NCBI RefSeq assembly: GCF_003149045.1
Contig: NZ_QGDU01000018.1
Coordinates: forward strand, 1-64,000
Direction of reading: 5' to 3'
Origin: Fibrobacter sp. UWR4
Lineage (GTDB): Bacteria; Fibrobacterota; Fibrobacteria; Fibrobacterales; Fibrobacteraceae
Length of the DNA: 64,000 nt
Shown in pieces: positions 1 through 64,000 of this stretch. The position numbers and the translations under genes were made by a program. A model generated the notes under the pieces. It had not been told where the DNA came from. It ran no database searches and saw only the letters and a list, made by a program, of their open reading frames with translations. Positions within the stretch are counted from its first letter, which is position 1, and each line of letters starts with the position of its first letter.

Positions 1-26
1 AGTCTTGGTCCCGTAATCACGTTCAT
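1..26 (-). CDS. possible start of a leftward gene, cut by the window
   Basis: An ATG on the minus strand at 26-24 opens a frame beginning MNVITGPR that runs off the left edge. An AGGAAG ribosome binding site lies eight bases upstream, and a consensus promoter (175-202) drives the strand. With only eight codons visible no product can be named. The strong promoter and 140-base leader would suit a highly expressed operon; an RNA gene beginning outside the window is an alternative. Confidence 0.25.
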
Positions 27-174
27 AAAATTGACTTCCTTGAATTTCTTCTAAGGTCCGTCACTAAGCACATCTCCGATTCCTTCAAACTGCTCGGCTG
101 TTTCTCGAACTGCCGTTCCGACCGGTTCGCTTTCGTTTCTTTCGTTTCGGCTCTCTCGTTCGGAGGTGAGGCCA
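27..174 (-). other. transcribed leader without a gene
   Basis: About 140 bases between the consensus promoter at 175-202 and the ATG at 26. The stretch is more GC-rich than its flanks and contains short GAAACGAAAG-type direct repeats on the minus strand. Frames through it are low in complexity and start upstream of the promoter, so I do not call a gene. The segment 203-344 on the other side of the promoter is AT-rich and holds nothing I can recognise. Confidence 0.4.
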
Positions 175-202
175 ATTATAGAATTTTCGGGAGGAATGTC
201 AA
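175..202 (-). promoter_or_regulatory. consensus sigma-70 promoter, leftward
   Basis: On the minus strand TTGACA (202-197) and TATAAT (180-175) are separated by 16 bases. Both hexamers match the consensus exactly, which is rare in this window, where most -10 boxes read TATATT and -35 boxes are weak. Transcription should start near 168 and leave the window on the left. Confidence 0.75.
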
Positions 203-344
203 GGCATTTTCTCAAAAAAATTTCACTTTTTTTCACTTTTTCCGCAAAGAACTAAATTTACTCACTATAAAGCACATCTTATCAACATTCAATCCACAAC
301 TTTCTTTCTGCAGCCAGCCATATATTTTTCAAATAGCCGAGATT

Positions 345-1193
345 TTACTTCCCGCTTCGATTAAAAATTCGACTTTTTATCCTCTCCGCCAGGGATTTTA
401 AGGCCTTTTTCTCGATTTTTCTGGTTTTCTCACGGGAGAAGCCGCATTTTTCTCCAATTTGCTCCAGAGATGGTCGTTTTTCCTGACCATAATGAAGCTG
501 AAGGACCTTGCGGGAGTCTTCGTCCAGGTTATTGACGCACTGATTCAGGAAACGAATGGTTTCCCGATGGGCAAAATGTTGTTCTGGATTTTCTCGGTTG
601 TCAGGAATCTCCAGGTCACAGACAAAATTCGGATTGCGCGATGCTGTATTGGAAAGGGTAAGTGTAGACGATTCCAGATCGTGCAACGTGCGGCGACGTT
701 TCGCAAGACTGTCGGGAATGCGAACAACTTCACTATGGCATTCCACGCATTGACTCAAGTACTTCTGAATCCAGGGGCGAGCGTAGGCATCGAAGGGTAC
801 GCCACGATCCACCTCGTAACTATCGAGAGCACGCAGCATTCCCTTGGCTCCTTCCTGAATCAAGTCCGAAGAATCCTGATTGTGATGACCATATTTTCTC
901 GCCATGCTTTTCACTAGAGGCATATACCGAGCGGCGATTACGTTACGAACGGATTCCCACTCGCTATAGGTTTTCTGCAGCTGACTCCACCAGCCATGAC
1001 TAAGACCATGTTTCGCACAGGCTTCGTAAGTGAGGCTACGGACATTCCAGAGAAAGTCAAGCATCTGACGGTTCGTCCGGAACGATAATTGTGATCCGTC
1101 ATCAACATTGTCTAGGCGGCAAAATACAGCTCCTAGATTAAAGATTTCACTACGCAGGCTAACCAGCCGTTCAAAAGATACACTCCGACCCAT
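345..1193 (-). CDS. sigma-70 family RNA polymerase sigma factor
   Basis: A sigma factor with region 2 (about residues 85-145; core-binding and -10 recognition, including DLIQEGAKGMLRALDSYE) and region 4 (about residues 220-275; helix-turn-helix EQIGEKCGFSREKTRKIEKK, -35 recognition). The N-terminal 80 residues lack an obvious region 1.2, and region 3 is poorly conserved, so it resembles a diverged RpoD/RpoS-type or group 3 factor, not an ECF factor. Start: ATG at 1193 has AGGAG directly before it (close spacing); an in-frame ATG at 1271 has no ribosome binding site but would add 26 residues. The promoter region at 1279-1400 carries paired inverted repeats, which suggests tight regulation. Target genes are unknown. 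Confidence 0.85.
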   Translation of the reverse strand: MGRSVSFERLVSLRSEIFNLGAVFCRLDNVDDGSQLSFRTNRQMLDFLWNVRSLTYEACAKHGLSHGWWSQLQKTYSEWESVRNVIAARYMPLVKSMARKYGHHNQDSSDLIQEGAKGMLRALDSYEVDRGVPFDAYARPWIQKYLSQCVECHSEVVRIPDSLAKRRRTLHDLESSTLTLSNTASRNPNFVCDLEIPDNRENPEQHFAHRETIRFLNQCVNNLDEDSRKVLQLHYGQEKRPSLEQIGEKCGFSREKTRKIEKKALKSLAERIKSRIFNRSGK

Positions 1194-1278
1194 ACTCCTA
1201 ATATGGCAAAAACCTCCTGCCGATGGCAAGAGGTATTTTGTATAAAATAGTTGCTTTAATCCCCATTTCATAAAATAA

Positions 1279-1400
1279 GGTTACTAAACAAGTTTGCTAA
1301 AGCTCTTTAGTAACCTACTTTACAAACAAAGTAAATATAGAATTTAATTTTTTTGATAAACAAGGTTACCAAAATACACCCATAGGGAACTTTAGTAACC
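1279..1400 (-). promoter_or_regulatory. promoter of the sigma gene flanked by two identical inverted-repeat operators
   Basis: A 10-bp word occurs four times: GGTTACTAAA (1279-1288), TTTAGTAACC (1306-1315), GGTTACCAAA (1364-1373) and TTTAGTAACC (1391-1400). They form two inverted repeats with the same 17-bp gap; the arms are conserved and the gaps are not. Between the two pairs, on the minus strand, lies TTGTTT (1363-1358), 18 bp, TATATT (1339-1334). One operator therefore abuts the -35 box and the other lies just downstream of the expected start of transcription. The binding protein is not known. Confidence 0.65.
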
Positions 1401-1424
1401 CGATTCTTAAAAAATATAGAAAGC

Positions 1425-2858
1425 TTACTGCACGGCCCTTACATCACCTGTAATTGATTTCGCAAAATCTTTTTCCAGAGAGTCCATTTCATTTTTCAAA
1501 TTTTCCGATGCAACTTTGTTCAGGGAATCAAGTTCAGCTTTCATTTCGGGACTTATTTCGGGACTTTCAATTTTCATGGCCTTCTGAAGACCTTGAGTCG
1601 ATCTTATTAGGGAATCTGCAGAGAGAACGGCTCGCGGCCTTTTCGTGAGTAAACGCCCTGTCGTCTCCGCCTTCATAATCGTCTTGAAATCGAGAATCCA
1701 GATTTCGGTGTCGGAACCTGCACGGACAGGAGGGCCCCAGGAATCTACACCGGAACTGACCAGCCAATGAGTTTCGCTTAAAGTACCTTCGCCATAAGCC
1801 AAAGGCCAAATCCATTTGATGAGAATGTTGCCCGGGAAGAATTGTCCATCGTGAGTGTGGCCGGAAAGAGCGAAGTCCGGACGGGACTTGCCATATTCAT
1901 CTTCGATGCCCTTGGGCTGGTGGTCCAGAAGAATCCAGGGGACGTCATGTTCCTTGTTGGTCAAGCTTTCTGCCATAGGGCTACCCACCGCAAGTTCTTC
2001 CAGAGTTTTGCGAGGTTCGTTGAAGACGCGGGCCTTCTGGAAATCCCGACGTCCCGTAAAGCAGGCCGTCGGCTTTCTTGCCGGGAGACAGGCGGTAGAA
2101 TCGTCCAGAACAATCCAGCCATTCCTGCGGAGGAAACCTGCTGGATCGGAACCGGAACGTTCCATGTACACTTCATGATTTCCCTCGATGGCAACTGCGG
2201 CAATCCTTGCAGTGGAGGCAAGCTTTTGAATCAGAGGGTCATAACCTTCTGCCGTCAGGACGGAATCATGAACGTCGGCGAAGTCACCTCCAAAAAGAAT
2301 GAAGTCCGGCTTGATGGAATCGCACTGGGCGATAAGGCGTTCCAGCTTTTCCTTCTTGAAAAGCGGGTCAATGTGAAGATCGCTGAAGAACACCGCCTTG
2401 AAATTACGGAAACTGCTGGGAGCTACAAAACTTGGATGGAGCGTCACGGGAACTTCCAAAGTGCGGGTCTTGTAATCGTAGTGATTGGGAATGCCATAGG
2501 CGAGAAGACCTGCGGTCAACAGGACGGTAGCGGCAAGGATCGCACGGGAGCCGTTGCGGAAAAAATTCGTCCTGTATTGAGGGTGGCCTTTTTTCGCCCG
2601 AAGCTTCTTCCAGACGAAACGAACGCCAAAGAACAGGTCCCACAGAAGATACATCCAGAGAGCCTGACATAGCCAGATAACCATGAAGCATTGCACTGCT
2701 GCAAAAATTTGGGAATTGCTTCTAGCCAAAAAGAAACTGGCAAAAGTCAAAATGATGGGAAGTCCTGCAATCAACACACCCTTATTGCCTGTAGCAACTT
2801 TGCGGATGTTTAAGTACAGAACTAGAACAGCGGTAATGGGAAAAATCAAGAAAAACAT
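1425..2858 (-). CDS. membrane-anchored metallophosphoesterase (YkuE-like)
   Basis: A 477-residue protein with about four N-terminal membrane helices (residues 2-20, 28-46, 52-78, 105-123) followed by a calcineurin-like phosphoesterase domain. Metal-binding motifs are in order: SDLHID (159-164), FGGDFAD (189-195), GNHEVYM (about 226), LLDHQP, and SGHTHDGQ (about 333). A charged, coiled-coil-like tail of about 80 residues follows and is unusual for this family. It probably hydrolyses a phosphoester at the membrane; the substrate is unknown. A second protein with the same architecture lies at 40091-40921. The promoter overlaps that of the divergent NhaC gene. Confidence 0.85.
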   Translation of the reverse strand: MFFLIFPITAVLVLYLNIRKVATGNKGVLIAGLPIILTFASFFLARSNSQIFAAVQCFMVIWLCQALWMYLLWDLFFGVRFVWKKLRAKKGHPQYRTNFFRNGSRAILAATVLLTAGLLAYGIPNHYDYKTRTLEVPVTLHPSFVAPSSFRNFKAVFFSDLHIDPLFKKEKLERLIAQCDSIKPDFILFGGDFADVHDSVLTAEGYDPLIQKLASTARIAAVAIEGNHEVYMERSGSDPAGFLRRNGWIVLDDSTACLPARKPTACFTGRRDFQKARVFNEPRKTLEELAVGSPMAESLTNKEHDVPWILLDHQPKGIEDEYGKSRPDFALSGHTHDGQFFPGNILIKWIWPLAYGEGTLSETHWLVSSGVDSWGPPVRAGSDTEIWILDFKTIMKAETTGRLLTKRPRAVLSADSLIRSTQGLQKAMKIESPEISPEMKAELDSLNKVASENLKNEMDSLEKDFAKSITGDVRAVQ

Positions 2859-2888
2859 TGTTTTCTTAATTTACTAAAATTTTTTGAA

Positions 2889-4106
2889 ATGTTATACGCA
2901 CTGACTGCAATATTGGTCGCCTTGATTGTTTATGGAATCGTTCGTGGGCATAGCCTGCGAGAAATTTCAGGAATGGCATGGTCCGGCGTTGGAGTGGCAA
3001 AGAACATTTTTATCGTCATGCTAATGGTAGGCGTCATGACTGCCCTATGGCGAGCCTCGGGTACAGTCGCCTATATTGTGAGCGTGACCTCGGGGGCATT
3101 GCAACCTGCATTTTTTCTCCCTGCGGCATTCGTGCTGAACTCCCTACTTTCCGCCCTGACGGGAACGTCTGTAGGAACTGCGGCTACCATGGGTTCTATC
3201 TGCATGAGCGTAGGATGTGCCATGGGAATCTCTCCGGCGGTATGTGGCGGTGCAATTCTCTCGGGAGCCTTTTTCGGAGATCGCTGTTCTCCCGTTTCCA
3301 CAAGCGCTCTTTTGGTAGCACAGGTGACGGGAACGAACATCTATGACAATATCCGCGGGATGATCCGTACCTGCATTTTGCCTTTCGTCTTATCTCTTGG
3401 AATTTTTGCAGGAACAGGCTACTTGATGGAAAGTGCCTCTACCGCAACAAACGTGACGGATATTTTCAGCCAGTTCTACAATCTTCACTGGACATTACTT
3501 TTCCCTGCAGCAACCATTTTGATTCTCGCCTGCCTAAGGGTAAACATTAAGCTGAACATGGCCATCAGCATTTTACTATCTGCGATTCTGGCGTGGAGCA
3601 TGCAAGGGATGGCTCCTGAAAAGATTTGCGAAACCATGATTTTTGGTTATTCCGCTCCTGAAGACATATCAGAAATGCTCTCGGGCGGTGGGCTTTTAGG
3701 AATGCTGAAAATGTGCGGGACTATCCTCATTTCCTTGACCTTTGTAGGACTTATCAAAGGCACTGGCATTCTTGAAAAAGTGAAAGTACTCATTTCCCGA
3801 CTGAGCCACAGAATTTCCCCCTTCGGCTGCACGCTGTTCACAGCCATTCTTACTAGTATGACCAGCTGCAATCAAACCATGAGTATTGTACTCACTAACG
3901 AGATGTGCGAAAGTGTAGTAACCGACAAAAATAAAAGAGCCCTCTTTATAGAGAACTCTTCTGTAGTCGTAGCGGGAATTATTCCCTGGAGCATGGCAAG
4001 CCTTGTTCCTCTGGGAGCAATGGGCGCACCCACCAGTAGCGTACTGTTCGCAGCTTACCTGTATCTGATTTTCATTTTCCAGTGGATTACTGAAAAACGA
4101 AACTAG
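2889..4106 (+). CDS. NhaC-family Na+/H+ antiporter
   Basis: A 405-residue polytopic membrane protein with about eleven hydrophobic helices. The segment GAFFGDRCSPVSTSALLVA is the signature of the NhaC/ArsB-like antiporter group, and a second half carries the matching TSCNQTMSIVLTN repeat. It is expected to exchange sodium for protons or a related organic ion at the inner membrane. No ribosome binding site is visible; TAAAAT lies eight bases before the ATG. Its last four bases overlap the convergent gene at 4103. Confidence 0.8.
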   Translation: MLYALTAILVALIVYGIVRGHSLREISGMAWSGVGVAKNIFIVMLMVGVMTALWRASGTVAYIVSVTSGALQPAFFLPAAFVLNSLLSALTGTSVGTAATMGSICMSVGCAMGISPAVCGGAILSGAFFGDRCSPVSTSALLVAQVTGTNIYDNIRGMIRTCILPFVLSLGIFAGTGYLMESASTATNVTDIFSQFYNLHWTLLFPAATILILACLRVNIKLNMAISILLSAILAWSMQGMAPEKICETMIFGYSAPEDISEMLSGGGLLGMLKMCGTILISLTFVGLIKGTGILEKVKVLISRLSHRISPFGCTLFTAILTSMTSCNQTMSIVLTNEMCESVVTDKNKRALFIENSSVVVAGIIPWSMASLVPLGAMGAPTSSVLFAAYLYLIFIFQWITEKRN

Positions 4107-4528
4107 ACTCCGTAACGATTGAAGGCATCGTTTTCATCTAGAATCTTGAAATTCACGATATACTGCTTCTTGGTGTTAGGATTGTTGTATTCCACCAGTT
4201 CAATCACCCACGCATTTTTTTCGCACTGGACCAAGAAACCGGTACGTTCCAATGTGCCGATAGTCTTGGAGCCCAACACCTGAAAATTAAACGGTTTACC
4301 ATACTGACTGGACAAATTCTGGAAGACATTGGTGTACTGCATCTTCACATTTGCCACATTCACATTTCCGGCAATGAAGGGGCTGTTATCCAGAACAGCG
4401 TCAAAGGCTTCATTGAACTTTTCCACTTTCAGGAAGTCAACCATCTTCTTGACGCAATCGCTGGAATGGGGGCCAGCAAAAGCAAAAGAGCAGAGACAGA
4501 GAGATAAAAGAATAGATTTGATTTTCAT
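4103..4528 (-). CDS. small secreted protein, paralogue of its upstream neighbour
   Basis: A 141-residue protein with a Sec signal peptide (MKIKSILLSLCLCSFAFA) and a mature alpha/beta domain containing a conserved pair of motifs, YGKPFNFQ and VQCEKNAWVIEL. The neighbour at 4538-4963 has HGKPLGFT and INCEKSAWMLEI at the same places, so the two arose by duplication. They are nine bases apart and co-directional, and this gene has a strong AAGGAGG site. I recognise no family; a periplasmic or surface role is inferred from the signal peptide alone. Confidence 0.75.
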   Translation of the reverse strand: MKIKSILLSLCLCSFAFAGPHSSDCVKKMVDFLKVEKFNEAFDAVLDNSPFIAGNVNVANVKMQYTNVFQNLSSQYGKPFNFQVLGSKTIGTLERTGFLVQCEKNAWVIELVEYNNPNTKKQYIVNFKILDENDAFNRYGV

Positions 4529-4537
4529 AGTTCCTCC

Positions 4538-4963
4538 TTATTTTGCGTAAGCTTTAAAAATATCTTCTTCAGTGACGTAACGAATATCGCCAAAACGGTG
4601 CTTTCCGTCGTCGCCAACGTACTCATGAATTTCGAGCATCCATGCGGACTTTTCGCAGTTAATCTGGAAAACAATCTCTTCCATATTCTTGGCAAGGGTA
4701 CGGGTACGCCATTTCGTGAAACCTAGAGGTTTTCCATGCTGGCGGGTAAATTCCTTCATCTTCCCAGCATAAAAAACAACTGCATTGTTCTTTGCCGCAT
4801 CGGAATTTTCAAATGCATAAACATGATCCATCAAGGAAGATGTTGCATCCTCATACTTTTGTTTTTTTACAAAATCAACGAATTTTGCCATTTGCTTTTC
4901 AGCCAATTCCCCTGCGCAGGAAAATGCTGCAGCAAATAAAATGAAGTAAAGAATTTTTCTCAT
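4538..4963 (-). CDS. small secreted protein, paralogue of its downstream neighbour
   Basis: A 141-residue secreted protein starting MRKILYFILFAAAFSCAG; the ATG at 4963 is chosen because TTAGGAG lies five bases upstream, although the frame is open to 4984. The mature part shares the GKP and CEKxAW motifs with the product of 4103-4528. Function unknown. Confidence 0.75.
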   Translation of the reverse strand: MRKILYFILFAAAFSCAGELAEKQMAKFVDFVKKQKYEDATSSLMDHVYAFENSDAAKNNAVVFYAGKMKEFTRQHGKPLGFTKWRTRTLAKNMEEIVFQINCEKSAWMLEIHEYVGDDGKHRFGDIRYVTEEDIFKAYAK

Positions 4964-4996
4964 AAGACTCCTAACGTTTTCCATAATATATCAAAA

Positions 4997-5581
4997 TTAT
5001 TTGCTATTCAGGATGTAGTCCAGAAGACCATCGCAGCCTTCGTTCACATCACGCCAGGTAGCATCAAAATTTCCGGTATACCACGGGTCAGCCACATCGC
5101 CGGGGCGATTTGTCCAATCCATCATGAGAGAAATTTTCTTGCGGTCATGCTCAATGTTGGCAGATGTCGCAGTGACATCGCGGGAGGTTTCGTAAGCATA
5201 GTCTGCTGCACTGATATTCCAGCGGAGATTTCGTAGGTTGTTACGATCCATCAGGACGATGTAATCATAATAGTCATAATCCCGTTGAGTCATCTGACGG
5301 GCAGCGTGACCGCTGCAGTCAATACCTTTTGAGTTCAGCAGACGACGTGCAGGCGGATAAACCGGGTTGCCAATTTCTTCTGTGGAAGTGGCGGCAGAGG
5401 CGATTTCAAAATCCGCGGCAGTCAGACCGCAGCTCTTTCCGCTGGCGAGTTCTGTGCGGGCAGGTCCCGCGCAGCTCCTACCGGATGGGCCGAACATTTC
5501 TGCCACCTTGTGCTTCATGACGAATTCCGCCATAGGGCTTCTGCAGATGTTTCCGTGACACACAAAAAGAATCTTGACCAT
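4997..5581 (-). CDS. low-molecular-weight protein tyrosine phosphatase
   Basis: Begins MVKILFVCHGNICRSPMAE, the CX5RS phosphate-binding loop of the LMW-PTP family (Cys 8, Arg 14). The general-acid Asp lies in DVADPWYTG near residue 160. At 194 residues it is about 40 longer than usual; the extra length sits between the loop and the YDYIVLMD segment and is rich in Ala, Gly and Thr. It removes phosphate from tyrosine, commonly of kinases for surface polysaccharide export. No ribosome binding site: TAAATT lies six bases before the ATG. Confidence 0.9.
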   Translation of the reverse strand: MVKILFVCHGNICRSPMAEFVMKHKVAEMFGPSGRSCAGPARTELASGKSCGLTAADFEIASAATSTEEIGNPVYPPARRLLNSKGIDCSGHAARQMTQRDYDYYDYIVLMDRNNLRNLRWNISAADYAYETSRDVTATSANIEHDRKKISLMMDWTNRPGDVADPWYTGNFDATWRDVNEGCDGLLDYILNSK

Positions 5582-5603
5582 AACGTAAATTTAAAAATCG
5601 AAA

Positions 5604-6044
5604 CTACAGTTCGATGGTTTCCTCATCGCTCTTGATGAAATTTTCAAGACGTTCCAGGACAAGGGCGGAATCCACACGGGCGTCTGCACGAAGGGAACAT
5701 TCCCATATGACGGCAACCCGGATGCCCATCAGCGAAAGCTGGTGCTGCGTTTTTATATCTCGAACGATGTTGTTATCGAACTTATTATTCCAGAAATCGG
5801 AATTGGACTTGGGACGGCTGGTGAGCTTGCAGCCATGCTGATGCCAGAAGCAGCCGTTCACGAAAATAGCCACCCCATATCTCTGCACGAAAATATCCGG
5901 AGTACCGGGCAGATCTCGCCTGTGAAGGCGGTACCTAAATCCTGCGTGAAACAAGGACTTACGAACAATCACTTCCGGCTTCGTATTTTCCGAATGCACC
6001 GCCCCCATCATCTGGGAACGTGTCATAGGCTTTTTCTTTTTCAC
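5604..6044 (-). CDS. vsr: Vsr-type very short patch repair endonuclease
   Basis: A PD-(D/E)XK-fold mismatch endonuclease. Visible motifs are RSQMMGAVHSENTKPE at the N-terminus, PGTPDIFVQRYGVAIFVNGC with the catalytic Asp, and the zinc site FVNGCFWHQHGC, all typical of Vsr. It nicks at T:G mismatches left by deamination of methylcytosine. The start is uncertain: GTG at 6044 avoids overlap with the upstream gene, ATG at 6026 or 6116 is possible. No cytosine methyltransferase, its normal partner, is present in the window. Confidence 0.85.
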   Translation of the reverse strand: MKKKKPMTRSQMMGAVHSENTKPEVIVRKSLFHAGFRYRLHRRDLPGTPDIFVQRYGVAIFVNGCFWHQHGCKLTSRPKSNSDFWNNKFDNNIVRDIKTQHQLSLMGIRVAVIWECSLRADARVDSALVLERLENFIKSDEETIEL

Positions 6045-6055
6045 TCTTGCAGCCA

Positions 6056-6739
6056 CTACATTTCCCGTTGATATTTCCAATAGTAGAACAGCGACCAGGC
6101 TGCCCAAAAAACGCACAGCACCATGCCCACATAGCCTATGGTATAGACCACACTTGCAATCGTATCGTACTTCAGCAACAAGCCTGTTTCTGACAAGATG
6201 AAATTCCAGTCATGAAAACCATAAGGGGCTTCCGCACCCGTGCCACCGCTAATAAGCATTAAACGCATGTGGAGAGCGTCATCAATGTAGGGAGCCACAT
6301 CGATGAAATTTTCGAAGGCCCACCAAAGTCCCACAGAAGCACCCAACAAATCACGGGGCTTGATCCATAGTGCAAAACAAAAAACCATGGGCATGATAAT
6401 CTGAAACAAGGATCCGCCGAGGGATGTGATAATTTCGTTCTTTAAGAAACCGAAAATGATATGGCCACTTTCGTGTACCGGCAAGTTCAGGCAGTGGAGA
6501 TATTGCGCAATAGGAGCATCATACCCGCTGCGGAAAAGTTGCACCGTGAAGAAAATCATGGCAAGCCACAAAATGACGCGCAGGGTAAAGAACTGCTGAC
6601 GCCCCAAAGGTCTCGGATAGAATAAAAACTGCAGGACTGCGGGCCAAGTATCAGAATCTCCGAGACGCATTTGCGAAAACCTGCTACGCTTTACCGTAAC
6701 AAGATTCAATTGCACAGGATCCGTAGCTTTCTGCTTCAT
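6056..6739 (-). CDS. membrane protein with an HESGH zinc-protease motif
   Basis: A 227-residue protein with about five hydrophobic segments. NLPVHESGHIIFGF near residue 90 carries the HExxH zinc motif inside a hydrophobic stretch, and GGSLFQIIMPM follows, the arrangement seen in site-2-protease (M50)-like membrane enzymes. A C-terminal NxxPDG-type motif of classical S2P is not obvious. The gene abuts vsr on the same strand, and its start (ATG 6739, or GTG 6742) lies close behind an AT-rich -10-like box. Substrate unknown. Confidence 0.65.
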   Translation of the reverse strand: MKQKATDPVQLNLVTVKRSRFSQMRLGDSDTWPAVLQFLFYPRPLGRQQFFTLRVILWLAMIFFTVQLFRSGYDAPIAQYLHCLNLPVHESGHIIFGFLKNEIITSLGGSLFQIIMPMVFCFALWIKPRDLLGASVGLWWAFENFIDVAPYIDDALHMRLMLISGGTGAEAPYGFHDWNFILSETGLLLKYDTIASVVYTIGYVGMVLCVFWAAWSLFYYWKYQREM

Positions 6740-6776
6740 CACTAAAATAAAGATAAATCTTTTTTAATTTTTAGTT

Positions 6777-8042
6777 ATGAAAGTTCAAGAACGTTTTTTA
6801 AAGTACGTCAGTTTTACAACCACCTCCGACGAAAATTCGGCAACCTGCCCCAGTACCGATTGCCAATTTGCGTTAGGAAAGTACCTTGCGCAGGAACTGG
6901 CAGAAATCGGTCTTCAGCAGGTGAAGATTGACGAGCACTGCTACGTGTACGGAATGCTTCCCGCAACCGCAGGCCACGAAGAGGATACGCCCATCGGTTT
7001 CATTAGCCACATGGATACTTCCCCGGATTTCTCCGGCGTAAATGTGAAGCCACAGATTATTGAAAATTACGAAGGCAACGATGTGGTTTTGGAAGGTGCA
7101 GGGCGCGACGAACAGGGGCTCGCCAAAATGGTGCTGAAAGTCGCAGACTTCCCCACTTTAAAAAATTTGAAGGGACGCACCCTCATCACCACCGACGGCA
7201 CCACATTGCTGGGCGCCGACGACAAGGCGGGCATTACAGAAATCGTTACCGCCATGGAAGAGTTGGCAGAAACGGATCGCCACGCAGAAAGCCGCGGCTA
7301 CGAGAATCTTTCTGGCCATGGCGACATCTGGGTTTGCTTTACGCCCGACGAAGAAATCGGCCGCGGCGCAGACCTTGTGGATTTGAACTACATGAAGGCA
7401 AAGTACGGCTACACTGTGGACGGCGGCTACGAAGGCGACATCGCTTACGAGAACTTCAACGCCTGCAGCGCCAAGTTTACCGTTCGCGGCAAGAGCGTGC
7501 ATCCGGGCGAAGCCAAGGGCATCATGAAGAACGCAAGCCTCATGGCTACAGAAATCGCCATGGCCCTCCCCGCCGATGAAACTCCCGCCACTACCGAAGG
7601 CCACCAGGGTTTTTATCACCTGACAGACATGAAGGGCGATGTAGAAAACGCAACCCTCTGGTACATTGTCCGCGATCACGACAAGAAGCGCTTTGAAGAA
7701 CGCCAGGAATTCTTGCGGAAAATTGCCGCGGAGTTCAACGAAAAATTCGGCGAGGGCTCGGTAACCCTCGAGCTAAAGCATTCCTACAGCAACATGCTGG
7801 AAGTCATCGAAAAGTGCCCCGAAGTTCTGGAACGCGCCCGCAATGCCATCGAAGCTGTTGGCGTTGAGCCCGTCAGCGAACCCGTCCGCGGCGGCACCGA
7901 CGGAGCCAAGCTCAGTTTCATGGGGCTGCCCTGCCCGAACCTGGGTACCGGCGGCTACGGCTACCACGGTCCCTTTGAACACGTCACCGTGGAAGGCATG
8001 GAAGCTGTTGTGAAAATTATCAAGAAGATTGCATTGGGATAA
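6777..8042 (+). CDS. pepT: peptidase T (tripeptide aminopeptidase)
   Basis: A 421-residue M20B metallopeptidase that releases the N-terminal residue of tripeptides in the cytosol. Metal ligands are in place: SHMDTSPDFSG (His 78, Asp 80), LLGADDKAG (Asp 148), the catalytic pair in FTPDEEIG (191-193), and GYHGPFEH near the C-terminus. Length matches the family (about 410). Its last 45 codons have a diverged copy fused to another gene start at 15708-15881. Confidence 0.95.
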   Translation: MKVQERFLKYVSFTTTSDENSATCPSTDCQFALGKYLAQELAEIGLQQVKIDEHCYVYGMLPATAGHEEDTPIGFISHMDTSPDFSGVNVKPQIIENYEGNDVVLEGAGRDEQGLAKMVLKVADFPTLKNLKGRTLITTDGTTLLGADDKAGITEIVTAMEELAETDRHAESRGYENLSGHGDIWVCFTPDEEIGRGADLVDLNYMKAKYGYTVDGGYEGDIAYENFNACSAKFTVRGKSVHPGEAKGIMKNASLMATEIAMALPADETPATTEGHQGFYHLTDMKGDVENATLWYIVRDHDKKRFEERQEFLRKIAAEFNEKFGEGSVTLELKHSYSNMLEVIEKCPEVLERARNAIEAVGVEPVSEPVRGGTDGAKLSFMGLPCPNLGTGGYGYHGPFEHVTVEGMEAVVKIIKKIALG

Positions 8043-8064
8043 TCGCGAACTCTTCACTGGAAAA

Positions 8065-9033
8065 CTACAGTCCAATGTCGTCCTTGAATTTCTGGGTGAA
8101 GATATCCTGAATCATTCTGTATGGAACGATTACAGAGACTCTGCCATCGGCATGGCATGTGCCAGGCAGCGCCCATGTGTCAAACACGAACTTTACCCCT
8201 GAAAGAGTCAAGGCGGGAGTAAAATTGCCTTGGAACTGGTTTGCGGTGGCTTCACGGACTGCATCGCGATCTATTTCACGCTTATTCGTTCCTCGCAAAT
8301 AGAAATTATAGATTACGTTATCTGCAATCATTTCAACCAGTTTTTCTCTAAAGCCGGGAACAAAAACAGCGGTGTCCACTACATAGGGTTCATCTACTCT
8401 GACAATAGTATAATATTCTTCACCAGGTCCACCATTGCCACCACAGCGGGAGTCAACGATTTTTTGAAATGACATCCATCGTAAAGCCTTTGCGGTGGGC
8501 ATGGCGTAAAAATATCCCGAGCACATCTCAACTTCATCGCGCCACTTTTTCCCGTATTCAGCTTTAGCCCGGGCCCACCAATCATGGGTCCTTTTTACCT
8601 CCCTGTTCATTATCTTTTCCAATGCCTTTTGTATGGATTTTCGATTCACCTTCTTAGGCGCATCCTCCCCGAAAAACATGGAAAACACAAGTCTGTCAAA
8701 CTTGGAATCTTCCAACAAATCTTGTGGATAGATGAGAGGATAAACCAACTGGTAATTTCCCCAAAAAGAGGAATCCTTATATGATGCGTGGAAGTTTTCA
8801 GAAAACATCATCCACGATTCAAAACTGCGCATAAGCGCCGAGGAATCATTAAAGTACTGAGATTTTGATTCCGGTTCATTGGCTGTCGCAAATTCTGTTG
8901 CTGATTTTATCGTTGCGGAGGAATCCACCAGCGCATGATCATCGGCGGAAACAGATAATCTAACACCCCAAAAACCTATTAAAATAGATACAAAAAATAT
9001 GGTAAAGAATGTGACTAATTTTTTCTTGCTCAT
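8065..9033 (-). CDS. exported protein with a DUF3298-like C-terminus
   Basis: A 322-residue protein with an N-terminal membrane segment (residues 6-24) that serves as a signal or anchor. The last 60 residues (LTLSGVKFVFDTWALPG, then VSVIVPYRMIQDIF) resemble the DUF3298/RsiV-type domain, in which a similar strand pattern ends in a VxIPY motif. The middle carries two cysteines and a WW-rich patch. The role is unknown; homologues of the C-terminal domain occur in lysozyme-sensing anti-sigma factors and in lipoproteins. Confidence 0.65.
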   Translation of the reverse strand: MSKKKLVTFFTIFFVSILIGFWGVRLSVSADDHALVDSSATIKSATEFATANEPESKSQYFNDSSALMRSFESWMMFSENFHASYKDSSFWGNYQLVYPLIYPQDLLEDSKFDRLVFSMFFGEDAPKKVNRKSIQKALEKIMNREVKRTHDWWARAKAEYGKKWRDEVEMCSGYFYAMPTAKALRWMSFQKIVDSRCGGNGGPGEEYYTIVRVDEPYVVDTAVFVPGFREKLVEMIADNVIYNFYLRGTNKREIDRDAVREATANQFQGNFTPALTLSGVKFVFDTWALPGTCHADGRVSVIVPYRMIQDIFTQKFKDDIGL

Positions 9034-9149
9034 ACTAAAATACCTCTATAGATGAAAAGTTCTGCAAACTAGTATATCACCAATAGTATATCGTCAGCTT
9101 TTTGAAATTTGTCAAATCAAAAATTCAACATTTTTATATTTGAAATTCC

Positions 9150-11213
9150 ATGCGAATCCTTCAGATCAACAAGCTCTTCAATATGCTGGGAAATTTCCAG
9201 ACGAATCATCGTGCTGGGATTCTTATCGCGGTCATCCTCTTTACGCTTCTCGCAGGTGCGGGAATTTTACGCTTCGAGTTTTCCTTTACCAATGACGGCT
9301 GGTTCCTTGAGGGGGACGCCGCAAAAGTCAACGCAGAAAAGTTCCGTAAGCACTTCGGGAACGACGCCAGCGTGGTTATGCTGGTCACCGCGCCAAGCGT
9401 CCGCGACTCCGCCATCATGGAAATGCGGGACACCCTCTCCCGCTACATGCTCTCGAACATCCCGTTTGCAAAAGAAATCCACACCATCGAAAATTCCAAA
9501 GGTACCGAAGCCCTCCTCCACCTGAGTCTGGAACGCTACAGCGACCCTGCGAATGACGCTGCAAAAATCGGCCGCGCCGTAGCCGACCTTTTGGAACGTC
9601 CCGAGTTTCAATCTGATCGCTGGGACTTGAATGCCGGCGGCGAGCCCTATCTTGAAGTTTCGAAAAACGATTCCTCCATGCCTCAGGCCGCACGCTCCGT
9701 TGTCATCGGTGTGTTCATCATGATTTTCTGCCTGGCGTTCTTTACCCGTAACAAGTACGGCGTCATGATTCCCTTCATGGCCACCGCCTTCGCCATGGCA
9801 TCCGTTTTCGGCATTTGCGGTTGGCTGGGCGTCAAGCCCAACTTTACCTTGTTCACATTACCCATGATGCTTGGCATGGCTTTAAGCGTTGGCTACTCCA
9901 TCCATTACATCAACAGTTTCAAGCAGGCCTACCAACGACTGAACGATCGCAAGCCCGCTCTCGTCGAAGCTGTCACGGAAACGGGCTGGCCCATTTTCTT
10001 TACAGTGATGACTACCGTTGCCTCCATGCTTTCCTTCCTGTTCGTGGATATGCCGGTGCTGAAAATCGTAGGGTCTATTTGCGCCGCCATGGTTTTCGCC
10101 GTTTACCTATACGTGATTATTCTGGTGCCGATCCTTTATAGCTACGGTCCCCAAAGCCGCAAGACGCCGAAGCCCCGCGACGAACGCCTTGAAAATTTCC
10201 TGGAAAAGCTCGGCACCAAGGCTCTGAATTTCAAGTTCCCCATCGTCCTCATTTCCATCGTCATTGCAGTGGTCAGCGCCATCGGCTGCAAAGATCTTAA
10301 AGTGAACATGGATTATGTGGAAATGTTCGGCACCAAGTTGCCCTTCGTGGAACGCCTCGTGAAGCTTATGAATTCCGAACTGGCCAACGTCTATTCCTAC
10401 AACATCATGGTGGACACCGGCGAGCCCGACGCCTTCAAGAATCCAGAAAACATGCTGGCCATGGATAGCGCTTCCGCAGACCTTTCCAGCCTTCCGCTGA
10501 CAAAGATTTCCGAAGGCAAGGCCCGCGTCATGATTGGTGGCGTCACCGATGATTTCAGCATGGCCTACATTCATGTGGAACTGAAGGAATGGAATTCCAA
10601 GCAGGTGGACATCGACATCGATAGCGCACAAACTCTAGTCCGCAAATACTTCCCCAAGGCTGACGTTGGTGTAGAAGGTTATGCCGTGGAACAGTCCTCC
10701 ATGAACAACAAACTGGTGGAAGGTGAAATCAAATCCGTGTGCATTTCCTTCGTGGTAATTGCGCTGCTTTTGATTGCCTCTTTCATGAGCATCAAAACAG
10801 GTCTTATCGGCATGATTCCCAACGTGGCTCCCATCCTCGTAATTGGCGGAGTCATGGGTGCCTGCGCCTTCAGCATGGACATGATGACCATGATGGTGAT
10901 CCCCATGGCTATAGGCATTGCGGTGGACGACACCATCCATTTCGTGAACCATTCCAAACTCTGCTTTGAACGATGCGGCAACTACCGCGAATCCATTCTC
11001 GCCACCTTCAGAGACGTGGGCAAGAGCATGGTCAGCACCACCATCATTCTCTGCATGATGTTCCTCGCCTACATGGTCAGCCCCGTCACCATCTTCTTCA
11101 GAGTGGGCCTCATGGCAACCATCGGACTTGTCACCGCATTGGTGGCCGACTTCACCATCACACCAGTGCTGATTATGCTGACGAAACCGTTTGGAAAGGA
11201 AACTGCAAAATGA
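9150..11213 (+). CDS. RND-superfamily exporter (MMPL/HpnN-like)
   Basis: A 687-residue membrane protein with two repeats, each one helix, a large periplasmic loop, and five further helices. The second helical bundle contains MAIGIAVDDTIHFVNHSK, the fourth-helix motif of the RND superfamily, and the first has MMLGMALSVGYSIHYINSF at the matching place. It is about half the size of AcrB-type pumps and is expected to export lipids or hydrophobic compounds. A -10-like TATATT lies nine bases before the ATG and no ribosome binding site is visible. It overlaps the following hydrolase gene by ATGA. Confidence 0.88.
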   Translation: MRILQINKLFNMLGNFQTNHRAGILIAVILFTLLAGAGILRFEFSFTNDGWFLEGDAAKVNAEKFRKHFGNDASVVMLVTAPSVRDSAIMEMRDTLSRYMLSNIPFAKEIHTIENSKGTEALLHLSLERYSDPANDAAKIGRAVADLLERPEFQSDRWDLNAGGEPYLEVSKNDSSMPQAARSVVIGVFIMIFCLAFFTRNKYGVMIPFMATAFAMASVFGICGWLGVKPNFTLFTLPMMLGMALSVGYSIHYINSFKQAYQRLNDRKPALVEAVTETGWPIFFTVMTTVASMLSFLFVDMPVLKIVGSICAAMVFAVYLYVIILVPILYSYGPQSRKTPKPRDERLENFLEKLGTKALNFKFPIVLISIVIAVVSAIGCKDLKVNMDYVEMFGTKLPFVERLVKLMNSELANVYSYNIMVDTGEPDAFKNPENMLAMDSASADLSSLPLTKISEGKARVMIGGVTDDFSMAYIHVELKEWNSKQVDIDIDSAQTLVRKYFPKADVGVEGYAVEQSSMNNKLVEGEIKSVCISFVVIALLLIASFMSIKTGLIGMIPNVAPILVIGGVMGACAFSMDMMTMMVIPMAIGIAVDDTIHFVNHSKLCFERCGNYRESILATFRDVGKSMVSTTIILCMMFLAYMVSPVTIFFRVGLMATIGLVTALVADFTITPVLIMLTKPFGKETAK

Positions 11214-11818
11214 AAACTCTCGTCCTCTACATTCACGGAAAGGGCGGGAACATCGCAGAGGCAGAACATTACAAGCCTCTGTTTCCTGATTGTGAAGTCA
11301 TGGGTTTTGATTACAAGGCAGAAACTCCTTGGGCTGCCAAGGACGAATTTATCAAATTCTTTGATTCCGTCTCCACAGGCTTTGATCAAGTCTATCTCAT
11401 CGCTAACAGCATCGGCGCTTACTTTTCAATGACGTCTCTTGGCTCAGCCAATATCGCCAAGGCCTATTTCATTTCACCTATGGTGAATATGGAAAAGCTG
11501 ATTTGCGATATGATGATGTGGGCTGGCGTTTCAGAAAATGAACTCCGCGAAAAGAAGAACATCGCAACGAATTTCGGAGAAACCCTTTCCTGGGAATACT
11601 TGAGCTACGTTCGCGAAAATCCCATCCAGTGGAATGTTCCCACCAAGATTCTTTACGGCTCCAAGGACAATCTTGTCTCCTTAGAAACCATCACCAAGTT
11701 TGCTAATAAAATCAATGCGCCTCTCACCGTTATGGAAGGCGGTGAGCATTGGTTCCACACCGACGAGCAAATGAAATTCTTAGATGAATGGATAAAGAAC
11801 GGCAAATCATTTGCTTAG
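11210..11818 (+). CDS. alpha/beta hydrolase, coupled to the RND exporter
   Basis: A 202-residue alpha/beta hydrolase beginning MKTLVLYIHGKGGN (oxyanion motif HGKGG). The nucleophile elbow reads IANSIGAYF, with Ser replacing the canonical surroundings but in the right position; Asp in YGSKDNLV and His in GGEHWF complete a triad. The ATG overlaps the stop of the upstream exporter as ATGA, so the start is clear and translation is probably coupled. It may act on the compound moved by the exporter. Confidence 0.85.
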   Translation: MKTLVLYIHGKGGNIAEAEHYKPLFPDCEVMGFDYKAETPWAAKDEFIKFFDSVSTGFDQVYLIANSIGAYFSMTSLGSANIAKAYFISPMVNMEKLICDMMMWAGVSENELREKKNIATNFGETLSWEYLSYVRENPIQWNVPTKILYGSKDNLVSLETITKFANKINAPLTVMEGGEHWFHTDEQMKFLDEWIKNGKSFA

Positions 11819-11842
11819 GATCATCCATGTTTTTTTATTCAA

Positions 11843-11870
11843 CAAAAAATCATTTCCATTCAATGGAAAT
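11843..11870 (-). terminator. terminator overlapping the end of brnA
   Basis: On the minus strand ATTTCCATT, one base, AATGGAAAT (11870-11852), followed after one base by six Ts. The hairpin includes the last codons and stop of the antitoxin gene. Confidence 0.6.
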
Positions 11871-12065
11871 CTTTCTTTTCTTTGCAGCACAATCTGTCAG
11901 GTAAGAATCAATTAAAGTCTGATAAGGAATTCCCTGCTCCTTGGACATTTTCTTGAAATACTCAATAGTAGACGCATTCAAACGAATGGTAATCTGTTTT
12001 TTCAAGGCTGCAGCATAAGGATTCCTTACTGCCTTCATTTTTTCAAAGTCATATTCTTTTTTCAT
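11850..12065 (-). CDS. brnA: BrnA-type antitoxin
   Basis: A 71-residue protein. The segment KKQITIRLNASTIEYFKKMS is a ribbon-helix-helix DNA-binding motif as in CopG/BrnA antitoxins, followed by the YQTLIDSYL helix. It should neutralise the BrnT toxin encoded just upstream and repress the shared promoter. The four-base overlap with brnT (ATGA) and the toxin-first order are typical of brnTA modules. Confidence 0.85.
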   Translation of the reverse strand: MKKEYDFEKMKAVRNPYAAALKKQITIRLNASTIEYFKKMSKEQGIPYQTLIDSYLTDCAAKKRKISIEWK

Positions 12066-12376
12066 GGTTCATCTCCTTTGCGAGCATTCCAATAATATTG
12101 AAATTCCTTCTTTGTCGCTTTTCGAGCACTAATTATTCGATTTACAATTACGTCATTGTCAGCAATAACCCGTTCTGTGTAAACCACAACCAAAGTTCTC
12201 AACTCAGAAGATAGACCAATAAGAATTGAACGATCTTCATCTCTAGAATGCTCTACGTCAAAGAAAACTCTCGCATGTTCATCTTCAAAGCAGCTCTTTG
12301 CCTCTTCAAACGAAATGCCGTGTTTCTTTTGATTTATACCATTCTTTTTTTCGTCCCACTCGAAATCTATTTCCAT
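12062..12376 (-). CDS. brnT: BrnT-type ribonuclease toxin
   Basis: A 104-residue protein with the family signature FEWDEKKNGINQKKHGISFE at the N-terminus and the later VNRIISARKATKKEFQYY helix carrying the conserved Arg and Tyr. BrnT toxins are RelE-like ribonucleases that cleave RNA when free of antitoxin. The gene is first in a two-gene operon. AT-rich DNA lies upstream (12377-12440). Confidence 0.88.
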   Translation of the reverse strand: MEIDFEWDEKKNGINQKKHGISFEEAKSCFEDEHARVFFDVEHSRDEDRSILIGLSSELRTLVVVYTERVIADNDVIVNRIISARKATKKEFQYYWNARKGDEP

Positions 12377-12508
12377 AATAGACCTCGCTGTATAACTACA
12401 ATATAATTACATTTTAATTTTAGAGCAAGCTCACAAGATAAAAAAGCCATAGCATATATCTCCTTTATGATGACCAGCCTATTTCCCTAAGGAACAGAAT
12501 CAATTATT

Positions 12509-12945
12509 TCACCCTCTATTCTCAAATTTCTCCTGGATTTGCTTGACTTCGGGAATCCGCTGCTTACGGGCTACCGCCAGGACCTTCTCCTTGTCGGAGC
12601 TGAGGAGTAGACGCTCGTAAAGCTGCGAGTGAATCTGGCGTTCAAGTTCACGGCTAGTCCACGCATTGTTGATGGCCTCCAGCTCATAATACTCGCGCTT
12701 GTCTGGATCTTCTATCTGAATTAGATCGCGATATTGAGTCCAGTTCAATTGTGAACGCACTGCGTTCACAATTGGATAAAGGGTGTAAAACTTGCGACAA
12801 AAAGCCAATTGACGATACGAAAATCCACGCTGCGAACAGCGTTCTGACGGGACTGCTCAATAATTCCTCGAATTTCCTGGACAAACTTTTCGTTGACACG
12901 CGAAAACACGGCATCGCTGCCGGATACTCCATTCCTTATTTTCAT
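12509..12945 (-). pseudogene. decayed DUF1016 (YhcG-type) gene fragment
   Basis: Two reading frames together resemble the N-terminal domain of DUF1016 proteins. One (from about 12945) has VQEIRGIIEQSRQNAVRSV; the other (to 12509) has YPIVNAVRSQLNWTQYRDLI, then YYELEAINNAWTSRELERQI and SQLYERLLLS. The joining part, about 55 codons in intact relatives, is missing, the frame shifts at the junction, and the C-terminal nuclease domain is absent. A perfect 29-bp palindrome (12746-12774) sits at the junction. I infer a dead remnant. Confidence 0.7.
12746..12774. repeat. 29-bp palindrome, copy 1
   Basis: CAATTGTGAACGCA, one base, TGCGTTCACAATTG: two perfect 14-bp arms. A second copy at 13162-13190 differs by paired changes in both arms. 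The GCACTGCGT core recurs in the hairpin at 38268. Confidence 0.75.
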
Positions 12946-13161
12946 GAGAGATGTTGAGGGAACCCCTTTGTTCCCAGCTCTACGTGCACAGTCAAGAGGC
13001 TCGCCTCCTCTCTCAGGTTCTGCGGAGATGTCCAATGCGACACGCTCCCACGACTTGCAGCAGAGAATTTATGATGCCCTACGTATAGGGATTAGCAATG
13101 TGCAAAATATAATCTATGCGTAAATCATTTGCAAGACACTGTCGTTATGCAGTCAACGATG

Positions 13162-13190
13162 CAATTGCGAACACACTGTATTCGCAATCA
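13162..13190. repeat. 29-bp palindrome, copy 2
   Basis: CAATTGCGAACACACTGTAT followed by TCGCAATCA. Relative to copy 1, arm positions 7 and 23 change from T-A to C-G and positions 12 and 18 from G-C to A-T, keeping the pairing. It lies 38 bp upstream of the YwqK-type lipoprotein gene. Confidence 0.65.
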
Positions 13191-13227
13191 GTGAATTTGT
13201 TATATTCCTAAAAAACTGTAGGCTTAA

Positions 13228-14724
13228 ATGAAATTCATTCTTTTTCTTATTGCACTAGCCTTGATTGCTTGCTCAAATTCAGGTATTCGAAAATACCCGA
13301 ATGGTCAATTAGTACAGCAGGGTTTCAGAGAAAATGGTGTGGAAGGCGTTGATAAATTTTACCCATCCGGCGCCCTTATGGAGCACAATGAATTTCATGG
13401 GGCAGACCGTAGCAACTCAACTATCACTACCTACTACGAAAATGGTTCTATGGAATGCAAGGGTTCTTTCGCGAAGGGAATCCAACAAGGCGACTTTCTC
13501 TGCTATTTCCCATCGGGAGCATTGCACGTTTCTGTTAGTGAAGACGGTCATGTAAAGCAATTCTACGAATCAGGCATTCTACTTCAAGAATACTTTATAG
13601 AAAATGGCAAAGTGGAAGGAGACTTCATCAGCAATTATCCGGATGGTAGGTTACAATACAGATGCAAGTACAAAAATGACCACGAAATTTCCCGTGAGAC
13701 TTTTTACAAAGATGGTCAGGTAAAAACCGAGTCAAAAGAAAGTAACGGCAGCAATCCGAATAATCAAAAGACAAGGCCAAATATTCATGTAAGCTACTCA
13801 TTTCATTCTAATGGGATGCTGGCTCGAAAGGCAATTTTTATTGCAGGACGTTCCGTAGGAAAGGAGTTCAGTTATTCAACTGATGGTAAAATAAATGCCG
13901 AAAGGATTTTTGCCTTTAGTGTCCAACAAGGGTTTCAACGAGAATACTATCGCAATGGAAATCTTAGAAATGATTTTGTCATTTACCTTTCGGAATCAGG
14001 CAACCACTATGATACCTACTACCATAAATTATTTGACGAAGATGGAAATCTTAAATACTACAAGGATTCCTTGACCGAAAAATTTTTCTATGAAAACGGA
14101 AACCTAAAATCGCTAAAAGATTCCACAGGAGAATATTCATATAACGAGGATGGATCGCTAAAAAAAGAAATCGTAAATGGAATTGTACATTGGATAGACA
14201 GGGATTGGAACGATTCCTCCAAAATATGCGAATCCTGGAAAGACTCCCTGAACAACGAATACAAAGGCAAATGCACCAATGCAAAAGGCGCTATCATAAG
14301 CGAATTCTTTGAAAAAGGAAGAATCGATAACGCGACGGTACCCATTCAGAAAAAAAGAATCTATTCCGATAATGGCATCCTAATTTTTAGTTCTGAAAAA
14401 CAAGATAGTCTGGTAAAGGAAACAGACTTTTACGAAAGCGGTAAACTTTGGATTCAAAAGGAATACTACCTAGAAGGATACAGGCGCAAACTGATTTACT
14501 TCAAGGAATATTCCGAAGATGAAATCACAATTCGCGATTACCAGGTTATCGAGGTAGACGGGGTGCGCAAGGCCATTTGTCACTTCAAGGACTTTGAGGG
14601 AAATGATGTTGAAGTTCCTCCACGTCGTCGTAACAGACCTTTTAGTATGCAGGACGAAGTGAATGGCTGCATTCGCAAGGAAAGACCGAAGTACGAATAC
14701 GTGGACAAGTGCGAAGTTTATTAG
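13228..14724 (+). CDS. lipoprotein with YwqK/MORN-like repeats
   Basis: A 498-residue lipoprotein (lipobox LALIAC, Cys 15) made of some fifteen copies of a 20-25-residue unit such as KYPNGQLVQQGF, FYPSGALMEHNEF and YYENGSMECKGSF. This is the YwqK-type repeat, in which a short hairpin starts with aromatic-x-NG. Such proteins are often annotated as antitoxin components, but here no toxin is adjacent and a structural or binding role at the envelope is as likely. A TATATT box lies about 20 bases before the ATG. Confidence 0.8.
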   Translation: MKFILFLIALALIACSNSGIRKYPNGQLVQQGFRENGVEGVDKFYPSGALMEHNEFHGADRSNSTITTYYENGSMECKGSFAKGIQQGDFLCYFPSGALHVSVSEDGHVKQFYESGILLQEYFIENGKVEGDFISNYPDGRLQYRCKYKNDHEISRETFYKDGQVKTESKESNGSNPNNQKTRPNIHVSYSFHSNGMLARKAIFIAGRSVGKEFSYSTDGKINAERIFAFSVQQGFQREYYRNGNLRNDFVIYLSESGNHYDTYYHKLFDEDGNLKYYKDSLTEKFFYENGNLKSLKDSTGEYSYNEDGSLKKEIVNGIVHWIDRDWNDSSKICESWKDSLNNEYKGKCTNAKGAIISEFFEKGRIDNATVPIQKKRIYSDNGILIFSSEKQDSLVKETDFYESGKLWIQKEYYLEGYRRKLIYFKEYSEDEITIRDYQVIEVDGVRKAICHFKDFEGNDVEVPPRRRNRPFSMQDEVNGCIRKERPKYEYVDKCEVY

Positions 14725-14744
14725 GAAACATTAAAATGCAATGA

Positions 14745-14774
14745 AGCTACCGGGAAATTCTCGGTAGCTTTTTT
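14745..14774 (+). terminator. Rho-independent terminator
   Basis: AGCTACCG (14745-14752), loop, CGGTAGCT (14762-14769), then six Ts. It ends the YwqK-type lipoprotein transcript. Confidence 0.8.
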
Positions 14775-14786
14775 ACATCCGATGCT

Positions 14787-14813
14787 AGATCCTCGCCTGC
14801 GCGAGGATGACAC
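14787..14813. repeat. GGATCC/AGGATGAC-type palindromic element
   Basis: ATCCTCGC, CTGC, GCGAGGAT followed by GACAC: an 8-bp stem with a 4-base loop. It belongs with the elements at 31030, 37986 and 44872, which share the GATCCT...AGGATGACA ends and vary in the middle. Confidence 0.6.
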
Positions 14814-14837
14814 AACGGGGCAAGGACTTTGCGAGTA

Positions 14838-15464
14838 CTATCCCAACTGTCCGGGAAGTACTTTCTTTTCCTTGGGCGGGAACTGCTTATCGAATTCATC
14901 GGCGTCGGCTTCGTTCACGAAGTACGCTTCCGGATCGCGATAGCTTCCGCGGATGCCGTCCAGAAAACCGGGCGTCAATTCCTTGATGAGGAAGTAAGGC
15001 GCGTCTCCATCGGGGTCGTCTGCGTAGCGGATGCCTTTGGATGTTGCAGTCACAAAACCGCACTTGCCGTAGAACTGGATGTTACCGCACATGGCGATAC
15101 ATCCGGCACCCATTTGGCGGGCACGTTCCAGGGCGTAGTCCAACAGCATCTTGCCAAGGCCCTTGCGTTGCATATCCGGACGAACGCTGATTGGGCCGAA
15201 CGTCATCATACGCAAATGCTCACCAGTGTCCACCAGAATTTCGCTCCAAGCAAACATCACATGGGCGAGAATTTCACCGTCTTTCTCCAGCACCAGGCTC
15301 AACTCCGGAATAAATCCAGGGTTACTCCTGTAGCAGTGCAGCACGTAATGCTCAAGACATCCGGGACGATAAACGTTCCAGAAAGCCTCGCGGGTTAAAT
15401 TTTCGACAGCAGAGAAATCGGCAGGTTGTTCCTGTCGGATAGTATATTCAGAATTAATAGACAT
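14838..15464 (-). CDS. GNAT acetyltransferase, copy 1 of a duplicated locus
   Basis: A 208-residue GCN5-related N-acetyltransferase. The acetyl-CoA-binding motif A is FGPISVRPDMQRKGLGKMLL (about 97-116, with the RxGxG loop), followed by ALERARQMGAGCIAM and the FYGKCGF turn of motif B. The C-terminal 70 residues contain the RDPEAYFV segment. The acceptor is unknown. An AAGGAAAT site precedes the ATG. Gene and upstream region are repeated at 17143-17805. Confidence 0.88.
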   Translation of the reverse strand: MSINSEYTIRQEQPADFSAVENLTREAFWNVYRPGCLEHYVLHCYRSNPGFIPELSLVLEKDGEILAHVMFAWSEILVDTGEHLRMMTFGPISVRPDMQRKGLGKMLLDYALERARQMGAGCIAMCGNIQFYGKCGFVTATSKGIRYADDPDGDAPYFLIKELTPGFLDGIRGSYRDPEAYFVNEADADEFDKQFPPKEKKVLPGQLG

Positions 15465-15604
15465 TGTTTATTTCCTTTTTTAGTGTGAAAGGATACGAGT
15501 CACGCCACCCGGCGCAACCCGCATTAAACAATGTCCCAGTTTTGGGTTCGACCGAAGTCGAAATTATGGATTAAGAACATCCAACTCCGTAATAAAGGTT
15601 CGGT

Positions 15605-15610
15605 TATAAT
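15605..15610 (+). promoter_or_regulatory. -10 box upstream of the chimeric frame
   Basis: TATAAT, conserved in copy 2 at 17946-17951. The leader to the ATG at 15708 is about 90 bases in both copies. No convincing -35 hexamer is visible. Confidence 0.45.
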
Positions 15611-15707
15611 ATACTCATTTTTCAAGGGAGTGGTCACAATCCTGCCGTAATTTCTACATTATTCATAAACACAATCGGCAACTTCCAAGGCGCCACGAGA
15701 GGATTTT

Positions 15708-15881
15708 ATGCAGACTAAGGAATTCAGAACCAGTGGCACCTGCGCCAAGCTCAGCTTCATGGGACTCCCCTGCCCCAACCTGGGTACCGGTGGCTACGGC
15801 TATCACGGCCCCTTCGAACACGTAACCGTCGAAGCCATGGAATCCGTGGTGAAAATCATCAAGAATATCGCATTGGATTAA
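15708..15881 (+). pseudogene. chimeric frame: TSCPD start fused to a PepT C-terminus
   Basis: A 57-codon open frame. Residues 1-13 ([13 protein letters not shown]) equal the start of the TSCPD protein at 18049. Residues 14-57 ([16 protein letters not shown], then [16 protein letters not shown]) match the last 44 residues of PepT with four differences. The junction shares AGCTCA with both parents. The promoter and leader of the TSCPD gene are retained, so the frame may be transcribed. A stable function is doubtful because neither fold is complete. Confidence 0.8.
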
Positions 15882-15923
15882 TAGCAAATTGACGGAAACT
15901 GTTGGTGGGATAATTTAGTGAAT

Positions 15924-17081
15924 ATGAAAAATTGTCTAGGCACCTGGATTTTGCTGGTTACTTTTTTGATTGCACTGTCCGCTTGTGGTGATGAAAAAAG
16001 TACCGCAGTTGAACCTGATGATTTTTTGGAAAGTTCTTCCAGCATTTCCGAAGTATTGTCATCCTCTGAAAAGACTCCGGAAAGTTCATCCTCTCAAATC
16101 AAATCGTCTTCATCTAGTAGCAAAGTGCAGGAAGAATCTTCATCAAGTGAAAAAGACATTGTTGAAGATGTTTTATCATCATCTAGTGCACTGGTGTGGA
16201 CCAACGATTCTATTCAAACAGCCTTAACGGAAATAGGCGGCGAGTGCGAAGATTGGGGTATTGCAAAATATCGAATGTGGATGGATGAATACAAAACTTT
16301 CTACACCTGTTATAAAGGAGTTTGGTATGTGGGAAGTCTTGAAATAGACAAGTATCCTTGGGATATACCTAATGAATCATGGTTTAGTCCTAAGATAGAG
16401 TATGGACAGATGACGGACAGTCGTGATGGTCAAGTTTATAAAACCGTTGTAGTTGGCAATCAGACTTGGATGGCAGAAAACTTACGCTACGCCGATAGTG
16501 TTGCAACACCCAGTCTCAAGGGAAATAATTGGTGTTTAAAAGGCGATTGGGAATCCTGCGATATTGTGGGGCGTTTTTACTCCTGGTCCGCAGCTGTAGA
16601 TTCTGTCAAATTAGTGAATGAAAACGAAAAAGCCCTGGATTGCGGAATGGGAAAAACTTGTGGTCTTAACGGATATGTCAAGGGAATTTGTGATGAAGGG
16701 TGGCACTTGCCGACTCTTGAAGAACTGGAGGATTTTTTAGCTAGTGCAAAAGTCATCGGCGGCGGATCCTTTAATGACTTTAAAGCATTGAGGAGCTCTG
16801 TTGGTTGGGACTATTGCCGTGGCGATAAAATGAGCGGTACGTCTTTTGGAGATGAAACCAATACAAATACTTCGGGATTCTCTGCACTGCCTACGGGTTT
16901 TCGATTTAACGACGGTAATTATGAAGGCACAGGATGCGGCGCATACTATTGGGCTTCATCCGAGATGAGTGAAAACTACGCTGTAAGTCTGTATATAACC
17001 AGTACTTTCAATAGTGCAGGGCGTGATCTCAAGTCAACAAAAAGCTGGGGTCTAAATGTTCGATGCGTGAAGGATCATTAA
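15924..17081 (+). CDS. FISUC-domain (TIGR02145) lipoprotein
   Basis: A 385-residue lipoprotein: lipobox LIALSAC, a Ser-rich linker (residues about 35-90 with runs of four or five Ser), and a C-terminal FISUC domain of about 200 residues with the family's hallmarks TVVVGNQTWMAENL, GRFYSWSAA, GWHLPTLEE, SGFSALPTGFR, YYWASSE and VRCVKD. The domain is expanded in Fibrobacter and its function is unsettled; surface attachment or adhesion is inferred from the lipobox and linker. A GTG six bases upstream (15918) is an alternative start. Confidence 0.88.
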   Translation: MKNCLGTWILLVTFLIALSACGDEKSTAVEPDDFLESSSSISEVLSSSEKTPESSSSQIKSSSSSSKVQEESSSSEKDIVEDVLSSSSALVWTNDSIQTALTEIGGECEDWGIAKYRMWMDEYKTFYTCYKGVWYVGSLEIDKYPWDIPNESWFSPKIEYGQMTDSRDGQVYKTVVVGNQTWMAENLRYADSVATPSLKGNNWCLKGDWESCDIVGRFYSWSAAVDSVKLVNENEKALDCGMGKTCGLNGYVKGICDEGWHLPTLEELEDFLASAKVIGGGSFNDFKALRSSVGWDYCRGDKMSGTSFGDETNTNTSGFSALPTGFRFNDGNYEGTGCGAYYWASSEMSENYAVSLYITSTFNSAGRDLKSTKSWGLNVRCVKDH

Positions 17082-17084
17082 AAA

Positions 17085-17123
17085 AGGTTACCCCCACATT
17101 GTGCCGGGGTAACCTGATTTTTA
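17085..17123 (+). terminator. Rho-independent terminator
   Basis: AGGTTACCCC (17085-17094) pairs with GGGGTAACCT (17106-17115), followed by a T-rich tract. It ends the FISUC lipoprotein gene and may also stop transcription from the convergent acetyltransferase gene. Confidence 0.8.
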
Positions 17124-17142
17124 TTAGCGCTATTTCATGCTA

Positions 17143-17805
17143 TCAGAGCAGCTGTCCTGGCAGTACCTTCTTTTCCTTGGGCGGGAACTGCTTATCGAAT
17201 TCATCGGCAGCGGCTTCATCTACGAAGTAGGCCTCCGGATCGCGATAGCTTCCGCGGATGCCGTCCAGAAAACCGGGCGTCAATTCCTTGATGAGGAAGT
17301 AAGGCGCGTCTCCGTCGGGGTCGTCTGCATAGCGGATGCCTTTGGATGCTGCAGCCACAAAACCGCACTTGCCGTAGAACTGGATATTACCGCACATGGC
17401 GATACATCCGGCACCCATTTCGCGGGCACGTTCCAAGGCATAGTCCAGCAGCATCTTGCCGAGGCCCTTGCGCTGCATGTCCGGACGGACGCTGATGGGC
17501 CCGAAAGTCATCATGCGCAAATGCTCACCAGTGTCCACCAAAATTTCGCTCCAAGCAAACATCACATGGGCGAGAATTTCGCGACGCGGTTCTACTCCAG
17601 CGGCAGTCCCACAATCGCCAGGACCTTCCAGCACCAGGCTCAACTCCGGAATAAATCCAGGGTTACTCCTGTAGCAGTGCAGCACGTAATGCTCAAGACA
17701 TCCGGGACGATAAACGTTCCAGAAAGCCTCGCGGGTTAAATTTTCGACAGCAGAGAAATCGGCAGGTTGTTCCTGTCGGATAGTATATTCAGAATTAATA
17801 GACAT
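17143..17805 (-). CDS. GNAT acetyltransferase, copy 2 of a duplicated locus
   Basis: A 220-residue paralogue of the protein at 14838-15464, nearly identical outside one place. After LSLVLE, the short KDG of copy 1 is replaced by GPGDCGTAAGVEPRR, adding 12 residues just before the strand EILAHVMFAW. The insertion lies on the acceptor-side loop and could change specificity. Motif A (VRPDMQRKGLGKML) is intact. Same ribosome binding site and upstream region as copy 1. Confidence 0.88.
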   Translation of the reverse strand: MSINSEYTIRQEQPADFSAVENLTREAFWNVYRPGCLEHYVLHCYRSNPGFIPELSLVLEGPGDCGTAAGVEPRREILAHVMFAWSEILVDTGEHLRMMTFGPISVRPDMQRKGLGKMLLDYALERAREMGAGCIAMCGNIQFYGKCGFVAAASKGIRYADDPDGDAPYFLIKELTPGFLDGIRGSYRDPEAYFVDEAAADEFDKQFPPKEKKVLPGQLL

Positions 17806-18088
17806 TGTTTATTTCCTTTTTTAGTGTGAAAGGATACGAGTCACGCCACCCGGCGTAACCCGCACTAAACAATGTCCCAGTTTTGAGTTCGGCCAAAGCC
17901 GAAATTATGGATTAAGAACATCCAACTCCGTAATAAAGGTTCAGTTATAATATACTCATTTTTTGAAGGTGTGGTCACAATCATGCTGCAATTTCTACAT
18001 TATTCATAAACACATTCGGCGACTTTCAAGGCGCCACGAGAGGCTTTTATGCAGACTAAGGAATTCAGAACCAGTGGCACCTGCGCAC
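17143..18088. repeat. duplicated segment, copy 2
   Basis: Partner of 14838-15743. Here the downstream TSCPD gene is intact, so this copy is probably closer to the original arrangement, while the inserted 12 codons in the acetyltransferase are a change specific to it. Confidence 0.85.
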
Positions 18089-18294
18089 AGCTCATCACTT
18101 TCGATTACGAAAACGGCAAGATGTACAACCTGAAGTTTTTGGGTGGCTGCAACGGCAACCTGAAGGCCATCGGCAAGCTCTGCGAAGGCAAGGACATGAA
18201 GGAAATCGCCGACATCCTGGAAGGCAACACCTGCAACGGCAAGTCCACTTCCTGCGCAGACCAGCTGGCAAAGGCTCTTCGCGAAGTCATCTAG
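18049..18294 (+). CDS. TSCPD-domain protein (TIGR03905-like)
   Basis: An 81-residue protein with the GTCAQLITFDYENGKMYNLKF start, FLGGCNGN, and TSCADQLAKAL near the end, the last matching the TSCxDQL signature of small TSCPD proteins. Related domains occur in ribonucleotide reductases, but the free-standing form has no proven role. A GAGAGG site lies eight bases before the ATG. Its promoter, leader and first 13 codons are duplicated at 15605-15746. Confidence 0.8.
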   Translation: MQTKEFRTSGTCAQLITFDYENGKMYNLKFLGGCNGNLKAIGKLCEGKDMKEIADILEGNTCNGKSTSCADQLAKALREVI

Positions 18295-18324
18295 TAAAAG
18301 TTCGCACTCGTCCAAAGGCTTGAA

Positions 18325-18933
18325 ATGACTATCAGCAAGGATCTCTGGAAATGGACCCGCGAGCCTGCCGAATTTAAAATCGACGACGACAGAATCGAAA
18401 TCGTCACGGCGCCCCACACGGATCTTTGGCAAAGGACCTACTATCATTTCAGAAATGATAACGCCCCTGTCCTGCAGATCAACACCGCAGACAAGTTCTT
18501 TTCCTTTACCGTAAAAACGGAGTTTCACAGCAAGCGTCGTTTTGACCAGTGCGGAGTGGTAGTTTACCTTGATAGCGAAAACTGGCTCAAGGCATCCATC
18601 GAGTACGAGAACGAAAGATTCCAGCATTTGGGCAGCGTGGTCACAAACATGGGTTACTCGGACTGGGCCACTACAGAGGTCAGTGCAGATATCAAGTCCA
18701 TGTGGTACCGCCTCAGCCGCCGTGAAGACGATTTCTGCATCGAATGCTCCGAAGACGGCGTTAGGTTCAGGCAGATGCGCATCTGCCACATGCATAAGGC
18801 TGTTGCAGAAATCCAATTCGGGATCTACGCCTGCAGCCCTGAGGATTCCTCCTTCAAGGCAATCTTTACGGATATGGTAAAAAGCGAATGCAAGTGGCTC
18901 CCCCACAATGGTCAGCAACCGGACAAGATTTAA
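18325..18933 (+). CDS. DUF1349 beta-sandwich protein
   Basis: A 202-residue cytosolic protein with the DUF1349 pattern: WTREPAEFKI, then TDLWQRTYYHF, DQCGVVVYLDSENWLKASIE, SRREDDFCIECSEDG and FGIYACSP. The family folds like a concanavalin-type lectin and is often found as a single domain; ligand unknown. It lies 30 bases after the TSCPD gene and may be co-transcribed with it. Confidence 0.82.
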   Translation: MTISKDLWKWTREPAEFKIDDDRIEIVTAPHTDLWQRTYYHFRNDNAPVLQINTADKFFSFTVKTEFHSKRRFDQCGVVVYLDSENWLKASIEYENERFQHLGSVVTNMGYSDWATTEVSADIKSMWYRLSRREDDFCIECSEDGVRFRQMRICHMHKAVAEIQFGIYACSPEDSSFKAIFTDMVKSECKWLPHNGQQPDKI

Positions 18934-19012
18934 TTTTATGGGACGATTCCTTTAAAACATTGTATATTAAAACCGAAATTCATTTTTTGCGTTATCGCAA
19001 GGAGACATAAAA

Positions 19013-19552
19013 ATGGCAAACAAGTACGCTGGTACCCAGACCGAAAAGAACCTCGAAGCTGCATTCGCAGGCGAATCCCAGGCCCGTAACAAGTACACCT
19101 ACTTTGCATCCAAGGCAAAGAAGGACGGTTTTGAACAGATCGCCGCAATGTTCCTGAAGACTGCAGAAAACGAAAAGGAACATGCCAAGATGTGGTTCAA
19201 GGAACTGAACGGCATCGGTGACACTGCAGAAAACCTGAAGGCCGCAGCCGACGGTGAAAACTACGAATGGACCGACATGTACGAAGAATTTGCAAAGACC
19301 GCCGAAGCCGAAGGCTTTGACGCCCTCGCAAAGAAGTTCCGCCTGGTAGGCGCCATCGAAAAGCATCACGAAGAACGTTACCGCGCACTCCTCAAGAACG
19401 TGGAAACTGCAGCTGTGTTCGAAAAGAGCGAAGTCAAGGTTTGGGAATGCCGCAACTGCGGTCATATCGTGGTCGGCACCAAGGCTCCCGAAGTCTGCCC
19501 CACCTGCGCTCATCCCCAGTCCTACTTCGAAGTCAACGCTGAGAATTACTAA
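19013..19552 (+). CDS. rbr: rubrerythrin
   Basis: A 179-residue non-haem iron peroxidase that reduces hydrogen peroxide in anaerobes. The N-terminal four-helix bundle carries the diiron ligands ([21 protein letters not shown], then EIxxH-type [10 protein letters not shown]) and the C-terminal rubredoxin domain has two CxxC knuckles ([11 protein letters not shown] and EVCPTCAHP). A strong AAGGAG site and a TATATT box at about 18962 precede it. Codon use is highly biased, suggesting strong expression. Confidence 0.95.
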
Positions 19553-19555
19553 GGT

Positions 19556-19656
19556 CGAGTGTCGCAGAAACAAGCTCGCTTGTTTCTATGACCGAGACCA
19601 GTAATTCGCCACGAAGTGGCAAAATTATTAGCAAGGCGAATGTCGCGACAATCGCG
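19556..19656. repeat. cluster of three short hairpins
   Basis: AGAAACAAG/CTTGTTTCT (loop CTCG), GCCAC/GTGGC (loop GAA) and GTCGCGA/TCGCGAC (loop CAA) follow each other after rubrerythrin. They have no T-tract, so they are not the terminator, which comes later at 19677. Confidence 0.6.
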
Positions 19657-19676
19657 ACTCCACCAAATTTAAAAGA

Positions 19677-19703
19677 CCTGAGCAATCTCGCTCAGGCCTT
19701 TTT
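19677..19703. terminator. terminator between convergent genes
   Basis: CCTGAGC (19677-19683) and GCTCAGG (19690-19696) followed by CCTTTTT. It lies between rubrerythrin and the convergent lipoprotein gene. Confidence 0.7.
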
Positions 19704-19728
19704 CAAAAAAAATATAGTTCTTTAAGGT

Positions 19729-20649
19729 TTACTTAAAGCCGAGACCGTCCAGAATGCGGTCCGCGATCAATTCGAAGCCTTGATCGTTAGGATGGGTAGC
19801 AGCGAAAGAATCCGTGATAATCCCCAATTCTCCAACGAAGTTCAGCTGCTTCGATTTAGGATTGTCGAAATGGTCCAGAATGAAGATAACCGTCTGGTAT
19901 AGTTTGTCATCTTCCTTGAAGGCGACAAACAGAGTATCCTCACCATAGACACGATATTCTTCATAGCTAATACTTTGGGTACGGACATCCGGATATTGAA
20001 TGATGTCTCCCACCTTAGCCTGATTTTCCCGTACGTTCAAGTCCGAGATATCGATCAACTGTACGCCATAATCCTCCGTCACCTCACGGAGGATTTTTTG
20101 TTTGCGGCTATTGGAATACCATTCCCCCACCCAGACTACCTTGGCGTTGGGAGCCTTGACACAGACCGTATCCATAATGGCGCCCACCGTCTTCTTCATA
20201 CGGGTCACTTCCTCGCCAGTATCGATATTATCGCCCAATTGGATAATAACCAGATCATTGGAGTCAGAAAGGCTCGGCGAGATATTTTCCGAAATGGAAG
20301 CATACAGTTCATCATTACTCAGGGCATTTTCCGTATGCTTCGCCATCACCCGCCTACCTATGCAATCAGGGTTCAGACTACGAAAGGCAGAATCTATCCT
20401 GGAAAAATAATCCTTTGAGATTTCGCTGGCAGCAAGACCGAAACCCCCATTGCCAAGCAAGAGGGAATTTCCAAGAACGATATAATTCGAAGGAGGATTG
20501 GCACGATCGATGGTACGATCCCCACAAACCTTTGAAACGGGCTCCACAAAGTTCTGGCTAGATGAGTCATCCCCGCAAGCAACCAGCAACAGCAATAAAA
20601 GAACCGGCAATAATCTCTTATGATTCACACTCATTTTCCACCCATTCAT
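19729..20649 (-). CDS. SGNH-hydrolase-like lipoprotein
   Basis: A 306-residue lipoprotein (LLLLLLVAC, then GDDSSS). Block I reads IVLGNSLLLGNG instead of GDS but keeps the nucleophile Ser; block III is IQLGDNID, and block V is THPNDQGFELIADRI with the Asp and His of the triad. The order and spacing match SGNH/GDSL esterases. It probably de-esterifies a polysaccharide or cell-envelope substrate. Start codons at 20649 and 20634 are both plausible. Confidence 0.75.
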   Translation of the reverse strand: MNGWKMSVNHKRLLPVLLLLLLVACGDDSSSQNFVEPVSKVCGDRTIDRANPPSNYIVLGNSLLLGNGGFGLAASEISKDYFSRIDSAFRSLNPDCIGRRVMAKHTENALSNDELYASISENISPSLSDSNDLVIIQLGDNIDTGEEVTRMKKTVGAIMDTVCVKAPNAKVVWVGEWYSNSRKQKILREVTEDYGVQLIDISDLNVRENQAKVGDIIQYPDVRTQSISYEEYRVYGEDTLFVAFKEDDKLYQTVIFILDHFDNPKSKQLNFVGELGIITDSFAATHPNDQGFELIADRILDGLGFK

Positions 20650-20716
20650 TAATTTAACTCCAAATTCGGCGAGAACAAAGAAAAATATTTTTATATTTGT
20701 ACACCCGAAGAAACAT

Positions 20717-20796
20717 GCGAGAGTGGCGGAATTGGCAGACGCGCCAGACTTAGGATCTGGTACCTCGGTGTGTGGGTTCGACTCCCACCCCTCGCA
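20717..20796 (+). tRNA. tRNA-Leu (anticodon UAG)
   Basis: A class II tRNA: acceptor GCGAGAG pairing with CCCTCGC (one A-C mismatch), D-loop with TGG, anticodon stem CCAGA/TCTGG around CTTAGGA (anticodon TAG), a long variable arm, and the T-arm GTGGG TTCGACT CCCAC. The discriminator is A; CCA is not encoded (CGA follows). TATATT lies about 30 bases upstream. Confidence 0.93.
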
Positions 20797-20805
20797 CGAA
20801 AAAAG

Positions 20806-20836
20806 GCTTCCCAGGATTTGCTGGGAAGCTTTTTTT
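20806..20836. terminator. bidirectional terminator after tRNA-Leu
   Basis: GCTTCCCAG (20806-20814) and CTGGGAAGC (20821-20829) with seven Ts to the right and a run of As to the left, so it can also end the convergent flavodoxin gene. Confidence 0.85.
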
Positions 20837-20865
20837 AATGCGATTACGGAATCTGACGCAGGAAC

Positions 20866-21507
20866 TTAACGTTCCGCGATGGCCTGCATCCTGCGGGCGA
20901 ATGTACGCATGCGGTCCAGGTCGTTTTGGTCGGGATGCTTCTCGGCATCGGCCCAGCGCTTCTTGCAGGATTCCAGATCCTCGCCCCGATGACCGGGAAC
21001 TTTACCTTCCAGGCGACGCTTGATAAGGGCGGGGTTAACAGCAGCCTGACAGCTGAATGTTCCTAGGATGGCATTGTCGGGGCCAAGCAAAGCGCCGGCT
21101 CGGGCAAAAGCGGTTACCGTATGTTCGCTACCTTCATAGGCGCCATGAGTCTGGAACAGGGCCACCTTCTTTCCGGAAATTTTCGGGAGAAGGATTGCAG
21201 CCCTCTGGTCGGGTGCGCCACGGCGCAGCCAGTAACCCATCAGGATGCAATCGTACTTGGACAACTTGGATGCAATTTCGCCAATCTTGCTTTCTTCCGC
21301 AACGGAAAGGGACTTGCACTTTCCATCGATACTGATGGAACCTTCTTCTTCAAGATATTCGGAAACCGCTTCCGTCTGATTTCTCGGTTCCAAACCAAGA
21401 ATTTCATTTACGTTCAGAAGGTCTGCCCCTAAAGTTTCGGCAGCAACCTCAGCTAGCTTACGGGTATTTCCCGTAACCGAGGAATAACACACACACCATT
21501 TTACCAT
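20866..21507 (-). CDS. flavodoxin-family protein
   Basis: A 213-residue protein beginning MVKWCVCYSSVTGNTRKLAE; SSVTGNT is the FMN phosphate-binding loop. YDCILMGYWLRRGAPD supplies the second FMN loop (aromatic Tyr-Trp), and KKVALFQTHGAY the third strand. The Cys-containing C-terminal part (SCQAAVNPALIKRR) resembles the bilirubin-reductase-associated BilS type, though that assignment is tentative. It should act as an electron carrier. TAAAAT lies seven bases before the ATG and no ribosome binding site is visible. Confidence 0.8.
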   Translation of the reverse strand: MVKWCVCYSSVTGNTRKLAEVAAETLGADLLNVNEILGLEPRNQTEAVSEYLEEEGSISIDGKCKSLSVAEESKIGEIASKLSKYDCILMGYWLRRGAPDQRAAILLPKISGKKVALFQTHGAYEGSEHTVTAFARAGALLGPDNAILGTFSCQAAVNPALIKRRLEGKVPGHRGEDLESCKKRWADAEKHPDQNDLDRMRTFARRMQAIAER

Positions 21508-21588
21508 ACTTTGAATTTTAGTAATATCTTGAGGGCAATTTCAACGATTTCTAAATTTTCTCCCACGTTTTTGATTTAGAACACAGTC

Positions 21589-22497
21589 ATGCAATCCCTA
21601 ATTACCGCACATATCTGTATTTTTCTTGCGGCAGCCAGCTGGGGCCTGATGGCACCCATCGGGAAAGACGCCATGATGCACGGCATTACGGGCCTGGACA
21701 TGGTATTCTTCCGTGTGGCAGGGGCCGCAGTCAGCTTTTGGACTGCGTCCCTTGTACTGAAGGTTTTACGCAAGGAACCTAAGGCAAGGCCACCGAAAAA
21801 GGACATCCTGAAATTTGCAGGGGCAGGCCTTTTCGCCATCGTCTGCAACCAGTGCTGCTTTACCGTGGGGCTTTCCATTACCTCCCCCATCAACGCTTCC
21901 ATCGTGGCTACAAGCCTCCCTATTTTCGCACTGATTTCCTCTGCCATCTTCCTGAAGGAAAGAATTACCCTCAAGAAAATTCTGGGCATTGGCCTTGGAC
22001 TTTCTGGTGCCCTTATGCTAGTGCTGGGAAGCGTTTCTGCCAACAACGCCAAGGCGGGAAATATTGTGGGGGATTTACTTTGTATGACATCCCAGTGCAG
22101 TTTCGCAATTTACTTGGGACTATTCAAGAATCTCATTAGCAAGTATGATGTGATTACCTGCATGAAATGGATGTTCACGTTTTCCACCTTGATGGTGGCG
22201 CCCCTGACCTTAGGCGGTGTCACGGCCATTCCCTTTGCAGAGATCGCGCCCATGACCTGGGCGGAAACAGGCTTCGTTGTGTTTGGCGGAACCTTCATTG
22301 CCTACCTGCTCATGGCAAAAGCACAGAAGGCGTTGCGCCCTACGGTGGTGGCCATGTACAATTATGTTCAGCCCATTGTGTCTGCGGTTGTATCTGTCCT
22401 TGCAGGGCTTGCCTTGTTCGGATTCAGTCACGCCCTTGCCATCCTGCTGATCGTAGCGGGCGTGTACACGGTGAACAGCGCAAAAACGAAAACTTGA
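21589..22497 (+). CDS. EamA-family (DMT) transporter
   Basis: A 302-residue inner-membrane protein with ten helices in two EamA repeats; the first begins WGLMAPIGKDAM and the repeat ends with RITLKKILGIGLGLSGALML, the second ends ALRPTVVAMYNYVQPIVSAV followed by a final helix pair. These are typical of drug/metabolite exporters. The substrate cannot be told from sequence. Confidence 0.9.
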   Translation: MQSLITAHICIFLAAASWGLMAPIGKDAMMHGITGLDMVFFRVAGAAVSFWTASLVLKVLRKEPKARPPKKDILKFAGAGLFAIVCNQCCFTVGLSITSPINASIVATSLPIFALISSAIFLKERITLKKILGIGLGLSGALMLVLGSVSANNAKAGNIVGDLLCMTSQCSFAIYLGLFKNLISKYDVITCMKWMFTFSTLMVAPLTLGGVTAIPFAEIAPMTWAETGFVVFGGTFIAYLLMAKAQKALRPTVVAMYNYVQPIVSAVVSVLAGLALFGFSHALAILLIVAGVYTVNSAKTKT

Positions 22498-22527
22498 TCC
22501 CTGCGGATTTTTTTTATTTTTTCGAAT

Positions 22528-23274
22528 ATGGAAAACGAACAGCTGGAACAGAGAATCGCTCTTTTTATTGACTGCGACAATGCAAGCGTCAAGGCCATTT
22601 ATGGCATCATGGAAGAACTGGCCAAGTATGGTGAAACTGGTATTCGCCGCGCCTATGGCAACTGGACTGAAAAGAACCCCTGGGAAGAGGTTCTTCATGA
22701 TTACGCTATTCAGCCTTTCCAGCAGTTCCCCTACACCAAGGGAAAGAACGCAACAGACATGGCAATGGCAATCGACGTGATGGACATTCTGTATTCCGAG
22801 GACATCGACATTTTCGCCATCGTCAGCAGCGATTCCGACTTTACGCCGCTAGCCATGAAGCTCCGCGCTAAATCCAAGATGGTCATCGGCTTCGGCGAAG
22901 AAAAGACTCCAAGCCCCTTCATTCACTCCTGCAATCTTTTTGTCTTTACAGATAAACTAGATGAAATGGGCGGCATGGATGACATCCCGGAAATGATCGA
23001 GCCCAAGGACGAAAAGAAGGACAAGAAGAAGCTCCGCAGCGATACCAAGCTCATGAATGCCATCCGTCAGGCTATTGCCGAATCCAAGGACGATGACGAC
23101 TGGGCACTGGCCGCAAAGGTCTCCCAGCAGATCAGCCGCCGCACTTCCATGTCCCCCAAGAACTTCGGCTATTCCACCTGGCCCAAGCTGATTCACGCCA
23201 CCGAATCTTTCGAAGAGCGCAAGAACGCCAAGGGTCATCAGGAATTCAAGCTGAAGGTAAAATCCAGTAAGTAA
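22528..23274 (+). CDS. NYN-domain ribonuclease-like protein with a LOTUS-type C-terminus
   Basis: A 248-residue protein. Residues 1-150 form a NYN (LabA/MARF1-type) PIN-like domain: ALFIDCDNAS, KNATDMAMAIDVMD and IVSSDSDFTPLAMKLR provide the Asp cluster for metal and RNA cleavage. After an acidic-basic linker, residues about 180-245 (KLMNAIRQAIAE through SPKNFGYSTWPKLIHA) match an OST-HTH/LOTUS RNA-binding domain. It probably cleaves or binds structured RNA. TATTTT lies seven bases before the ATG and there is no ribosome binding site. Confidence 0.85.
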   Translation: MENEQLEQRIALFIDCDNASVKAIYGIMEELAKYGETGIRRAYGNWTEKNPWEEVLHDYAIQPFQQFPYTKGKNATDMAMAIDVMDILYSEDIDIFAIVSSDSDFTPLAMKLRAKSKMVIGFGEEKTPSPFIHSCNLFVFTDKLDEMGGMDDIPEMIEPKDEKKDKKKLRSDTKLMNAIRQAIAESKDDDDWALAAKVSQQISRRTSMSPKNFGYSTWPKLIHATESFEERKNAKGHQEFKLKVKSSK

Positions 23275-23964
23275 CTATCTTCTGGAAACTTTCAGGCCCG
23301 CGCTTAAGGTGTAGGCGTTTTCATCAAACTCTCCCCCAGTGGAGCCTCCAAGCATAAAGGAGGTACCTACGCCCAGAAGCCAGTGGTTGGTCACGTACCA
23401 TTCCTTTCCGGCTTCCAACTTAATGCCTAAACCACTCATGCTGATGCGGGAACTGAAATAATCGTCATCCCCCATCTTCAGCGAGGACGCGCCTATAGAC
23501 ACTCCGATAAAGGAGCCTCTCCAAAAAGAAGTGGAATCGAAATCGGGATAAACCGTAATACCCACAGAGACGAAGGCATAAGTCAAATCCACTTGTCCCT
23601 CCTTGTCCGTCTTATACCCATTGGAACGTTTTTTTACACGATGCCTATCCGCATCAATGAACGCCAAATCCACACCTACGTGAAAAGCCACGTTACTGGT
23701 GGTCATGCCGCCCACCTTAAAACCTCCACCAAAACCGCAGCCATCGGCATCGTCCGTAATATCATCATGATTCCAGTCCGAATAATCCGGATCCGAAGAG
23801 GCGCTATATCCAAGACACCTAAAATCGGCACTAAAATCAAGAAATAAATTTAAGTCCGGATACTGTCTCACTTGAGTCTTGGAAGAATCCTGGACTAAAG
23901 TGCTATCTGCATCCGCAAATGCAAAAGCCGCAAGGGCTAGCAGAACTATCAAAAATCTTTTCAT
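23275..23964 (-). CDS. secreted outer-membrane barrel-like protein
   Basis: A 229-residue protein with a signal peptide (cleavage near AFAFA-DAD) and alternating hydrophobic strands ending in LSAGLKVSRR, the terminal strand expected of a small outer-membrane barrel. Acidic loops rich in Asp (SDPDYSDWNHDD) may bind cations. No family recognised. It ends directly against the NYN gene on the opposite strand. Confidence 0.65.
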   Translation of the reverse strand: MKRFLIVLLALAAFAFADADSTLVQDSSKTQVRQYPDLNLFLDFSADFRCLGYSASSDPDYSDWNHDDITDDADGCGFGGGFKVGGMTTSNVAFHVGVDLAFIDADRHRVKKRSNGYKTDKEGQVDLTYAFVSVGITVYPDFDSTSFWRGSFIGVSIGASSLKMGDDDYFSSRISMSGLGIKLEAGKEWYVTNHWLLGVGTSFMLGGSTGGEFDENAYTLSAGLKVSRR

Positions 23965-24027
23965 ATTTCCTCCTTATAAAATAATGTAGTAATAAACGGA
24001 CGCAGAAACTTTCCGCCAGTAAACAAA

Positions 24028-24057
24028 AAAAATCTGCCAACTTCCCGACAGATTTTT
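24028..24057 (-). terminator. terminator of tmk
   Basis: Minus strand AAAAATCTG (24057-24049), loop, CAGATTTTT (24036-24028) with further Ts; lies 25 bases downstream of the tmk stop. Confidence 0.8.
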
Positions 24058-24081
24058 AAACATTTGGATTGAATCGCTAAA

Positions 24082-24714
24082 CTAAGCCAGTTTCGCCTTT
24101 ACCAGCTTGATGAGATCCGCGAAGACTTCATCCGGAGTACGTTCGCCGTTAATGGCGGAAACGCAGTCACTGTAATCGCGGGCCGCAGCCAGATAGCCTT
24201 CACGAACCTTCTCAAAAAATTCAGCCTTCTCGCTTTCCAGGCGGTCGGGGGCTTCCCCACGTTTGGAGGTGCGCTCACGGCTGCATTTAACGCTAATGTC
24301 AATGACCACAGTCAGTTCCGGGAAGCAGTCACCACAGGTCAGTTCCGTAAGGCGCTGCACCTTGTCGGCACCAAGACCGCGGGCGTATCCCTGGTAGGCG
24401 AAAGTGCTCCACGCAAAGCGATCGGCGATGACCACCTTTCCAGCAGCAAGAGCGGGACGGATGATTTCGTGAATCACCTGGGCGCGTGCTGCGTTATACA
24501 GCAACAGCTCGGTGTCATTTCCCATGACGCCCTTGAAGGCAGGGTCCAGAAGGATGCCGCGAATCTGCTCGGAGATTTTTGCACCACCGGGTTCACGCAG
24601 ACGCACTACCTGATAGCCTTCCGACTCAAGAGCGGACACCAGCATGTCGATCTGTGTCGACTTGCCGGAACCGTCAATACCTTCCAATGAAAAGAAACGC
24701 CTTGCAGTCTTCAT
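24082..24714 (-). CDS. tmk: thymidylate kinase
   Basis: A 210-residue kinase that phosphorylates dTMP to dTDP. FFSLEGIDGSGKSTQID is the P-loop, RLREPGG the substrate DRX-type region, VIADRFAWSTFAYQGYARGL the DRY-like motif and lid boundary. Length is normal. The intergenic region toward secA is filled by 7-bp TAG repeats. Confidence 0.95.
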   Translation of the reverse strand: MKTARRFFSLEGIDGSGKSTQIDMLVSALESEGYQVVRLREPGGAKISEQIRGILLDPAFKGVMGNDTELLLYNAARAQVIHEIIRPALAAGKVVIADRFAWSTFAYQGYARGLGADKVQRLTELTCGDCFPELTVVIDISVKCSRERTSKRGEAPDRLESEKAEFFEKVREGYLAAARDYSDCVSAINGERTPDEVFADLIKLVKAKLA

Positions 24715-24731
24715 AAGAGGTCGCTCAGTAG

Positions 24732-24808
24732 TTATAGAGACTAGAAATTAGAAACTAGAGGTTAGGGATTTGGTTGTAGGATCTAGGATTTAGCGGCTAG
24801 TGGTTAGA
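24732..24808. repeat. heptamer TAG array, left part
   Basis: Eleven consecutive 7-bp units of the form NNNTAGN, for example GACTAGA, AATTAGA, AACTAGA, GGTTAGG, ATCTAGG, GGCTAGT; one unit (GATTTGG) breaks the TAG. The phase is kept exactly over 77 bp while the other four bases vary. Confidence 0.8.
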
Positions 24809-24882
24809 GATGTCGGGAATACTTCGTGAAGAAAAACAAAGATGTAATTATCTTGAACTCACAAACGCTTGCATCCTGCAGC

Positions 24883-24915
24883 ACTAGACCCTAGAACCTA
24901 GCCCCTAGACCCTAT
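24883..24915. repeat. heptamer TAG array, right part
   Basis: Five 7-bp units of the form NNNCTAG (ACTAG, ACCCTAG, AACCTAG, CCCCTAG, ACCCTAT). The composition is complementary to the GGTCTAGG-like units of the left array, so the two could pair imperfectly across 75 bp. It runs into the secA stop codon. Confidence 0.7.
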
Positions 24916-27872
24916 TAATCTTCAGAATCGCCTTCACCCTTGCCGTGGCACTTCTTGTACTTGAGGCCGGAACCGCACCAGCACATGTCATTGCGGCCGA
25001 TCTTGGGAGCGGACTGCTGGATGGCGCGGCGTGCGGCCTGGACCTTGGGATCCGTGAAGGTGCGACGTACGCGAGGTGCGCCTTCGGAAGATGCTTCGGC
25101 GGGAGCTTCGGCGGAGGATTCCGCCTGGGCAGCCTGGGCCTGCTGTTCCTCGCTAATGGCGTTGGATTCAGAAGAAGCGGCCTGGCCTGCGAGACCTGCA
25201 GCCTTTGCGCTTTCTTCTGCTGCGGGAGCCTGTTCGCCAGCGGCTTCGCGTGCGGCCTGTGCAGCCTTGGCAGCTTCGATTTCTTCCGGGGTGGGAAGCT
25301 TGATCTGGTCCGGAGAAACAGTCATACCGTTGGGCAGAGTGATGCGGATGTTCAGGATGCGCAGGGCGGTAAGAGTTGCAATCTTTTCCATGCAGCCTTC
25401 GAACATCTTGAAGCCTTCGCTCTTGTAAACCATCAGAGGATCCTTCTGGGCGTAACCGTGGAAGCGGATAGCGTCCTTCAGCTGGTCCATGGCATACAGA
25501 TGTTCCTTCCAGACCTGGTCGATGGTCATGAGGAGGAAGCGACGTTCAATCTGACGGAAGTCCTGATCCGGAATGATCTTGGAGAGCTTGTCGTAACGGG
25601 CCTTGCACATGTCGATGATTTCCTGAAGGATGATTTCAGGAGTCTTGGTCACGGCGTCTTCGTTGGACAGGTTGTATTCCATGCTCATGGAGCGCTGCAG
25701 ATCCGTATGGAGATCTTCCAGCTTCCATTCTTCCGGGAAGCTCTTGGCGGCGATGTACTGGGAAACCTTGATATCGCAAGCGTCTTCGATGCGGTTCATG
25801 ATTTCTTCACGGATGTCTTCACCGTTCAGGATACGACGGCGCAGACCGTAAATCACCTTACGCTGTTCGTTCATCACGTTATCGTAGTCCAGCAAGTGCT
25901 TACGGATATCGAAGCTCTGACCTTCCACGCGGCGCTGTGCGCTACGGATGGAGCGGGAAACGATGGGATGAGTAATCACTTCGTCATCCTTCACGCCGAA
26001 ACGGGTCATGAGGGACTTCACGTTGTTACCACCGAAGATACGCATCAGGTTGTCATCCAGGGACAGGAAGTACTGGCTGGAACCGTTATCGCCCTGACGG
26101 CCGGAACGACCGCGGAGCTGGTTATCGATACGGCGGGATTCGTGACGTTCAGTACCGAGCACATGGAGACCGCCCAGTTCGGTAACGCCTTCGCCCAGGG
26201 CAATATCGGTACCACGACCAGCCATGTTGGTAGCGATGGTCACCTTGCCCTTGTGGCCGGCGTACTGGATGATTTCAGCTTCACGGCCATGGTTCTTAGC
26301 ATTCAGCACTTCGTGAGGAATGCCTTCCTTTTCCAGGAGGCCGTGGAGGTGTTCAGACTTTTCAATGGAAGCGGTACCAACCAGGAGGGGCTGACCCTTG
26401 GCGTGGCGTTCCTTAATTTCATTGACGATAGCCTTCCACTTTTCATCTTCGGTCTTGTACACCAGATCCTGCAGGTCCTGACGAACGCAGGGCTTGTTGG
26501 TGGGAATCACCCAGGTGTTCATGTTATAGATCTTGATGAATTCCGTTGCTTCCGTTTCGGCGGTACCGGTCATGCCGGACAGCTTGTTATACATGCGGAA
26601 GTAGTTCTGGAAGGTGATGGTAGCGAGAGTCTGGTTCTCGCGACGGATCTGCACATTTTCCTTGGCTTCGATAGCCTGGTGCATACCGTTGCTGTAACGG
26701 CGGCCTTCCATCAGACGGCCAGTGTTTTCGTCCACGATGATGATTTCGCCATCACGAACGATGTAGTCCACATCGCGAGTATAGATGTGCCATGCCTTGA
26801 GGGCCTGGTCAATGAAGTGAACCCAGTCAGCATGTTCGCCATAGAGGTTGGTGATCTGAAGGATTTCTTCGATATGGGCCACGCCCTTGGAGGTGAGCTG
26901 GATGACCTTGTCCTTTTCGTCCACGCCGAAGTCCTTGTTCTTCACAAGCTTCTTGGCGATTTCGTTTGCCTTGGCATACTTGTCAGTAGCGTCTTCGGCA
27001 GGACCGGAAATGATAAGCGGGGTACGTGCTTCGTCGATCAAGATGGAGTCCACTTCGTCAACGATACAGAAGTTCAGTTCGCGCTGCACCAGCTGACTCG
27101 GGTCAACAGCCATGTTGTCACGGAGGTAGTCGAAGCCGAATTCGTTGTTGGTACCGTAGGTCACGTCGGAGTTATAGCTTTCGCGACGCTGTGCAGGATC
27201 GAGGCCGTTTACGATCAGACCTACAGTGAGACCCAGGAACTTATAGACCATACCCATCTGCTTGGCGTCACGGCCAGCCAGGTAGTCGTTCACGGTCACC
27301 ACATGGACACCCTTACCGGAAAGAGCATTCAGATAAACCGGGAGAGCTGCGGCAAGGGTCTTACCTTCACCCGTAGCCATTTCGGAGATAGCGCCTTCGT
27401 GAAGTACAAGGCCACCGATCATCTGGACATCGAAAGGCATCATACGGAAGGGCTTCACGGAGTTGGGATAAAGTTCACGTACCTTTGCGTAAACTGCAGC
27501 AGGCATGTAGACTTCCCATTCATTCTTGCCGGATTCCAGTTCGGCCTTGGCAGCGTCAGTATACTTCTGGAGGTCGCCCAGCTGGCTGAAATCGAAGTTG
27601 TTTTCCGGCTTGAAGATGTTGAAGATACCCAGACGGCGGTCGCAAGCTTCCTTACAGACTGCAAATGCTTCAACCTTGATATCGTCCAGAGTAGAACCGT
27701 TCTTCAGCTTTTCGCGGAGTTCGGCGCTCTTTGCTGCAAGGGCTGCGTCATCCAGGGATTCCAGGGATTCGCGAACCTTGTTGATTTCTGCAATCACCGG
27801 GCGTAGCTGCTTCACCTTACGTTCGTGGGGTGTACCGAAAACCTTATGCAAGACGGTATCAATAATGCTCAT
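24915..27872 (-). CDS. secA: preprotein translocase ATPase SecA
   Basis: A 985-residue motor of the Sec pathway. Walker A is MATGEGKTLAAALP, DEVDSILIDEARTPL carries Walker B, and GRAGRGTDI-type TNMAGRGTDIALGEG the helicase motif. The C-terminus ends in a zinc-binding SEC-C domain (MCWCGSGLKYKKCHG), preceded by an Ala/Ser/Glu-rich linker of about 80 residues that is longer than usual. An AAGGAAAC site precedes the ATG. Heptamer repeats fill the DNA downstream. Confidence 0.98.
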   Translation of the reverse strand: MSIIDTVLHKVFGTPHERKVKQLRPVIAEINKVRESLESLDDAALAAKSAELREKLKNGSTLDDIKVEAFAVCKEACDRRLGIFNIFKPENNFDFSQLGDLQKYTDAAKAELESGKNEWEVYMPAAVYAKVRELYPNSVKPFRMMPFDVQMIGGLVLHEGAISEMATGEGKTLAAALPVYLNALSGKGVHVVTVNDYLAGRDAKQMGMVYKFLGLTVGLIVNGLDPAQRRESYNSDVTYGTNNEFGFDYLRDNMAVDPSQLVQRELNFCIVDEVDSILIDEARTPLIISGPAEDATDKYAKANEIAKKLVKNKDFGVDEKDKVIQLTSKGVAHIEEILQITNLYGEHADWVHFIDQALKAWHIYTRDVDYIVRDGEIIIVDENTGRLMEGRRYSNGMHQAIEAKENVQIRRENQTLATITFQNYFRMYNKLSGMTGTAETEATEFIKIYNMNTWVIPTNKPCVRQDLQDLVYKTEDEKWKAIVNEIKERHAKGQPLLVGTASIEKSEHLHGLLEKEGIPHEVLNAKNHGREAEIIQYAGHKGKVTIATNMAGRGTDIALGEGVTELGGLHVLGTERHESRRIDNQLRGRSGRQGDNGSSQYFLSLDDNLMRIFGGNNVKSLMTRFGVKDDEVITHPIVSRSIRSAQRRVEGQSFDIRKHLLDYDNVMNEQRKVIYGLRRRILNGEDIREEIMNRIEDACDIKVSQYIAAKSFPEEWKLEDLHTDLQRSMSMEYNLSNEDAVTKTPEIILQEIIDMCKARYDKLSKIIPDQDFRQIERRFLLMTIDQVWKEHLYAMDQLKDAIRFHGYAQKDPLMVYKSEGFKMFEGCMEKIATLTALRILNIRITLPNGMTVSPDQIKLPTPEEIEAAKAAQAAREAAGEQAPAAEESAKAAGLAGQAASSESNAISEEQQAQAAQAESSAEAPAEASSEGAPRVRRTFTDPKVQAARRAIQQSAPKIGRNDMCWCGSGLKYKKCHGKGEGDSED

Positions 27873-28087
27873 TTTGTTTCCTTTTTACGGCCGAAGGCAA
27901 TGCCCGCGGTCTCTGTTAAATTTTTACGGGGATAAGATAGCAAATGATGTGCCAAGCTGGTTTTGTAACAAAGTGAAACAGGCACAATAAATAATACATC
28001 GCGGGCAAGGACTTCCGCAAACCAGGGAATTGACACTTTCGCCACCACGGAACGATAAAACAGGAAACACCGGGAGAGGAAACCCAT

Positions 28088-28558
28088 ATGCAAGAATACA
28101 GCTTCTTTTTCGACGAGGATATCCTAAGGGGCTTTTCAGCCCTGAGACTTGTGGAATGGTTCAGAATGTACCGCAACGTAAGACTGCAAATGATGGAAAT
28201 CGTTTCCGCCGACATAGACAGCGGCGAGGCAACAAAGGCTAATTTCACAGCAGGACCAGGCTTTCCCAACTACCCCGACAGCGTCCTGCAGGGTGTTACC
28301 GGAATCCGCCTCGAGAGAAACAGGCTCAACGTCACCCTATGCGACCAGGACCTGCTAAAAGCCACAAGGCAACTCTGCAAGATCATGCAGGAGGCAAACT
28401 TTCACCACCGCTGTGTCATCAGGGGCCACGGACACAACGGGGACTGCACCTACGCCGTCCATTACAAAGACGCCACCTGCAACCGGGACAACGCCGAAAA
28501 CCACCAAATTACAATTAAATTTTCGGACTCGCCGAAACCCATGGTAATAAAAATCTAG
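28088..28558 (+). CDS. hypothetical protein, 156 residues
   Basis: An open frame with an AGAGGA site before the ATG. The product is soluble and has several Cys and His residues in the last third (HHRCVIRGHGHNGDCTYAVH and DATCNRDN) that could bind metal. Codon use resembles neighbouring genes. I recognise no family. It is convergent with, and overlaps by four bases, the gene at 28555. Confidence 0.6.
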   Translation: MQEYSFFFDEDILRGFSALRLVEWFRMYRNVRLQMMEIVSADIDSGEATKANFTAGPGFPNYPDSVLQGVTGIRLERNRLNVTLCDQDLLKATRQLCKIMQEANFHHRCVIRGHGHNGDCTYAVHYKDATCNRDNAENHQITIKFSDSPKPMVIKI

Positions 28559-29442
28559 AACCTTCTCACCACGAGAATCTTGAAGGCGGCCACCAGCTTT
28601 TGTTCCCAATGGTGGTCGAACACCTCGGGCATGTATTCCATTTCCATCACCATATTCCAGGACCAGGTTTCGCCAATACTTCCCCAGGCCATCTTGGCGA
28701 TCACTTCCGGGAGAAGCAGCGCCTCGCTGGCATCCTCGTCGCTACCGATGGCAATGCCCGCAATACCCCACAGGTTGATAAACATGCCGTTATCATAAAC
28801 CCAACTGTAGGTGTATCCCAGATCCACCCAGGTGCTGTAGGTCTCACGGCTATGACTGTAGAAGGGAAGATACCCGCTATGATCCTTCGCCATGACGGAC
28901 TGAAAGCGGCCACCCACAATCCAGCTGCCCGCCGACGTTTCCTGTTTCAGGTCCAGGAAATAGGCAGCCCGGGGAGTAAAGTACTCGTCGGCAGTGGCCA
29001 TCCACAGAGCGGACAGATACATGTCACGCTGCCAGAGATCGACGAAAATGTATTCGGACTTGTCGCCATTTTCATCTATTTTTCCCCCAGCGGTAAATCC
29101 GCTATATCTACGATACTTTGTCTGTAACCACCAGTTGCCGGGGAAAAAATCCAGACCCGTTTCGAAGGCAACGGACTTGGAGCGGTCATGGCCTGTAGTG
29201 AAAGGCAGGGAATAGATAAAGTCGAAGTACAGATCCCTGTAGCCAAATCCAAGACCCACATCCACGGGGCGATTGGAACTCATGGCACCCTTGTTGAATT
29301 CGCTACTCCAGAAGGAGACGAAATTGTAGTTGCACAAAAATCGCAGGGGGAACTTTTTCTCGAATTCCGCGATAGCCCCAAAAGAAAGACTCGCCCCAAT
29401 GGAAAGGGCAAAAATAAGGGCTGCTGAAAAACGGAAAAACAT
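28555..29442 (-). CDS. outer-membrane protein, DUF4421-like
   Basis: From ATG 29442 the product has 295 residues with a good signal peptide (MFFRFSAALIFALSIGASLS, cleavage near SFGA). The rest is beta-rich: VDVGLGFGYRDLYFDFIYSL, then FFPGNWWLQTKYRRYSGF, and repeats of aromatic-ended strands to the C-terminus, which suits the DUF4421 barrel group. The frame is open to 29658; starts at 29493 or 29490 would overlap the divergent phosphatase gene. No role is known. Confidence 0.65.
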   Translation of the reverse strand: MFFRFSAALIFALSIGASLSFGAIAEFEKKFPLRFLCNYNFVSFWSSEFNKGAMSSNRPVDVGLGFGYRDLYFDFIYSLPFTTGHDRSKSVAFETGLDFFPGNWWLQTKYRRYSGFTAGGKIDENGDKSEYIFVDLWQRDMYLSALWMATADEYFTPRAAYFLDLKQETSAGSWIVGGRFQSVMAKDHSGYLPFYSHSRETYSTWVDLGYTYSWVYDNGMFINLWGIAGIAIGSDEDASEALLLPEVIAKMAWGSIGETWSWNMVMEMEYMPEVFDHHWEQKLVAAFKILVVRRF

Positions 29443-29491
29443 CAGGCCAAAACTAGAAAATTTATCTTTTCGCCAAAACGGGTATTCCATC

Positions 29492-31027
29492 ATGTCTCTA
29501 TTTTTCAGAAGTAAATCACCTGACCTGTCCAGGTCTATTTTCGCCCTTGGCTCAGCACTTGCAACGGCCGGCCTGACACTTTTCGCAATGGCCGCACCCC
29601 TGAAGGCCCAGACCTCCATGGAAGAACTGCGGGCCCATCCGGAATACACCGCCAGCAATTATCTTGTCTATCCAGAGCTGGACAAGAATGTCAAATATAC
29701 CAAGGCGCCTGCAGGCTACAAGCCTTTCTATATCAGCCACTACGGACGTCACGGCAGTCGCTATCATCACAGCGCCGACGAGTACAACTACCTCTTCGAA
29801 ACCCTCCGAAAGGCAGATTCCGCAAAGGCGCTCACCTTGGACGGCAAAAAAATCCTGGTTGCATCCCAGATCCTTGCGCTGAAGGCCGCCCCACGGGCAG
29901 GTGACCTGACTCAAGTAGGCGCCGCCCAGCACCAGGGAATTGCAAAGCGCATGGCAAGGAATTTCCCGGAACTTTTCAAGAGCAGAAAAATCAAGGGCAA
30001 GAAATTGAGACCCCATGTAGATGCATACGCAAGCACCTCGGGCCGCTGCATTGTCAGCATGTCCGCCTTTGTAGCAGGTCTCAGCGGCGCCGCCCCCGAA
30101 GTAGATATCCGCCTCGAATCAGGCAAGGACCTGATGGGCTTTATCTGCACCTACGATTGGAACGACATGGAATACACAAGGGCCAAGGCATACACCGACG
30201 AAAGCGACAAGCTGTGGGCAGCCATCAACCCCAAACCCCTCATGAAGAAACTGTTCAGCGACAGCGCCTATGTGGCAGCTAACATCGACGTAAACAATTT
30301 CTACAACAGGCTATTTGAAATCGCTAGCAGCATGCAAGGCATGGACGCTCCACTCAAGGAAGTTATCTCCGCTAATCTTTGTGATGTAAGGACGGGAAAG
30401 TGCGATAACCTCTTCGACAGCCTTTTCACTGTAGAAGAATCCATCACACGCTGGAAGGCCCAAAACGCATGGTGGTATAGCCTGCAGGGAACAAGTCCCC
30501 TACAGCAAACCACAAAAGGCATTGATTACGCCAAGGGAACTCTGAGGCATATCATCAGGGAGGCAAGCTACGCCATCAACCAGAACCTAATCATAGATGC
30601 AATCAACCAAGCAAAAGCAAGTGATGTGAAACTTTTCTCTTCTTCCGAGAAGGACGGAAGTTTCATATCCGCTACGCTGCGCTTTGGTCACGATGCAGGA
30701 CTCCTGCCTCTTGCAGGTCTTATGCAACTCTCCGTCGCCAATGCAAAAGTAAGCGACCTCTCCAAGCTTCACGAAGAATGGAACGACTTCCGGGTCATCC
30801 CCATGGCGGCAAACCTGCAAATCGTTTTCTACAAGAAAACGGGCAGGAGCAGCCCTGCTAAAAAAGCCACGGACGCCAAGTCTTCCAAAAATGATATCCT
30901 GGTAAAATTCCTCTACAACGAGCGTGAAGTTACCGCCCCCATTCCCTGCGAGGAAAACTGCCCTGCAGCTCCCTACTACAAGTGGGACGATGTAAAGAAT
31001 TTCTATAAGGGAATTCTCGCGCAGTAA
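29492..31027 (+). CDS. secreted histidine-type acid phosphatase (MINPP-like)
   Basis: A 511-residue histidine phosphatase of clade 2. After a signal peptide (cleavage near PLKAQ), residues 80-95 hold YISHYGRHGSRYH, the RHGxRxx catalytic motif, and RFGHDAGLLPLAGL near residue 395 supplies the second catalytic His-Asp. Relatives release phosphate from inositol polyphosphates (phytate) or other phosphomonoesters. The insert NDILVKFLYNEREV near the end forms the final strands. The start at 29492 is only two bases from alternative starts of the divergent gene. Confidence 0.85.
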   Translation: MSLFFRSKSPDLSRSIFALGSALATAGLTLFAMAAPLKAQTSMEELRAHPEYTASNYLVYPELDKNVKYTKAPAGYKPFYISHYGRHGSRYHHSADEYNYLFETLRKADSAKALTLDGKKILVASQILALKAAPRAGDLTQVGAAQHQGIAKRMARNFPELFKSRKIKGKKLRPHVDAYASTSGRCIVSMSAFVAGLSGAAPEVDIRLESGKDLMGFICTYDWNDMEYTRAKAYTDESDKLWAAINPKPLMKKLFSDSAYVAANIDVNNFYNRLFEIASSMQGMDAPLKEVISANLCDVRTGKCDNLFDSLFTVEESITRWKAQNAWWYSLQGTSPLQQTTKGIDYAKGTLRHIIREASYAINQNLIIDAINQAKASDVKLFSSSEKDGSFISATLRFGHDAGLLPLAGLMQLSVANAKVSDLSKLHEEWNDFRVIPMAANLQIVFYKKTGRSSPAKKATDAKSSKNDILVKFLYNEREVTAPIPCEENCPAAPYYKWDDVKNFYKGILAQ

Positions 31028-31029
31028 CT

Positions 31030-31061
31030 GGATCCTTCGCCCTTACGGGCTCAGGATGACA
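31030..31061. repeat. GGATCC/AGGATGAC-type palindromic element
   Basis: GGATCCTTCG, then the small hairpin GCCC TTAC GGGC, then TCAGGATGACA. A partial second copy (TTCAGGATGACAGA) follows at 31075. The element sits between two convergent genes. Confidence 0.75.
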
Positions 31062-31113
31062 GAAACATTGTGGGTTCAGGATGACAGAGAGCGTTACAAG
31101 GACAGGATACGCT

Positions 31114-32622
31114 TTACTTCCCTGTCATTAGATGGAAGTTTAGGTACAGCGAGAACGTAAAGATCGTGCGGCTCATGGGCTCGAAAATATCCGAGGAATA
31201 GGCCGCCAGCTTCACATAGGAATCCAGGCGGTTGCCGATATCGATACGGTCCGTCAATTTATATTCTAGTGCGGTATTGTTCAGCAACAGGAAGTCCCAT
31301 CCGCGGGCCCCGTAATGGGGCATGGATCCAGGAATCGTACGCATGGCATCCAGGATAACCTTGTTATAGAAACGCCACTTGTCCTTATACAGGAACTCCG
31401 TCATCAGGCTGTATTTCACGCCCATATTGTACTGGTAATTATTCTTGTCGGAAGTGTATTCCGGATGGACTTCCTGAATCAGGTCATCGTAGCCCATGTC
31501 GGCCGTCCCCAGTAGAATCCAGTACAGCTGATTCATAATTCGAAAACGCAAATTAGGCGTTACCCACAAGGCAAGATCCAGGGCGCCACCCAGGGAAATC
31601 GTACTGACCGTTGCCAGCTCCCCGTAGAAACTATCGAAGTCAAGATTGATGGCAAAGTCGAGCCAGTGGCCACGACCATGAATACCCACATTCTTCAGCT
31701 TTCCCATGACATCAAGCTGGAGCAGGTTCCCCTCGAATCCGCTTTCCCCAAAGACATCCACGGTAAAGTAATCAAAAGGCTGCCTCACGATGGTATAAGG
31801 CCTGCCGTATTCCAGATGAAGCCCCATCATGCCGTGATGATCGTTCCACTCCTCGTCCAGTTCATCGGCGCTCTGGCTACCGATACGGTAGTTACTGCCG
31901 AATCGGGACCCTGCACCCGCTGCGACAGCAAGTTCCATCGGAATCCAGCCCGTGTAGAAATCACGGTTCCCGAATGCTTTCCGCTGCAAATACCCGGCAG
32001 GTTCCAGCACGAATGCCACTAGCTGACGATACCAGGGAACATCGTACTTGTTGTAGGCCAGGCGGGAAAGCCTGTAAAGTACTTCGCCATATATGGAGCC
32101 GCCGATTGTCGTAGTGATCAGGTCATTAGGCGCAGGATATTCCGTCTCCGCAAACATTTCCCAGGTGTAGCTTCCCAGGGCCGTCCACACCATACTGCGA
32201 TAGAATCCGTTACCGCCTGCGCGTGCGGACGCATAATACATGGATCCCTGATAAGGATGACCGTAGAAATTGATCGCCCAGTGATTATGATCCCACTTCC
32301 ATCCTTCCTGGATGTTGCGTTTCCAATAGCTGGGACCAGTGTGGGCGTAATGCTTGTCCAGCACGTAATAGTCCCAGGCCCACACAAAAACATTCAGACC
32401 GAAAACCTCCGCGGCGGTCACGAAGGGAGAAACCACCTTCTGCGCGATACTGTCTTCGGGAAGCATTTCAGTGGAGGGAAACGTGTCAGGATTCCCGACA
32501 AGTTCCTGGCGTCGCTGCATCGCTTCCTGAATACTCAGGACGGAATCCCTGCTCATGGACTGGGACCATGAAACCTGCGTCAGGGCAAAAACAACAAGAA
32601 TTACACTCCAAACTTTTTTCAC
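31114..32622 (-). CDS. outer-membrane protein, DUF3943 family
   Basis: A 502-residue secreted protein (signal peptide ending VSWSQS). The region WKWDHNHWAINFYGHPYQG, about residues 110-130, and AETEYPAPNDLITTTIGG are the conserved core of DUF3943. The C-terminal half is a series of amphipathic strands ending FSLYLNFHLMTGK. Presumed barrel in the outer membrane; function not known. Confidence 0.75.
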   Translation of the reverse strand: MKKVWSVILVVFALTQVSWSQSMSRDSVLSIQEAMQRRQELVGNPDTFPSTEMLPEDSIAQKVVSPFVTAAEVFGLNVFVWAWDYYVLDKHYAHTGPSYWKRNIQEGWKWDHNHWAINFYGHPYQGSMYYASARAGGNGFYRSMVWTALGSYTWEMFAETEYPAPNDLITTTIGGSIYGEVLYRLSRLAYNKYDVPWYRQLVAFVLEPAGYLQRKAFGNRDFYTGWIPMELAVAAGAGSRFGSNYRIGSQSADELDEEWNDHHGMMGLHLEYGRPYTIVRQPFDYFTVDVFGESGFEGNLLQLDVMGKLKNVGIHGRGHWLDFAINLDFDSFYGELATVSTISLGGALDLALWVTPNLRFRIMNQLYWILLGTADMGYDDLIQEVHPEYTSDKNNYQYNMGVKYSLMTEFLYKDKWRFYNKVILDAMRTIPGSMPHYGARGWDFLLLNNTALEYKLTDRIDIGNRLDSYVKLAAYSSDIFEPMSRTIFTFSLYLNFHLMTGK

Positions 32623-32700
32623 GAAGGAAAAGCTAGCTATAAAAAGAGCGCTTTGGCCTTAAAATCCCGTATTTGCGGATAGAACGTATTTTTTCAGGAT

Positions 32701-32727
32701 AAAAAAAAGGGCGGACAAAGTCCGCCG
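32701..32727 (-). terminator. terminator of the small lipoprotein gene
   Basis: Minus strand GGCGGAC TTT GTCCGCC followed by at least eight Ts; 25 bases after the stop at 32752. Confidence 0.85.
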
Positions 32728-32751
32728 TTAAAATTCCAGTGCCTGACCCCA

Positions 32752-33210
32752 TTAGTTTGCGGTCTTAACGCCAACGGATTCGAAAACCGCCTTGTTCTTT
32801 GGATCCGGAACTGCAACGGTAGTAATCCAGTTGTATTCTGCAACGCCATTGAGACCTACACGAGCGCACGCCTGGTCACGAGCCTCATTGTATGCATTGA
32901 GAATCTGGATCTTTTCGTCGTTAGGTGCCTTGTCGATGCGTTCGGACCAGCGGAAGCCCAATTCGACCAGGGCAGCGCTTGCCCTTGCGTAGAGCTTTGC
33001 CTTGTCGGCGGTAATCACGCTACTGTTAGGAGCGGTGAAAACGCCCACTTCCACAATGGGAACGCTACGGGGTGCCTGAACCTGAGACTGCATCTGGGGA
33101 ACTACTTCATTCTCATCACCGCAGGCTACAAGATTTGCGGACACAAAAAAAGAGGCGACCGCCAAGAACGTGATTCCAAGGATTTTCTTTCCAAGAACTC
33201 GTTTCGACAT
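32752..33210 (-). CDS. small lipoprotein, function unknown
   Basis: A 152-residue lipoprotein (lipobox SANLVAC, then GDEN). The ATG at 33210 follows a GAGG site; the longer frame to 33255 would begin inside the tRNA-Met gene. The mature part contains a helical region (KAKLYARASAALVELGF, RDQACARVGLNGVAEYNW). It follows the tRNA on the same strand with 22 bases between and could share its promoter. Confidence 0.7.
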   Translation of the reverse strand: MSKRVLGKKILGITFLAVASFFVSANLVACGDENEVVPQMQSQVQAPRSVPIVEVGVFTAPNSSVITADKAKLYARASAALVELGFRWSERIDKAPNDEKIQILNAYNEARDQACARVGLNGVAEYNWITTVAVPDPKNKAVFESVGVKTAN

Positions 33211-33231
33211 ATCTGCCTCTTTTTTATTTAC

Positions 33232-33304
33232 TAGCGGCTTGTGGGCTCGAACCACAGACCTGCGGATTATGATTCCGACGCTCTACCAACTGAGCTAAGC
33301 CGCC
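33232..33304 (-). tRNA. tRNA-Met (anticodon CAU)
   Basis: Minus strand GGCGGCT/AGCCGCT acceptor (one G-U pair), D-arm GCTC AGTTGGTA GAGC, anticodon loop ATCATAA (CAT), T-arm TGTGG TTCGAGC CCACA, discriminator A; CCA is not encoded. The loop TCATAAT suits an elongator Met tRNA; a lysidine-type Ile tRNA cannot be excluded. Confidence 0.88.
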
Positions 33305-33349
33305 AAAGGTTGAACAAAATTAGTTAATGTTCTGAATAATTTCAAGGGG

Positions 33350-34093
33350 TTATTTGAAATAAACTTCAGATTCTACAAAATCTTTTCCCCATTTAATGAC
33401 CTGCCACCCAGGATTGGAGCTCTTGAGGCTGAAATACGGGGTACTTGGGTCAATCTGCATCTGGCTTGCAGGTGCCACATGAACCTTCTGACGTCCAAGG
33501 GACACTTCAAAGTGATCATGGTAGTGACCGGTGAAGATGTGGGTCAGGTTAGGGATGCCAGCGAGCACTTCCTGGACTTCCAACATGTTGCGCATGAAGA
33601 AGCGCAAATCCATAAAGCGATGGTTGCAGAAGCAGGGAGGATGATGCATAAAGACGATCACTTCGTCCTGTACCTTTGCAGCTTCCTCCTTGAGCCAGTC
33701 CAGCTGGTCGCGGGAAATGTCACCAACAGCACTATCCAGGAAGAAGATGGTCTTGCCCGCAATATCGTAGCGGTAATAGCATCTGCCATGATGGACTTTA
33801 CCCTTGAGGTCGAAGAATTTTTCCATGACCTCGATACGGTCGTGGTTACCCGGGATGACGCAGCAGGGAATGGGCAAGCTATTGACAACTTCGGCCACAT
33901 ACTTGTAGGCGCCGGGTTCGGCATCTTCGTTTGCAAGATCACCAGAAAGAACCAACAAGTCTAAATCCTTCATGGACTCCGAATAGAGTGCGTTCATGAA
34001 GTTGGCACGTACATCAATGCCCTGAACCAGACTTTCGTCGTTACCGATATGGAGGTCGGAAATCTGGCCAATTTTTAGAAATGTTGAATTCAT
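33350..34093 (-). CDS. cytosolic metallophosphoesterase (CpdA-like)
   Basis: A 247-residue calcineurin-like phosphoesterase with the metal motifs ISDLHIG (residues 12-18), LSGDLANE, IPGNHDRIE, FMHHPPCF and FTGHYHDHFE. The set is the one found in cAMP phosphodiesterase CpdA and related enzymes. No signal or membrane segment. Actual substrate unknown. Confidence 0.85.
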   Translation of the reverse strand: MNSTFLKIGQISDLHIGNDESLVQGIDVRANFMNALYSESMKDLDLLVLSGDLANEDAEPGAYKYVAEVVNSLPIPCCVIPGNHDRIEVMEKFFDLKGKVHHGRCYYRYDIAGKTIFFLDSAVGDISRDQLDWLKEEAAKVQDEVIVFMHHPPCFCNHRFMDLRFFMRNMLEVQEVLAGIPNLTHIFTGHYHDHFEVSLGRQKVHVAPASQMQIDPSTPYFSLKSSNPGWQVIKWGKDFVESEVYFK

Positions 34094-34447
34094 AGGGTAG
34101 CTTTAATATAGCTTAAAATTTTCTCACAAAACGAAAAATATTCCAATTTATGTGCTTTTTGTGACGTTTATCAAGAACCCTGGAGCATTTTCAACACCAG
34201 CTTCAACATTGTTCTGTGGAACATGTGTGAATAGGCATTGAAAACCAGGCTTCAACACTTGTCAACGTTGAAAAAAGTGAATAAGTTCACGATTTTCAAC
34301 ATTGGGAAGCTCCTGACTTAAGTGTAGAACTTTTTGAGACTCAACAAGTTACACTTTCGTATCCGGAAACTTGTCCACTATTCACTCAACCAATTACCAT
34401 TACTATTTATATAAATACATAATAATAATTAGTAAGTGTGTGGAAAG
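34094..34447. other. gene-free AT-rich segment with repeated TTCAACA words
   Basis: A 354-bp region with no frame worth calling. TTCAACA occurs at about 34190, 34202, 34251 and 34295, and ACCAGCTTCAACA at 34196 is repeated as ACCAGGCTTCAACA at 34244. TGTGAATAG (34226-34234), the reverse complement of a word found three times in the candidate origin, is also here. The promoter of the phosphoesterase gene lies at the left end. Confidence 0.5.
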
Positions 34448-34849
34448 TTAGAGGTCGAGCTTCTTTTCGGACTGGACAGGAGCAGCGGACTTCTGCTGAG
34501 CGGTGGGCTGCTGAACGCTAACACCCATCTGGCAGTTACCCTGGAACTGGGCACCTTCCTGGATGATCAGCTGCTTGGTCTTGATGTTGCCAACGAATTT
34601 GGAAGTGCTTTCGAGAATGAGCTTTTCGGTGCATTCGATGTTGCCCTTGATGGAACCTGCGATAACAGCAGTCTGGGACTTGACTTCGCCTTCAACGTAG
34701 CCCTGGCGTTCAACGATGATTTCACCTTCGATGTTTACGCTACCGATGATGTTGCCTGCAACGCGAACGTCGCTCTTACCGCTGATGTCACCTTTCAAAG
34801 TGACGCTATTGCCAATCTGGGTGATTTCCTGTTCACCTTTAGTTGCCAT
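34448..34849 (-). CDS. bactofilin
   Basis: A 133-residue polymer-forming cytoskeletal protein. Short N-terminal tail, then a right-handed beta-helix with repeated hydrophobic turns (ITQIGNSVTLKGDISGKSDV, VAGNIIGSVNIEGEIIVERQ, VEGEVKSQTAVIAGSIKGNI), then a disordered Gln/Pro tail. The ATG at 34849 has a GAGGAAAA site. It lies 13 bases after a LytM-type peptidase gene, the pairing used elsewhere to localise wall cutting for cell shape, and close to parAB. Confidence 0.93.
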   Translation of the reverse strand: MATKGEQEITQIGNSVTLKGDISGKSDVRVAGNIIGSVNIEGEIIVERQGYVEGEVKSQTAVIAGSIKGNIECTEKLILESTSKFVGNIKTKQLIIQEGAQFQGNCQMGVSVQQPTAQQKSAAPVQSEKKLDL

Positions 34850-34862
34850 GTTTTCCTCGTTG

Positions 34863-35663
34863 TTAGAAGTTAAAGAATAGTTCTGGATCCAGCTCCTCCC
34901 CATTTCTGGAGATCGTGTAGTGGAGGTGAGGTCCGGTTGAGTTTCCTGTGGCACCTACTGTACCGATGACATCACCCTTGGAGACGTTGCGACCCTTGGA
35001 GGTACGGATGTCCTTCATGTGGGAGTAGGTTGTTATATATCCATTATGATGGTTGATAATGACCATGTTGCCCAGGTCATCCTTCTTGCCAGCAAATTCC
35101 ACGGTGCCGCTGCCTGCTGCAAAAACCGGGTTCCCGGAAGTCGCTGCCAGGTCTACACCCATGTGGTTTGTTTCGACAGAGAACTTTTTGCTGACTACGC
35201 CCACCACAGGAACGACATTTGGCATTCTTTCCTGCTTCAGATGTTCCTCGGGCGGTTTCCATCCGTGAATTCCTTCAAAATCGATCTCGATTTTTTCGGA
35301 AGGCGTATGGGCGAACTTGTCCTTTTCAATCAAACTGTTGATTTTATTGGAATCGTTCTCCACGAATGTTTCAAAGATATTCTGAAGTCTTTCCTCCAGG
35401 ACCCAAAGTGAGTCAATACGGGAGAAAAGTTCTTCGTAGTTTGCATTTTTCTTTGAAAGCTGAGCGTTTGCAATCTTCAGGCGCTCGTAATTTGTAAGAA
35501 CGCTGGTACCTTTCTTGACGATGAAGACACCGGCAATGACGCCAATGAGGAAAACGACGGCAAAGATCTTTGCCAGCGTAAACCAGATGGCGTGAAGACG
35601 GTACTTCTTGATTCCCTGGGAATCTTCCGGAATGATCTGGAGTGTATAGTATTTACCTTTCAA
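34863..35663 (-). CDS. M23 (LytM-type) peptidoglycan peptidase
   Basis: A 266-residue protein: one N-terminal membrane helix (about 25-48), a periplasmic coiled coil (55-110), and a C-terminal M23 domain with NHMGVDLAATSGNPV (zinc HxxxD), then GTVGATGNSTGPHLHYTI with the HxH motif. It should cut cross-bridges in the cell wall. The coiled coil plus M23 layout resembles the Csd1/MepM type that works with bactofilin. Confidence 0.93.
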   Translation of the reverse strand: MKGKYYTLQIIPEDSQGIKKYRLHAIWFTLAKIFAVVFLIGVIAGVFIVKKGTSVLTNYERLKIANAQLSKKNANYEELFSRIDSLWVLEERLQNIFETFVENDSNKINSLIEKDKFAHTPSEKIEIDFEGIHGWKPPEEHLKQERMPNVVPVVGVVSKKFSVETNHMGVDLAATSGNPVFAAGSGTVEFAGKKDDLGNMVIINHHNGYITTYSHMKDIRTSKGRNVSKGDVIGTVGATGNSTGPHLHYTISRNGEELDPELFFNF

Positions 35664-35678
35664 GATGCATTCCCCGGG

Positions 35679-36692
35679 TTAACGGTTTTCCATCAGTTCC
35701 TGAATACGGGTCAGGTCATCCATGCTGTAGTAGTTGATAACGATGGTGCCCTTGGATTCGGTTGCGGCACTGGGGTTCAGCTGGACCTTGGTACCGAAGA
35801 AAGTTTCCAGGCGGTTTTCGAACTGCTTCAGGTCGGCGCTGAGTTCGCGCTTGACTGCAGGCTGTGCGGGAGGAGTCTGTGGGTCGGTCGGACTTTCAAT
35901 ATTCTGTTCACCAGAATCGTCGCCAGTGTGAACTTCCACTTCTGCAGAAGACGGAGTGTTGATATCTTCGCCGCGGGAAAGTGCTTCCAGCTGACGGACG
36001 TTCAGACCTTCCTCGATGGCACGACGGGCAATCTCTTCGGGATTGTCGATCTTGTCGGAGCAGAGTACGCGGGCTGCACCGGAAGAAATCTTGCCTTCCT
36101 GGATCCAGGCCAGAACCTGCATGGGGAGTTTCAGCAGACGAAGTGCGTTGGTAATGGCGGAGCGGGACTTACCAACAGTCTTGGCCAGATCGTCGTGAGT
36201 ATAGCCGTGAAGATCGATCAACTGTTGATAGGATTGTGCAACTTCAACAGGGTTCAGGTCCACACGCTGGATATTTTCGATGAGTGCCCATTCGCCCATG
36301 ATCTTGTCATCCAGGTTTTCGTAGACCTGTGCCTTGATGGTGGCGAGACCGGCCAGCTTTGTTGCGCGGGTACGACGTTCACCGCTGATGATCTGGTAGC
36401 GGTCGCCCACCTTGCGGACTGCGATGGGTTGGATCAGGCCATGCTTCTCGATGGTTTCCGCAAGTTCCACCAGTTCGTCGTCGTTGAAAGTCTTGCGGGG
36501 CTGGAACGGGTTGGGGTCCACCAGGTTCACGTCGATTTCAACAATTTTCTGCTGGCTGCTGTCTTCGGCGGCTGCATTGTTGATAGATTCGTTTTCTGCT
36601 GTGGGCTGTTCCTGGTTCACAGGAGTCTGTGCGGAGTGATCCTTCAGAATGTCGGCGAGACTGCGTCCCAGAGAGAAAGATTTCTTACCCAT
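35679..36692 (-). CDS. parB: chromosome partitioning protein ParB
   Basis: A 337-residue CTPase and DNA-binding protein. The N-terminal domain has VDPNPFQPRKTF and ISGERRTRATKLAG (the GERRxRA box that binds CTP), the central helix-turn-helix is YTHDDLAKTVGKSRSAITNAL, and the C-terminal dimer domain ends KGTIVINYYSMDDLTRI. A Ser/Pro-rich linker of about 60 residues separates the last two. It loads on parS sites, six of which lie within 9 kb. Confidence 0.97.
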   Translation of the reverse strand: MGKKSFSLGRSLADILKDHSAQTPVNQEQPTAENESINNAAAEDSSQQKIVEIDVNLVDPNPFQPRKTFNDDELVELAETIEKHGLIQPIAVRKVGDRYQIISGERRTRATKLAGLATIKAQVYENLDDKIMGEWALIENIQRVDLNPVEVAQSYQQLIDLHGYTHDDLAKTVGKSRSAITNALRLLKLPMQVLAWIQEGKISSGAARVLCSDKIDNPEEIARRAIEEGLNVRQLEALSRGEDINTPSSAEVEVHTGDDSGEQNIESPTDPQTPPAQPAVKRELSADLKQFENRLETFFGTKVQLNPSAATESKGTIVINYYSMDDLTRIQELMENR

Positions 36693-36757
36693 AAAATTTT
36701 TTCCTAGCGGTTTTAAATTCTCAACTTCTTTTTTAATACGAGCGGAACCGACCGGTC

Positions 36758-37543
36758 TTACTTATCCTTGTTCAGGATTTCTTCGGCCAGCTTCATGTAT
36801 GCCTGGGCGCCACTGCTCTGCACATCGTAAAGGATGGCGGGCTTGCCGTGGGAAGGAGCTTCGCTCAACTTCACGTTACGGGGGATCATTGCCTGGAATA
36901 CAGTATCGCTCAGGTTTTCACGGACTTCTTCCGCAACCTGCTTGGAGAGGCTGAGGCGGGAGTCGTACATGGTCAGGAGGGCGCCTTCGATTTTCAGGCT
37001 GGCGTTCAGATTCTTCTGGACTTCGCGGATGGTCTTGAAGAGTTCGGTCATACCCTGCAGTGCATAATATTCACACTGCACCGGAATCAGCACGCTGGTA
37101 GCGGCAGTCAGGACGTTAAGTGTTAATAAGTTCAGGCTGGGAGGTGCATCGATGATGATGTACTCGAAGGACTGTTTCAGGATGTTGATCACTCGTTCCA
37201 GACGGTGTTCACGACTCATGGCGTTCACCAGCTCGATTTCCATGACGGCCAGATCCGGACCGGAAGTGATGATCTTCAGGTAGTCCAGGGTGGTGTCCAG
37301 GATGGCGGGCTTCAGGTTTTCGTAGGTGACATTGTCCGGATTGACGGCCAGGTCCAGGATTTCGTGGGCGTCCACTTCCTGGGTTTCGTTGAAGCCGAGA
37401 CCCTGGGATGCGTTACCCTGGGGGTCCATGTCGATGAGAAGGGTCTTCTTCTCAAGGGCGGCAAAACTGGCAGCCAGATTCACGGCGGTAGTAGTCTTAC
37501 CTACGCCACCTTTCTGGTTGCATATAGCGATCACTTTACTCAT
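36758..37543 (-). CDS. parA: chromosome partitioning ATPase ParA
   Basis: A 261-residue MinD/ParA-type ATPase. ICNQKGGVGKTTTAVNLA is the deviant Walker A motif, LLIDMDPQGNASQGLG the A' motif and YIIIDAPPSLNLLTLN Walker B. It moves ParB-parS complexes along the nucleoid. It overlaps rsmG by four bases and precedes parB by 65. Confidence 0.97.
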   Translation of the reverse strand: MSKVIAICNQKGGVGKTTTAVNLAASFAALEKKTLLIDMDPQGNASQGLGFNETQEVDAHEILDLAVNPDNVTYENLKPAILDTTLDYLKIITSGPDLAVMEIELVNAMSREHRLERVINILKQSFEYIIIDAPPSLNLLTLNVLTAATSVLIPVQCEYYALQGMTELFKTIREVQKNLNASLKIEGALLTMYDSRLSLSKQVAEEVRENLSDTVFQAMIPRNVKLSEAPSHGKPAILYDVQSSGAQAYMKLAEEILNKDK

Positions 37544-38241
37544 TCGTTACCTCTTGTAACAAGGGCATATTCCTGTTCTTCCTGGGGCAGTGCATATTTA
37601 TATATGTGTACTGCCGGATCGTTTTCCAGGTGAACGATATTGTTGTAACTCTTCAGGGTCACGAATTGGCCACCACGGGCCAGACCCGGCTGGGCGCGTT
37701 CCCAGTCATTTTCAAAAGTGGAGAGGGCGCGGCAGCTGACAAAGTCCAGATAGGCCAGGCCCGAAGTTTCGAAACGCTTGCCTACGACGGTCATGTTATT
37801 CAGGTGCAGCTGGTCCTTGACGAAGTTCATGAACTGCACACGCTTGTTGCGGGGTTCCACTGCGTAGAACTGAACATCCGGCATGGCGATTGCCAGCGGG
37901 AAGGAGGGACAACCTGCACCCGCTCCCATGTCTGCCCAACGCTTACCCTTCAGCTTGCTGAGGGTCTCTGCGCGAAAAGCTGCGGTGTCATCCTGAGGCG
38001 CAGCCGAAGGATCCACCAACTTACCTATATATATATAAGGCACCAGGGAGTCGGCGATATGTCGGGACAAGAACTTCTGGGAATCCTTCTCAGAAATCAG
38101 GTTGCCATATTCCTTGGTATCCACTACTAGGTCGGCAAACTTATAAAGTTTATTCAATGTTTCTGAAGACAGTTCAACACCATTAGAGGCCAGGAACTGG
38201 TTCAAAAGATTCTTCTGTTCTTCGTTATTTTTATATGTCAT
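37540..38241 (-). CDS. rsmG: 16S rRNA m7G527 methyltransferase RsmG, with an inserted palindromic element
   Basis: A 233-residue SAM-dependent methyltransferase that modifies G527 of 16S rRNA. RWADMGAGAGCPSFPLAIA is the SAM-binding loop and YAVEPRNKRVQFM motif II. The ATG at 38241 has an AAGGAC site. Between KLV and LSKLKGKRW an extra DPSAAPQDDTAAFRAE appears, encoded by a palindromic repeat (37986-38014). The insertion falls just before the first strand of the fold, where it may be tolerated. First gene of rsmG-parA-parB. Confidence 0.95.
   Translation of the reverse strand: MTYKNNEEQKNLLNQFLASNGVELSSETLNKLYKFADLVVDTKEYGNLISEKDSQKFLSRHIADSLVPYIYIGKLVDPSAAPQDDTAAFRAETLSKLKGKRWADMGAGAGCPSFPLAIAMPDVQFYAVEPRNKRVQFMNFVKDQLHLNNMTVVGKRFETSGLAYLDFVSCRALSTFENDWERAQPGLARGGQFVTLKSYNNIVHLENDPAVHIYKYALPQEEQEYALVTRGNE
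37986..38014. repeat. palindromic element inserted in frame in rsmG
   Basis: Minus strand GGATCCTTCG, GCTGCGCC, TCAGGATGACA; same ends as the intergenic copy at 31030, different centre. It keeps the rsmG frame open and adds about ten codons. Confidence 0.75.
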
Positions 38242-38597
38242 CTTGTCCTTTTTGCGAATGTTGGCGCACTGCGTGCGCAACACCCTTCGCCTCGGACATG
38301 AAAATAAACAAGTTTATTTTCGCGTCACTCGGCTCGCATGTGTTTCACGTGAAACACATGCGCAAATTGCACCTTGAATATCGTTCCTAAAATTTAAATA
38401 TCCCAAAAAATAAAATCAACAAAACTAGGGTTCGGCCTTTTATTTAATTAAAATATCTGTGGATATTTTTTTAATTGATGTTAGGTTGTTGTGGATAGAA
38501 AATTTTAGGAAAGGCCAACTCGTTTAATCAAAAAGAATTATGTTTTAGAAGAATTGTTATTTTCTTTGTGAATCATCTTAAAAATAGGTGCGATTTT
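38242..38597. other. gene-free region upstream of rsmG: hairpins, parS and two DnaA-like boxes
   Basis: 356 bp. From left to right: the hairpin GCGCAC TGC GTGCGC (38270-38284 region), ATAAACAAGTTTAT, a perfect parS (38341-38356), then an AT-rich stretch with TGTGGATAT (38458-38466) and TGTGGATAG (38490-38498). The first box lies in the inverted repeat AAAATATC/GATATTTT. Confidence 0.6.
38341..38356. promoter_or_regulatory. parS: parS site 1 (16/16)
   Basis: TGTTTCACGTGAAACA, the consensus ParB-loading palindrome, about 100 bp upstream of rsmG-parA-parB. Confidence 0.95.
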
Positions 38598-39107
38598 ATG
38601 GTAGAAATTGAAGTTGTCCAGGGTGACATTACCAAGCTGAAAGTGGATGTCATTGTGAATGCTGCCAACAGATCCTTGCTGGGTGGCGGAGGTGTGGATG
38701 GTGCCATCCATCGTGCAGCTGGCAGAGAGTTGGTGGAAGCGTGTCGGGTGTTTGGAGGTTGCGAAACTGGCGAAGCTCGAATTACTCCCGGGTTCAAGTT
38801 GCCGGCAAAGTTCGTGATTCACACCCCCGGACCCATCTATAACGATGGCCTTCATGGGGAGCCGGAACTGCTTCGGTCCTGCTACGAAAACTCCATGAAA
38901 CTGGCTGAAGAAAATGGTTGCGAGACTGTGGCCTTCTCGGCAATCTCCACCGGAGTCTATGGCTATCCGAAAAAGGAAGCTACTGAAATTGCCATTCGAA
39001 CTGTCCGCGAATTCACATGCAGTTCTGTGAAGAAAGTAATCTTCTGTTGCTTTGGTGAAGATATGTTGAAGATTTATCAGGAAGTTCTGAAGATGATGGC
39101 GCCTTGA
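38598..39107 (+). CDS. macro-domain protein (ADP-ribose hydrolase type)
   Basis: A 169-residue macro domain. Residues 1-45 read IEVVQGDITKLKVDVIVNAA and then NRSLLGGGGVDGAIHRAAG, the pattern of O-acetyl-ADP-ribose deacetylases and ADP-ribosyl hydrolases; AISTGVYGYPKKEA is the second ligand loop. It should remove ADP-ribose derivatives in the cytosol. ATG 38598 is chosen because the conserved domain starts at once; the frame is open from 38568. Its TGA overlaps an alternative TTG start of the next gene. Confidence 0.9.
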   Translation: MVEIEVVQGDITKLKVDVIVNAANRSLLGGGGVDGAIHRAAGRELVEACRVFGGCETGEARITPGFKLPAKFVIHTPGPIYNDGLHGEPELLRSCYENSMKLAEENGCETVAFSAISTGVYGYPKKEATEIAIRTVREFTCSSVKKVIFCCFGEDMLKIYQEVLKMMAP

Positions 39108-39196
39108 ACCGCCTGGAAGTAAGAAAAATATTTGAAGAAAATCTGTGCCAAACAAGCCTTCCTTTGCTAGATTTTTTTTGCAACAGGAAGGCATTT

Positions 39197-39904
39197 ATGA
39201 TTTCTGAAATTGCCCCTATTCTTGAAAAGTTGAGGGGTACTGAAGAATACGACATCCTGGTCGAGATGGATGCTGTTTATTCCCGGATTGAAGAAAAGCA
39301 ACGGGAATGGTTTGAAAAGTCCAGGTTCACCTGTCCTCATGGCTGTGGCAAATGCTGTGAACATTTTGAGCCTGACTTGCTGGAAAGTGAAGCTCTTTAC
39401 ATGGCCGCCTGGCTATTGTGCAATCAGCCTGACGTAGCCCAGAATGTTGCCGAAGGGAAGTTTCCTTTGATAAATGTTTCACGTGAAACTTTTGCAACAT
39501 TCCAACATTGCCCCTTCTTTCGGGAGGATATTTCGGGGACGGATCTTCCGGGACATTGCACTATTTATGGTGGCCGGGCATCCATTTGCCGTCTCTTCGG
39601 AGCTGCCGGATCTCGGGATAAGCATGGCAATGAAGTCTGGAAACCCTGCAAGTTTTACCCCGCAGAAGAACTTGCTGCAGTCAAGACTCTATCTGGTGAA
39701 CCGATCCTTCATCGGCAATATACTGCAGAAGAAGTAAAGAATCTCTTTGGCATCCTACCTCCTGTCATGAGCGACATGATGGAGCAGGAAGAGACATTTA
39801 CCCCCGACGATGATTCTTCAACATTAATCCACGATATCCTGCCTAAGTACATCCAGCGGTTAATGTGGATTGTGGATTTGAATTCTGGGAAAGGTTCCAT
39901 ATAA
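39197..39904 (+). CDS. YkgJ-family cysteine cluster protein
   Basis: A 235-residue protein with FTCPHGCGKCCEHFEP (CxxxCxxCC) and later CPFF, HCTIYGGRASICRLFG and WKPCKF, the cysteine cluster assumed to bind zinc or an iron-sulfur centre in YkgJ proteins. ATG 39197 follows a strong AGGAAGG site; a TTG at 39104 would add 31 residues. A parS-like site (39475-39490) lies inside the gene and encodes VSRET. Confidence 0.82.
   Translation: MISEIAPILEKLRGTEEYDILVEMDAVYSRIEEKQREWFEKSRFTCPHGCGKCCEHFEPDLLESEALYMAAWLLCNQPDVAQNVAEGKFPLINVSRETFATFQHCPFFREDISGTDLPGHCTIYGGRASICRLFGAAGSRDKHGNEVWKPCKFYPAEELAAVKTLSGEPILHRQYTAEEVKNLFGILPPVMSDMMEQEETFTPDDDSSTLIHDILPKYIQRLMWIVDLNSGKGSI
39475..39490. promoter_or_regulatory. 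parS: parS site 2 (15/16), inside a gene
   Basis: TGTTTCACGTGAAACT; only the last base differs from consensus. It lies within the coding region of the YkgJ-type gene. Confidence 0.85.
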
Positions 39905-39946
39905 GAAAAAGCCTCCGCAAGATTTACTCAAAAAATGATTTTTCTT

Positions 39947-39977
39947 TTGACAATTCCTTTAGAAGAGCCGATATAAT
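39947..39977 (+). promoter_or_regulatory. promoter of a probable small RNA
   Basis: TTGACA (39947-39952), 19 bp, TATAAT (39972-39977). Both hexamers are consensus though the spacer is long. No reading frame follows before the terminator at 40039. Confidence 0.6.
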
Positions 39978-39983
39978 AAGTGA

Positions 39984-40070
39984 GGGTTGGTTACCCTCCC
40001 GTACTAGTCATACGGTTCTCCTTTGTTAATGGTTGGAAATCCCCGGGGCGAAAGCTCCGGGGATTTTTTT
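39984..40070 (+). ncRNA. probable small RNA of about 87 nt with three hairpins
   Basis: Placed between convergent genes and bounded by its own promoter and terminator. Hairpin 1 is AGGGT TGGTT ACCCT, hairpin 2 is CCGTA CTAGTCA TACGG (5-bp stem, 7-base loop), hairpin 3 is the terminator ATCCCCGG/CCGGGGAT (40039-40064) with seven Ts. It lacks the features of SRP RNA, 6S RNA or a tRNA. Class unknown. Confidence 0.6.
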
Positions 40071-40090
40071 GCAGGTACAATCTCGCTAAA

Positions 40091-40921
40091 TTATAGAAGG
40101 TTGATGAAGACAATTTCAGGTCGGTTGAATATTCTGGGAAGTCTTGTACTTTCCTTCGCAAGACCTCGACTTACAATCATGAGGGTCTCTTTCTTTTGGT
40201 GAATACCGCCCGTGTATTTTGGAAAGAATCCCTGATCTGGTGCATAAAATCCATCTTCGAGGAGAAGCGGTAGTCTCCATTGCCCACCGTGAGCATGGCC
40301 TGCGGTTACCAAGTCGAATCCGTATTCAGCGTATATATCCACAAGTTCAGGTCGGTGGGCTAGCAAAATGTTGTATTTACCCTTGTCCAGAAATTTCATT
40401 GTTGATTCGAGTTGAACTTTTAGGGAATCTAATCCGATGTATGTAGGATCGTCGATGCCGCATATATTGACGAGTTCATTGGACTTCTTGAGCTGTAAAC
40501 AGTTTCCTTCTAAGACTGTCGCGCCGGCTTTTGTTGTTACTTCTTTTATGAAGTCCATTTGGCTGCTCCAGTATTCGTGATTTCCGGAGACGTAGAATGA
40601 GGGATACTTTTGGGAGACTGCCTGAATGAAATTAGCGGCAGTTTCTATGGGGAGATCGTCATCATAGATATCGCCACCTAGCAAAACAATGTCGGGCTGT
40701 TCGGCATCAATAAGCTCTAGAATAGGTTTTTCGTTCTCCCCATATTTGCAGGAGTGGAAATCAGTTATAAGGGCGATTCTTATAGGTGAATGAATTTTGC
40801 CTGTTTCTACGTTGTAGTTGGTGACTTGAATTCGATAGCTAAGAAAGAAAAATAATAGAAAAGCCAAAAAGAGTATGATGGCTATGATGAAAAGTTTTCG
40901 AATTCGCTTGGAGGTAAACAT
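40091..40921 (-). CDS. membrane-anchored metallophosphoesterase (YkuE-like)
   Basis: A 276-residue protein with one N-terminal membrane helix (residues 9-29) and a phosphoesterase domain: LITDFHSCKYG, LLGGDIYDDD, VSGNHEYWSS, LLAHRPELVD and TAGHAHGGQWRLP. It resembles the larger enzyme at 1425-2858 but lacks its extra helices and tail. ATG 40921 has TATATT six bases upstream and no ribosome binding site; the frame continues to 41113 through repeat DNA, which I exclude. Confidence 0.87.
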   Translation of the reverse strand: MFTSKRIRKLFIIAIILFLAFLLFFFLSYRIQVTNYNVETGKIHSPIRIALITDFHSCKYGENEKPILELIDAEQPDIVLLGGDIYDDDLPIETAANFIQAVSQKYPSFYVSGNHEYWSSQMDFIKEVTTKAGATVLEGNCLQLKKSNELVNICGIDDPTYIGLDSLKVQLESTMKFLDKGKYNILLAHRPELVDIYAEYGFDLVTAGHAHGGQWRLPLLLEDGFYAPDQGFFPKYTGGIHQKKETLMIVSRGLAKESTRLPRIFNRPEIVFINLL

Positions 40922-40944
40922 AAACCCAATATACAAAAAACGGG

Positions 40945-41121
40945 ATGTTGGAGCACTTCGTGCGCTACATGCACATGTTCGGTCATGCCGGTGAGCAAGC
41001 TCCCTACCGCGACATTCGGCATTGGTTGGCATGCTTCGCATGCTACACTCTACGCCTCGGCAGTAAAAATACACAAGTGTATTTTTGTTGCTCTCGGCTT
41101 GATTGTGTTTCACGTGAAACC
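40945..41121. repeat. composite hairpin module B ending in parS
   Basis: Contains GAGCAC TTC GTGCGC, the unit GCCGGTGAGCAAGCTCCC (shared with module C), GCATGC TTC GCATGC after TTGG, and AAATACACAAGTGTATTT, and ends with parS site 3. Conserved frames with changing hairpin words suggest a mobile or recombining repeat family. Confidence 0.65.
41106..41121. promoter_or_regulatory. parS: parS site 3 (15/16)
   Basis: TGTTTCACGTGAAACC; last base differs. Intergenic, at the end of repeat module B. Confidence 0.88.
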
Positions 41122-41149
41122 TTATGAGGCGAGAGAAGCAGAAAATTAT

Positions 41150-41530
41150 TTATACGGTCAGTTCTACTAGATTGCCTTCGGGATCTTGAACCACACTTTC
41201 GTAGTATCCGTCTCCAGTGGTGCGAGGCTGTCCAACGACAGTGACTCCTTCAGCTTCCATCTTGGCGGTCAACTTATCCACCATTTCCTTGGACCCTAGG
41301 GACATTGCCATATGACACCATCCTAATTGTGTATTGGATATTGAAGATGCGATGTCGGTTCGGTGCATCACTTCAATGCGGGCTCCCCCATCAAAAGTAA
41401 GGAACCTGCTGGTGAAACCCTTGGCAGGGTTATGGTATTCCGGATGAACCGTAGCTTCCAGATACTTTTCATAGAAGGCGCAAACCTTCTCCATATCTTT
41501 GACCCAAATGGCAACGTGATCTATTTTCAT
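41150..41530 (-). CDS. glyoxalase/VOC-family protein
   Basis: A 126-residue vicinal-oxygen-chelate protein: IDHVAIWVKDMEKVCAFYEK at the start, GGARIEVMH in the middle and VVQDPEGNLVEL at the end, with metal ligands His 4, Glu in IEVM and Glu near the C-terminus. It may isomerise methylglyoxal adducts or act on another small substrate. TATATT is six bases before the ATG. Confidence 0.87.
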   Translation of the reverse strand: MKIDHVAIWVKDMEKVCAFYEKYLEATVHPEYHNPAKGFTSRFLTFDGGARIEVMHRTDIASSISNTQLGWCHMAMSLGSKEMVDKLTAKMEAEGVTVVGQPRTTGDGYYESVVQDPEGNLVELTV

Positions 41531-41567
41531 AGGGTTAATATATAAATAATAGGGTGCTTCGGATTGG

Positions 41568-42239
41568 TTAAACTCCCCTGGCGTCGGGGTTCCAAATGAT
41601 CTTGTGGAGCTGCACCTGGAACCTAACGTTGTTCCTTTTCATGGTCGCATTATGAAGAATCCAGTTGACCATGTCTTCGTATTTCATTGTCCCGAAGATG
41701 GGAGAAACATAGAAGGTAGGGAGCTTCAAACCGTCTCTGGCATATTCCGCTTCCATGGCCCCGATGACCCGGGCGGCATCCTGAAGATCTTCGTCGGAAC
41801 CTACCACGAACTTCAAAACATCCTTCCCCCTGAGGGTCATCATGTTCTCTAGTTTCATCTTGGGCTGCATCCCGCTGGAGATACTTTTCCAATCCATGGT
41901 GCAAATGAGCTTTCTGATACCCTTTGGTTTGGGTTGGGTCCCATTGGTCTCGATATTGATTTCGTAGCCGGAATCATCCAATATTTTCAATAAAACTTTC
42001 ACATCCTTGTGAATAAGTGGCTCCCCTCCTGTCAGGGTGACGAACTGGGTGTTGAAAGATTTGACCTTTTCCAACACTTCTTGGGGAGTCATATTCTGGA
42101 AGTCGTCCCCCTCCACGGCATACATGGAGTCACAATATTTGCATCGGAGATTACAACCGAACAGACGGATGAAGACGGCAGGGGCGCCTGTGCGGATACC
42201 CTCCCCCTCGATACTCAGGAAGATTTCAGAGATTTTCAT
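41568..42239 (-). CDS. queE: 7-carboxy-7-deazaguanine synthase QueE (radical SAM)
   Basis: A 223-residue radical-SAM enzyme of queuosine synthesis. FLSIEGEGIRTGAPAVFIRL precedes the cluster motif CNLRCKYC (CxxxCxxC), and TLTGGEPLIH follows. QueE converts carboxytetrahydropterin, made by the upstream queD product, into CDG. The genes are co-directional, 18 bases apart. Confidence 0.94.
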   Translation of the reverse strand: MKISEIFLSIEGEGIRTGAPAVFIRLFGCNLRCKYCDSMYAVEGDDFQNMTPQEVLEKVKSFNTQFVTLTGGEPLIHKDVKVLLKILDDSGYEINIETNGTQPKPKGIRKLICTMDWKSISSGMQPKMKLENMMTLRGKDVLKFVVGSDEDLQDAARVIGAMEAEYARDGLKLPTFYVSPIFGTMKYEDMVNWILHNATMKRNNVRFQVQLHKIIWNPDARGV

Positions 42240-42257
42240 AATGTACTACGGACAGTT

Positions 42258-42590
42258 TTAATCGATTTCGTATTCGGCAATATTGCCTTCGCTTTCCTGG
42301 ACCGTCACCTTGTAGCAGTTGGGAATCTGGTCGCAGATCCACTTGGCCAAGTTTTCGGCGGTGGGATTGAAGTCCACCACGTCATTGATGTACTTGTGAT
42401 CCAGCTGCTGGGAGATGATTTCCTTGGCGGCCTTGAAATCGATGACCATACCGTTGGCGTCCAAGGTCTTGGACTGGCAATATACGGTAATGATCCAGTT
42501 ATGTCCGTGAAGATTCTGGCACTTGCTTTCGTAGTTCAGTGCCAGCTTGTGTGCGCCCGATACTTCAAAGCGCTTCATTATTCTGTACAT
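42258..42590 (-). CDS. queD: 6-carboxytetrahydropterin synthase QueD
   Basis: A 110-residue enzyme that turns dihydroneopterin triphosphate into 6-carboxytetrahydropterin. Zinc ligands are His in SGAHKLAL and the pair in CQNLHGHNW; the Cys before LHGHN is the catalytic one, and VTVQESEGNIAEY supplies the Glu. First gene of the queD-queE pair. Confidence 0.94.
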   Translation of the reverse strand: MYRIMKRFEVSGAHKLALNYESKCQNLHGHNWIITVYCQSKTLDANGMVIDFKAAKEIISQQLDHKYINDVVDFNPTAENLAKWICDQIPNCYKVTVQESEGNIAEYEID

Positions 42591-43006
42591 GAGATACCTA
42601 GTTTTGTTTATAGACAGGATGGTTTTTCGAACTGTCCCGCGACTAAAGTGAGTGTCGCAGTGAATTGATGTTGAAAATATAGTAAATGTTTGCGTGTTGG
42701 CATGCTTCGCATGCTACACCCTGCGGTTTGGCTATAAAAACAAGCAAGCTTGTTTTTGCATCCAAACCTTGTGCGTGTTTGCTCCTTCGGAGCCAACTTG
42801 CTGCACCTCAGATATGCCGGTGAGCAAGCTCCCCGTCGCATCTTCGGTTTGCGTGTTGGCACTTGCAAGGTCCAAATATGCTCGTCGGGAGCAAGTGCTA
42901 CATTCTTGGGTTCGGTCATGCCGGTGAGCAAGCTCCCCGTCGCGACTCTCACCCTGCGAATGTTTCACGTGAAACACAGCAAGGCGAAGCCCGCCAACAA
43001 AGAATA
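42591..43006. other. gene-free region filled by composite hairpin module C
   Basis: 416 bp. Holds GCATGC TTC GCATGC (42700-42714), ACAAGCAAGCTTGT, GCTCC TTC GGAGC, two copies of a 25-bp unit TGCCGGTGAGCAAGCTCCCC... (42815-42839 and 42919-42943), and parS site 4 at the right end. The open frames seen here are translations of repeats and I reject them. The queD promoter must lie at the left end. Confidence 0.65.
42961..42976. promoter_or_regulatory. parS: parS site 4 (16/16)
   Basis: TGTTTCACGTGAAACA at the end of repeat module C, between convergent repeat DNA and the 43007 gene. Confidence 0.95.
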
Positions 43007-43450
43007 CTACATTCCCCAAAAATTGAAGCGGATGTCGTAGTGTTTGGACAATGTAAAAGGAATGGTTTCGCCTTTCCATTGGATAGTTGCGGGTATTTCC
43101 CCATCTACGACATTGCCTTCTTCAGAAAGAAAATAGGCACATAAGTGGTCATATTTCCAATATGAACCCTTGTATTTTCCAAGAGAAGTAGTCAATACAG
43201 GACATTCATTGTCCTCTGTATCAGGCACTTTTATTTCAAGTGTAAATCCAGAGTTATGGAACCACGTCGGAATTATTGGTATGATAATGCCAGCTAGACC
43301 AATTCCCGAGTTGTATCTTTTTTCGTCAACATTCAGGTTTTCGGTGATTGTCCCATTTTCAGGTCTCCAGGATGTAGAGACATAAAGATGCGCACAAGAA
43401 CAGAACTCAAAGCAAAATGCAATAATCAATAGTCGTAAAATAGTCTTCAT
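43007..43450 (-). CDS. lipoprotein-like hypothetical protein
   Basis: A 147-residue protein starting at ATG 43450 (TAGGA six bases upstream) with a lipobox-like EFCSCAH. The mature part has a hydrophobic GIGLAGIIIPIIPTWFH segment and a C-terminal beta-rich stretch ending IRFNFWGM. Function unknown. The next gene upstream (43475) has a similar layout with FFIPFIPLG, suggesting distant paralogues. Confidence 0.65.
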   Translation of the reverse strand: MKTILRLLIIAFCFEFCSCAHLYVSTSWRPENGTITENLNVDEKRYNSGIGLAGIIIPIIPTWFHNSGFTLEIKVPDTEDNECPVLTTSLGKYKGSYWKYDHLCAYFLSEEGNVVDGEIPATIQWKGETIPFTLSKHYDIRFNFWGM

Positions 43451-43474
43451 ATACATTCCTACTCATTATTTGCA

Positions 43475-44044
43475 TTAGGCATCAGGATACCAAAATGGAT
43501 GATAACCCCACCACTGTCTCTTTACAAAGAGGTATCGTTTTTCTTCCCCTTTGTGTTTTATAGTATATACTTGCTGCTTATCGATGGGTAACTTTCCATA
43601 ATGACATAGGTCGTAGTGATTATTAATCCCGGTAATATCTTCCGGCTCGTTTTCCAAAATCTTTCCATAAAAAAGATCGTCGTTGGCGTATACCACAGGA
43701 CATTCCTCACCTTTTTTAGCCCATATTACAAAGTCCCCTGTGTGGCGATCAGGATGTGGACCCTGATAATTTTCTCCCAAGGGAATAAATGGGATAAAAA
43801 AAATGAACCATGAGTTAGCAGTAGTTTTGGTGTAGTAATCCCAGATTTCGTAGTCGGTATTTAGTGATTTTGGATTACCTTCAAATGTACTTTCAGGTGG
43901 AATCACCTTACCATTATCATCCAATAAGTTGGGTTCGTACCAGATGAAGTTATGGTAAAGGGAGCAACCTTCCTGGCAAAACATACCTAGAAGCAAAATG
44001 AGAATGGTGAAAAATGAAGAGAAGGAAAATGCAGTGCGTTGCAT
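43475..44044 (-). CDS. lipoprotein-like hypothetical protein
   Basis: A 189-residue protein with a signal peptide and lipobox-like MFCQEGCSLY. It contains SWFIFFIPFIPLGENYQGPH, comparable in position to the hydrophobic IPIIPTW segment of the adjacent 43007 product, and an aromatic C-terminus. Not recognised. Probably co-transcribed with 43007. Confidence 0.65.
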   Translation of the reverse strand: MQRTAFSFSSFFTILILLLGMFCQEGCSLYHNFIWYEPNLLDDNGKVIPPESTFEGNPKSLNTDYEIWDYYTKTTANSWFIFFIPFIPLGENYQGPHPDRHTGDFVIWAKKGEECPVVYANDDLFYGKILENEPEDITGINNHYDLCHYGKLPIDKQQVYTIKHKGEEKRYLFVKRQWWGYHPFWYPDA

Positions 44045-44077
44045 AAAGTGGTCCCCCGATAACCACTAGTAATATAT

Positions 44078-44109
44078 AAAAATTCCAGGAGGCTGATTCG
44101 TTCCTGGGA
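44078..44109 (-). terminator. terminator of the acetyltransferase gene
   Basis: Minus strand TCCCAGGA (44109-44102) and TCCTGGAA (44090-44083), followed by five Ts (44082-44078). Confidence 0.65.
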
Positions 44110-44160
44110 CTTTTTAATCTCCTGAGGCCTGTGATGATTATATACTCGAGCCTTGAACCT

Positions 44161-44673
44161 CTACAGTTCCATAAAGAAGATCACGGCATCCACGAAACCC
44201 AGTTTCTTGTGGTTGAAAGCTCCGGGCAGTCGGCAAAGTTCCTTGAAGCCCAGGCTCTTCCACAGGTGCATGGCCGGCTCGTTGGTGCTGATGACGAAGT
44301 TGAACTGGATCGACTTGAATCCCATTTCGCGGGCGACCTTGATACAATCCTCGCCCATCTTGCGGCCGACACCCTTTCCACGGGTTTCACGTGAAACCAT
44401 AAAGGAGGCGTTTGCCACATGGCTGCCTCGCCCACGGTGGTTCTGGATGATTTTGTAGAATCCCAGAATTTTGGAACCTGCGCTATCCTTGCCTGCGTCC
44501 GAGACGGTTTCTTCCATTACAAAGCTGGTGACGCCCTTTCCGAACCAGTAGTCGTATGCGTCCTGGTCGCTGGCGGTCTCCTCGAAATCGTATGTATCGC
44601 CGCCCTGAATCACTTCGCGGAAAATGGGCAGCATCTGGGGAAAATCATCAGGAGTAGCTTTACGAATTTGCAT
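44161..44673 (-). CDS. GNAT acetyltransferase carrying a parS site
   Basis: A 170-residue N-acetyltransferase. Motif A reads SFMVSRETRGKGVGRKMGED with the RGKGVG acetyl-CoA loop, and the later MHLWKSLGFKEL turn is motif B. Unrelated in detail to the duplicated pair at 14838 and 17143. The VSRET codons are a parS-like palindrome (44383-44398), so this segment answers to both protein and segregation constraints. Heptamer repeats start at its initiation codon. Confidence 0.9.
   Translation of the reverse strand: MQIRKATPDDFPQMLPIFREVIQGGDTYDFEETASDQDAYDYWFGKGVTSFVMEETVSDAGKDSAGSKILGFYKIIQNHRGRGSHVANASFMVSRETRGKGVGRKMGEDCIKVAREMGFKSIQFNFVISTNEPAMHLWKSLGFKELCRLPGAFNHKKLGFVDAVIFFMEL
44383..44398. 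promoter_or_regulatory. parS: parS-like site 5 (14/16), inside a gene
   Basis: GGTTTCACGTGAAACC: the 12-bp core is perfect, first and last bases differ. It encodes VSRET in motif A of the acetyltransferase. Confidence 0.7.
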
Positions 44674-45008
44674 GATTAGTAGTTAGTAGGAAGTAGGCAG
44701 TGGTTGATCGCTTGCGCTCCCTTTGAACTATATAGTGGCGCTTCGCGCTTTTTATGTTATATAATATAGTAAGTGATATGCGTGCGAATGCAAAAAAGAA
44801 TGTGTTTGTTAAATAATGTGTTCTAAAAACTCCATTATATATATATTAGTGTGGTCAAATGCCAAAAGACTGGATTCTTCGACTCCACTACGTTCCGCTC
44901 AGAATGACACTAGGGGTAGAACGCTAAGTATTTCAAACCTCAATGCATCCGCAGGATGCGACCTCTCACCTCAAACCTCAAAGGCCACAAAGTGGCCGAC
45001 CTAAAAAT
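44674..45008. other. gene-free region: heptamer array, palindromic element and hairpins
   Basis: 335 bp. Five 7-bp units (GATTAGT, AGTTAGT, AGGAAGT, AGGCAGT, GGTTGAT) at 44674-44708; a GCGC TTC GCGC hairpin near 44740; a GGATTC...AGAATGACA element (44872-44909); then GCATCC GCA GGATGC, three ACCTCAA-like heptamers (44961-44981) and GGCCAC AAA GTGGCC. The promoter of the next gene must lie within this DNA. Confidence 0.6.
44872..44909. repeat. GGATCC/AGGATGAC-type palindromic element, variant
   Basis: GGATTCTTCGACTCC, ACTACGTTC, CGCTCAGAATGACA. Compared with the copy at 31030, the GATCC/GGAT ends have become GATTC/GAAT in both arms, a paired change. Confidence 0.65.
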
Positions 45009-45407
45009 ATGGAAGAAGTAGTAAAGTTTCTCAAGGAATGTGGCGCCTATTTCCTGGCAACCGTAGACGGAGATCAGCCCAAGGTTCGTCCCTTCGGTAC
45101 CGCTGAAATCTTCGAAGGCAAGCTGTATATTCAGACTGGCAAGTCCAAGAACGTTTCCCAGCAAATCGCTGCAAATCCCAAGGTCCAGATTTGCGCCATG
45201 AACAAGACCGGCGACCAGTGGCTCCGTCTCAGCGGCACCCTGGTGGAAGATGATCGCCTGGAACCCAAGGTTCACATGCTGGATGCCTACCCCAGCCTCA
45301 AGGCCATGTACAAGGCTGAAGATCCCAACACCCAGGTTCTCTACTTCAAGGACGCCGAGGCCACCTTCTGCAGTTTCACGGCTGCTCCCCGCACGGTGAA
45401 GTTCTAA
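45009..45407 (+). CDS. pyridoxamine 5'-phosphate oxidase-like FMN-binding protein
   Basis: A 132-residue split-barrel flavoprotein of the NimA/NimC-like group: GAYFLATVDGDQPKVRPFG, LYIQTGKSKNVSQQI, WLRLSGTLVEDDR. Members bind FMN and reduce small substrates; the actual one is unknown. ATG 45009 begins the conserved domain; the frame to 44943 is repeat DNA. Confidence 0.85.
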   Translation: MEEVVKFLKECGAYFLATVDGDQPKVRPFGTAEIFEGKLYIQTGKSKNVSQQIAANPKVQICAMNKTGDQWLRLSGTLVEDDRLEPKVHMLDAYPSLKAMYKAEDPNTQVLYFKDAEATFCSFTAAPRTVKF

Positions 45408-45846
45408 AAGTGGATGTTGACGCCGAGTTTTCGGCATGGCGTAGTGTTGATAGATTATCCACTAGTAATTAACAATTTTGTTGTTTTATCCACGTTCAGA
45501 GATGAATGTGGATATTTTTATTAACAAATCATCTATTCACAGCCTTCTGTTATGAGTCCTCATTTTTATACAGATTGTGAATAGATTTGGTGAAAAAATT
45601 GAGATTTAATGCTGCGTTCTTTAAAAACTCGTTGAAAATCAAAAAGTTAGCGAAGTGTTTCACGTGGAACATTTATGCGTGTCTGTTGTTGATTTGTTGA
45701 TAGTTTTTAAAACAGTCGTCAAAAGTCAAAAAATCTGCATGTTGATAAAATGTTTAATTTGTTGTTAAAAGACGGGGATAGATTATTCTTGTGAACACTC
45801 TATTCACATACCCCCAAAATACCCTGTTTATTAGTATATTTAGGTC
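45408..45846. other. oriC: candidate replication origin (oriC)
   Basis: 439 bp without genes, AT-rich, with six DnaA-box-like 9-mers: TTATCCACT (45455), TTATCCACG (45486), TGTGGATAT (45507, reverse), CTATTCACA (45533), TGTGAATAG (45576, reverse of CTATTCACA) and CTATTCACA (45800). A TTGTTGATTTGTTGATAG stretch and T-rich runs could be the unwinding element. parS site 6 lies inside. Gene orientation switches here. dnaA is not adjacent, so this remains a prediction. Confidence 0.65.
45656..45671. promoter_or_regulatory. parS: parS site 6 (15/16)
   Basis: TGTTTCACGTGGAACA; read on the other strand it is TGTTCCACGTGAAACA, a known functional parS variant. It lies in the candidate origin. Confidence 0.88.
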
Positions 45847-46524
45847 ATGGAAAAGATTCTTGATAATTCTGTCCGCGGTGGCCGCACGATTTTCTGGCTG
45901 AAAGTCATGCTGGGTGCATTTTTCGTAGTGTGCGCCCTTATGTTTGCGCTGGTGCGCGCTGGCGTGGCGGCAGTACCTGGAGACATGGACAGTACGTTGC
46001 CCATGACAATTTTAGTTCTGCTGCTGGGAACTTTTGCGGCAGGCCTTGCCCTGCTGGTGATTTTTGCTATCCAGGGGTGCTATTGGGTCGCCTGGATGTA
46101 TCGCTCCGTGACGAACCTTCGAACTCTGGGTGCGACTAAACTTCATCCCTTGCTGGCGGTCATTCTCAGTGTCATCCCCTATGTGGGCATGCTGATCCAT
46201 TCCCTAGTGTTCCGTGAGATGGTCCGGAAACTGGACGGCAAGCTGACGGAACTGGGTGTGGAACATCCAGAGGTTTCCATGAACAAGGTGGGCGCCTTTG
46301 CCGGACTTTACCTGATGAGCATTATTGCGCCCCTGGTGAATGATGGCCATGTCACTACGGCAATCGCCCTGGTGGTGGGCGTTGCGTCCATGGTCTGCTA
46401 TATTTCCGCTTTGACCGTCTATGTCCAGCAGGAAAAATTACTGCAGGCGGCTGGCCAGGAAGAAATCATCCGCCGCAAGGTGGACGAGGTCCTGAAGCAG
46501 CGCGAGGCTACTTCAGGTAATTAG
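45847..46524 (+). CDS. membrane protein, DUF4328-like
   Basis: A 225-residue protein with about six membrane helices. WVAWMYRSVTNLRTLGATKL followed by a Pro-containing helix (VILSVIPYVGMLIHSLVF) resembles DUF4328 proteins, whose role is unknown. The C-terminal 40 residues are a charged helix. TATATT (45835-45840) is six bases before the ATG, so transcription should begin at the start codon. Confidence 0.6.
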   Translation: MEKILDNSVRGGRTIFWLKVMLGAFFVVCALMFALVRAGVAAVPGDMDSTLPMTILVLLLGTFAAGLALLVIFAIQGCYWVAWMYRSVTNLRTLGATKLHPLLAVILSVIPYVGMLIHSLVFREMVRKLDGKLTELGVEHPEVSMNKVGAFAGLYLMSIIAPLVNDGHVTTAIALVVGVASMVCYISALTVYVQQEKLLQAAGQEEIIRRKVDEVLKQREATSGN

Positions 46525-46531
46525 AATCTCG

Positions 46532-47497
46532 TCAACGGTAAATTTCGGGATTCTTGCTGCGGAAGCGGCGGTGGGTCCAGCCGTACCACAATGCGGGATT
46601 TTCTTGGATCCGTTCTTCCAGCCAGTTGCGGTAGGCGCCATCGATGATTGAACCATGGGCATTCTCCGGATGATTATGGTCATGCTGACGCAGGTCGGCA
46701 TCGGCTGCACTTATTACGGAATCTTGTGGGTTCGTCTCGGATTCCAAGGCGTGCAGGATTTTACGGCTCCCCCGCTCCTCGATCCAGCAGAAAAATACGG
46801 GAGTGTCCGGGCGGTGTTTCAGCAGGAAGTCGGGAACGGGATTATGGCGGACTTTGCAGCCCAGGAAAGTTCCGTCAAGAGCGCTCCCGATTCTGCTATC
46901 CTGATCGGCCAGCAGGCAGAACAGCTGTTTTTGGCCGTTGCAGTCAGGTGCGTTACCATCCAGTAGGTTCAGAAATTCCCGAGGCGTCTTGGCGTCGATG
47001 GAATAAGGCCGCCCGCGGACGCATCTCACTTTTTCGTAGACGTAGCGGTTCAGCCATGCGGGCTTCAGCGGGATGAAACTTGCCTTCAGCGGGACGCCGA
47101 GGGCACATAGCCAGGCGCCGCTAGCTTCGTAGTTTCCGTAGTGTGCCGTCAGGAAGATTCCGCCCCTACGCATCTTCCCGATGGTGGTTGCCGCACCCTC
47201 CGCAAGTTCAAAACTTTTACCGCCGACTTTGCAGGGATACTGGTCGCAATTCTCAGGCAGCTTCTTATAGGTGTCGAAACAGAACAGCAACTCCCCCACA
47301 TGGCGGGTCAAGTTCTTCAGCATCCTTTTGTAGAGATTGCGATTCTGCTGCGGGTCATGCTGAACTTGTTTCAGCATGACGTCCTGTACATACTTCAGAT
47401 TCGCTTCCACCGTCTTTTTCTTCCAGCCGCAAGTGAGCAGAACCGCGTAGGCGGCACTTGCAAAAATACGGGCTGAAATTTGACCGAGGAGGCTCAT
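46532..47497 (-). CDS. lysophospholipid acyltransferase (LpxL/HtrB-like) with an inserted repeat
   Basis: A 321-residue membrane-associated acyltransferase. GIFLTAHYGNYEASGAWLC holds the HxxxxE-type catalytic motif, and FCLLADQDSR with FFCWIEERG supplies later conserved blocks, as in lipid A late acyltransferases. It probably adds an acyl chain to a glycolipid precursor. Near residue 40, DVMLKQVQHDPQQN is encoded by a 27-bp palindrome (47354-47380) that has entered the gene in frame. Confidence 0.82.
   Translation of the reverse strand: MSLLGQISARIFASAAYAVLLTCGWKKKTVEANLKYVQDVMLKQVQHDPQQNRNLYKRMLKNLTRHVGELLFCFDTYKKLPENCDQYPCKVGGKSFELAEGAATTIGKMRRGGIFLTAHYGNYEASGAWLCALGVPLKASFIPLKPAWLNRYVYEKVRCVRGRPYSIDAKTPREFLNLLDGNAPDCNGQKQLFCLLADQDSRIGSALDGTFLGCKVRHNPVPDFLLKHRPDTPVFFCWIEERGSRKILHALESETNPQDSVISAADADLRQHDHNHPENAHGSIIDGAYRNWLEERIQENPALWYGWTHRRFRSKNPEIYR
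47354..47380. repeat. 27-bp palindromic element inside the acyltransferase gene
   Basis: GTCATGCTGAA, CTTG loop region, TTCAGCATGAC: near-perfect palindrome, read in frame as VMLKQVQHD. Its GTCATG...CATGAC ends relate it to the AGGATGAC family. Confidence 0.75.
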
Positions 47498-48009
47498 TAG
47501 TTCTTCTGTATTTCCAATTTTCTGAAACTCTCGTAGTGGTCCGCAGTATAATATATAACGCAGCCGCTCTGGTAAATCAATCTCTTTGTCCCGCGACTTG
47601 CCATGTTACCATAGTCCACATCGGCTTCGTGGTATTTGCCCTCGGGTAACAGTTTTTCATTGTTACTAAAATTGTCTCCCCCGATCATGACGCCCAGGGT
47701 TTTCCAGGGGTTGAAATTCCACTTGCTGAAGGTGTTCCCCGTGGAACTTTCGTAGAGTTTTTGCCCTTCCCCTTTATTTACATAGTTTTGCGGGAGCTTG
47801 TCGAATCTGCAGAGATATGCCGCCACGGAATCTCGTGCGGTGTATTTGCCTGATTCCTCTACAGCATCATAGATATTTTGGGATGTTTCGCTTGGGGAAC
47901 CGGGTTCCTCGTCTTCTGTAATCGTATTTTCAGTAGGCGTGCTACATCCGACAAAAAAGCTGTTGACAAACAGGCTTGCAAGTATGATATAGATGTATGC
48001 GGTTCTCAT
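47497..48009 (-). CDS. lipoprotein, function unknown
   Basis: A 170-residue lipoprotein (lipobox NSFFVGCST), acidic and soluble after the lipid anchor, with a C-terminal LIYQSGCVIYYTADHYESFR. The stop overlaps the start of the acyltransferase gene, so the two form an operon. TATATT lies seven bases before the ATG. Confidence 0.65.
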   Translation of the reverse strand: MRTAYIYIILASLFVNSFFVGCSTPTENTITEDEEPGSPSETSQNIYDAVEESGKYTARDSVAAYLCRFDKLPQNYVNKGEGQKLYESSTGNTFSKWNFNPWKTLGVMIGGDNFSNNEKLLPEGKYHEADVDYGNMASRGTKRLIYQSGCVIYYTADHYESFRKLEIQKN

Positions 48010-48074
48010 ATCGCAGAATATAGCATTTGAAATACTGAATGGTCTTTTCTATCTTTCGCACCAAGGAGATCATT

Positions 48075-48386
48075 ATGGCAAAAAGAGAAAGGCTGGTTAT
48101 TGCCGGCAACGCCAAGGGCTCCGCGAAAGCCGCCTGCGATTCCGCGAAGGAATCCACGGCCATGCGCGCCCTACGAATCGATGGCTCCTGTAACGGACGA
48201 ACCCTCCGTACCAGAGTCATCAGGAACAAGAAACTCTACAACCGGAACTTTAAGCACAAGAAGTCCTTCGCCGATGCGGGGGACTTCCCTTTTTTATGGA
48301 CTTTTTTTCCAGGACGAAGGATTTATGGCTCTCAAAACAAACTTTTGTTACTATTATTTAGCACAAATTTTTTTTACGGCTTGTGA
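48075..48386 (+). CDS. small basic protein whose frame runs through a terminator
   Basis: An ATG with a strong AAGGAG site opens a frame of 103 codons. The first 65 residues are very basic and Ala/Arg/Lys-rich (MAKRERLVIAGNAKGSAKAA, then LRTRVIRNKKLYNRNFKHKK) and use the codons typical of the region. A hairpin with six Ts (48260-48295) lies inside the frame, after which composition changes, so the mRNA may lack a stop codon. It may be a nucleic-acid-binding peptide or a decayed gene. Confidence 0.45.
   Translation: MAKRERLVIAGNAKGSAKAACDSAKESTAMRALRIDGSCNGRTLRTRVIRNKKLYNRNFKHKKSFADAGDFPFLWTFFPGRRIYGSQNKLLLLLFSTNFFYGL
48260..48295 (+). terminator. Rho-independent terminator inside an open frame
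   Basis: GAAGTCC (48260-48266) and GGACTTC (48281-48287) followed by CC and six Ts. Confidence 0.65.
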
Positions 48387-48431
48387 TTATTAGTTTATCT
48401 TCAAGTGGTAATTTTAGGAAAGGAGAAAACA

Positions 48432-49334
48432 ATGGCTACATCTACAAAACCTAAGGCAAAGCTTGTTATCGCAGTTTCTGGCGGTGGCGCTCTGGGCATT
48501 GGCCCTCTGCAGTTCATGCGCCGTCTGGAAAAGGATCTGGGCAAGCAGCTGGGTGATATTTCTGTCGCATTTGCCGGTACCTCCACCGGTTCCATTATCG
48601 CTGGCGCCCTGTGCCGCGGCCTGGATGCCGAAACGGTCTACGGTCTCTACCGCGAAAAGCTCCCCAAGATCTTCAAGAAGAAGAAGAACCTGGGCGTGCT
48701 TTCCTCTGACTACGTGAAGTACGAAAACGCTGGCCTCAAGGAATCCCTGTACGAAATCTTCGGTAACAAGAAGATGAACGAATTCCCCAAGCCCATCTAC
48801 ATTCCCACTACCTTCATGAACGGCGAAAGTGTGGAAAAGGTCTGGGACCGTAACGACTCCTGGATGGACCAGGCTTTTGCCATCATGTCCAGCTGCTCTG
48901 CTCCCACTTATTTTGATTCCCTGTCCATCAAGCAGGGTAGCAAGACCTGCTACTACTGCGATGGCGGCATGTGGGCGAACGACCCCATCATGGCCCTGGA
49001 AGCAGGTATGAAGAAGTCCGGCGAAGTGGAAAACTTCAAGATCCTTTCTTTCAACACAGGTATGCTCGTCCCCAACAACAAGCCCAAGAACTTTACCGCG
49101 GTGGGCTGGCTTTCCTACATCATGGATAACTGGATTGCCCGTACCGGTAACGCCAACCTGTTCGAAGCCCGTGCAAACCTGGGCAAGGAAAACATTTTCC
49201 GCTGCGAACCCAAGGTGGAAAAGTCCTACCCCATGGATGACCTGAAGAAACTGGACGAAGTTTCCAATATTTGGGACGAATACTACGAATCCGTGAAGGC
49301 CGACGTCATCAAGTTCGTGAAATCTACCCTCTAA
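48432..49334 (+). CDS. patatin-like phospholipase
   Basis: A 300-residue lipid acyl hydrolase. LVIAVSGGGALGIGPLQFM contains the oxyanion glycine loop, FAGTSTGSIIAG the nucleophile motif GxSxG, and YYCDGGMWANDP the catalytic Asp-Gly-Gly. ATG 48432 follows an AAAGGAG site. The protein has no signal peptide. It is not accompanied by a CBASS-type cyclase, so a role in lipid turnover is the simpler reading. Confidence 0.9.
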   Translation: MATSTKPKAKLVIAVSGGGALGIGPLQFMRRLEKDLGKQLGDISVAFAGTSTGSIIAGALCRGLDAETVYGLYREKLPKIFKKKKNLGVLSSDYVKYENAGLKESLYEIFGNKKMNEFPKPIYIPTTFMNGESVEKVWDRNDSWMDQAFAIMSSCSAPTYFDSLSIKQGSKTCYYCDGGMWANDPIMALEAGMKKSGEVENFKILSFNTGMLVPNNKPKNFTAVGWLSYIMDNWIARTGNANLFEARANLGKENIFRCEPKVEKSYPMDDLKKLDEVSNIWDEYYESVKADVIKFVKSTL

Positions 49335-49360
49335 TTTTGCTGTATACGCAGAATGTCTAC

Positions 49361-49387
49361 AAATCCCTCGCTTTGGCGGGGGATTTT
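49361..49387 (+). terminator. terminator of the patatin gene
   Basis: AAATCCCTCGC, TTTG, GCGGGGGATTTTT: a 9-bp stem with a T-tract. Confidence 0.8.
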
Positions 49388-49421
49388 TCTGTCCTGTCCA
49401 GATTTAACTATATTTGCACCC

Positions 49422-49736
49422 ATGGCTTTATGCATAGAAGATAATCATCTAGAAGCGGTCCAGCGTATTCTCAGCCTTCATTTCGAGGATATGGAAGTCT
49501 GGGCCCACGGATCCCGTGTCACAGGCGTCGATCTTACGCCCGATACGGAGCTGGAACTGGTGGCGATTTCCGAAAGACCTCTTTCCGTCGAAGTCATGAC
49601 TGCGGTGGAAAAGGCATTCGTGGATAGCGGACTTCCCTTCCGCGTCGACATCATGGACTGGGCCAAATTGCCTGAATCCATCCAGAAGCAAATCAAGAAA
49701 GAACACGTTGTGATTCAGTCCGCAACGGAACAGTAG
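49422..49736 (+). CDS. small nucleotidyltransferase-fold protein
   Basis: A 104-residue protein with the minimal nucleotidyltransferase pattern: VWAHGSRVTG, then TPDTELELVA (Asp and Glu of the DxE pair) and RVDIMDWAKL (third acidic residue). It is the size of MNT-type antitoxin or orphan nucleotidyltransferases; no HEPN partner is adjacent. TATATT lies seven bases before ATG 49422; the frame upstream to 49353 crosses a terminator. Confidence 0.75.
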   Translation: MALCIEDNHLEAVQRILSLHFEDMEVWAHGSRVTGVDLTPDTELELVAISERPLSVEVMTAVEKAFVDSGLPFRVDIMDWAKLPESIQKQIKKEHVVIQSATEQ

Positions 49737-49740
49737 CCCT

Positions 49741-51531
49741 ATGAAAATTCTCTTTCCCCTGATTCTTGTCGCGACACTTGCGACTACCCTCTTTGCCCAG
49801 GACGAAGTTTCCAAGGCCAAGGATTTTATTAGAAACGGTGACTGTGATGGTGCAGTGAACGTCCTGCAGAAGGTCTACAAGTCCAGCTTCAGCAAGTCCG
49901 CCGGCGAAAAGGCCGCCGTGATGCTCACCGAATGCTACATGCGCGACCACAAGCGCGACGAAGCCAAGCAGATTACCTCCAAGTTCCTGGAATACTACGT
50001 TTCCTCCGACTACCGTGAACGTATGGAACTGGCAAACGCCATCGTGACTGTGGAACAGGGCGCCCCCTATGATGGTGTGGAAGCCATGCTTCGTATCCTG
50101 GCTTACTCCAAGAATCCTGCTGCCCGCTCCCGCACCAAGGACGTGGTGATCAAGGTCCTTGCCGCTTCCCTCCTGAATGCCGACCAGCTTCAGTCCCTCG
50201 TCGAAAAGTATCCGGTGGACAAGGAAGTCGTCGGCTGGATCCAGCTGCAGATTGGCCGCGAATGCCAGAACGCCAAGCGCTACCGTGGCGCCCGCTACTG
50301 GTACAAGAAGGTGGCTGGCAACGAATCTTCCGAACTGGCGGAAACCGCAAAGCGCGGTCTTGAATCCCTGGAAGGCCAGAATGCCGGCACTCCCACCATC
50401 CTGGTTCTTGCTCCCCTTTCCGGTGACTTTGCCGAATTCGGTGCCGAAGCGATCCAGGGCGTTCTGCTGGCTTACGAACAGGCCGGCCTCAAGGGCAAGG
50501 TCAACATCCGTACTGCGGACTCCCGTGCAGACGCCTCCCAGGCATTGCTCCGTACCCAGCAGGCTATTCACCAGGATAGCGTCATTGCCATTATCGGTCC
50601 CATCATGAGCGGTCCGGCTGCTGCCGTTGCCGCCTGGCTTGGCACCAACCATCAGTACATCCCCATGCTCACTCCTACCGCTACCGATGACGGTATCGCC
50701 AAGATGGGCCCCAATATTTTCCAGGTCAACGTGACCATGGACTACCTGGCCCAGAGCATCGCTGACTTTGCGACCAAGTGCCTGAACATCCGTGAATTCG
50801 GTATCATGAGCCCGCTGGGTGACTACGGTGCTTCCGTGTCCCGCAGCTTTACCCAGGCAGTGGAACGCCGTGGCGGTGACGTGGTCGCCTTCCGTAACTA
50901 CGAAGAAGGCCGACCGGACTACAAGACCGAATTTGACATGCTCCGCGATGTCCGCTTCAAGCAGCTGAACCGCCGCCTGAACATCAAGCGCGGCGCATCC
51001 GACCTGAACGCTCCCAACGCCAAGTTCAACAAGAAGGAAAGCGATGTGGACTTCCCGGGTCTCCTGATTGCCGCTACCAACCCCAGCGATGCAGGCCTCA
51101 TGGCTAGCCAGTCCGCATTCTACCAGATCTCCGGCACTCTCCTGGGTACTTCCGGCTGGTATGGTCGTGACTTGCTGGTAACCGGCAAGAACCTGGTGGA
51201 AGGCGCCTACTTCAGCGTGCCTTCCCTGGACATGGACGATTCCAAGGATGCCTTCAAGGCATTCGCCAAGAGCTTCAAGGAACGTTGGGGTGCAGAACCT
51301 GCCGACGACAAGGTCAGTGGCCTGAGCTACGATGCGGCAAACATCATCTTCAAGTCCATGAACTCTGACATGAGCCTGACCAAGACCTTGAACAACAACA
51401 ACGAGTTCAAGGGCGTGTATGGCAACATCAAGTTTAGACGTGGCGCCAACGTGAACACCAAGATCGTGACCGTCACCAAGGGCAAGTTCGAAGTTCTGAA
51501 CGGCTGCCCGGAAAAGACTGACAAGAAGTAA
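49741..51531 (+). CDS. LpoA/LivJ-like periplasmic binding-fold protein with TPR start
   Basis: A 596-residue secreted protein (signal peptide ending TLFA-QDE). Residues 25-210 are helical, TPR-like (KDFIRNGDCDGAVNVLQKVY and AEKAAVMLTECYMRD). Residues 215-590 form a type I periplasmic binding domain: TILVLAPLSGDFAEFG, SVIAIIGPIMSGPAAAV, IPMLTPTATDDG. TPR plus this fold is the design of penicillin-binding protein activator LpoA; a branched-chain amino-acid receptor is the alternative. No transporter genes are adjacent. Confidence 0.82.
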   Translation: MKILFPLILVATLATTLFAQDEVSKAKDFIRNGDCDGAVNVLQKVYKSSFSKSAGEKAAVMLTECYMRDHKRDEAKQITSKFLEYYVSSDYRERMELANAIVTVEQGAPYDGVEAMLRILAYSKNPAARSRTKDVVIKVLAASLLNADQLQSLVEKYPVDKEVVGWIQLQIGRECQNAKRYRGARYWYKKVAGNESSELAETAKRGLESLEGQNAGTPTILVLAPLSGDFAEFGAEAIQGVLLAYEQAGLKGKVNIRTADSRADASQALLRTQQAIHQDSVIAIIGPIMSGPAAAVAAWLGTNHQYIPMLTPTATDDGIAKMGPNIFQVNVTMDYLAQSIADFATKCLNIREFGIMSPLGDYGASVSRSFTQAVERRGGDVVAFRNYEEGRPDYKTEFDMLRDVRFKQLNRRLNIKRGASDLNAPNAKFNKKESDVDFPGLLIAATNPSDAGLMASQSAFYQISGTLLGTSGWYGRDLLVTGKNLVEGAYFSVPSLDMDDSKDAFKAFAKSFKERWGAEPADDKVSGLSYDAANIIFKSMNSDMSLTKTLNNNNEFKGVYGNIKFRRGANVNTKIVTVTKGKFEVLNGCPEKTDKK

Positions 51532-51561
51532 TCGACTTCTACTGACTGGAGTGTAAGAAGA

Positions 51562-51595
51562 GACCCCGCGGCTAACCGTCGCGGGGCTCTTTGTT
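51562..51595 (+). terminator. terminator after the LpoA-like gene
   Basis: CCCCGCG (51564-51570) and CGCGGGG (51580-51586) followed by CTCTTTGTTT, a weak T-tract. Confidence 0.6.
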
Positions 51596-51621
51596 TCTAG
51601 GAGGAGAGAAGTTCGTTTGGG

Positions 51622-51834
51622 CTAGTCTTCGTAGCCGCAGCCGATGGAAGCCGCGACAAAGTCCGGGGACTCGCCGTTTCTGTACAGGACGTGGAGCGTA
51701 TCGTCGTCCACCACGTCGTCCAGGTTAACGCCGCTGGTGGCGCTCAGTTCTTCAGCGATCCTGGTCTTAAAATTCTGGAAACCAGTATGGATCATGTAGA
51801 ACGACAGTGCGGATGTTCTATGGAGCAGTTTCAT
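51622..51834 (-). CDS. small hypothetical protein, 70 residues
   Basis: ATG 51834 has a strong GGAGG site four bases upstream. The product is mostly helical in the first half (MKLLHRTSALSFYMIHTGFQ) and acidic in the second (VNLDDVVDDDTLHVLYRNGE), ending SIGCGYED. Not recognised. Confidence 0.6.
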   Translation of the reverse strand: MKLLHRTSALSFYMIHTGFQNFKTRIAEELSATSGVNLDDVVDDDTLHVLYRNGESPDFVAASIGCGYED

Positions 51835-52289
51835 AAGACCTCCGTTAGAAATCAAGACAGAATGTCAACAAAACTAAACACAATGGTTTGTGAATTGTTG
51901 ATACGTTGTGAAATCCTTGATAATAGTATAGGTTTTTATAACCGAAATTCCAGAAAAAAAGGAAAATGTAAGTAACTGGCCTAAGAAACGCAAACGGGAT
52001 CCGCCTGCAATTTTTCGGTACAAATGAATGGGTACTGCATTTTAACCCGTTGAAATACAACGACTTATCGAATTCGGACCCGGCTAAATCGGCATTTTGC
52101 ACCACAGGGGGAACCTATTCTATTTTGGAATAGAAACAGGCCTGAAAAGTCCCGGATTTTACCCACAGGAGCAATCCGTTATTTGTGAATAAACTGTTTA
52201 AAAGAAAAAATAGGCACAACTTATCAACAATCCGGACGGAAGTCTTCCCTATTCTGTAAAGGCTAAAACTTTTGTAAATTTGGGAGACG
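51835..52289. other. gene-free AT-rich region with three DnaA-like boxes
   Basis: 455 bp. Contains CTATTC/GAATAG (around 52118-52136), TTACCCACA (52159), TGTGAATAA (52184, reverse of TTATTCACA) and TTATCAACA (52221), each one mismatch from TTATCCACA. The right end carries the promoter of the TPR gene (TAAATT nine bases before its ATG). No gene seen. Confidence 0.5.
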
Positions 52290-53228
52290 ATGAAAAGAGC
52301 AATCGCCCTCGTACTGATGGTCCTTACGATGGTCTTCGCCGAAGAAGCGAAGCCCTCCCTGGCGTTATCCGAAAGCCAGATGGCCTTGTGGGACAAGGTT
52401 ACTTCCCTCACCGTGTCCTTAAAGTATGGAGAGGCCATGGAAGCCGCCAAGCAGTTCCGCAAGGTGGACGATGGCGCCGGCTGCGTTCTGGAAAACGTAG
52501 TACGCATCAGCATGTATGACGACAAGGGTGACACCACCGCCCTACTCAAGGCGGGCAGGCAGCTGGAATCCTGCAAGGCGGAAGGCCTGTGGGAGGCTCT
52601 CCGCAAGTTCGAGTTCGGCTACGTCCAGACGGAGACCGGACATTCCGTGAAGGGCGCCATGACTACACGCTCCGCCGCCAAGATGTTCGAGGAATCCGAC
52701 GAGCTGGACGCCAAGGCATTCTTCGCCATCTACGCCTACTATATTGACCAGAGCTTTAGCTGGCTTCCCTTCAAGTCGGATAACCGTGCGGCCTATCTCA
52801 AGACCCTGGACGAAGCCTCCCTCAAGTCCACCCGCTTCTGGCTGCTGTTCCTGACACCCCTTGTGTGGATGTATTACGACAAGGAAGATTTCGCCACAGG
52901 TCTCAAGCTTTGCGACCGCGGGCTGTCCAAGGCCCCGAACCATCCGGTACTCCTCCAGATGAAGGCCGACATGCTCTACCGCATGAAGCGTTACAATGAC
53001 GCCGCCAGCATATACGAGGCAAGTGCCGTAAGCTACGAGAAACGCACCGGCAAGTCTATCCGCTACTGGTGTGCGGTGCTGAACCTGATCCGCATCTATC
53101 ACGACGGTGGCAACCCGGAAAAGTCCGGCGCCTGGAAAAATAAGCTGGACGATCCTTCCTACAAGGCCCTGGAAAACTGGATGCCCGGCTCCCTCATGAG
53201 TGACCTGAAGAAGCGCGACCTTCTCTAG
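52290..53228 (+). CDS. secreted TPR-like protein
   Basis: A 312-residue protein with a signal peptide (cleavage near MVFAEE). Several helical hairpins resemble tetratricopeptide repeats, most clearly ATGLKLCDRGLSKAPNHPVL and LYRMKRYNDAASIYEASAVS. Probably a periplasmic scaffold; partner unknown. Short leader, GGGAG just before the ATG. Confidence 0.7.
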   Translation: MKRAIALVLMVLTMVFAEEAKPSLALSESQMALWDKVTSLTVSLKYGEAMEAAKQFRKVDDGAGCVLENVVRISMYDDKGDTTALLKAGRQLESCKAEGLWEALRKFEFGYVQTETGHSVKGAMTTRSAAKMFEESDELDAKAFFAIYAYYIDQSFSWLPFKSDNRAAYLKTLDEASLKSTRFWLLFLTPLVWMYYDKEDFATGLKLCDRGLSKAPNHPVLLQMKADMLYRMKRYNDAASIYEASAVSYEKRTGKSIRYWCAVLNLIRIYHDGGNPEKSGAWKNKLDDPSYKALENWMPGSLMSDLKKRDLL

Positions 53229-53321
53229 CCACTTCACTTGTTAAAATAATTTATCAAAAATAGTCCGTACAAACGGGTGTATCACAACGTGTTATAGGTA
53301 TAAACTTAACACGGAGTTAGT

Positions 53322-54035
53322 ATGCCGCAAAAAGCGCTACGGATTGGATTCTTTCTGGATGGTTATACACTTAAGAAGGTGAACGAATATTACAGGGTTC
53401 ACCACAGGTACCATTCCAATGTGGATTTCAGGGGATTGAAGAGCTGGCTGGAAATGCACCTGAGCAAGGTGTTTGCCGATGGCGGCCGCCCCATCGAGAT
53501 GGAATGCCATTATTATCACCCTCACAGGAATCCCCATATCTACGGTAGTTCCGTCAGCGGGGTGCTGAAGCTGGAACACGAACTTTGCACTGCCGGATTC
53601 CAGGTCCATTACAGCAACATGACCGAGGACAACGGCATGATGGGACCGAATCTGGGCTTGATGGAGGACGCGCTCCTTATCGCCTCCTATCACAAGATGG
53701 ACATTGTGGTACTGCTCAGTACCCAGGGCCAGTATGCGCCGCTTCCCGATAGGCTCCGTATGATGGGGGTGCCTACGGTGCTTCTGGGATGGGACTTCGT
53801 GTATCCCAAGGGCAAGAGCGCCGTCCGCTGGAAGACGGATTCCTGCCTTAGGGAGTATTGCGCCCACTACGTGGCCATGGAGAAGGTGATGGATATGGAC
53901 CCGAAGTCGGACCAGCCGCCCCGTGGCTTCTTCTTTCAGAAGGAAAGGAACTTTGACCGCAAGCGGGATCCCATGTGGCGCGATACTGTTACAAAACTCA
54001 GGCGGCAGTTTCCGTCCTGTGCCAAGCAGGCCTAA
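53322..54035 (+). CDS. NYN-domain protein
   Basis: A 237-residue protein with a NYN/PIN-like fold: RIGFFLDGYTLKKVNEYYR at the start (first Asp), LMEDALLIASYHKMDIVVLL (Asp pairs) and STQGQYAPLPDRLRMMGVPT (third block). It lacks the LOTUS domain found in the 22528 protein. A possible RNA endonuclease. The C-terminal tail is basic. Confidence 0.75.
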   Translation: MPQKALRIGFFLDGYTLKKVNEYYRVHHRYHSNVDFRGLKSWLEMHLSKVFADGGRPIEMECHYYHPHRNPHIYGSSVSGVLKLEHELCTAGFQVHYSNMTEDNGMMGPNLGLMEDALLIASYHKMDIVVLLSTQGQYAPLPDRLRMMGVPTVLLGWDFVYPKGKSAVRWKTDSCLREYCAHYVAMEKVMDMDPKSDQPPRGFFFQKERNFDRKRDPMWRDTVTKLRRQFPSCAKQA

Positions 54036-54046
54036 AACGACAAAAA

Positions 54047-54072
54047 AATCCCGCCTTGGAGGGCGGGATTTT
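54047..54072. terminator. bidirectional terminator
   Basis: AATCCCGCC (54047-54055) and GGCGGGATT (54062-54070) with As to the left and Ts to the right, between convergent genes. Confidence 0.85.
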
Positions 54073-54093
54073 GAAGACCGGTGTAAGCTTCGG

Positions 54094-54981
54094 CTAAAGC
54101 TTGTCCATCTGCTTCCTCTGCCAGTCGCTGAGGAAAGTCCAGGTGACGCGCAGGCCGATGCAGAAGGTGTCGCCATCGTTGTCCGTATCGTACTTGCGGT
54201 TGCCCAGGTCGTCGGACAGCAGCACGCCTTCCACATCCAGTTCGTTGTAACGGATGTAGCGGTAACCGGCGTAGAGGCCGATTGCGATGGGATCCAGTTC
54301 CAGGCGGAGTTCCAGTTCTGCAGCGAAGGTGCTTGCGAAAGTGCTGTAGTAGCGGTCACGAGCATCGGCGGTGTTGCTTCCGTCGGTAACGGTATAGTCG
54401 GATGCAAAGTGGAAGTTGATCAGGTTGAATCCGATGCCGACTGCGGGAATCAGGTTGATGAAGGTGGATTCGCCAAAGAGCTTCCAGCCGAACATCCAGT
54501 CAACGCCATAGGAGAACCACTTGACGTCGTACAGGGGGAACTTTACGGCGTCGCCAGAAGAGCTTTCGTCCAGCGGGGTTGCGCTATAGCTTGAAGCCGG
54601 GCGTTCGGAAACCTGGGTCGGCATGAAGTTGATGTCCATCCAGGTGAGGAACTGCTTGTACTGGGCACCTACATTTACGTGGAGACCCATGTAATAATCG
54701 TCGAAGCGGCCGTACTTGGAAGTGGGCTTTCCGCCATAAAGCTGGGAGGTGGAAGAATCACCAGGTGCAGTATACTGATGCTGGCCATTGTAGAGGGCGG
54801 TCTTGTTCACATAGCTCTGGAACTCGTCCGTCATCAGGCGGTAGTCGGCACCAAAGGAAATGAAACCACGGACGTGGTCCTTTTCATAGAAACCGTTGTC
54901 TTCTTCGGCGAAGGAAACGGGTGCAAGTGCCAGGACGCTAAGGACTGCAGCTTTCAAAAAAGAGGTTATCTTTGTTTTCAT
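54094..54981 (-). CDS. secreted outer-membrane barrel protein
   Basis: A 295-residue protein with a signal peptide (LALAPVSFA-EED) and repeated amphipathic strands such as RGFISFGADYRLM, YYMGLHVNVGAQY and AIGLYAGYRYIRYNELD; the last strand CIGLRVTWTFL is followed by a short basic tail. It suits an outer-membrane barrel. No family recognised. Confidence 0.7.
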   Translation of the reverse strand: MKTKITSFLKAAVLSVLALAPVSFAEEDNGFYEKDHVRGFISFGADYRLMTDEFQSYVNKTALYNGQHQYTAPGDSSTSQLYGGKPTSKYGRFDDYYMGLHVNVGAQYKQFLTWMDINFMPTQVSERPASSYSATPLDESSSGDAVKFPLYDVKWFSYGVDWMFGWKLFGESTFINLIPAVGIGFNLINFHFASDYTVTDGSNTADARDRYYSTFASTFAAELELRLELDPIAIGLYAGYRYIRYNELDVEGVLLSDDLGNRKYDTDNDGDTFCIGLRVTWTFLSDWQRKQMDKL

Positions 54982-55096
54982 AGCAAAAAAAATACATTAA
55001 GTTTTGAACTTTTGCAGTGAATTTTTTCATAAGGCGTTAAAAATCAACGATTTACGAGTGTTTGGAGGCTTTGAGGTGTTGAATATTTGTGGAAAA

Positions 55097-56371
55097 ATGG
55101 GGGCGTGGACCATGGTTTTGGTCCTGCTGGTTATGCTGGTTGGTTGCGGGAACGATAAGGCCCGGGCAGAAAAGGGCGGGGGAGAAATTTCCTGCAGGGA
55201 CCACCTCTACGGCAGGAACGTTTATAAAATGGTGATTTTTGACGAGTATTTTCCGTCGGAATTGTCCAAGTTCCTTTCTCCAATGATGGCTTTGTCTATT
55301 GAGAACGACTGTGATGGAGAACGGGCCGTATTGATTCGTTCTGTTGTGGGGCGGGATACCTTGGACAAGATTTTTGTGCTTAGGGATTCTGCGGCCATGG
55401 CGGAGAATAAGCCGTTACCTCCAGATATTGCCGATGCCAAGGTTTTGCGTTACCCCCTTGAACGAGTGGTTGTCCTTTCGTCTGCGCAGATTGGCTACAT
55501 GACCCGCCTTGGCCTGGAAGATCGTATTGTGGGTGTTGGGGAAGGAAAGTATATTGCGGATTCTACTTTGTATGCAAAGGTCGCCGCGAAGGAGATTGTG
55601 GAAATTGGATATGGCAATGCTGCCGATTATGAAAAGCTTATGGCCCTGAAGCCAGACCTTGTGATGACCTTTGCCACGGGCGGCGGCCAGGATGACTACG
55701 AGCGCATGGAAAAGCTTGGCCTGCCGGTAATGCTGACGCCGGAGTGGCGCTCCAGTAGTCCAGTCACCAAGGCGCGCTGGCTTGAACTTTACGGGGTGAT
55801 GTTTGGCGTAGAGGAATTGGCAAAAGCCGAATTGTTGAAGAGTGAGTTGGCCTACGGTACCGTTTATGCTAGTGCAGATTCGGGCTCGTCAAAGCCCTGC
55901 CCTCGTGTACTTGCGGGCATGAGCTACGGAGGTGTGTGGTATGCTCCTGGTGGAAACAGCTACACGGGCAATCTCATCAAGGATGCTGGCGGTTGCTACC
56001 TGTGGGCTTCCGACACCACCCGCGAATTGAAGCTGACCATTGAAGACGTGATGGCCCTGGCTGATTCCGTAGACATCTGGATCAATCCGGGCATGTTTGG
56101 ATCGCCTGAGGAAATTCTCGCAGCTGAACCTCGTGCCGCCCATATCAAGGCTTTCAAGAACAAGAGGGTGTTCCAGAACGATGGCCGCAAGGGGCCCGGC
56201 GGCGGAAATGATTTTTATGAAAGTGCGGTGGCCCGGCCTGCCGAATTGCTTTGGAATTTGAAGAAACAGTTTGGCACTGCTCCGGAAGTTTTACCCAAAA
56301 CAACCCTAGGGAAGCCAATTAGGCCTATTTCCGTAGATACTTCCTTTGAATGGTACCACAATATTTTCTAA
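55097..56371 (+). CDS. periplasmic binding lipoprotein for iron complex or cobalamin (BtuF-like)
   Basis: A 424-residue lipoprotein (LVMLVGC, then GND). From residue about 115 it follows the helical-backbone metal receptor pattern: RVVVLSSAQIGYMTRLGLED, VGVGEGKY, YEKLMALKPDLVMTF, GLPVMLTPEW and later WYAPGGNSYTGNLIKDAGG. The N-terminal 110 residues are extra. Receptors of this fold feed Fe-siderophore or vitamin B12 transporters, but no permease or ATPase gene is nearby. Confidence 0.8.
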   Translation: MGAWTMVLVLLVMLVGCGNDKARAEKGGGEISCRDHLYGRNVYKMVIFDEYFPSELSKFLSPMMALSIENDCDGERAVLIRSVVGRDTLDKIFVLRDSAAMAENKPLPPDIADAKVLRYPLERVVVLSSAQIGYMTRLGLEDRIVGVGEGKYIADSTLYAKVAAKEIVEIGYGNAADYEKLMALKPDLVMTFATGGGQDDYERMEKLGLPVMLTPEWRSSSPVTKARWLELYGVMFGVEELAKAELLKSELAYGTVYASADSGSSKPCPRVLAGMSYGGVWYAPGGNSYTGNLIKDAGGCYLWASDTTRELKLTIEDVMALADSVDIWINPGMFGSPEEILAAEPRAAHIKAFKNKRVFQNDGRKGPGGGNDFYESAVARPAELLWNLKKQFGTAPEVLPKTTLGKPIRPISVDTSFEWYHNIF

Positions 56372-56381
56372 TATTGATAGT

Positions 56382-57185
56382 ATGATGAAACCTCACACAG
56401 GTATTGGCGACTGGATCGCGGCGAACTACGAGATGGGTACCCCCTTCTTGCAGCAGGTTCCCCGTGACTGTGCCGACTATTTGCTTTTGAATGCCCAGAT
56501 TCGTGAATACGATGCTGGTGACGTGATTATCAATGGCGGGACCATTGGTGATTCATTCTGTGTGCTTCAGAGTGGCCGCGCCTTCATTTGCGGTCAGATT
56601 CTTCCCGACGGTCATTACAACACCTTGGCTGCAGTTGAGGCTGGCGCCTGCTTTGGCGAAATGTCCATCATCTGTAACGAGCCTACCAGCAATACGGTGA
56701 TCGCCGCCGAAGACGGTTGCACCGTACTTCACATTCCCCGTGATGAATTCGTGAAGTTCCTGGACAAGAATCCCAACATCATGGTTTACCTGTACAAGGT
56801 GGTGGCTGACCGACTCCGTGCCAAGAACCAGGCCTTCGATGAATTCGAACGTCTGTCCCTGTTGGCCTCCGGCAAGGTGCTCCCCTTTATCGATTTTGCC
56901 CAGACCATGGAAAAGAGCCGCATCACCGGTACGGTCCTTTTCGAATGCAATGGCGAAAGCGGCTTTATTGCATTCCGTGACGGACGTATCTGCTGCGCCA
57001 AGTGTGGCAAACTGGCAGGTCCGGATGCATTTGAAAGGCTCCTCTCCTGGGGTGACGAAACACTTTACAAGCTTGATACTCACTTGATGCCCGAAGTCGT
57101 GAATATCAACCAGATGACTGATACTACCAGTCTCATTCTGGACGCTTTAAGAAATATTGATGAAAAACAAAGTGCACAGCACTAG
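56382..57185 (+). CDS. cyclic nucleotide-binding and DUF4388 domain protein
   Basis: A 267-residue regulator. Residues about 30-145 form a cyclic nucleotide-binding fold (EYDAGDVIINGGTIGDSFCV, GACFGEMSIICNEPTSNTVI with the FGEMS phosphate loop), and residues 165-250 a DUF4388 domain (GTVLFECNGESGFIAFRDGR, ICCAKCGKLAG). There is no DNA-binding domain, so it may act by protein contacts. ATG 56382 follows the previous stop by ten bases. Confidence 0.82.
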   Translation: MMKPHTGIGDWIAANYEMGTPFLQQVPRDCADYLLLNAQIREYDAGDVIINGGTIGDSFCVLQSGRAFICGQILPDGHYNTLAAVEAGACFGEMSIICNEPTSNTVIAAEDGCTVLHIPRDEFVKFLDKNPNIMVYLYKVVADRLRAKNQAFDEFERLSLLASGKVLPFIDFAQTMEKSRITGTVLFECNGESGFIAFRDGRICCAKCGKLAGPDAFERLLSWGDETLYKLDTHLMPEVVNINQMTDTTSLILDALRNIDEKQSAQH

Positions 57186-57227
57186 CTGGCACGACACAAG
57201 TGCCCCGTATAGGGCAAAGGAAAAAAA

Positions 57228-58253
57228 ATGAACTACGCAGACGCTGGTGTATCTCTGGCCCGTGCAGACGAAGCAATGGTCGGAGTCAAGAAGTCCGTCC
57301 GTACCACCTTTAACGAAGGCGTTCTCGGTGACGTAGGCAACTTCGGTGGCCTGTTCACTCTGAACCACCTGGGCATGAAGGACCCCGTTCTCGTCAGCTC
57401 CGTTGACGGTGTCGGTACCAAGCTGAAGGTCGACATCGAAATGGGTACTCATACCCTTCCTGGCCAGGACATCGTGAACCACTGCTGCGACGATATTCTC
57501 GTCCAGGGCGCACGTCCCCTGTTCTTCCTGGACTATGTGGCTACCGGCCGTCTGGAACCGGGTGTCATGGACCAGCTGGTTGCAGGTATGGCCAAGGCCT
57601 GCCGCGAAAACGGTCTCGTTTTGATCGGCGGTGAAACTGCTGAAATGCCGGGCTTCTACGGTCCGGGTGACTACGACATCTCCGGTACCATCGTGGGTGT
57701 GGTTGAACGCGAAAACATCATCGACGGCAAGAAGATCAAGCCGGGTACCATCATCCTCGGTCTCCCGTCCACCGGTCTTCACACCAACGGCTACTCTCTG
57801 GCCCGTAAGGTTCTCTTCGACGTTGCCGGCTACAAGGTCGACACTCCGCTGGAAGGCACCGACATGACCATCGGCGAAGCTCTCACCATGCCGCACCGCA
57901 GCTACTACCCGAGCCTCATCGATCTCTGCAACAAGAAGATCATCCAGGGTCTCGCACACATCACTGGTTCCGGCTACCAGGGCAACATTCCCCGTATCCT
58001 CCCGGACAACGTTGATGTTATCATCGACCGTACCTCCTGGGATCCGTCCCCGATCTTCAAGCTCATCCAGAAGGAAGGCTCCGTGGAGAAGGACGAAATG
58101 TACTCTACCTTCAACATGGGCATGGGTATGTTGATCTTCATCGACCCGGCTGACAAGGCTGAAGTGGTTGCCCATCTCGAAGCCAAGGGCGAAAAGTGGG
58201 TGCAGGTCGGCGAAGTCGTCGAGGGCTCCAAGACCGTCAAGTTCAAGGACTAG
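57228..58253 (+). CDS. purM: phosphoribosylformylglycinamidine cyclo-ligase
   Basis: A 341-residue AIR synthetase of purine biosynthesis. VSSVDGVGTKLKVDIEMG, VNHCCDDILVQGARPLFFLD, LIGGETAEMPGFYGPGDYDI and GLPSTGLHTNGYSLARKV are signature blocks. Normal length; an AAGGAAAA site precedes the ATG. Codon bias is strong. Confidence 0.97.
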   Translation: MNYADAGVSLARADEAMVGVKKSVRTTFNEGVLGDVGNFGGLFTLNHLGMKDPVLVSSVDGVGTKLKVDIEMGTHTLPGQDIVNHCCDDILVQGARPLFFLDYVATGRLEPGVMDQLVAGMAKACRENGLVLIGGETAEMPGFYGPGDYDISGTIVGVVERENIIDGKKIKPGTIILGLPSTGLHTNGYSLARKVLFDVAGYKVDTPLEGTDMTIGEALTMPHRSYYPSLIDLCNKKIIQGLAHITGSGYQGNIPRILPDNVDVIIDRTSWDPSPIFKLIQKEGSVEKDEMYSTFNMGMGMLIFIDPADKAEVVAHLEAKGEKWVQVGEVVEGSKTVKFKD

Positions 58254-58265
58254 TTAAGTTGCAAA

Positions 58266-58387
58266 GGGCGGGGCTGTTCCCCGCCCTCTGGACTCCCACC
58301 CCAGCTAGCCTGCTGATGAGTTCCTCGATAGGGAACGTTTTCGGCTAGCGAGAGTCAGGTTGGTTCGGGGCTGTTCCCCGCCTTTTT
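58266..58387 (+). other. structured element between two near-identical hairpins
   Basis: GGGCGGGG CTGTT CCCCGCCC (58266-58286) and CGGGG CTGTT CCCCG (58366-58380) flank a 75-bp segment with an outer stem GCTAGCC/GGCTAGC (58304-58310, 58343-58349) and an inner stem GTTCC/GGAAC (58320-58336). The second hairpin has a T-tract (CCTTTTT) and is the terminator of purM. Either a duplicated terminator with an inserted hairpin, or a structured RNA. Confidence 0.55.
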
Positions 58388-58398
58388 CATTGGGTTTT

Positions 58399-58428
58399 AA
58401 AAAGGTCCGCGCGTATGCACGGGCCTTA
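58399..58428 (-). terminator. terminator of the 58480 gene
   Basis: Minus strand AAGGCCCG, loop, CGGACCTT followed by TTT. Confidence 0.65.
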
Positions 58429-58479
58429 TTTTGTTTGTAAAAAACGAAAATCCTTTGATTAGATAGAAAGAGCTGTCCA

Positions 58480-59286
58480 CTACTTGTCTTCAAAGCGGTA
58501 GGTGGTGCCTAGCAAGGTGACATAGTCTGCCCTGGCGTAGGATTCGTTTACCTTGAAGCTCATGTCAAAATTGCATACGCAGTTGGCCTGGGGGCTGCTG
58601 TCCTGAAGGTCGATAATCAAGGTCATGGTCTTGGCAACGAGGTCTAGCTTGTAGTCATAAGTAAAGCTGACCTGGTCTGGATCCATGCCGCAGTTTGCCG
58701 ATACATTGGGAATGGTGATCTGATATAGATTCTTGCCTATTTCTTCCCTTTCGGCATATGTTTCCTTGTACAGGCTGTTGGTAAGTACATCATCCGCAGA
58801 GTTGTCCTTGCAAGTGCTGATGGTAAACTTGGAGGTACGTTCCTTTTCTTCCCTGGAGTATTCCGTTACCAACTTGAGGTCTTTTCCTCCAACGAGAACA
58901 GTAGTTGCGCTTGCTTCCTCTTCACTGACGTCAAAGATGAAATCGCAGGTGTTCATGCAGCTTGCCGGAATGCCTTCCGAAACGAGACTGAGGTTCAGGG
59001 TGTCTCCCTCCAGATAGCTTTCGCTGTGGGTGCCCTTGGAATAGCAATAAAGTTTTTGATTCCTGACTTCGATCTTGTAGGAACCATTTTCCTGGTATAG
59101 GCGAGCCTCCGAAATGCCGTACAATTCGGAAAAGTCGTAATTGTCGCAGTTCTCCACATCAAAATCGCTGACTCTCTTGCCGTTGGGGGAGCCGTTTCCC
59201 GAGGTGGTATCGCTGTGGTCACAGGCGGTCATGGCAAATGCGCAAACCAGGATTTCCACGGTAATTAGATGAAAAAAGCGTCTCAT
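58480..59286 (-). CDS. lipoprotein, function unknown
   Basis: A 268-residue lipoprotein (AFAMTAC, then DHSD). Seven cysteines in the mature part (for example LYCYSKG, SCMNTCDF, CVCNF) suggest disulfides. Beta-rich, ending YVTLLGTTYRFEDK. It lies between purM and the cellulase genes; no family recognised. Confidence 0.65.
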   Translation of the reverse strand: MRRFFHLITVEILVCAFAMTACDHSDTTSGNGSPNGKRVSDFDVENCDNYDFSELYGISEARLYQENGSYKIEVRNQKLYCYSKGTHSESYLEGDTLNLSLVSEGIPASCMNTCDFIFDVSEEEASATTVLVGGKDLKLVTEYSREEKERTSKFTISTCKDNSADDVLTNSLYKETYAEREEIGKNLYQITIPNVSANCGMDPDQVSFTYDYKLDLVAKTMTLIIDLQDSSPQANCVCNFDMSFKVNESYARADYVTLLGTTYRFEDK

Positions 59287-59554
59287 ATTGTTCCCTTTTG
59301 TCCTTACAACCCTAAAGTAAACTGTAAATGAAACGAAAATTGGCTAAAATAGAGTAATTTTGCTAATTTTAATGATTTTTGATTAAAAATTATGTTTAAA
59401 TGATACAATCTGTTCTATATGCGTCGGAGTACGCCATGGGAACATTTTAATCTTTCAAAAAGGTTCCAACTGTTTGAATTTCAACGTGTTGAGTATATCT
59501 TTAACTCAAAATGGTAAGGCGCCGTGTTTGGTGTAGTGGCGCTATGAGGTTTTT
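59287..59554. other. upstream region of the cellulase operon
   Basis: 268 bp, AT-rich, no gene. It holds the inverted repeat GAGT/ACTC around TATATCTTTA (about 59492-59508), where TATATC could be a -10 box, and a GGCGCC...GGCGC repeat just before the start codon. Confidence 0.4.
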
Positions 59555-61090
59555 ATGAAACATCTTTTCTATAAGACTTTGGTGGCAGGTGCCGTGGCCA
59601 TGGCTGGCCTGGTAGCCTGCGGTGACGATTCTGGTTCCGGTAATCCGTCCTTGCCGTCCGGAAACAATACCTGTGCGGGCATCGTCGCAACGGAACAGGT
59701 TTCTGTAATTGACCTAGGTACTGCAAAGCTCCTGGTCTATCCTATCGGCATCGAAGGTTTGGGCAAGGTGACTCTTGCAGATGGCACTCCGTTCGGTAGC
59801 TACGATGGTACAAATATCTATGATCTTAACGGCACGGTCTACATGGAAGCGGGCTATGCTGATATGCAGAACAAGTGCGCTGCTACCGCTACGATCGATC
59901 CGGGTACTGGAGAAGTTTTTCCCAACTCCTCTGCAAGCGTCCCGGGTACCGATCCTGTTCCTGCATCTTCCGCAACGGTTCCTGGTATTGATCCCGTTCC
60001 CGGCTCTTCCGCAACTATTATTCCTGGCATTGATCCTGTGCCCGGTTCTTCCGCAACGGTTCCCGGCACCGATCCTGCTCCGGCAAGTTCTGCCGCCCAG
60101 GAAGTCCCCAAGGATGAAAACGGATTCCCCACCATCGAATCCTACGGCGCTCCCCCCGCAGAATATACCAAGGAAATCCAGAACAATGGCAAGACTGGCT
60201 GGAGCTCCCGTTACTGGGACGCCTGTAAGCCCCATTGCTCCTGGCTCAGCAGCGTCGATACCACCAGCGAGGAAACTTACCAGGCTGGCATGACCGTTGC
60301 CCGTAACTGCAATATCCACGACGTGGAAGTTCCCGCCTTTACCCTGGGTCATGCAGTTCAGCAGTACTGGATGGGTTACGAAGGTACTCCGAGCGCCTGT
60401 GTTAACGAAAATGCCGGCGGTACCTATACTTGTACCGACATGGCTCCCATCGCCCTGAACGATACCCTTGCCTATGGCTATGTGGCTGGCTCCGGCGAAT
60501 TGTACAAGTATGGTTGCGGTAAGTGCTATCACTTGCAGTTTAACGGCGGTAACCACGCCAATGACGTAAAGGCGACCCACAAGGCTCTCAAGGGAAAGCA
60601 CATGATCGTCATGGTTTCCAACATCGGTTACGACGTGGAAGCAGGCCAGTTCGACATGATGGTGCCGGGTGGCGGCGTGGGCGCATTCAATGCTCTTTCT
60701 ACCCAGATCGGCGTTCCTCCTAGCGGCCTTGGTGCAGGCAACGGTGGTTTCCTGACTGAATGCCAGAGCAAGCTTGGCTGGGACAACACTGTAGAAAAAT
60801 ATCAGCAGTGCGTGATTGAAAAGTGTGAAGAAGTATTCAGTCAGTGGCCCAACTTGCTGCGCGGCTGTAAGTGGTATGCCGAATGGTACATGACTGCAGA
60901 CAATCCCACCTTCAACTGGGAAGAAGTGGAATGCCCCCAGTACCTGGTGGACCATTACATTACCAACATCAATACTACCAAGGACAACCGTTATCGTTGG
61001 CGTGACGACTGGTCCGATTACAAGACTGGCGATGAACTCGCCACTCAGGAATGTCTGAACGACGAATATCCTCAGGGTTGCGCTCCGTAA
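59555..61090 (+). CDS. GH45 endoglucanase lipoprotein 1
   Basis: A 511-residue lipoprotein (AMAGLVAC, then GDDSG). Residues 25-125 form a small N-terminal domain; residues about 125-185 are a linker with four PG-T/I-DPxPxSSAT repeats; residues 195-505 are a family 45 glycoside hydrolase. GWSSRYWDACKPHCSW holds the nucleophile-side Asp and GQFDMMVPGGGVGAF the proton donor Asp. It cleaves beta-1,4-glucan, presumably at the cell surface. The next gene overlaps it by one base. Confidence 0.92.
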   Translation: MKHLFYKTLVAGAVAMAGLVACGDDSGSGNPSLPSGNNTCAGIVATEQVSVIDLGTAKLLVYPIGIEGLGKVTLADGTPFGSYDGTNIYDLNGTVYMEAGYADMQNKCAATATIDPGTGEVFPNSSASVPGTDPVPASSATVPGIDPVPGSSATIIPGIDPVPGSSATVPGTDPAPASSAAQEVPKDENGFPTIESYGAPPAEYTKEIQNNGKTGWSSRYWDACKPHCSWLSSVDTTSEETYQAGMTVARNCNIHDVEVPAFTLGHAVQQYWMGYEGTPSACVNENAGGTYTCTDMAPIALNDTLAYGYVAGSGELYKYGCGKCYHLQFNGGNHANDVKATHKALKGKHMIVMVSNIGYDVEAGQFDMMVPGGGVGAFNALSTQIGVPPSGLGAGNGGFLTECQSKLGWDNTVEKYQQCVIEKCEEVFSQWPNLLRGCKWYAEWYMTADNPTFNWEEVECPQYLVDHYITNINTTKDNRYRWRDDWSDYKTGDELATQECLNDEYPQGCAP

Positions 61091-62484
61091 TGAAATATCC
61101 TTTTGCTAAAAGCTTTGTGGCGATCAGTGCGTTGGCTGTTGCAGGTCTTGTGGCCTGCGGCGACGACAATCCCTCTAATCCGGGACAGGGGAGTTCCCTT
61201 ATTCCGGAAAGTAGTTCCGCTACTATTTCCCAGAATCCCAATACTTCCAGTTCTGTTCCCGGTCAGGTTGTTCCTGGCGTAAGCAGTTCCTCTGGAAATG
61301 TTGTCCCTGGTTCTAGTGCGGCAGTTCCTGGTTCCAGCGCAGTGGCGCCTGCCTCCAGTGATTCCCAGCCGGGTGTTATCCCCGCAAGTTCCGCTACCCA
61401 GGTGGTTCCTAAGGACGAAAACGGTTTCCCCACCTTGGAATCCTATGGCGCTCCCTCCGCCTTATATACCAAGGACATTTCCGCAACTGCAAAGCGCGGC
61501 TGGAACACCCGTTACTGGGACGCCTGTAAGCCTCACTGCTCATGGCTCAGGGAAAACGAAAACGACGTCACACGTGCGGATCGTACTTCCAATGAAACTT
61601 ACGCTGCGGAACTTATGACGGCCCGTAACTGCAACATTCACGACGTCGAGGTTCCCACCTTTACGCTGGGTAACGTAAGCAAGGCCTGGCTGGGTTACGA
61701 AGGTACCCGAAGCGCCTGCGGCGACGAAAAGGAAGCCGGTGTCTTTACCTGTACCGACATGGCTCCCATTGCGGTGAACGATACTCTGGCCTACGCCTAT
61801 GTGGCAGGCACCGCCGACAGCAAGTGCGGTAAGTGCTATCACCTGCAGTACGATGGTCATTTCAAGGATGAATTCGAGATGAATCCGCCCAAGGCTACCC
61901 ATAAGGCTCTTAAGGGTAAGCATCTGGTGGTGATGGCCTCCAACATCGGTATGGATGTTGCCGGCGGTAATCCCGACCTTCCTGCAGGTCAGTTCGACTT
62001 GATGGTGCCGGGTGGCGGCGTGGGCGCCTTTGACGCTCTTTCCACCCAGGTGAACGGCAAGAACGTGAACTGGGGTGCAGGCTTTGGCGGCTTCCTTACG
62101 GAATGCCAGAAGAACACCAATTGCGGTACCGAAGGTTCCCTGGATTGTTACCAGACCTGTGTCAAGGACATGTGCGATGCAGCATTCGGTAACGCAGGCC
62201 TTCCCAACCTGCTCCGCGGTTGCCACTGGTTTGCCGACTGGTACATGGCTGCCGACAATCCCACCTACTACATCGAGGAAGTGGAATGTCCCCAGTACCT
62301 GGTGGACCACTACGTAACCCGCATCAATACCACCATCGAAACCAACATCAAGAAGCGTACCGACTGGTCCGATTTCAAGGAAGGCGATGTGCTAGATACC
62401 TTGCACTGCTGGAAGGCTGGTGAAGCTCCTGCAGAACCTGGTGGATGGCAGAATCCCAGCGCTGGTTGCGACGTACCCCAGTAA
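61090..62484 (+). CDS. GH45 endoglucanase lipoprotein 2
   Basis: A 464-residue lipoprotein (AVAGLVAC, then GDDN) with a Ser/Pro linker (residues 30-115) and a GH45 domain: GWNTRYWDACKPHCSW and GQFDLMVPGGGVGAF carry the two catalytic Asp. It lacks the N-terminal extra domain of its neighbour but has an inserted loop (LRENENDVTRADRT) near the first motif. The ATG shares the last A of the upstream TAA, so the pair is translationally coupled. Confidence 0.92.
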   Translation: MKYPFAKSFVAISALAVAGLVACGDDNPSNPGQGSSLIPESSSATISQNPNTSSSVPGQVVPGVSSSSGNVVPGSSAAVPGSSAVAPASSDSQPGVIPASSATQVVPKDENGFPTLESYGAPSALYTKDISATAKRGWNTRYWDACKPHCSWLRENENDVTRADRTSNETYAAELMTARNCNIHDVEVPTFTLGNVSKAWLGYEGTRSACGDEKEAGVFTCTDMAPIAVNDTLAYAYVAGTADSKCGKCYHLQYDGHFKDEFEMNPPKATHKALKGKHLVVMASNIGMDVAGGNPDLPAGQFDLMVPGGGVGAFDALSTQVNGKNVNWGAGFGGFLTECQKNTNCGTEGSLDCYQTCVKDMCDAAFGNAGLPNLLRGCHWFADWYMAADNPTYYIEEVECPQYLVDHYVTRINTTIETNIKKRTDWSDFKEGDVLDTLHCWKAGEAPAEPGGWQNPSAGCDVPQ

Positions 62485-62495
62485 TCCAAGCTTTT

Positions 62496-62527
62496 AAAAA
62501 CTCGTGGAAAAATCCGCGAGTTTTTTT
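62496..62527 (+). terminator. terminator of the cellulase operon
   Basis: AAAAACTCG (62496-62504) and CGAG-T7 (62517-62527); perfect stem with a long T-tract. Confidence 0.85.
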
Positions 62528-62581
62528 GTGCAGAACTTGGTCTAGTATCCGCTTTTTATATTTTGTAGTAGAGGTTAGGTG

Positions 62582-63130
62582 ATGCGTAACGTTCTTTTTA
62601 TTCTTCTTTTACTGCCCATTGTTCTGTTCGCTCAGACGGACTGGAGCAAGTCTCCCTATGATCAGCCTTCTGTTGAAATCCAGAATTACGAGACGGCCGC
62701 TCCCGATGTGGAAAAAATACAGGAGCCTGAAAACCAGGTGGTTCTTATTGAAGGCTTTGATAAGGGGTGGTTCAGCACAGGGCTTCTTGGAAGCAAGGTC
62801 TACATCATGGATGGGGATACGGTCCGTTACGACAGGTTTGAATCTCTCGTTTCTGGTATGCCTAAGGCCAAGGAGGAGCTGAGTTCCTCTAAAAACTGGG
62901 GGTATGCTGGAATCATCTTTGCATTGGTGGCTGTCGTTGGCGTGAACGTGTGGGCTTATGGTTCCGATGATGTGGCTACCGGTGGGGCCATCGCCACCTT
63001 GGGGGGATTTTTCCTGGAAGGCTACTGTGTTCGCCAATCCAACAACCATTACAACACCGCCGTCGATATTTACAATGCCCTCCAGAGAGGGGATGAGGTG
63101 CCCACGCCTTCCGATGTCTGGGGCGATTAA
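62582..63130 (+). CDS. hypothetical envelope protein
   Basis: A 182-residue protein with a signal peptide (IVLFAQ-TDW) and one later membrane helix (YAGIIFALVAVVGVNVWAYG). The N-terminal half carries VVLIEGFDKGWFSTGLLGSK. Not recognised. A GTG directly before the ATG is an alternative start; TATATT lies about 25 bases upstream. Confidence 0.65.
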   Translation: MRNVLFILLLLPIVLFAQTDWSKSPYDQPSVEIQNYETAAPDVEKIQEPENQVVLIEGFDKGWFSTGLLGSKVYIMDGDTVRYDRFESLVSGMPKAKEELSSSKNWGYAGIIFALVAVVGVNVWAYGSDDVATGGAIATLGGFFLEGYCVRQSNNHYNTAVDIYNALQRGDEVPTPSDVWGD

Positions 63131-63263
63131 GGTGCCATGACGATGTGGTCAGCCATGTCCACAAATAGCGTTTAAAATTTAGGCGATCTCTTCAAATAAA
63201 ATTATTTTTTAAGGGCGTCGTTCAAGGGATGGACGGTCGCCTTGTTGTTTTGGAGATTGGTGT

Positions 63264-64000
63264 ATGATAAATTTTGAAGCACGCGGTTTTGCCGCAGGTT
63301 TGGGCTGTATTGCTGTTCTCGCCGCCAGCGCCTTTGCAATTACCCCCAACCCGAATTTAAGCATTGGCAAGAACCTGTATGTTGACGGCGCCGTCAATTC
63401 CAACCAGAAACCTGGAACTTATACGGATGGCCATCTGGATGCTAACCAGATTGCATCTGTTAGTGATTTTGCCTTGAATGTGGGGAAGCGACCTTCCAAA
63501 CTTTTTATCACTTGGGAAACACGTGGTGATGAAGCCTGGCTTGGAGATAGATATGTGCAGGTGCAGTCTTCCTGTATCCATCATCATGCAAAGGGATCCA
63601 GCCTTGAAAATTTTAAGGTCATGACTTCCTCCAACTCCACTAACGGTGTGGACGGCGACTGGGAAACGGCTGCGGAAGTGGGGGAGAGCGGTGCCATGAG
63701 CCGTGGGCTCGCAATTGATTTTGCAGGCAAGTCCTGGTTTAGAATTGTGACGGATAGCCCTGTTGCCAACCTGGAAGAGATTGGCGCTTATGATATGAGC
63801 AATGGCGGTGACGATACCTGGTTCTTCCTGGGTACAAGCATTACCCAGATGGGAATGAAACAGTCCGAGGTGGATTCCAGTTTCGCCCAGCTGATCCACG
63901 CCCGTTATCCGAAATATTATCCCGTGATGCTGCGAGGCGGCGTTGCCTGCGTTACCTCTAGTGGCGTGGTGGATGGTCTTGCATCTTACAGCGAGTATGC
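63264..64000 (+). CDS. SGNH-family carbohydrate esterase-like protein, cut by the window
   Basis: At least 245 residues, open at the right edge. A signal peptide (ASAFA-ITP) leads into a beta-sandwich of about 140 residues, then an SGNH hydrolase domain beginning DDTWFFLGTSITQMGM, where GTSIT is the nucleophile block with the catalytic Ser. Enzymes with this two-domain design remove acetyl or related groups from plant polysaccharides, which fits the adjacent cellulases. The ATG lies at 63264 with a GGAG site. Confidence 0.8.
   Translation, partial: MINFEARGFAAGLGCIAVLAASAFAITPNPNLSIGKNLYVDGAVNSNQKPGTYTDGHLDANQIASVSDFALNVGKRPSKLFITWETRGDEAWLGDRYVQVQSSCIHHHAKGSSLENFKVMTSSNSTNGVDGDWETAAEVGESGAMSRGLAIDFAGKSWFRIVTDSPVANLEEIGAYDMSNGGDDTWFFLGTSITQMGMKQSEVDSSFAQLIHARYPKYYPVMLRGGVACVTSSGVVDGLASYSEY

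Follow-up and report, generated by a model that had tools for sequence, protein, structure and literature searches.

A parS site among strict DnaA boxes, about 11 kb from the candidate replication origin of Fibrobacter sp. UWR4, as a probable DnaA-binding centromere element

The window analyzed here, a stretch of 64,000 nucleotides, is part of an 81,846-bp contig (C18) in the draft genome of Fibrobacter sp. UWR4 (3.6 Mb, 93 contigs). Two gene-free gaps are of interest. The first (34094-34447; the 34-kb gap) lies between a calcineurin-like phosphoesterase gene (33350-34093, minus strand) and a bactofilin gene (34448-34849). The bactofilin gene belongs to a run of minus-strand genes at 34.4-38.3 kb, which continues with an M23 peptidase gene (34863-35663), parB (35679-36692, encoding the ParB_N, HTH_ParB, and ParB_C domains), parA (36758-37543), and rsmG (gidB; 37540-38283). 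The second gap (45408-45846; the 45-kb gap) is preceded by a PNPOx-like gene (45009-45407, plus strand), which is conserved at this place within the genus, and followed by a membrane protein gene (45847-46524, plus strand), whose position is not conserved across the genus. A preliminary description had proposed the 45-kb gap as an origin of replication, at which gene orientation flips. The left side is mostly minus, as described; the right side is mixed, mostly plus. An RNA gene was rejected for either gap, as the Rfam matches in the window are two tRNAs only, both outside the gaps. Elsewhere in the window, two near-identical GNAT acetyltransferase genes (14838-15464 and 17143-17805) lie 2.3 kb apart on the minus strand, apparently a recent duplication.

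The 45-kb gap has a GC content of 0.326 (33%) and contains the parS site TGTTTCACGTGGAACA (45656-45671, one mismatch to the consensus), with DnaA-box-like sites on both sides. The 9-mer CTATTCACA occurs three times, at 45533-45541 (plus), 45576-45584 (minus, within conserved box columns of the alignment), and 45800-45808 (plus, within conserved TAT.AACA columns); its single further copy in the 64 kb is at 34226. Four 9-mers, starting at 45455, 45486, 45507, and 45740, are one mismatch from TTATCCACA. These are TTATCCACT (45455-45463, plus), the inverted pair TTATCCACG / ATATCCACA (45486-45515), and TTATCAACA (45740-45748, minus), which is the conserved box to the right of parS. The box CTATCAACA is found at 45445-45453 (minus), where it is conserved as the TGTTGATA columns, and again at 45695-45703 (minus). 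The inverted pair falls in a part of the alignment that is absent from most relatives; in this genome its boxes also form both arms of a terminator-like hairpin (45487-45514), located where the PPOX gene has its 3' end.

Chance expectations were obtained by shuffling the sequence of the gap 1000 times by dinucleotides. The gap contains 4 matches to TTATCCACA with at most one mismatch (0.21 expected), 7 exact matches to YTATYMACA (0.09 expected), and 11 matches to the degenerate E. coli consensus TTWTNCACA with at most one mismatch (2.24 expected). These counts were reached in none of the 1000 shuffles, and an excess was seen whichever motif definition was used. The cluster of DnaA-box-like sites with parS in this gene-free, AT-rich segment is therefore real, as the preliminary description had it; its estimate of fewer than one box by chance is right for the strict motifs and too low for the degenerate consensus. 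Under all four motif definitions, no other 400-bp stretch of the window is as dense in boxes as this gap. The choice of the strict motif YTATYMACA followed inspection of the gap, so that strict-motif counts favor it over the 34-kb gap; with the degenerate motif, the counts are 11 and 7, and both exceed chance. One weak promoter-like match was found in the 45-kb gap, and the number of such matches is no higher than in the shuffles.

The cluster is conserved in the genus. The PNPOx-like gene is present in 68 of 80 genus genomes. After removal of identical sequences, 62 gaps downstream of this gene were read, and parS was found in 58 of them at a conserved position; the strict boxes are conserved together with parS in about 58 Fibrobacter genomes. 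The alignment has 70 columns with at least 75% conservation, most of which fall in parS or in about five box positions. No conserved AT-rich unwinding element adjoining a box was found in this gap, as its conserved columns are essentially boxes and parS only. On average, 3.07 strict boxes lie within 300 bp of the parS of this gap, compared with 0.36 for 119 other parS sites at the same loci. Within the 1.3 Mb sampled, clusters of at least four strict boxes in 400 bp were confined to this gap, where three genomes have one. The right neighbor varies between species, and is convergent in four loci (L046, L047, L048, and L052), while the boxes and parS are kept; for this reason the gap is not simply a promoter. 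The gap and the PNPOx-like gene are conserved jointly within the genus only, and this neighbor was found at none of 20 other loci checked outside its main range. In other genera, the density of strict boxes is tenfold higher in the vicinity of parS (1.54 per kb) than elsewhere (0.15 per kb). In L207 and L212, strict boxes lie near a parS beside an acyltransferase gene that also occurs near the 45-kb gap in the window.

Six parS-like sites lie at 38341-45671, and they include every site with at most one mismatch in the whole draft genome. Besides the site in the 45-kb gap, they start at 38341, 39475, 41106, 42961, and 44383 (two mismatches), spanning 38341-44398. In 17 relatives, all parS sites lie near parB, and both dnaA homologues lie elsewhere; the region is therefore origin-proximal, with dnaA outside it. 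The locus has the features of a ParABS centromere: consensus parS sites clustered near parAB and the origin, and canonical ParB domains. The gap upstream of rsmG (38284-38567) was considered as an origin, since it is AT-rich and contains parS and two boxes. It was rejected: its degenerate-motif boxes are no more than chance, and it is 4 kb off the skew minimum described below. Upstream of rsmG in a sister-genus genome, five TTATTCACA sites adjoin two paired parS sites (L211:11651-12043), where parS and a DnaA-box-like cluster thus occur together again.

Both dnaA homologues of this genome are on another contig, in agreement with the claim that the origin is not adjacent to dnaA. An origin next to dnaA was also rejected since no strict box cluster was found within 12-14 kb around either dnaA of this genome, and since some 630 kb separate dnaA from the par locus in G125, the complete chromosome of a sister genus. 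The two DnaA homologues contain all domains (G000:C7:102841-104163, L055:3843-5165; and G000:C7:62412-63890, L054:4413-5891). In the second one, the domain IV signature KDHSTVV is changed to RDYATVI. Two homologues were found in 20 of 21 genomes of the phylum tested, and an altered signature (RDY or RNY replacing RDH) recurs in most of the second copies read. In three genomes from other families of the phylum (L243, L244, and L245), no more than about 5-11 kb separate dnaA and rsmG-parA-parB, whereas dnaA is far away in Fibrobacteraceae. The separation of dnaA from par thus looks derived, which suggests that dnaA moved away from the origin in Fibrobacteraceae.

GC skew was computed on sampled stretches of genomes. 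The preliminary description had predicted a skew minimum near 45.6 kb; the minimum of cumulative skew in the window was found at 33.4 kb. Its distance to the center of the phosphoesterase-bactofilin gap is 0.9 kb in the window, 0.1 kb in each of G008, G059, and G061, and 0.7 kb in G068. Its distance to the 45-kb gap is 7.2-12.2 kb in these five genomes, always in the same direction. Along uninterrupted stretches of about 140 kb, the cumulative skew of G008, G059, and G061 forms a clean V. In G068, every sample of the left arm (about 820-825 kb) has negative skew, and the skew to the right is positive. In G125 (3.127 Mb), the samples between 0 and 1.42 Mb are negative; those between 1.425 and 2.9 Mb are positive, with one near zero. 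The local minimum of G125 (1.423-1.427 Mb) is at or just beyond the bactofilin-phosphoesterase gap (about 1,423,104-1,423,524), and its parS sites (1.416-1.420 Mb) are on the opposite side of parB from the skew switch. The preliminary description had itself named a skew minimum clearly elsewhere as grounds for refuting its proposal; the 45-kb gap is thus probably in the wrong position for the origin.

The skew at third codon positions was also compared per gene for about 40-60 orthologues, and the switch falls between the phosphoesterase and bactofilin genes. By calibration, leading-strand genes have values of about -0.1 to +0.05, and lagging-strand genes about -0.2 to -0.3. The minus-strand genes to the left of the 34-kb gap are leading-like (-0.05 to -0.07); the bactofilin, M23 peptidase, and parB genes are lagging-like (-0.27 to -0.34, n = 45-62). 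The genes between the two gaps have the third-position skew of the right arm. The secA and PNPOx-like genes deviate from the pattern, and since single genes deviate, third-position skew is a trend and not a proof.

The 34-kb gap, at the skew minimum, has a nearly constant length (of 44 loci, most have about 340-375 bp), and its alignment of 42 rows has 132 columns with at least 75% identity. It contains 7 matches to TTWTNCACA (1.85 expected) and 6 matches to TTWTCMACA (1.07 expected), each with at most one mismatch; 9-mers within one mismatch of TTATCCACA are absent from this gap in this genome. An array of weak DnaA-box-like sites at 34188-34301 consists of TTTTCAACA (34188 and 34293), CTTCAACA (34201 and 34250), TTGTCAACGTTGAAAA (34259-34274), and CTATTCACA (34226, minus). 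It is followed by the tandem boxes TTGTCCACTATTCACT (34371-34386, plus), which are conserved in relatives with the consensus TTATCCACTATTCACT, and by an AT-rich candidate unwinding element starting with CAACCAATTACCATTACTATTTATATAAATA (34388-34440, plus), which has DnaA-trio-like repeats. Only one other 60-bp stretch of the window is less stable than the AT-rich end; by stability, this gap ranks at 0.003% in the window, and the 45-kb gap at 0.6%. The alignment has the same layout: repeated TTTTCAACA / CTTCAACA / TTATCAACGTTGAAAA sites, then TTATCCACTATTCACT adjoining ATTACTATTTATATAAATA. Boxes followed by a box beside an AT-rich run (TATATAAATA) recur in other genera, such as TATTCACTATTCACACTACTAATACTATTACTACTTATATATATA in L207. 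The DnaA-trio score beside the box is significant (P<0.05) in 24% of 42 genomes, and trios are clear by eye in L207, L212, and G008. The literature searched contained nothing specific on a Fibrobacter oriC. These features suggest that the 34-kb gap is very probably the replication origin. The earlier proposal is thus partly borne out, as the origin does seem to lie in the neighborhood, though at another spot.

The 45-kb gap would then be an origin-proximal centromere element, its parS lying amid strict DnaA boxes at a distance of about 11.3 kb from the oriC candidate at 34094-34447; we give this reading a probability of about 0.65. An action of DnaA at the centromere best accounts for conserved strict boxes around a parS at 7-12 kb from the origin, and, judged from sequence, the gap is probably a DnaA-binding centromere element. 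Replication would start at 34.1-34.4 kb, where DnaA would assemble on the weak boxes and the tandem box and open the adjacent AT-rich element. The parS sites of 38-46 kb would be where ParB is loaded. DnaA would also occupy the strict boxes that flank the parS of 45.6 kb, and may in this way tie replication competence to segregation driven by ParA and ParB, similar to the Caulobacter centromere. A more tentative extension is that Fibrobacteraceae have strict, presumably high-affinity boxes at the centromere and mostly weak ones at the origin, so that rising DnaA would set off segregation first and replication afterwards. With it comes the equally tentative idea that a DnaA-gated centromere arose independently in a phylum only distantly related to that of Caulobacter. 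In a further version, the centromere may be served by the second DnaA paralogue, which is found throughout the phylum.

The main rival of the centromere reading is initiator titration. The 45-kb gap would be a site that titrates or recharges DnaA and sets the timing of initiation, like datA, DARS, or rctA of Vibrio cholerae, and its parS would be coincidental or would let ParB compete with DnaA. Strong strict boxes near oriC yet away from the unwinding site fit such a role, and rctA/parS2 of V. cholerae does bind and titrate its initiator (PMC6399470). However, the boxes track the parS of this gap in spacing and position across the genus, and boxes are enriched near parS in other genera; plain titration needs neither, and we consider it unlikely. 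The 45-kb gap might also be the functional oriC, with the skew minimum lying about 11 kb off. GC skew reflects the past of a chromosome and may be displaced from the firing origin, and the gap is AT-rich, conserved in the genus, carries parS, and holds the densest strict cluster of the window and of the 1.3 Mb sampled. Even so, a displacement of the same direction in five genomes, ending each time at another conserved gap, together with right-arm third-position skew of the intervening genes, argues against it, as does a conservation limited to boxes and parS with no AT-rich unwinding element. Moreover, the 34-kb gap recurs in other genera, whereas the PNPOx-like neighbor does not recur at the 20 other loci. 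An origin at 45 kb is thus improbable.

A bipartite origin would use both gaps jointly, with DnaA at the 45-kb boxes looping to the 34-kb unwinding site. Two conserved DnaA-box clusters do flank the par operon in all genomes examined, but the distance between them changes with the genes present (about 7-12 kb), and known bipartite origins extend over about one gene, which makes this arrangement highly improbable. Hardly any weight can be given to the possibility that the boxes regulate transcription of neighboring genes or are by-products of a terminator. The two-box hairpin at 45487-45514 and the weak promoter-like match would agree with it; however, promoter-like matches do not exceed the shuffles, the boxes are kept beside variable and even convergent right neighbors, and the hairpin pair is missing from most relatives.

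The centromere reading and the oriC candidate may be compared with known systems. A precise oriC candidate is provided here for Fibrobacter, and the densest cluster of DnaA boxes near parAB need not be the origin. The 34-kb gap is similar to a DnaA-type oriC with the basal unwinding system (PMC8287927) in its DnaA boxes and in a tandem box by an AT-rich element. Trio-like repeats are seen in several genomes, with weak trio statistics in single genomes; unlike the oriC of that description, the gap is not next to dnaA. The 45-kb gap resembles datA and DARS of E. coli as a DnaA-box cluster outside oriC, but it has a parS inside the cluster. Like rctA/parS2 of V. cholerae chromosome II, it would have initiator-binding sites intermingled with parS near an origin; the latter differs in using the initiator RctB with 39-mers in place of DnaA boxes, and in a function that is mainly titration. 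To our knowledge, a parS surrounded by DnaA-binding sites has so far been known mainly from Caulobacter. There, DnaA binds parS, which is some 8 kb away from the origin (Mera et al. 2014, reviewed in PMC6399470), and DnaA at levels too low for initiation still starts segregation (PMC6399470; PMC6667618). The 45-kb gap, with conserved DnaA boxes flanking parS, has the hallmark of an initiator-binding centromere of this type. As in the parS region of Caulobacter crescentus, a ParABS system is present, and the DnaA boxes at the centromere are separate from those of the origin. Fibrobacter differs in belonging to another phylum, in that only one of several parS sites has the boxes, which are numerous and strict, and in that DnaA binding is here predicted from the boxes. 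If DnaA binds the parS gap of Fibrobacter, the coupling of initiation and segregation by DnaA at the centromere would be no peculiarity of Caulobacter.
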